In this document: positions 1 to 13,452 of the stretch, piece by piece
Position numbering within the stretch: the first letter of the stretch is position 1
Layout: each line of letters begins with the position of its first letter
Source of the DNA: a bacterium
GTDB lineage: Bacteria > B130-G9
Direction: 5' to 3'
Assembly (NCBI GenBank): GCA_021160245.1
Contig: JAGHCW010000227.1
Location: 1-13,452, forward strand
DNA: 13,452 bases
Translations under genes and position numbers: made by a program
Notes under the pieces: model-generated
The model's input: the letters and a program-made list of their open reading frames with translations, nothing else
Databases searched by the model: none
What the model was told of the DNA's origin: nothing

Positions 1-665
1 ACCGCTTGACCGATAAGCAACAACCCGAGAACCTGGCCCCGGACCTCTTCTCGCCTTGCGACGGCGGAGCACGCCGCTCCGCCCGGCAGGCCCGCGCCAA
101 TGCCGCTGCCAAAGCCCCCAAAGCCCGCGCTTATCCCCGCACCCAGAAGCGCAGCTGCCTTCTCCCACCCCCCCGCGAAGGGTGTGTAAAGGAGGATGAA
201 CGCCACAACCAAGCCGAATACAACGGGAGTTGAGGCGGCGGCCTGAGCGATCAGCATCGTGATGTTGACCTGCCCAGCCACAGATGGGCGTCTGGCTATG
301 CCTTCGCAGGCCATCCCCGCGGGGTAGCCTCCTCCGATTCCAACGCCAAAGCCCGAGATGCCGACCGCTATCCCCGCGCCCAGAAGCGCTGCCATCGTCG
401 CTATGACGTTATCACCACCTATGCTCACACCGGGGCTAATCATCAACACCGCGATGACCAGGGCAAAGATGCCTGATGTTTCGGTTATCGCCTGCCCAAT
501 TAGCATAGTCTTGACAAGCTGGCCTGAGGCGCTCGGCTGACGGGATATGCCCAAGGCGGCCTGGCCTGCTGTGTAACCCTCTCCAATGCCGGCGCCTATC
601 GCACCAAAACCCATGCAAATCCCGGCCGCGAGATACTTGACAGCCTCTGCCCAGTAAACTTCCAT
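1..665 (-). CDS. atpE: F-type ATP synthase subunit c, multi-hairpin fusion (3' end beyond window)
   Basis: Rotor-ring subunit of the membrane Fo sector. The frame is open from ATG at 665 to the left edge (221 full codons), so the protein is partial. An ordinary c subunit has one hairpin and 70-90 residues; here three hairpins lie in tandem, about residues 8-77, 87-160 and 168 onward. Hairpin 1 has GIGEG (E29) in helix 1 and QAITETSG (E62, T63) in helix 2, the sodium-type signature with an extra carboxylate where Ilyobacter has Q32. Hairpin 2 has G112 and S145 at those positions, so it has no ion-binding carboxylate. Hairpin 3 has A191 in helix 1; its helix-2 site, residue 224, lies outside the window. 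Polar loops read SRQPS, ARRPS and ARREE. AAGGG lies 6 bases before the ATG, and atpB ends 15 bases upstream. Family assignment is firm; sodium specificity is inferred. Confidence 0.9.
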   Translation of the reverse strand, partial: MEVYWAEAVKYLAAGICMGFGAIGAGIGEGYTAGQAALGISRQPSASGQLVKTMLIGQAITETSGIFALVIAVLMISPGVSIGGDNVIATMAALLGAGIAVGISGFGVGIGGGYPAGMACEGIARRPSVAGQVNITMLIAQAAASTPVVFGLVVAFILLYTPFAGGWEKAAALLGAGISAGFGGFGSGIGAGLPGGAACSAVARREEVRGQVLGLLLIGQA

Positions 666-680
666 TACTACCCTTAGTTT

Positions 681-1364
681 CTAATCCGAACGAACCGCTA
701 CAGAAGTGTACGTCAAAAACAGCATTGTGAATACGAACGCCTGAACTGAGCCGACAAAAAGACCGAAAAAGCCGTTCAGCACTATCGGCATGAGCAAAAA
801 CATCAGCAGGTGGGAAACAACAACTATGATAATTGACCCGCCCATTATATTGCCGAAAAGACGGAACGAGATCGATATGACCTTCGCAAGCTCACCAATG
901 ATGTTAAGAGGCGCCATAAGAAAGATCGGCTGGAGAAACTCCTTGAAGTATTCTATGATGCCCTTTGCTCGGACTCCGGAGATATGCCATATAAAAAAGC
1001 CCAGCACACCGAGTGATAGAGGGGTATTGATGTCCTTTGTAGGCTCTTCACAGCCGGGTATAATCCCTATCCAATTGGACAAAATGAGGAATATGAACAG
1101 GGTGCCGATCAGTGGGAGGTAGCTCCTATCGTCACGGTCCAGGGCATCTTTGACGAGGCCATCAAAAAAAACAGCAAACATCTCGACCACAAGCTGCAAA
1201 CGCCCGGGAACCTCTTTGAGCCGCCTCGTAACCAGAACCGCCGTTACGATTATGATGGCCATTACGACCCAAGTCATGATCACCGTGACATAATTGACGG
1301 CGCCCAGCGGAGAACCCGCTTCCCCGAACAACTGTATTTGGGCTACGTGCCCTATTTCATCCAT
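681..1364 (-). CDS. atpB: F-type ATP synthase subunit a
   Basis: Stator subunit forming the two ion half-channels against the c ring. The 227-residue protein is hydrophobic with several membrane helices. The hallmark helix near the C-terminus reads FRLFGN, giving the essential arginine R168. Upstream lie SNWIGIIPG and the polar TKDINTPLSLG loop typical of bacterial a subunits. The N-terminal DEIGHVAQIQLFG stretch is also typical. It sits between atpI and atpE on the same strand; atpI ends 6 bases before its ATG. GGAGG at 1379-1383, inside the atpI end, is the only good ribosome binding site and is rather far (14 bases) from the ATG, so translation may be coupled to atpI. Confidence 0.95.
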   Translation of the reverse strand: MDEIGHVAQIQLFGEAGSPLGAVNYVTVIMTWVVMAIIIVTAVLVTRRLKEVPGRLQLVVEMFAVFFDGLVKDALDRDDRSYLPLIGTLFIFLILSNWIGIIPGCEEPTKDINTPLSLGVLGFFIWHISGVRAKGIIEYFKEFLQPIFLMAPLNIIGELAKVISISFRLFGNIMGGSIIIVVVSHLLMFLLMPIVLNGFFGLFVGSVQAFVFTMLFLTYTSVAVRSD

Positions 1365-1370
1365 TGCGTG

Positions 1371-1835
1371 CTAGATAACCTCCGACGTCCTCTTTAAGCC
1401 CGGCAAGAACCGAGCGATAACAGGCTCATAAATAACCAGTACCAAGTTGCATACGAATGTGCCAACGACCACTGAAACAAAATCGACGCTTGAATACTTC
1501 GCGCCAATCAGAAGCGCCAGACCATATAACATAAACCTCGGCAGAAACCACTTGAACGAAATAGCGGCCGCCATCTTTGAGTTTCGGACTGAGAGAAGCC
1601 CGACAGACTTTCTTGCGGCGAACCAAAAACCAGCAATGCTCACAATTGACCCAAGGCCAAATCCCAACGCGACCCCGGTGTAGCCCAGAAGCAGCGCTGA
1701 GGCGCAAACCACGCCCGCGATCAGTGAGGCGATCTTGATAACTCGTCGCCCGAAGTCGCGAATGTATATGACTTGATCGTTCATTTGCGGTCTATCTTTA
1801 GCTATTGTCGTTACGGTTCTTGTCATCTTGCGCAT
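1371..1835 (-). CDS. atpI: ATP synthase subunit I family protein
   Basis: Small membrane protein of the AtpI (ATP-synt_I) family, 154 residues with the start given. Four hydrophobic segments are visible, about residues 34-53, 57-74, 96-112 and 119-138. AtpI proteins help assemble the c ring, most clearly in sodium-type F-ATPases, and some have been linked to Mg/Ca transport; which applies here is inference. It overlaps the end of atpZ by 38 bases and is followed by atpB. The start is uncertain: ATG 1835 has GGAA 9 bases upstream, while ATG 1826 and ATG 1784 are in-frame alternatives. ATG 1784 (MNDQVIYIRD) would give a short N-tail and no overlap with atpZ, but has only a weak AGATAG upstream. 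Family call rests on membrane topology plus operon position more than on a sharp motif. Confidence 0.8.
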   Translation of the reverse strand: MRKMTRTVTTIAKDRPQMNDQVIYIRDFGRRVIKIASLIAGVVCASALLLGYTGVALGFGLGSIVSIAGFWFAARKSVGLLSVRNSKMAAAISFKWFLPRFMLYGLALLIGAKYSSVDFVSVVVGTFVCNLVLVIYEPVIARFLPGLKRTSEVI

Positions 1836-2112
1836 TGTCGCGTTTTCCAGTCTCTGTCGGCATTAGAAAGCCCTTCTGAAGCACTCGATACACGTTAAGA
1901 AAACCCGCTCCAATCCCCATACAAATCCCTATTATCAGGCAAAAATGCCCCGTCTCAAGCCACCTGTCGGCGAAATAACCGCCGGCAAATCCCAGCCCAA
2001 TCCCAAACATCATGGTGATGCCGATCTGAGTTACGAGCGAGATGCTTTTGATAAACTCCCTCGCCGCCTCGTCCTCCGGCCTCCTCTGTTTCCGCATGAG
2101 ACCAAACTCCAC
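1798..2112 (-). CDS. atpZ: AtpZ-like F-ATPase accessory protein
   Basis: First gene of the ATP synthase operon, 104 residues with two membrane helices, about residues 26-46 and 57-77. The conserved family core is visible: FIKSISLVTQIG, then GFAGGYFADRWL, then a glycine-rich second helix ending FLNVYRVL, followed by a charged hydrophilic tail. AtpZ proteins (ATPase_gene1 family) are small companions of AtpI, found at the head of atp operons and implicated in Fo assembly or Mg/Ca transport. The start chosen is GTG 2112, because AGGAGG at 2122-2127 sits 9 bases before it. ATG 2097 (MRKQRRPEDE) is the alternative, but is 24 bases from that site. A longer frame up to 2265 has no family resemblance and would run through the predicted promoter. 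Confidence 0.85.
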   Translation of the reverse strand: MEFGLMRKQRRPEDEAAREFIKSISLVTQIGITMMFGIGLGFAGGYFADRWLETGHFCLIIGICMGIGAGFLNVYRVLQKGFLMPTETGKRDNAQDDKNRNDNS

Positions 2113-2121
2113 CTTATATTG

Positions 2122-2127
2122 CCTCCT
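2122..2127 (-). promoter_or_regulatory. Ribosome binding site deciding the atpZ GTG start
   Basis: On the minus strand this is a perfect AGGAGG with a 9-base spacer to GTG at 2112. Nothing of equal quality precedes ATG 2097; only GGAG inside the GTG-start context is near it. Confidence 0.65.
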
Positions 2128-2191
2128 GTGGATACTGAAGTAGCCAAGCCGCAGTTCAAGACAACCAGACTGCTCAGGAATAAGCCCGCAC

Positions 2192-2220
2192 AAATTAACA
2201 GGCGCTCTGGGCTCTGTCAA
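2192..2220 (-). promoter_or_regulatory. Putative promoter of the atp operon
   Basis: On the minus strand TTGACA (2215-2220) is followed by a 17-base spacer and TAATTT (2192-2197). The -35 is a full consensus match; the -10 matches three of six positions. Predicted transcription start is near 2185, giving a leader of about 70 bases before the atpZ GTG. It is placed back to back with the plus-strand promoter at 2254. Confidence 0.55.
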
Positions 2221-2253
2221 GCAGCTTGGATTCACTAGATTAGATGGGATCAT

Positions 2254-2282
2254 TTGACAATACATGGAGCAACACTTATTTT
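2254..2282 (+). promoter_or_regulatory. Putative promoter of the beta-helix/solenoid operon
   Basis: TTGACA (2254-2259), a 17-base spacer and TATTTT (2277-2282). The -35 is perfect and the -10 matches four of six. It lies about 72 bases upstream of the ATG at 2354 and is the only good match found in the intergenic region on this strand. Confidence 0.55.
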
Positions 2283-2353
2283 AGGGGGCGTAATTATGGC
2301 CGTTACTGTCATGTCATTATGTTGCACTTCACGTTTTCTGCAGGAGGGATGCG

Positions 2354-4069
2354 ATGTTCAGGCGATATTCATTGAATTACTTGATTCTATTTTCGGTTCT
2401 CCTCGCTGTTACCGCCTCGGCTCAGAACATCGTAAGAGTACCGGGGGACTATCTTCAAATTCAAGCTGCGATCGACGCAAGCAGTTTTGGCGATACGATT
2501 CAAGTCACTGCGAAAGGCGAGTCATATAGGGAGAATCTCGTGCTGGGCGACGGGATAATCCTCGAGAGCGAGGGCGCCGAAGAGGTTGTGATCGAAGGGG
2601 ATAATCACTACCACACTGTCGTCATGGGTGACGATTCTGCTGTGCGTGGTTTCACAATTGAGGGCAATCCTTCCTGCATTTACTCGTCGGCTGAGAATGT
2701 GATCGTTGAGGACAACAAGCTCTTGGGTCATTATTACGGCATCTTTGTTGAGGGTGGTTCCGTCGAGATCGTGGACAATGACATTAAGGGCGCTCCGCCT
2801 TTCATTGCCGTTTACTGCATCGGTTGCTCCGGTCTTATGGAGAACTGCGAGATAGAGGGAGCCTATCTTGGCGTCAAGATCGAGGACAGCAGTTTTGAGG
2901 TTCGCCGATGTGTCATTCAGGGAACTGACAATGGTGTGAACGTCGAGTCAAGTACGGGCGCCATATTCAATTGCTACGTTCTAAACAACAACCTCGATGG
3001 CGTGCATTTGAGGGATTCTGATGGCTTCATTCTGGCCAATAGTGTTGTCTGGGGAAGTGGCAAGAGCCTTGTGAGGGGCGTGTTGTGTTTTGACTCGAGC
3101 CCGATTATCGCAAACAACATCATCACCGAATGTAGATTCGGAATAATGACCGGCCCGGATGCGACCCCCATGATTCTGCACAATGATCTATACAATAACG
3201 CGGACGGGGATTACGTCGATTTCCTTGAGAGTGACGTGGAACCATCGCCGGGAATAGGTGAGTTGAATGTCGATCCTCAGTTCGCAGCAAGCGCGCAAAG
3301 TGATTTTCACCTACTGGCGACTTCCGCATGTATCGACGCGGGCTACACGGCCGATGACTACAAGGACTTGGATGGCAGTGCAACGGACATGGGCGCATTC
3401 GGTGGCCCGTTCGCCGGCTGGATTGGTTACAGGACGGCGCCATCGGTTCGGATATCCGCGAATCGCGACGTTTTGGGAATTGATGATGGCGAACCATTCA
3501 TCGTCTCAATCAATTGCGTCTATCGGGATCAGAACACGCTGGAAATAGACAGCTATACGGCGGTTGAGGGCGATTTCGGGCTGCTCTATTTGCCGTGGTT
3601 CACGCCTGAACCCCAGGCCGAGAGAATAACAATTGAACCCTCCCTGACAGAGCAGACGCGGGAGATATTGAATATGCCCGACACCGAGGCGATTCCCTTG
3701 GGTGACTACACATTTTATGCGGCTTATGCGAAGCCGGGGACGCTTGATTTTTACTCTGGCATTAGTTCATGTGAGGTGAGCCGGGTCAACAAGCCGGTTG
3801 CGGTATTTAGCGTGACACCGGATGAGGCTCGCATCGGAGATACGTTCGATTTTGACGCTGGCGATTCGTGGGACGTTGAGGATGATGTGCGTCTTCTGAT
3901 GGTTAGTTGGGATTGGGAAAACGATGGCACTTGGGACAAGGGTCCCACGATCAAGAAGGCTACCACTCACATTTATATGAGCGCTGGAACAAAGACAATA
4001 AAGCTGATGGTAAAGGACACTGAGGGTTACATGGGCTATGCAACCCGACAAGTTATCGTAACCGAGTGA
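2354..4069 (+). CDS. Secreted right-handed parallel beta-helix protein with C-terminal PKD domain
   Basis: 571 residues. The N-terminus is a signal peptide: FRRYS, a hydrophobic core to about residue 20, then ASA with cleavage expected before Q24. From about 27 to 350 the sequence is a run of beta-helix turns of the NosD/pectate-lyase type (for example IVEDNKLLG, IVDNDIKG, FNCYVLNNN, ANNIITE), opening with VPGDYLQIQAAIDAS and closing with SACIDAGY...DMGAFGGP, a familiar end of such domains. Residues 357-478 form an unassigned, probably beta-rich region. Residues 479-571 resemble a PKD domain: DAGDSWDVED, WDWENDGTWD, and TKTIKLMVKDTEG. The protein is likely extracellular or surface-exposed, binding or cutting polysaccharide; no catalytic residues could be assigned, so enzymatic activity is unproven. 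AGGAGGG at 2342-2348 precedes the ATG. The solenoid gene follows after 10 bases, which suggests one operon. Confidence 0.88.
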   Translation: MFRRYSLNYLILFSVLLAVTASAQNIVRVPGDYLQIQAAIDASSFGDTIQVTAKGESYRENLVLGDGIILESEGAEEVVIEGDNHYHTVVMGDDSAVRGFTIEGNPSCIYSSAENVIVEDNKLLGHYYGIFVEGGSVEIVDNDIKGAPPFIAVYCIGCSGLMENCEIEGAYLGVKIEDSSFEVRRCVIQGTDNGVNVESSTGAIFNCYVLNNNLDGVHLRDSDGFILANSVVWGSGKSLVRGVLCFDSSPIIANNIITECRFGIMTGPDATPMILHNDLYNNADGDYVDFLESDVEPSPGIGELNVDPQFAASAQSDFHLLATSACIDAGYTADDYKDLDGSATDMGAFGGPFAGWIGYRTAPSVRISANRDVLGIDDGEPFIVSINCVYRDQNTLEIDSYTAVEGDFGLLYLPWFTPEPQAERITIEPSLTEQTREILNMPDTEAIPLGDYTFYAAYAKPGTLDFYSGISSCEVSRVNKPVAVFSVTPDEARIGDTFDFDAGDSWDVEDDVRLLMVSWDWENDGTWDKGPTIKKATTHIYMSAGTKTIKLMVKDTEGYMGYATRQVIVTE

Positions 4070-4079
4070 GGTTGATTTT

Positions 4080-5651
4080 ATGTCAGACTTTTCGCATTGG
4101 TTCATGTCAGTCTGGTCGGCTCACCCCATGCTTGCTTTTGCGGGCATAGCCGTTGCCGCTTTGGTTGTTCTGTTTTCGCTAAAAGAAGTGGTTGACCGGA
4201 TTCTTGCAGCTCGCGGAAGCGTCTCTTCAGGCAGAGGAATGACCTTCTTCAAGAGACGGAAGATCATTCGAGAGGCGGAGTATCTGATTGATGACGGGCA
4301 CTATCATCAAGCCGGCTCTTTGCTGGATTCGGTTGGGGAGTATGATCTAGCTCTACAGGCGTATTTGAAGGGGGATGACCTCACATCAGCCGCCATGCTT
4401 GCCGAGAAGATCGAACGATACAATCAAGCGGCGACCATCTATCGGAAGCTGGAGGAGTTTGACAGGGCGGCGGAGCTCTATAGCAAGGTGGGGCAACCTG
4501 ACTCGGCAAGGGAAATGCACCTGGCCGCGGCTGAAAAGGCCGCAGAGGCCGGGAAGAACTATATTGCCGCCGAGATGTACGTCAAAGCCGAGGAGATCCC
4601 CAAAGCCGCTGATATGTATGCCAAGTCGGGTGACTTCGAGAAGGCTGCGGTTCTCTTTGAGCGCGCCAAGCTCTATGAGCGGGCGGGTGATGCTTACGAG
4701 ATACTCTATGCGCACACTGTTTCCAGGGAGTTTGGGACTGCGACGGTCTCAAAAGCGGGGAGGCAGTTTGCTCTTGGCGGCGCCCGCGCATTTGAGAATT
4801 CGAGCAACTATACGTCGGCAGCCAGGTTGTATGCGTTTGCCGGAGAGGTTTTGGGGGCTGCGGAGATGCTCTCTCGCGCCGGGGACGACAACGGCGCGGC
4901 GGAGATGTTACTGGAAGCTAAGCGCTTCGATGAGGCAGCAAAGGCCTTCAGGCGCGCCGAGAATGAGGATGGAGCTAACAAAAGCCTGGCGCTAAAGGCT
5001 GTGGATCAAGGGGCATTTGAAGAGGCCGCAAGACTCTTTGAAAAAATCAACGACCACATCCAGGCTGCGGCTCTATACGAGCGACTAGGGATGACATCTG
5101 ATGCTGGCCGGATGTTCGAGGCGGCAAATGAATATATGTCCGCGGCATCAATGTTTGTGGCGGCCGGTGAGTGGGAACGGGCCGCGGAGAACTATGAGAA
5201 AGGCGCATCGAATGCCCGCGCGGCCGAGTATTACGCCAAGGCGGGAAAGGCGGCGAAGGCAGCGCCTCTATTCAAGGCGGCCAGCAAGTATTTTGAGGCT
5301 GGGAAGGCCTTCATGGCTATCGACAAGGAAGAAGAGGCGATGTCGATGTTTCAGCGCATACGACCTTCCGACGAGCATTACGAAGAGGGTTCAAACCTCT
5401 TGGGTGAGCTCTTTGTTAAGAAGGGCAGGCACCGTCTGGCAATTAAGAAGTTCCTCGATGTTCTCAAGAACCACCCAATCACGCTTGATAATGTCGGAAT
5501 GTCGTACAATCTCGCCCGGGCTTACGAGTTGACGGGGCAACCGTCCAGCGCGAAATTGCTCTACGAGAAGATAATCCTGGTTGATTTCAACTTCAAAGAC
5601 GCCAACGACCGTCTTTCTGCACTTGAGAAATCGGAGTCCGGCGCCTCGTAA
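4080..5651 (+). CDS. Membrane-anchored alpha-solenoid (TPR-like) protein with 13-residue repeats
   Basis: 523 residues. One membrane helix lies at about 16-34 (MLAFAGIAVAALVVLF in its core), followed by a basic stretch (FFKRRKIIR at 56-64). By the positive-inside rule this puts the rest in the cytoplasm, though that is inference. Residues 75-429 are built from short helical units of 13 residues, such as FDRAAELYSKVGQ (127-139), IPKAADMYAKSGD (173-185), FEEAARLFEKIND (313-325) and WERAAENYEKGAS (365-377). The pattern is aromatic-x-x-A-A-x-hydrophobic-aromatic. The run is broken near 140-160, 212-243 and 296-312. Residues 433-515 look like two ordinary 34-residue TPR units. The likely role is a protein-protein scaffold; partners are unknown. 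AGG lies 8 bases before the ATG, and the gene is probably co-transcribed with the upstream beta-helix gene. No clear terminator follows it. Confidence 0.85.
   Translation: MSDFSHWFMSVWSAHPMLAFAGIAVAALVVLFSLKEVVDRILAARGSVSSGRGMTFFKRRKIIREAEYLIDDGHYHQAGSLLDSVGEYDLALQAYLKGDDLTSAAMLAEKIERYNQAATIYRKLEEFDRAAELYSKVGQPDSAREMHLAAAEKAAEAGKNYIAAEMYVKAEEIPKAADMYAKSGDFEKAAVLFERAKLYERAGDAYEILYAHTVSREFGTATVSKAGRQFALGGARAFENSSNYTSAARLYAFAGEVLGAAEMLSRAGDDNGAAEMLLEAKRFDEAAKAFRRAENEDGANKSLALKAVDQGAFEEAARLFEKINDHIQAAALYERLGMTSDAGRMFEAANEYMSAASMFVAAGEWERAAENYEKGASNARAAEYYAKAGKAAKAAPLFKAASKYFEAGKAFMAIDKEEEAMSMFQRIRPSDEHYEEGSNLLGELFVKKGRHRLAIKKFLDVLKNHPITLDNVGMSYNLARAYELTGQPSSAKLLYEKIILVDFNFKDANDRLSALEKSESGAS
4302..5366 (+). 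repeat. Coding region of tandem 13-residue (39-base) helical units
   Basis: Encodes residues 75-429 of the solenoid protein. About 22 units of 13 residues can be laid out with only three interruptions; between 313 and 429 nine units follow each other with no gap. Units share A at positions 4 and 5 and an aromatic or leucine at positions 1 and 8. The repeat is conserved in protein, not in nucleotide sequence, so it is old rather than a recent DNA duplication. Confidence 0.75.
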
Positions 5652-5738
5652 GAGCGCGCGGCATCTGGCTGTGAATGCAATCGCGAGCCGGTCTACGGCG
5701 CTCCGAACTCCAATTTTACCATTTGGCCTAGTCGAATC

Positions 5739-5768
5739 TTGACATAAGGGATGCACGATCTCTAATAT
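5739..5768 (+). promoter_or_regulatory. Putative promoter for tRNA-Arg and tadA
   Basis: TTGACA (5739-5744), an 18-base spacer and TAATAT (5763-5768). Predicted transcription start is close to 5776, about a dozen bases before the mature tRNA 5' end. The -35 is perfect; the -10 is four of six. Confidence 0.5.
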
Positions 5769-5788
5769 CCATATAGTTCATATTCTGC

Positions 5789-5861
5789 GCGCCCATAGCT
5801 CAATGGATAGAGCGACGGACTACGGATCCGTAGGTTGGAGGTTCGACTCCTCTTGGGCGCG
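5789..5861 (+). tRNA. tRNA-Arg, anticodon ACG
   Basis: A full cloverleaf can be drawn. The acceptor stem is 5789-5795 with 5854-5860. The D stem is GCTC/GAGC (5798-5801 with 5810-5813). The anticodon stem is ACGGA/TCCGT (5815-5819 with 5827-5831), with loop CTACGGA and anticodon ACG at 5822-5824. The T stem is 5837-5841 with 5849-5853, with one G-U pair, and the loop is TTCGACT. The discriminator is G5861 and CCA is not encoded, so it must be added by a nucleotidyltransferase. A34 in this tRNA is the classic target of TadA, which makes inosine so that CGU, CGC and CGA codons are read. The tadA gene begins 21 bases downstream. Confidence 0.95.
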
Positions 5862-5882
5862 CTTTTTCTGTGTGGGGACACC

Positions 5883-6356
5883 ATGATTCACGAGGCGATG
5901 ATGGCAGAATCGCTAAACGAGGCGCGAGCCGGATTCGCAGAGAGTGAAGTTCCAATTGGGGCAGTCGTTGTTCTGAATGGGCGGGTGATAGGCAAAGGCC
6001 ACAATCAGAAAGAACGTCTTCAAGACCCAACAGCACATGCGGAAATCATGGCAGTCCGCGATGCTTGCCAGAATCTCAAGAGCTGGAGATTGGATGGCGC
6101 CTCGCTTTACACAACGGCCGAACCTTGCCTCATGTGCTTGGGAGCTGCTTTGCAGGCTAGGGTAGCCGAGATAATCTATGGCTGCAAGGAGCCCAAGTTC
6201 GGGGCCGTCGAACTCCTCGAGTCGGGCGGCTTCATCGAGTATGGCAACCACCGCCTGGCGATTAAAGGCGGCTTTTGTGCGGAAGAATGTGCCGCTATTC
6301 TACGGGAGTTTTTCGCAGAGCGCCGCGGTCTTGGATGCTCTCCCCGTGCAGAATAG
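5883..6356 (+). CDS. tadA: tRNA-specific adenosine deaminase
   Basis: 157 residues, the usual size for TadA. It deaminates A34 to inosine in tRNA-Arg(ACG). The zinc-deaminase motifs are complete: H52-A-E54 within TAHAEIMAV, where H52 binds zinc and E54 shuttles protons, and P81-C82-L-M-C85 supplying the two cysteine ligands. Near the N-terminus, SEVPIGAVVV aligns with the EVPVGAVLV of the E. coli enzyme, and the C-terminal CAAILREFFAERR also fits. The frame extends back to an ATG at 5835, but that lies inside the tRNA gene; ATG 5883 gives the right N-terminal length, with a weak GGGG 5 bases upstream, and ATG 5898 is a less likely alternative. It has no promoter of its own between it and the tRNA, so co-transcription with its substrate is likely. 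Confidence 0.95.
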   Translation: MIHEAMMAESLNEARAGFAESEVPIGAVVVLNGRVIGKGHNQKERLQDPTAHAEIMAVRDACQNLKSWRLDGASLYTTAEPCLMCLGAALQARVAEIIYGCKEPKFGAVELLESGGFIEYGNHRLAIKGGFCAEECAAILREFFAERRGLGCSPRAE

Positions 6357-6412
6357 ACGCCACCTCGTATGTGCTTTGATGACTGTCAAAAGCCGTGGCT
6401 GATTAAAATCGG

Positions 6413-6441
6413 TTGACCGAGTAATCGCCCTGCTCTAATTT
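6413..6441 (+). promoter_or_regulatory. Putative promoter of the WbqC-like gene
   Basis: TTGACC (6413-6418), a 17-base spacer and TAATTT (6436-6441), the same -10 hexamer as the atp promoter; TTTAAT (6439-6444) overlaps it. The transcription start predicted from either falls at or within a few bases of the ATG at 6449. Confidence 0.4.
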
Positions 6442-6448
6442 AATCCCT

Positions 6449-7156
6449 ATGAAGGCCGCAATTCTCCAACCGGGCTACTTGCCGTGGATAGGTTTTTTTG
6501 ACCTGGCTGCAAGGAGCGACATCTTCGTTATTCTGGACTGTGTTCAGTTTGATAAGAGGTCCTGGCGCAACCGCAATCGGATACGGACAGCCGAGGATTG
6601 GCAATGGCTTACTGTTCCTGTGATAACGAAGGGCAAGTTCACGCAGCGCATCGACGAAACGCGGATAGATAACACGCGCAATTGGGGCAAAAAGCATCTG
6701 ACGGCGATTTGGAATCATTACTCCAAAGCGCCTCATTTCAAGGAGTATTTTCCGTCTATTGAGGAGGCGCTTGGCGAGCAGTGGGAGCTACTGGTTGAAC
6801 TTGACATGCACTTCATTAGACTGCTTGACGACGCGTTTGGTCTTGGGACCAACTGGACGATGGCCTCGACTTTGAGTCCGTCGGGCAAGAAGGCCGATTT
6901 GATAGTTGAGATATGCAAGCTAGTTGGCGCGGACGAGTATCTGAATGGCGCAATGGGGCGTTCTTATCTCAGGGAAGATCAGTTCAAAGCTGAGGGTATA
7001 GAGCTCCGAATAATTGACTATGATCATCCCGTGTATAGACAATGTTACGACGGCTTTGTATCGCATCTCTCCGCGATTGATCTTCTGTTCAATCTCGGTA
7101 AGGACGCTCGGGAGGTACTCTTGGGAAATAATGGCACTCGGGACATAATCGAATGA
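6449..7156 (+). CDS. WbqC-like family protein
   Basis: 235 residues. The family signature is at the N-terminus: ILQPGYLPWIGFFDLA, then VILDCVQFDKRSWRNRNRI, then WLTVPV. This is the WbqC-like family (named after an O-antigen gene product), whose members sit in sugar-nucleotide, polysaccharide or lipid-modification clusters; the biochemical role is not established. There are no membrane segments, so it is likely cytosolic. There is no Shine-Dalgarno sequence ahead of ATG 6449 (the preceding bases read TTTAATCCCT), and a promoter-like pair ends 7 bases before the ATG, so the mRNA may be leaderless. The radical SAM gene follows after 172 bases, with an inverted repeat between them. Confidence 0.85.
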   Translation: MKAAILQPGYLPWIGFFDLAARSDIFVILDCVQFDKRSWRNRNRIRTAEDWQWLTVPVITKGKFTQRIDETRIDNTRNWGKKHLTAIWNHYSKAPHFKEYFPSIEEALGEQWELLVELDMHFIRLLDDAFGLGTNWTMASTLSPSGKKADLIVEICKLVGADEYLNGAMGRSYLREDQFKAEGIELRIIDYDHPVYRQCYDGFVSHLSAIDLLFNLGKDAREVLLGNNGTRDIIE

Positions 7157-7204
7157 GCCAGATTCAACGAGTTGAGGAAAGCGAAATCCGCAGTTCTTAC
7201 TTAG

Positions 7205-7318
7205 CTCTGTGCTCTCTGTGTCTCTGTGGCGAGAGGACCCTTGAATGAAACTCACTAGCCAGAACGGGACAAAAGGGGAAAGGAAAATAGAACGACAGAG
7301 ACACAAAGATTCACAGAG
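7205..7318 (+). repeat. Imperfect inverted repeat between the WbqC-like and radical SAM genes
   Basis: The left arm (7205-7229) reads CTCTGTGCTCTCTGTGTCTC and continues TGTGG. The reverse complement of the right arm (7293-7318) matches it at about 22 of 26 positions with one gap. The arms are separated by 63 bases. In RNA this would fold into a long stem whose 3' arm ends just before the radical SAM start codon and includes part of AGAGAGG, its likely ribosome binding site. CTCTGTGTCTCTGTGG-type words are, to my recollection, widespread intergenic repeats in some environmental bacteria, so this may be one copy of a dispersed element. Confidence 0.65.
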
Positions 7319-7328
7319 AGGCGGAGGA

Positions 7329-8861
7329 ATGACGCATTTCAAAGTCTGCTTGGTCGCGCTTTACAACACTGAACTGTCGGGCGTCAGGTATATTCACTCG
7401 CTTCTAAAATCCGAGGGTTTTGACGCCTCGATAATCTTCTTCAAGCGGCTGAACATAAATGACGGAAAGCCAGCCACTGAGAAAGAACTCGATCTTTTTG
7501 CGGAGCTCATTGGGCGGATTGAGCCTGACCTTCTGGGAATTGGCATTGGCTGCTCGACGTTCCGCAACACGGCTCTGGAGCTGACCAAAAAGGCCCGAGA
7601 GGTCGTGGATTGCCCCATCGTGTGGGGAGGCGTTCACGTAACTGTTACGGCGGATCGGTCGCTCTCGGAGCACGAGCTCCTCGTCATTGGTGAGGGCGAG
7701 GCGGCGATGCTTGATCTGGCAAAAAGGCTTTCAGATGGCAAGAGCATAGATGATGTCGAGAACGTATGGCTTTCCAGGGATGGGAGGGAGATCAAGAATC
7801 CCGTACGAGCGCCGGTTCAAGACCTCGACCGGCTCCCGTTCCATGATTTTGGCAACGAGGGCAAGTTCTTCATCAATGAGGACGAGCTCTTTGAGTTCGA
7901 TCCGCTTGTTGAGGAGCACGATCTCTACCAGGTGATGACGACAAGGGGCTGTCCTTTTGCCTGCACATATTGCGCAAATAGCGTCTATAGCAAGCTCTAC
8001 CGGGGGATGGGCAAGCTCGTCAGGACGCGATCTGTTGAGAACGTAATCTCCGAGCTTCAATACGCCACAAAGATGCTGCCGAACATCAAGCAAGTGGCCT
8101 TTTACGACGACGTCTTTGGCCTCGATCTCAAATGGACGGCCAAGTTCTGCGAACAATACAAGGAGAAAATCGGCATTCCATACTGGGTATATGTTCACCC
8201 CAAGACGGTCAACGAGCAGCTGATCAGGATGTTGAAGGATAGTGGCCTGGTTTACGTTGACATGGGCATTCAGAGCGGATCGCAGCGTGTGCGCAATGAG
8301 TTTTTCAAGCGGATGGACACAAATGAGGACGTTCAGCGGGCGATGTCAATTGTCCACGACCTGAAGGTCAAACCCAGGCTTGATTTCATAATGGACAATC
8401 CGTTTGAGGAGGCGAGCGACAAGCAAGAGCTTTTGCAACTACTTTTGAGCTTCAAGCGCCCGTTCGAGTTTCGGCTCTATTCGCTGGCATATTTCCCGGG
8501 CGTGGAGCTGACCAGGATGGCGCTCGAGCGTGGTTATATACAGGAAGATGACGTTGAGGACATCTCCTGCAAGACCATGAAGCAGTGGTTTGTCTCCACG
8601 GATTTCAAGCGGTCGAAGGAGGACATTCTGCTAAATAGCCTGGTCTCGCTGACGGGCAAATCTTTCGTGCCTCGCTTTATGATTCGAACGCTCTCCAAGA
8701 TCGGGTTTCTACGGTCGTTCCCCACGCCAGTTGTTCTGCTATCGACAATTGCCAATATCATTCGATTCTTCTGGACGGGGCTAAAACTGCTTTTGAAGGG
8801 CGAGGTCTCGTTTGCCATGGTCAGAAAACACATCAAGTTCGTATTCACCGTCAGCAGGTAG
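7329..8861 (+). CDS. B12-binding-type radical SAM protein
   Basis: 510 residues. The N-terminal 150 or so residues form a B12-binding-like Rossmann domain: KVCLVALYN, PDLLGIGIGCSTF, IVWGGVHVTVTA and VIGEGEAA. The DxHxxG cobalamin-ligand motif is not evident, as in many members. The radical SAM core follows with TTRGCPFACTYC, where C208, C212 and C215 bind the 4Fe-4S cluster; FYDDVFGLD and VDMGIQSGSQRVRN follow in the barrel. The C-terminal 100 residues are rich in hydrophobic and basic stretches (TPVVLLSTIANIIRFFWTGL), suggesting membrane association. Substrate unknown; the WbqC-like neighbour hints at glycan or lipid modification, but that is inference. ATG 7329 is preferred, because the extension back to ATG 7245 merely translates the inverted repeat. 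GGAGG touches the ATG, so AGAGAGG at 7315-7321 is the likelier ribosome binding site. dnaE follows after 21 bases. Confidence 0.88.
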   Translation: MTHFKVCLVALYNTELSGVRYIHSLLKSEGFDASIIFFKRLNINDGKPATEKELDLFAELIGRIEPDLLGIGIGCSTFRNTALELTKKAREVVDCPIVWGGVHVTVTADRSLSEHELLVIGEGEAAMLDLAKRLSDGKSIDDVENVWLSRDGREIKNPVRAPVQDLDRLPFHDFGNEGKFFINEDELFEFDPLVEEHDLYQVMTTRGCPFACTYCANSVYSKLYRGMGKLVRTRSVENVISELQYATKMLPNIKQVAFYDDVFGLDLKWTAKFCEQYKEKIGIPYWVYVHPKTVNEQLIRMLKDSGLVYVDMGIQSGSQRVRNEFFKRMDTNEDVQRAMSIVHDLKVKPRLDFIMDNPFEEASDKQELLQLLLSFKRPFEFRLYSLAYFPGVELTRMALERGYIQEDDVEDISCKTMKQWFVSTDFKRSKEDILLNSLVSLTGKSFVPRFMIRTLSKIGFLRSFPTPVVLLSTIANIIRFFWTGLKLLLKGEVSFAMVRKHIKFVFTVSR

Positions 8862-8882
8862 TTCTAGGCTTAGGAGCATATT

Positions 8883-11800
8883 TTGAGTAAAACATTCGTT
8901 CATCTGCACGTTCATACAGACTACAGCATTCTGGACGGGATGTGCACAATTCCTAGGCTCGTCGAGAAGGCCGTCCAATGGGGCATGCCGGCTATGGCCA
9001 TTACTGACCACGGCAACCTCTTCGGGGTCATCGAGTTTTACCAGGCCTGCACATCGGCCGGCATCAAGCCGATAATCGGCTGCGAGGTCTATGTTGCGCC
9101 TCGCAAGATGACAGACAAAGAATCGAGCAAGGACGGGCAATCTAGGACAGCGCATCTCGTCTTGCTAGCAAAGAATTACGAGGGTTACCTGAATCTTGCG
9201 AAGCTGTCGTCGGCAGCATTCATTGATGGTTTTTTCTATAAACCGAGAGTAGATAGGGACCTTCTGCGGAAGCACTCGTCGGGGCTTATCGCTCTGTCGG
9301 CTTGCGTGAAGGGCGAGGTCGCCTCGAATCTGAGGAGTGGACAGCATCAAAAGGCCAGGGAGGCCGCTGAGTTCTACAGCGAGACATTTGGTCCGGGCAA
9401 CTTCTTTTTGGAGATCATGAACAACTGTCCACTGCAGCGGGGTCTAATCCGGCCAATCGTGGATCTTGCGAAGGAGATGAACCTCCCATTGGTGGCCACC
9501 AACGACTGTCATTATGTGGACAAAGAGGACGCCAAGGCCCACGACGCTCTACTTGCTCTGCAGCAGAAGAAGAAAGTCGAGGAAGAGGACCGTATGAGGT
9601 TTCCGACCGATGACTTTTATCTGAAATCGCCTGACATAATGCACAAGGAGTTCGCTGAATTTCATGAGGCGCTTGCGAACACATATCTTGTGGCCGAGAT
9701 GTGCGAGGATTCTATTCTCAAGCCCTCCATGGGCGCCTACCTGACGCCGGAGTTTGTGGTGCCCCCTGACCACGATCTTGATAGCTACATGTCGGAGCTG
9801 GCGAGTAAAGGTCTTGATGAAAAACTGGAGCTTATGCGAGCTTCGATGACCGATAGCCAGTTCCAGACGATTGCCGAAAAATACCGGGAACGCCTGGCGA
9901 TGGAGATCGAGATCATATTGAAGACCAGATTCTCTGGATACTTCCTGATCGTTTGGGATTTCATCCGTTTTGCCGTGCAGCGCGGCATCCCGGTCGGCCC
10001 CGGGCGAGGCTCTGCGGTCGGCAGCCTGGTCTGCTACTGCCTCGGGATAACCGACATAGACCCGATAAAGTATGACTTGCTGTTTGAGCGGTTCCTCAAT
10101 CCTGAACGGATAGGGATGCCGGACATTGACATTGATCTGTGTCAGCAGCGCCGGGAGGAGGTCTTCACGTACCTTCGTGGCAAGTACGGCGAGCGCAATG
10201 TGGCGCAGATAGTCGTGTTCCACAAGTTCAAGACTGATTCGGTCATTCTTGACATGGCTCGTGTGCTGTCAATCCCCGCGCAGAAGGCCACGCTAGTGAA
10301 GTCGATGATTCCCCCTGGCATGACGCTTGACGAGGCGATTTCAGAGGTGCCGGGGCTCGCCGCGACGATGAAGGATGACCCGGACGTGAATACGCTTGTG
10401 GATATGGGTCGCCGGCTAGATGGCGTGACGAGGCACGTCGGCAAACACGCCTGCGGTGTTGTTATCTCGCCCAGGCCGCTCTCTGAGATCATTCCGCTCT
10501 ATAAGCCTTCCGACAAGGACGACATAACCACGCAATATCACATGGAGTCGGTTGGTGAACTTGGCCTACTAAAGATGGACCTTCTTGGGCTGAAGACGCT
10601 CACCATGATAGCCAAGTGCATTAGTTTGGTGGAAGAGAGTCGCGGTGTCAAAATCGACCTATCGCATGTTCCGCTGGACGACAACGAGACCTTAGCCCTT
10701 TTTGCCACCGCCGACACAACCGGGGTCTTCCAGTTTGAGAGTTCCAGCATGAGGAGTCTTCTAAAGCGCATAAAACCGGACTGCTTTGAGGACGTCATAG
10801 CCTGCAATGCGCTGCACCGTCCGGGGCCGATGAAGTCAGGAATGGTTGATGACTACGCCGAGCGCAAGCATGGCCGCCAGGAGGTCGATTACTTAGGCTT
10901 TGATCAGCTGGAGCCTATTCTCAAGGAGACAAATGGAGTAGTCGTCTATCAGGAGCAAGCGATGCGCATCTCAAACGTCATCGCCGGCTTCTCTTACGGA
11001 CAGGCCGACATGCTGCGCAAAGCGATGAGCAAGAAGAAGATGAAGGTCATGGAGGCCATGCGCGCGAAGTTCGTAGCCGGGGCGGCCACAAATGGGATAC
11101 GAGATGGTCAGGCAAACAAGCTCTTTGACCTCCTGTCCGGCTTTGCTGAGTATGGATTCAACAAATCACACAGCACGGCTTACGGCTACCTAGCGTTTCA
11201 GTGTGCCTATCTAAAGGCTCATTATCTGCCAGAATTCGTCGCGGCGACGTTGAGCATAAACAGGAACGATTACGCCTCGTTGCGCTCGAAGCTTGCGGGA
11301 TGCCGCGGTCTGGGCATCGAACTCCGGCCTCCGGACATCAACAAAAGCGCTGCTGATTTCTCGGTAGTCGAGGACTCTGTTCTATTCGGTCTATCGGCCA
11401 TCAAGGGGATTGGGAGCGGGGTGGTGTCTGAGATCATCAAAGCGCGGGATGATGGCGGCCCATTCAAATCGATGATAGAGTTCTGCAAGAGAGCGCCTCA
11501 AGGAGTTGCCAAGCGAAGCGTCTTGGAGAGGCTGATATGCTCAGGGGCATTCGATTGTCTTGGCCCGACGCGGGCACAGCACTCGGCAATGATCGATGAC
11601 GCCCTGAATTTGACTGCCTCCGCCCGTGAGGAGAAGGAGAGCGGCCAGGCATCACTTTTCGGGGCCATTCCGATCGCACAGAACGGAGCTGATGAGGTCG
11701 AAGTCCCGGACATACCTCAGTGGGATATGGATGAGCTCCTGGAGAAGGAAAGAGGTGTCTTGGAGGTCTATCTCTCCGGACACCCCCTTGAGAAATACCG

Positions 11801-12398
11801 CCCACAGCTTGATAGGTTCATGGTCGCCTCCATTGCGAAGATCATCGAGAACATCTCGGGTGTAAAAGCCGGCGATAAGCTCCGACTCGCCGGCGTAATC
11901 ATCGAGAAGGCGATTAAACGAACCAGAAAAAAGGAGCGAATGGCAGTTCTCATGATGGAGGACCTCACCGGCCTTTATCGAGTAGTCGTCTTCCCAGAGC
12001 TTTACAAACAGGTAGTCGAGCTCCTGGAGGGACATGAGCCTCTCGCTATCACCGGCACCATCAAGATCGAATCGACCGAGGCCGAGGAGGGCGACAGCGT
12101 TGAGATATTTGCGGAGGAAATCTACCCTCTTTGCGCCTTGCGTGAGCGAATGATGACGGAGCTTCGCCTGAGGCTATCGGCGCGATTGCTGGACGATCAA
12201 CAGCTCGGGATTCTACACGATGTGATCAAGAGCTATCCCGGCAATTGCATGCTCACGCTGCAGCTTGAGCAGCTCTCTGAAAATGGAATCGCATCCGTAC
12301 TCATTGAGGCCGGTGATGAGTTCAGAGTCTCGCCATCTGAGGCGCTGATTGCTCGCCTCGAGGAGCTACCTCTTATTCTGGGCATAATTGAGCAGTAG
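8883..12398 (+). CDS. dnaE: DNA polymerase III alpha subunit
   Basis: 1171 residues, close to the 1160 of E. coli DnaE; the catalytic subunit of the replicative polymerase. The start is TTG 8883, with AGGAG ending 6 bases upstream. Domain order is standard. The PHP domain (about 5-280) opens HLHVHTDYSILDG and contains ITDHGN and GCEVYVAP. The palm has GPGRGSAVGS, the catalytic PDIDID motif (D414, D416, D418) and KMDLLGL (D566). Fingers and helix-hairpin-helix follow, then an OB fold near 980-1070 (LRLAGVIIEKAIKR) and a C-terminal domain. Metal ligands of an active PHP exonuclease are all present (H9, H11, D18, H43, E68, H91, C141, D208, H210), whereas E. coli has lost several. It converges with the minus-strand gene 31 bases downstream, with no clear terminator between. 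Confidence 0.97.
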   Translation: MSKTFVHLHVHTDYSILDGMCTIPRLVEKAVQWGMPAMAITDHGNLFGVIEFYQACTSAGIKPIIGCEVYVAPRKMTDKESSKDGQSRTAHLVLLAKNYEGYLNLAKLSSAAFIDGFFYKPRVDRDLLRKHSSGLIALSACVKGEVASNLRSGQHQKAREAAEFYSETFGPGNFFLEIMNNCPLQRGLIRPIVDLAKEMNLPLVATNDCHYVDKEDAKAHDALLALQQKKKVEEEDRMRFPTDDFYLKSPDIMHKEFAEFHEALANTYLVAEMCEDSILKPSMGAYLTPEFVVPPDHDLDSYMSELASKGLDEKLELMRASMTDSQFQTIAEKYRERLAMEIEIILKTRFSGYFLIVWDFIRFAVQRGIPVGPGRGSAVGSLVCYCLGITDIDPIKYDLLFERFLNPERIGMPDIDIDLCQQRREEVFTYLRGKYGERNVAQIVVFHKFKTDSVILDMARVLSIPAQKATLVKSMIPPGMTLDEAISEVPGLAATMKDDPDVNTLVDMGRRLDGVTRHVGKHACGVVISPRPLSEIIPLYKPSDKDDITTQYHMESVGELGLLKMDLLGLKTLTMIAKCISLVEESRGVKIDLSHVPLDDNETLALFATADTTGVFQFESSSMRSLLKRIKPDCFEDVIACNALHRPGPMKSGMVDDYAERKHGRQEVDYLGFDQLEPILKETNGVVVYQEQAMRISNVIAGFSYGQADMLRKAMSKKKMKVMEAMRAKFVAGAATNGIRDGQANKLFDLLSGFAEYGFNKSHSTAYGYLAFQCAYLKAHYLPEFVAATLSINRNDYASLRSKLAGCRGLGIELRPPDINKSAADFSVVEDSVLFGLSAIKGIGSGVVSEIIKARDDGGPFKSMIEFCKRAPQGVAKRSVLERLICSGAFDCLGPTRAQHSAMIDDALNLTASAREEKESGQASLFGAIPIAQNGADEVEVPDIPQWDMDELLEKERGVLEVYLSGHPLEKYRPQLDRFMVASIAKIIENISGVKAGDKLRLAGVIIEKAIKRTRKKERMAVLMMEDLTGLYRVVVFPELYKQVVELLEGHEPLAITGTIKIESTEAEEGDSVEIFAEEIYPLCALRERMMTELRLRLSARLLDDQQLGILHDVIKSYPGNCMLTLQLEQLSENGIASVLIEAGDEFRVSPSEALIARLEELPLILGIIEQ

Positions 12399-12429
12399 TA
12401 CCCCGAGTTGAGTCAGTTGATTCGGTTGC

Positions 12430-13320
12430 CTAGTCCTCGTGATTCTTACCTACAGTGAAGGACGCTGATGCCCAATCCGAGCGTCCATTGAGGTTCATTG
12501 CGGAAACACTGATCGAATACCGGCCATCAGGCATTAGCTTGCATTGCTCTTTGGGGATGAACAATCGCTCGCCGCACACATTGACCATGGCAGCGCCAAC
12601 CGCCCCCTCAATACGCACGGCATACCAAAGGGCATTTGGCGAACGCGTCCAGCCTATCTTGGGGGGGGAACTTGCGAATCGTGAAGAGTCGTTTGGCAGG
12701 AGAATCCGCTCAGGCCTCTGAGGGGGTAGCATGTTGGTCAGACGCCTCAGCAAGTGGCTTTTGATTTCCTCCGCTTGATCTCGCGTCAGCTCGTTCGGTC
12801 CAAGAATGAACGCCGAGGCGCCGTCCGGTAGCGCCACGCGACGGACGAGGGACGGATGAATCGCTTTATTTCTGATGGCCATGTGAAGGGCGCCACCCAC
12901 TTCTAGTGCCCGTGAGCAAAACGGTATGACGCCCATATCCCCGTCCTTGCATAGGATGAAATCGCTTGTCAGAAGGGCCATTAGATGATCATCGAGCGAA
13001 TCTGTGAACGTTCGATATATTACATTGACGTCTTCGCTATTCCTAAGCTTCGCCTCAAGTGTCATCGTCCAGGGGTTAATCTCCGCTGAAAATGGAACAG
13101 TGAACAACGAATAACTCCGCCCAGCGCCTCGCGACGCGGCTTGACGCGGCATCGACTCAGATCGGTTGGCGTCCTGTGGGAAGATAACTGTCTGAGAGGT
13201 CAAATAAGGCAATCTATGAGAGGGTGGCGCCTGGCCACCGCACTCCAAAAGGCCAGAGCCACCTGCGTCAATCTGATTATCCGCCTCGCACGATTCCGGT
13301 TGATATACTTGGCCATTCAA
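12430..13320 (-). CDS. Hypothetical protein with possible fibronectin-like C-terminus
   Basis: 296 residues from ATG 13320; the frame is closed upstream by TAG at 13336-13338. I do not recognise the family. Residues around 217-292 read like a fibronectin type III-like fold: PPKIGWTRSPNALWYAVRIE, then PDGRYSISVSAMN and WASASFTV. The middle (about 70-200) mixes beta and helical stretches (SLFTVPFSAEINPW, TRDQAEEIKSHLLRRLTNML). No signal peptide or membrane helix is evident at this start. The first 56 residues look non-native: they are proline/glycine-rich and include a hairpin-forming repeat, so the real start may be ATG 13152 (MPRQAASRGAGRS). The gene stands alone and converges with dnaE. Reality of the gene is supported by length and by coding-like composition; function is unknown. 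Confidence 0.6.
   Translation of the reverse strand: MNGQVYQPESCEADNQIDAGGSGLLECGGQAPPSHRLPYLTSQTVIFPQDANRSESMPRQAASRGAGRSYSLFTVPFSAEINPWTMTLEAKLRNSEDVNVIYRTFTDSLDDHLMALLTSDFILCKDGDMGVIPFCSRALEVGGALHMAIRNKAIHPSLVRRVALPDGASAFILGPNELTRDQAEEIKSHLLRRLTNMLPPQRPERILLPNDSSRFASSPPKIGWTRSPNALWYAVRIEGAVGAAMVNVCGERLFIPKEQCKLMPDGRYSISVSAMNLNGRSDWASASFTVGKNHED
13223..13239. repeat. Short perfect hairpin within the N-terminal part of the minus-strand gene
   Basis: GGTGGC (13223-13228), loop GCCTG, GCCACC (13234-13239). It lies in the doubtful N-terminal extension of the minus-strand gene, where the translation reads LECGGQAPPSH. This looks more like an intergenic repeat hairpin than protein-coding constraint, but only one copy is seen in the window. 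Confidence 0.35.
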
Positions 13321-13452
13321 ATGTATTGTTATGACCTATCAATCAATCCGGCTTGCACGATTTCGGGGCCGGTGTCTTGGGTAGCGTGTCAGGCCTTCAG
13401 TAGTTGCTTGGTGGTAAAACAGATGAGGCTTTCTTCGTGAACATACTCGGTA

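What the first reader, a model, noticed from the sequence alone, without database searches (positions are those of the whole stretch)
1..665. F-ATPase c subunit fused into at least three hairpins, with only one ion site in the visible part
Bacterial F-type c subunits are normally a single hairpin, and the acetogens Acetobacterium and Eubacterium have two-hairpin forms with one ion site. Here the frame runs through three hairpins and continues past the edge. Hairpin 1 keeps E62; hairpin 2 has S145 there, followed by P147. Fewer ion sites per helix lowers the ion-to-ATP ratio, giving a V-like rotor that favours ATP-driven pumping or ATP synthesis at low membrane potential by a different stoichiometry. 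A triple-hairpin F-type c with mixed sites would be a noteworthy rotor design.
Basis: partly seen in the sequence, partly recalled or inferred. Interest (0 to 1): 0.78.

Follow-up and report, generated by a model that had tools for sequence, protein, structure and literature searches.

The report
Four-hairpin rotor subunit of ATP synthase
The gene at the edge of this contig encodes an ATP-synthase rotor subunit that in its closest relatives is four normal subunits fused into one chain with most ion-binding sites lost, and related three- to six-fold fusions occur in several groups of bacteria, which challenges the idea that every unit of this rotor must carry an ion.

Summary
The frame at 665..3 (-) is an uninterrupted F-type c subunit with three hairpins before the contig ends: E62 in hairpin 1, S145 in hairpin 2, hairpin 3 cut just before its site. 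All three same-family genomes (Candidatus Coatesbacteria) encode the full protein (320 aa) as FOUR hairpins, followed by an ordinary one-hairpin c; this is their only F-type a/c set. The same a–c(multi)–c(single) order recurs in the 80 best hits, mainly Desulfobacterota, with Cloacimonadota, a Spirochaete and a Planctomycete. Fusions have 2–6 hairpins; hairpin 1 usually keeps Glu, the rest mostly have Gln, and the helix-1 carboxylate is lost with it. A few have no carboxylate at all. In seven Desulfobacterota genomes a second, ordinary a/c set exists but only one F-type gamma, so two membrane sectors may share one F1. Best explanation: a hybrid rotor in the manner of Acetobacterium woodii, extended to longer site-poor arcs, probably Na+-coupled, lowering ions per ATP. 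Ring incorporation is not shown. I found no held paper describing F-type fusions above two hairpins; the main survey paper was not available.

The parts
3..665 (-). atpE1: multi-hairpin F-type c subunit, 5' (N-terminal) 221 codons; truncated by the contig end (320 aa, four hairpins in relatives)
423..653 (-). hairpin 1 (residues 5-81), complete ion site: E29 (579-581) and E62 (480-482), T63
177..407 (-). hairpin 2 (residues 87-163), no carboxylate: G112 (330-332) and S145 (231-233), P147
3..167 (-). hairpin 3 (residues 167-221), cut before its site (Gln in the three relatives); helix-1 position is Ala
681..1364 (-). atpB, F-type subunit a (PF00119, E 2.9e-51), directly upstream of the c gene
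1371..1835 (-). atpI-like (PF03899, E 1.3e-7)
1798..2265 (-). atpZ-like (PF09527, E 3.5e-15, residues 76-127 of this ORF; the true start is probably later than the listed ATG)

Best explanation
This is the c1 subunit of a hybrid Fo rotor. The chain (four hairpins in this family) takes part in the c-ring together with one-hairpin c2 subunits encoded by the next gene. c2 and hairpin 1 carry complete sites of the two-carboxylate type (Glu in helix 1, Glu-Ser/Thr in helix 2), so the coupling ion is probably Na+. The remaining c1 hairpins are mostly neutral spacers with Gln (sometimes Ser) at the site. The ring therefore carries fewer ions per turn than it has hairpins, which lowers the ion:ATP ratio, as proposed for Acetobacterium woodii, and so favours working at low energy yield. 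Shown: the gene, the hairpins, the site residues, the conserved gene order, purifying selection. Inferred: incorporation into the ring, copy number, Na+ as the ion, and the low gear.
For: a-c(multi)-c(single) in the loci of the scan: a upstream in 80/80, single c right after in 79/80, the other at a contig end. All 88 neighbouring single c's have E..ES, the two-carboxylate Na+ motif described for Fusobacterium nucleatum (PMC3692424). Helix-1 and helix-2 carboxylates are present or absent together in 372 of 393 hairpins (132 both, 240 neither, 20 and 1 mixed; the sequences are related, so the Fisher p is not a probability), and 226 of 241 site-less hairpins have Gln. AlphaFold of the Coatesbacteria protein: eight membrane helices in four hairpins, mean pLDDT 95.3, pTM 0.91; best fold match A. 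woodii c1, 4bem_J. In A. woodii and C. aceticum a two-hairpin c1 with Glu/Gln sites next to an ordinary c is known (PMC7911925). In the three relatives this is the only a/c set found (G392 and G393 are the named records of the G003 and G002 contigs); the own genome has no other PF00137 match and has Rnf and membrane PPase.
Against: No protein data. In Bacillus PS3 a fused c10 ring with a single E56Q hairpin made no ATP (PMC8809890), so runs of two to five Gln hairpins would be expected to stall a ring of ordinary design. Hairpin 4 and c2 of the window's own genome are not in its assembly and are taken from relatives.
Confidence: 0.68

Rival explanations
1. c1 forms a homo-oligomeric ring of its own (for example three four-hairpin chains), giving a V-like motor that mainly pumps ions by ATP hydrolysis, while c2 forms another ring.
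For: Twelve hairpins would be a plausible ring size; V-ATPase rotors have one site per two hairpins, and two-hairpin V-type chains are the next fold matches after 4bem_J.
Against: Several c1 proteins have no carboxylate in any hairpin (L045 GQQQ; L046, L054 and L144 SQQ; L053 and L055 GQ), so they could not move ions alone. Only one a gene is present in the Coatesbacteria and in G102.
Confidence: 0.12
2. c1 is not a rotor part but a relict, assembly aid or regulator encoded in the operon.
For: Site loss is frequent in c1; c2 alone (98% identical within the family) would make a normal ring; hairpins 2-4 change faster than c2.
Against: Purifying selection on all hairpins, Gln kept at lost sites in 226 of 241 cases, strict gene order between a and c2, and the A. 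woodii precedent where c1 is in the crystallised ring (4bem).
Confidence: 0.15
3. Assembly or sequencing error that merges separate c genes.
For: The window gene lies at a contig end.
Against: Same architecture in three independent relatives and in isolates including a complete chromosome; each hairpin is a different sequence (39-54% identical to each other within the family).
Confidence: 0.01

Closest known systems
Acetobacterium woodii / Clostridium aceticum F1Fo hybrid rotor, subunit c1 (PDB 4bem_J; PMC7911925)
   Same: F-type operon, fused c followed by an ordinary one-hairpin c; first hairpin keeps the site, the other has Gln; Na+ enzyme in those species
   Different: Two hairpins there, four here (3-6 in relatives); Na+ ligand in helix 1 is Gln there, Glu here and lost in the site-less hairpins; on the hairpin tree the two A. 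woodii hairpins group with each other (SH-aLRT 92, not decisive), which suggests a separate duplication
Archaeal multi-hairpin K subunits (Methanocaldococcus jannaschii three hairpins; Methanopyrus kandleri thirteen; PMC2359735)
   Same: Three or more hairpins in one chain
   Different: A/V-type enzymes; in M. kandleri every hairpin keeps a full site (PMC2359735)
Fusobacterium nucleatum c-ring (PDB 3zk1; PMC3692424)
   Same: Two-carboxylate ion site, as in hairpin 1 and c2 here
   Different: Eleven identical one-hairpin subunits, each with a site
V-ATPase proteolipid c / Enterococcus hirae NtpK (PDB 2bl2)
   Same: Fused hairpins with fewer sites than hairpins; fold match
   Different: V-type enzyme; two hairpins; different operon

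Membership tests
F-type ATP synthase subunit c (PF00137) | Sequence match to the c family | tested here: met
   E 9.7e-34, three stretches
F-type ATP synthase subunit c (PF00137) | Encoded in an F-type operon beside subunit a | tested here: met
   PF00119 at 681-1364; b, b', delta and alpha follow in G001
F-type ATP synthase subunit c (PF00137) | One hairpin, one carboxylate per chain (usual form, not a requirement of the family) | tested here: not met
   Three hairpins visible, four in relatives; sites E,S and then cut
Hybrid F/V rotor of the A. woodii kind | Fused c plus one-hairpin c in the same operon | tested here: met
   Met in all three relatives; in the window's genome the place of c2 falls in an assembly gap
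Hybrid F/V rotor of the A. woodii kind | Fused c has exactly two hairpins with one site | tested here: not met
   Four hairpins
Hybrid F/V rotor of the A. woodii kind | Na+-binding motif | tested here: inconclusive
   E..ET in hairpin 1 and E..ES in c2, the two-carboxylate variant; ion use not measured
Hybrid F/V rotor of the A. woodii kind | Both c types present in one ring | not testable with these tools
   Needs the purified enzyme
V/A-type subunit K | Belongs to a V/A-type operon | tested here: not met
   Operon has F-type a, b, delta, alpha and gamma

The most novel reading that the evidence does not exclude
A widespread class of F-type rotors contains a continuous arc of two to five ion-site-less hairpins (in some species a whole three- or four-hairpin chain without any carboxylate), so the motor turns across roughly a fifth to nearly half of the ring without carrying an ion; and in sulfate reducers this rotor belongs to a second, interchangeable membrane sector that shares the single F1, giving the cell two gears.
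Probability: 0.3. Interest if true: 0.9.

Novelty: new variant of a known kind. Interest (0 to 1): 0.72.

Why it matters
Models of Fo rotation assume that each hairpin passing subunit a presents a carboxylate; one Gln hairpin stopped ATP synthesis in a fused Bacillus ring (PMC8809890). Natural rings with long Gln arcs would test that assumption directly, and cultured sulfate reducers with sequenced genomes encode them. If two Fo sectors share one F1, the ion:ATP ratio may be switchable, which bears on how anaerobes live near the energetic limit.

Tried and rejected
Looking for the rest of the gene in the own assembly found no further c-family match; a b'-subunit query found nothing there. Independent per-phylum duplication versus one ancient fusion could not be settled: hairpins cluster by position across phyla (15 changes against a shuffled mean of 72.5), but AU tests did not reject one clade per phylum (p 0.09-0.26), with only 71 columns. 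Between-position identities show only a weak diagonal. Paper searches for F-type fusions above two hairpins, for Coatesbacteria ATP synthase and for Desulfobacterota c subunits found nothing relevant. Brandt and Müller 2015 on hybrid rotors and Matthies 2014 are not held; from memory the former lists about twelve species with an F-type and a two-hairpin c, so novelty against that survey is not verified. Assembly fusion was considered and rejected.

Full report
Check of the observation. The frame 665..3 on the minus strand is open for 221 codons and leaves the contig. It matches the c-subunit family three times. Hairpin 3 ends at LLLIGQA, just before the site position.

Relatives supply the missing part. 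The three same-family genomes G001, G002 and G003 encode proteins of 320 aa at 83, 75 and 75% identity to the window fragment, each with four hairpins. Site residues are E,S,Q,Q in G001; E,E,Q,Q in G002 and G003; the window has E,S and then the cut. In G001 the following genes are a one-hairpin c, b, b', delta and alpha; the single c follows at the same place in G002 and G003. G001 and the two named Coatesbacteria records (same contigs as G002 and G003) have one a gene and only these c genes, so this is their only F-type membrane sector as far as the assemblies go (83-95% complete). The named records closest to the window are Candidatus Coatesbacteria.

The gene is real and selected. dN/dS between the window and G001 is 0.11 overall, and 0.06, 0.11 and 0.18 for hairpins 1, 2 and 3. 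AlphaFold on a 38-sequence alignment gives four helical hairpins with mean pLDDT 95.3. The best solved relative by sequence and by fold is the two-hairpin c1 of A. woodii; no four-hairpin F-type chain appears among the matches.

The kind is widespread. A scan of one genome per species found 436 relatives, of which the best 80 were kept. Most named carriers are Desulfobacterota, including isolates and a complete chromosome; others are Cloacimonadota, one Spirochaete and one Planctomycete MAG. In an independent survey of 386 genomes about 23 genomes in 16 family groups carried a fused c (my count, with the sequences read).

Site pattern. Hairpin 1 keeps Glu in 90 of 98 proteins; middle hairpins have Gln in 181 of 197; the last hairpin is Gln or Glu about equally. 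The helix-1 carboxylate goes with the helix-2 one: 132 both, 240 neither, 21 mixed. Middle site-less hairpins often have Pro two residues after the site (136 of 187), as at P147 in the window, while hairpins with a site rarely do (7 of 152). Some fused c's have no carboxylate at all: L045 (GQQQ), L046, L054 and L144 (SQQ), L053 and L055 (GQ). The neighbouring single c always has the full E..ES motif (88 of 88), described as a Na+ site with a permanently bound proton in F. nucleatum (PMC3692424).

Two membrane sectors for one F1. In Desulfosarcina widdelii and Desulfatibacillum alkenivorans the fused c lies in an operon Z-I-a-c(multi)-c-b-b' with no F1 genes after it (Z is seen in D. alkenivorans). 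Counts of a versus gamma genes: D. alkenivorans 2 and 1, Dethiosulfatarculus 2 and 1, Desulfocarbo 2 and 1, Desulfatitalea alkaliphila 2 and 1, one Desulfobacterales MAG (G395) 2 and 1; D. widdelii and D. cetonica 3 and 2, where one a/c/gamma group with a weaker gamma match lies together and is probably an N-type ATPase (inference from position). Thus an ordinary a/c set and a fused-c set appear to share one F1 in these seven genomes. G394 gave no gamma match and is not counted. In the Coatesbacteria there is one set only.

Mechanism. The best-supported reading is a hybrid ring of c1 and c2 with fewer ions than hairpins. As an illustration only, assuming eleven hairpins and one c1 per ring (the A. 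woodii ring 4bem has one c1 chain and nine c2 chains), the window type would carry eight ions per turn (2.7 per ATP), the EQQQQQ type six (2.0). How the ring passes a run of Gln hairpins is open: one Gln hairpin in a fused Bacillus ring abolished ATP synthesis (PMC8809890), whereas A. woodii works with one. Conservation of Gln, rather than drift, suggests that a neutral hydrogen-bonding side chain is needed at the a-c interface (inference).

Origin. With the two site columns masked, hairpins of different phyla cluster by position in the chain, and the last hairpin is closest to the single c. This points to an old fused gene, vertically or horizontally spread, but the AU tests are not decisive.

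Verdict. It is a new variant of a known kind, the hybrid F-type rotor, longer and poorer in sites than the described two-hairpin form. Novelty rests on the held literature only.

Noticed in passing
L091 and L082 (Desulfosarcina widdelii, Desulfatibacillum alkenivorans): The fused-c operon is a membrane-sector-only operon (I-a-c-c-b-b'); these genomes have one more F-type a gene than gamma genes.
   Followed up: partly
   Followed up: partly
L059, L061 (G117, G254): Two-hairpin c with both sites intact followed by a single c: a fusion without site loss.
   Followed up: no
L044 (G086): Hairpins 2 and 3 of a four-hairpin c are nearly identical, probably a recent internal duplication.
   Followed up: no
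2354-4069 (+): Secreted-looking right-handed beta-helix (NosD-like) protein with a C-terminal PKD domain.
   Followed up: no
4080-5651 (+): TPR protein with clathrin/IFT-like repeat matches and, by eye, an N-terminal membrane helix.
   Followed up: no
7245-8861 (+): B12-binding radical SAM protein; no curated cut-off reached.
   Followed up: no
8883-12398 (+): DNA polymerase III alpha (DnaE), TTG start as listed.
   Followed up: no
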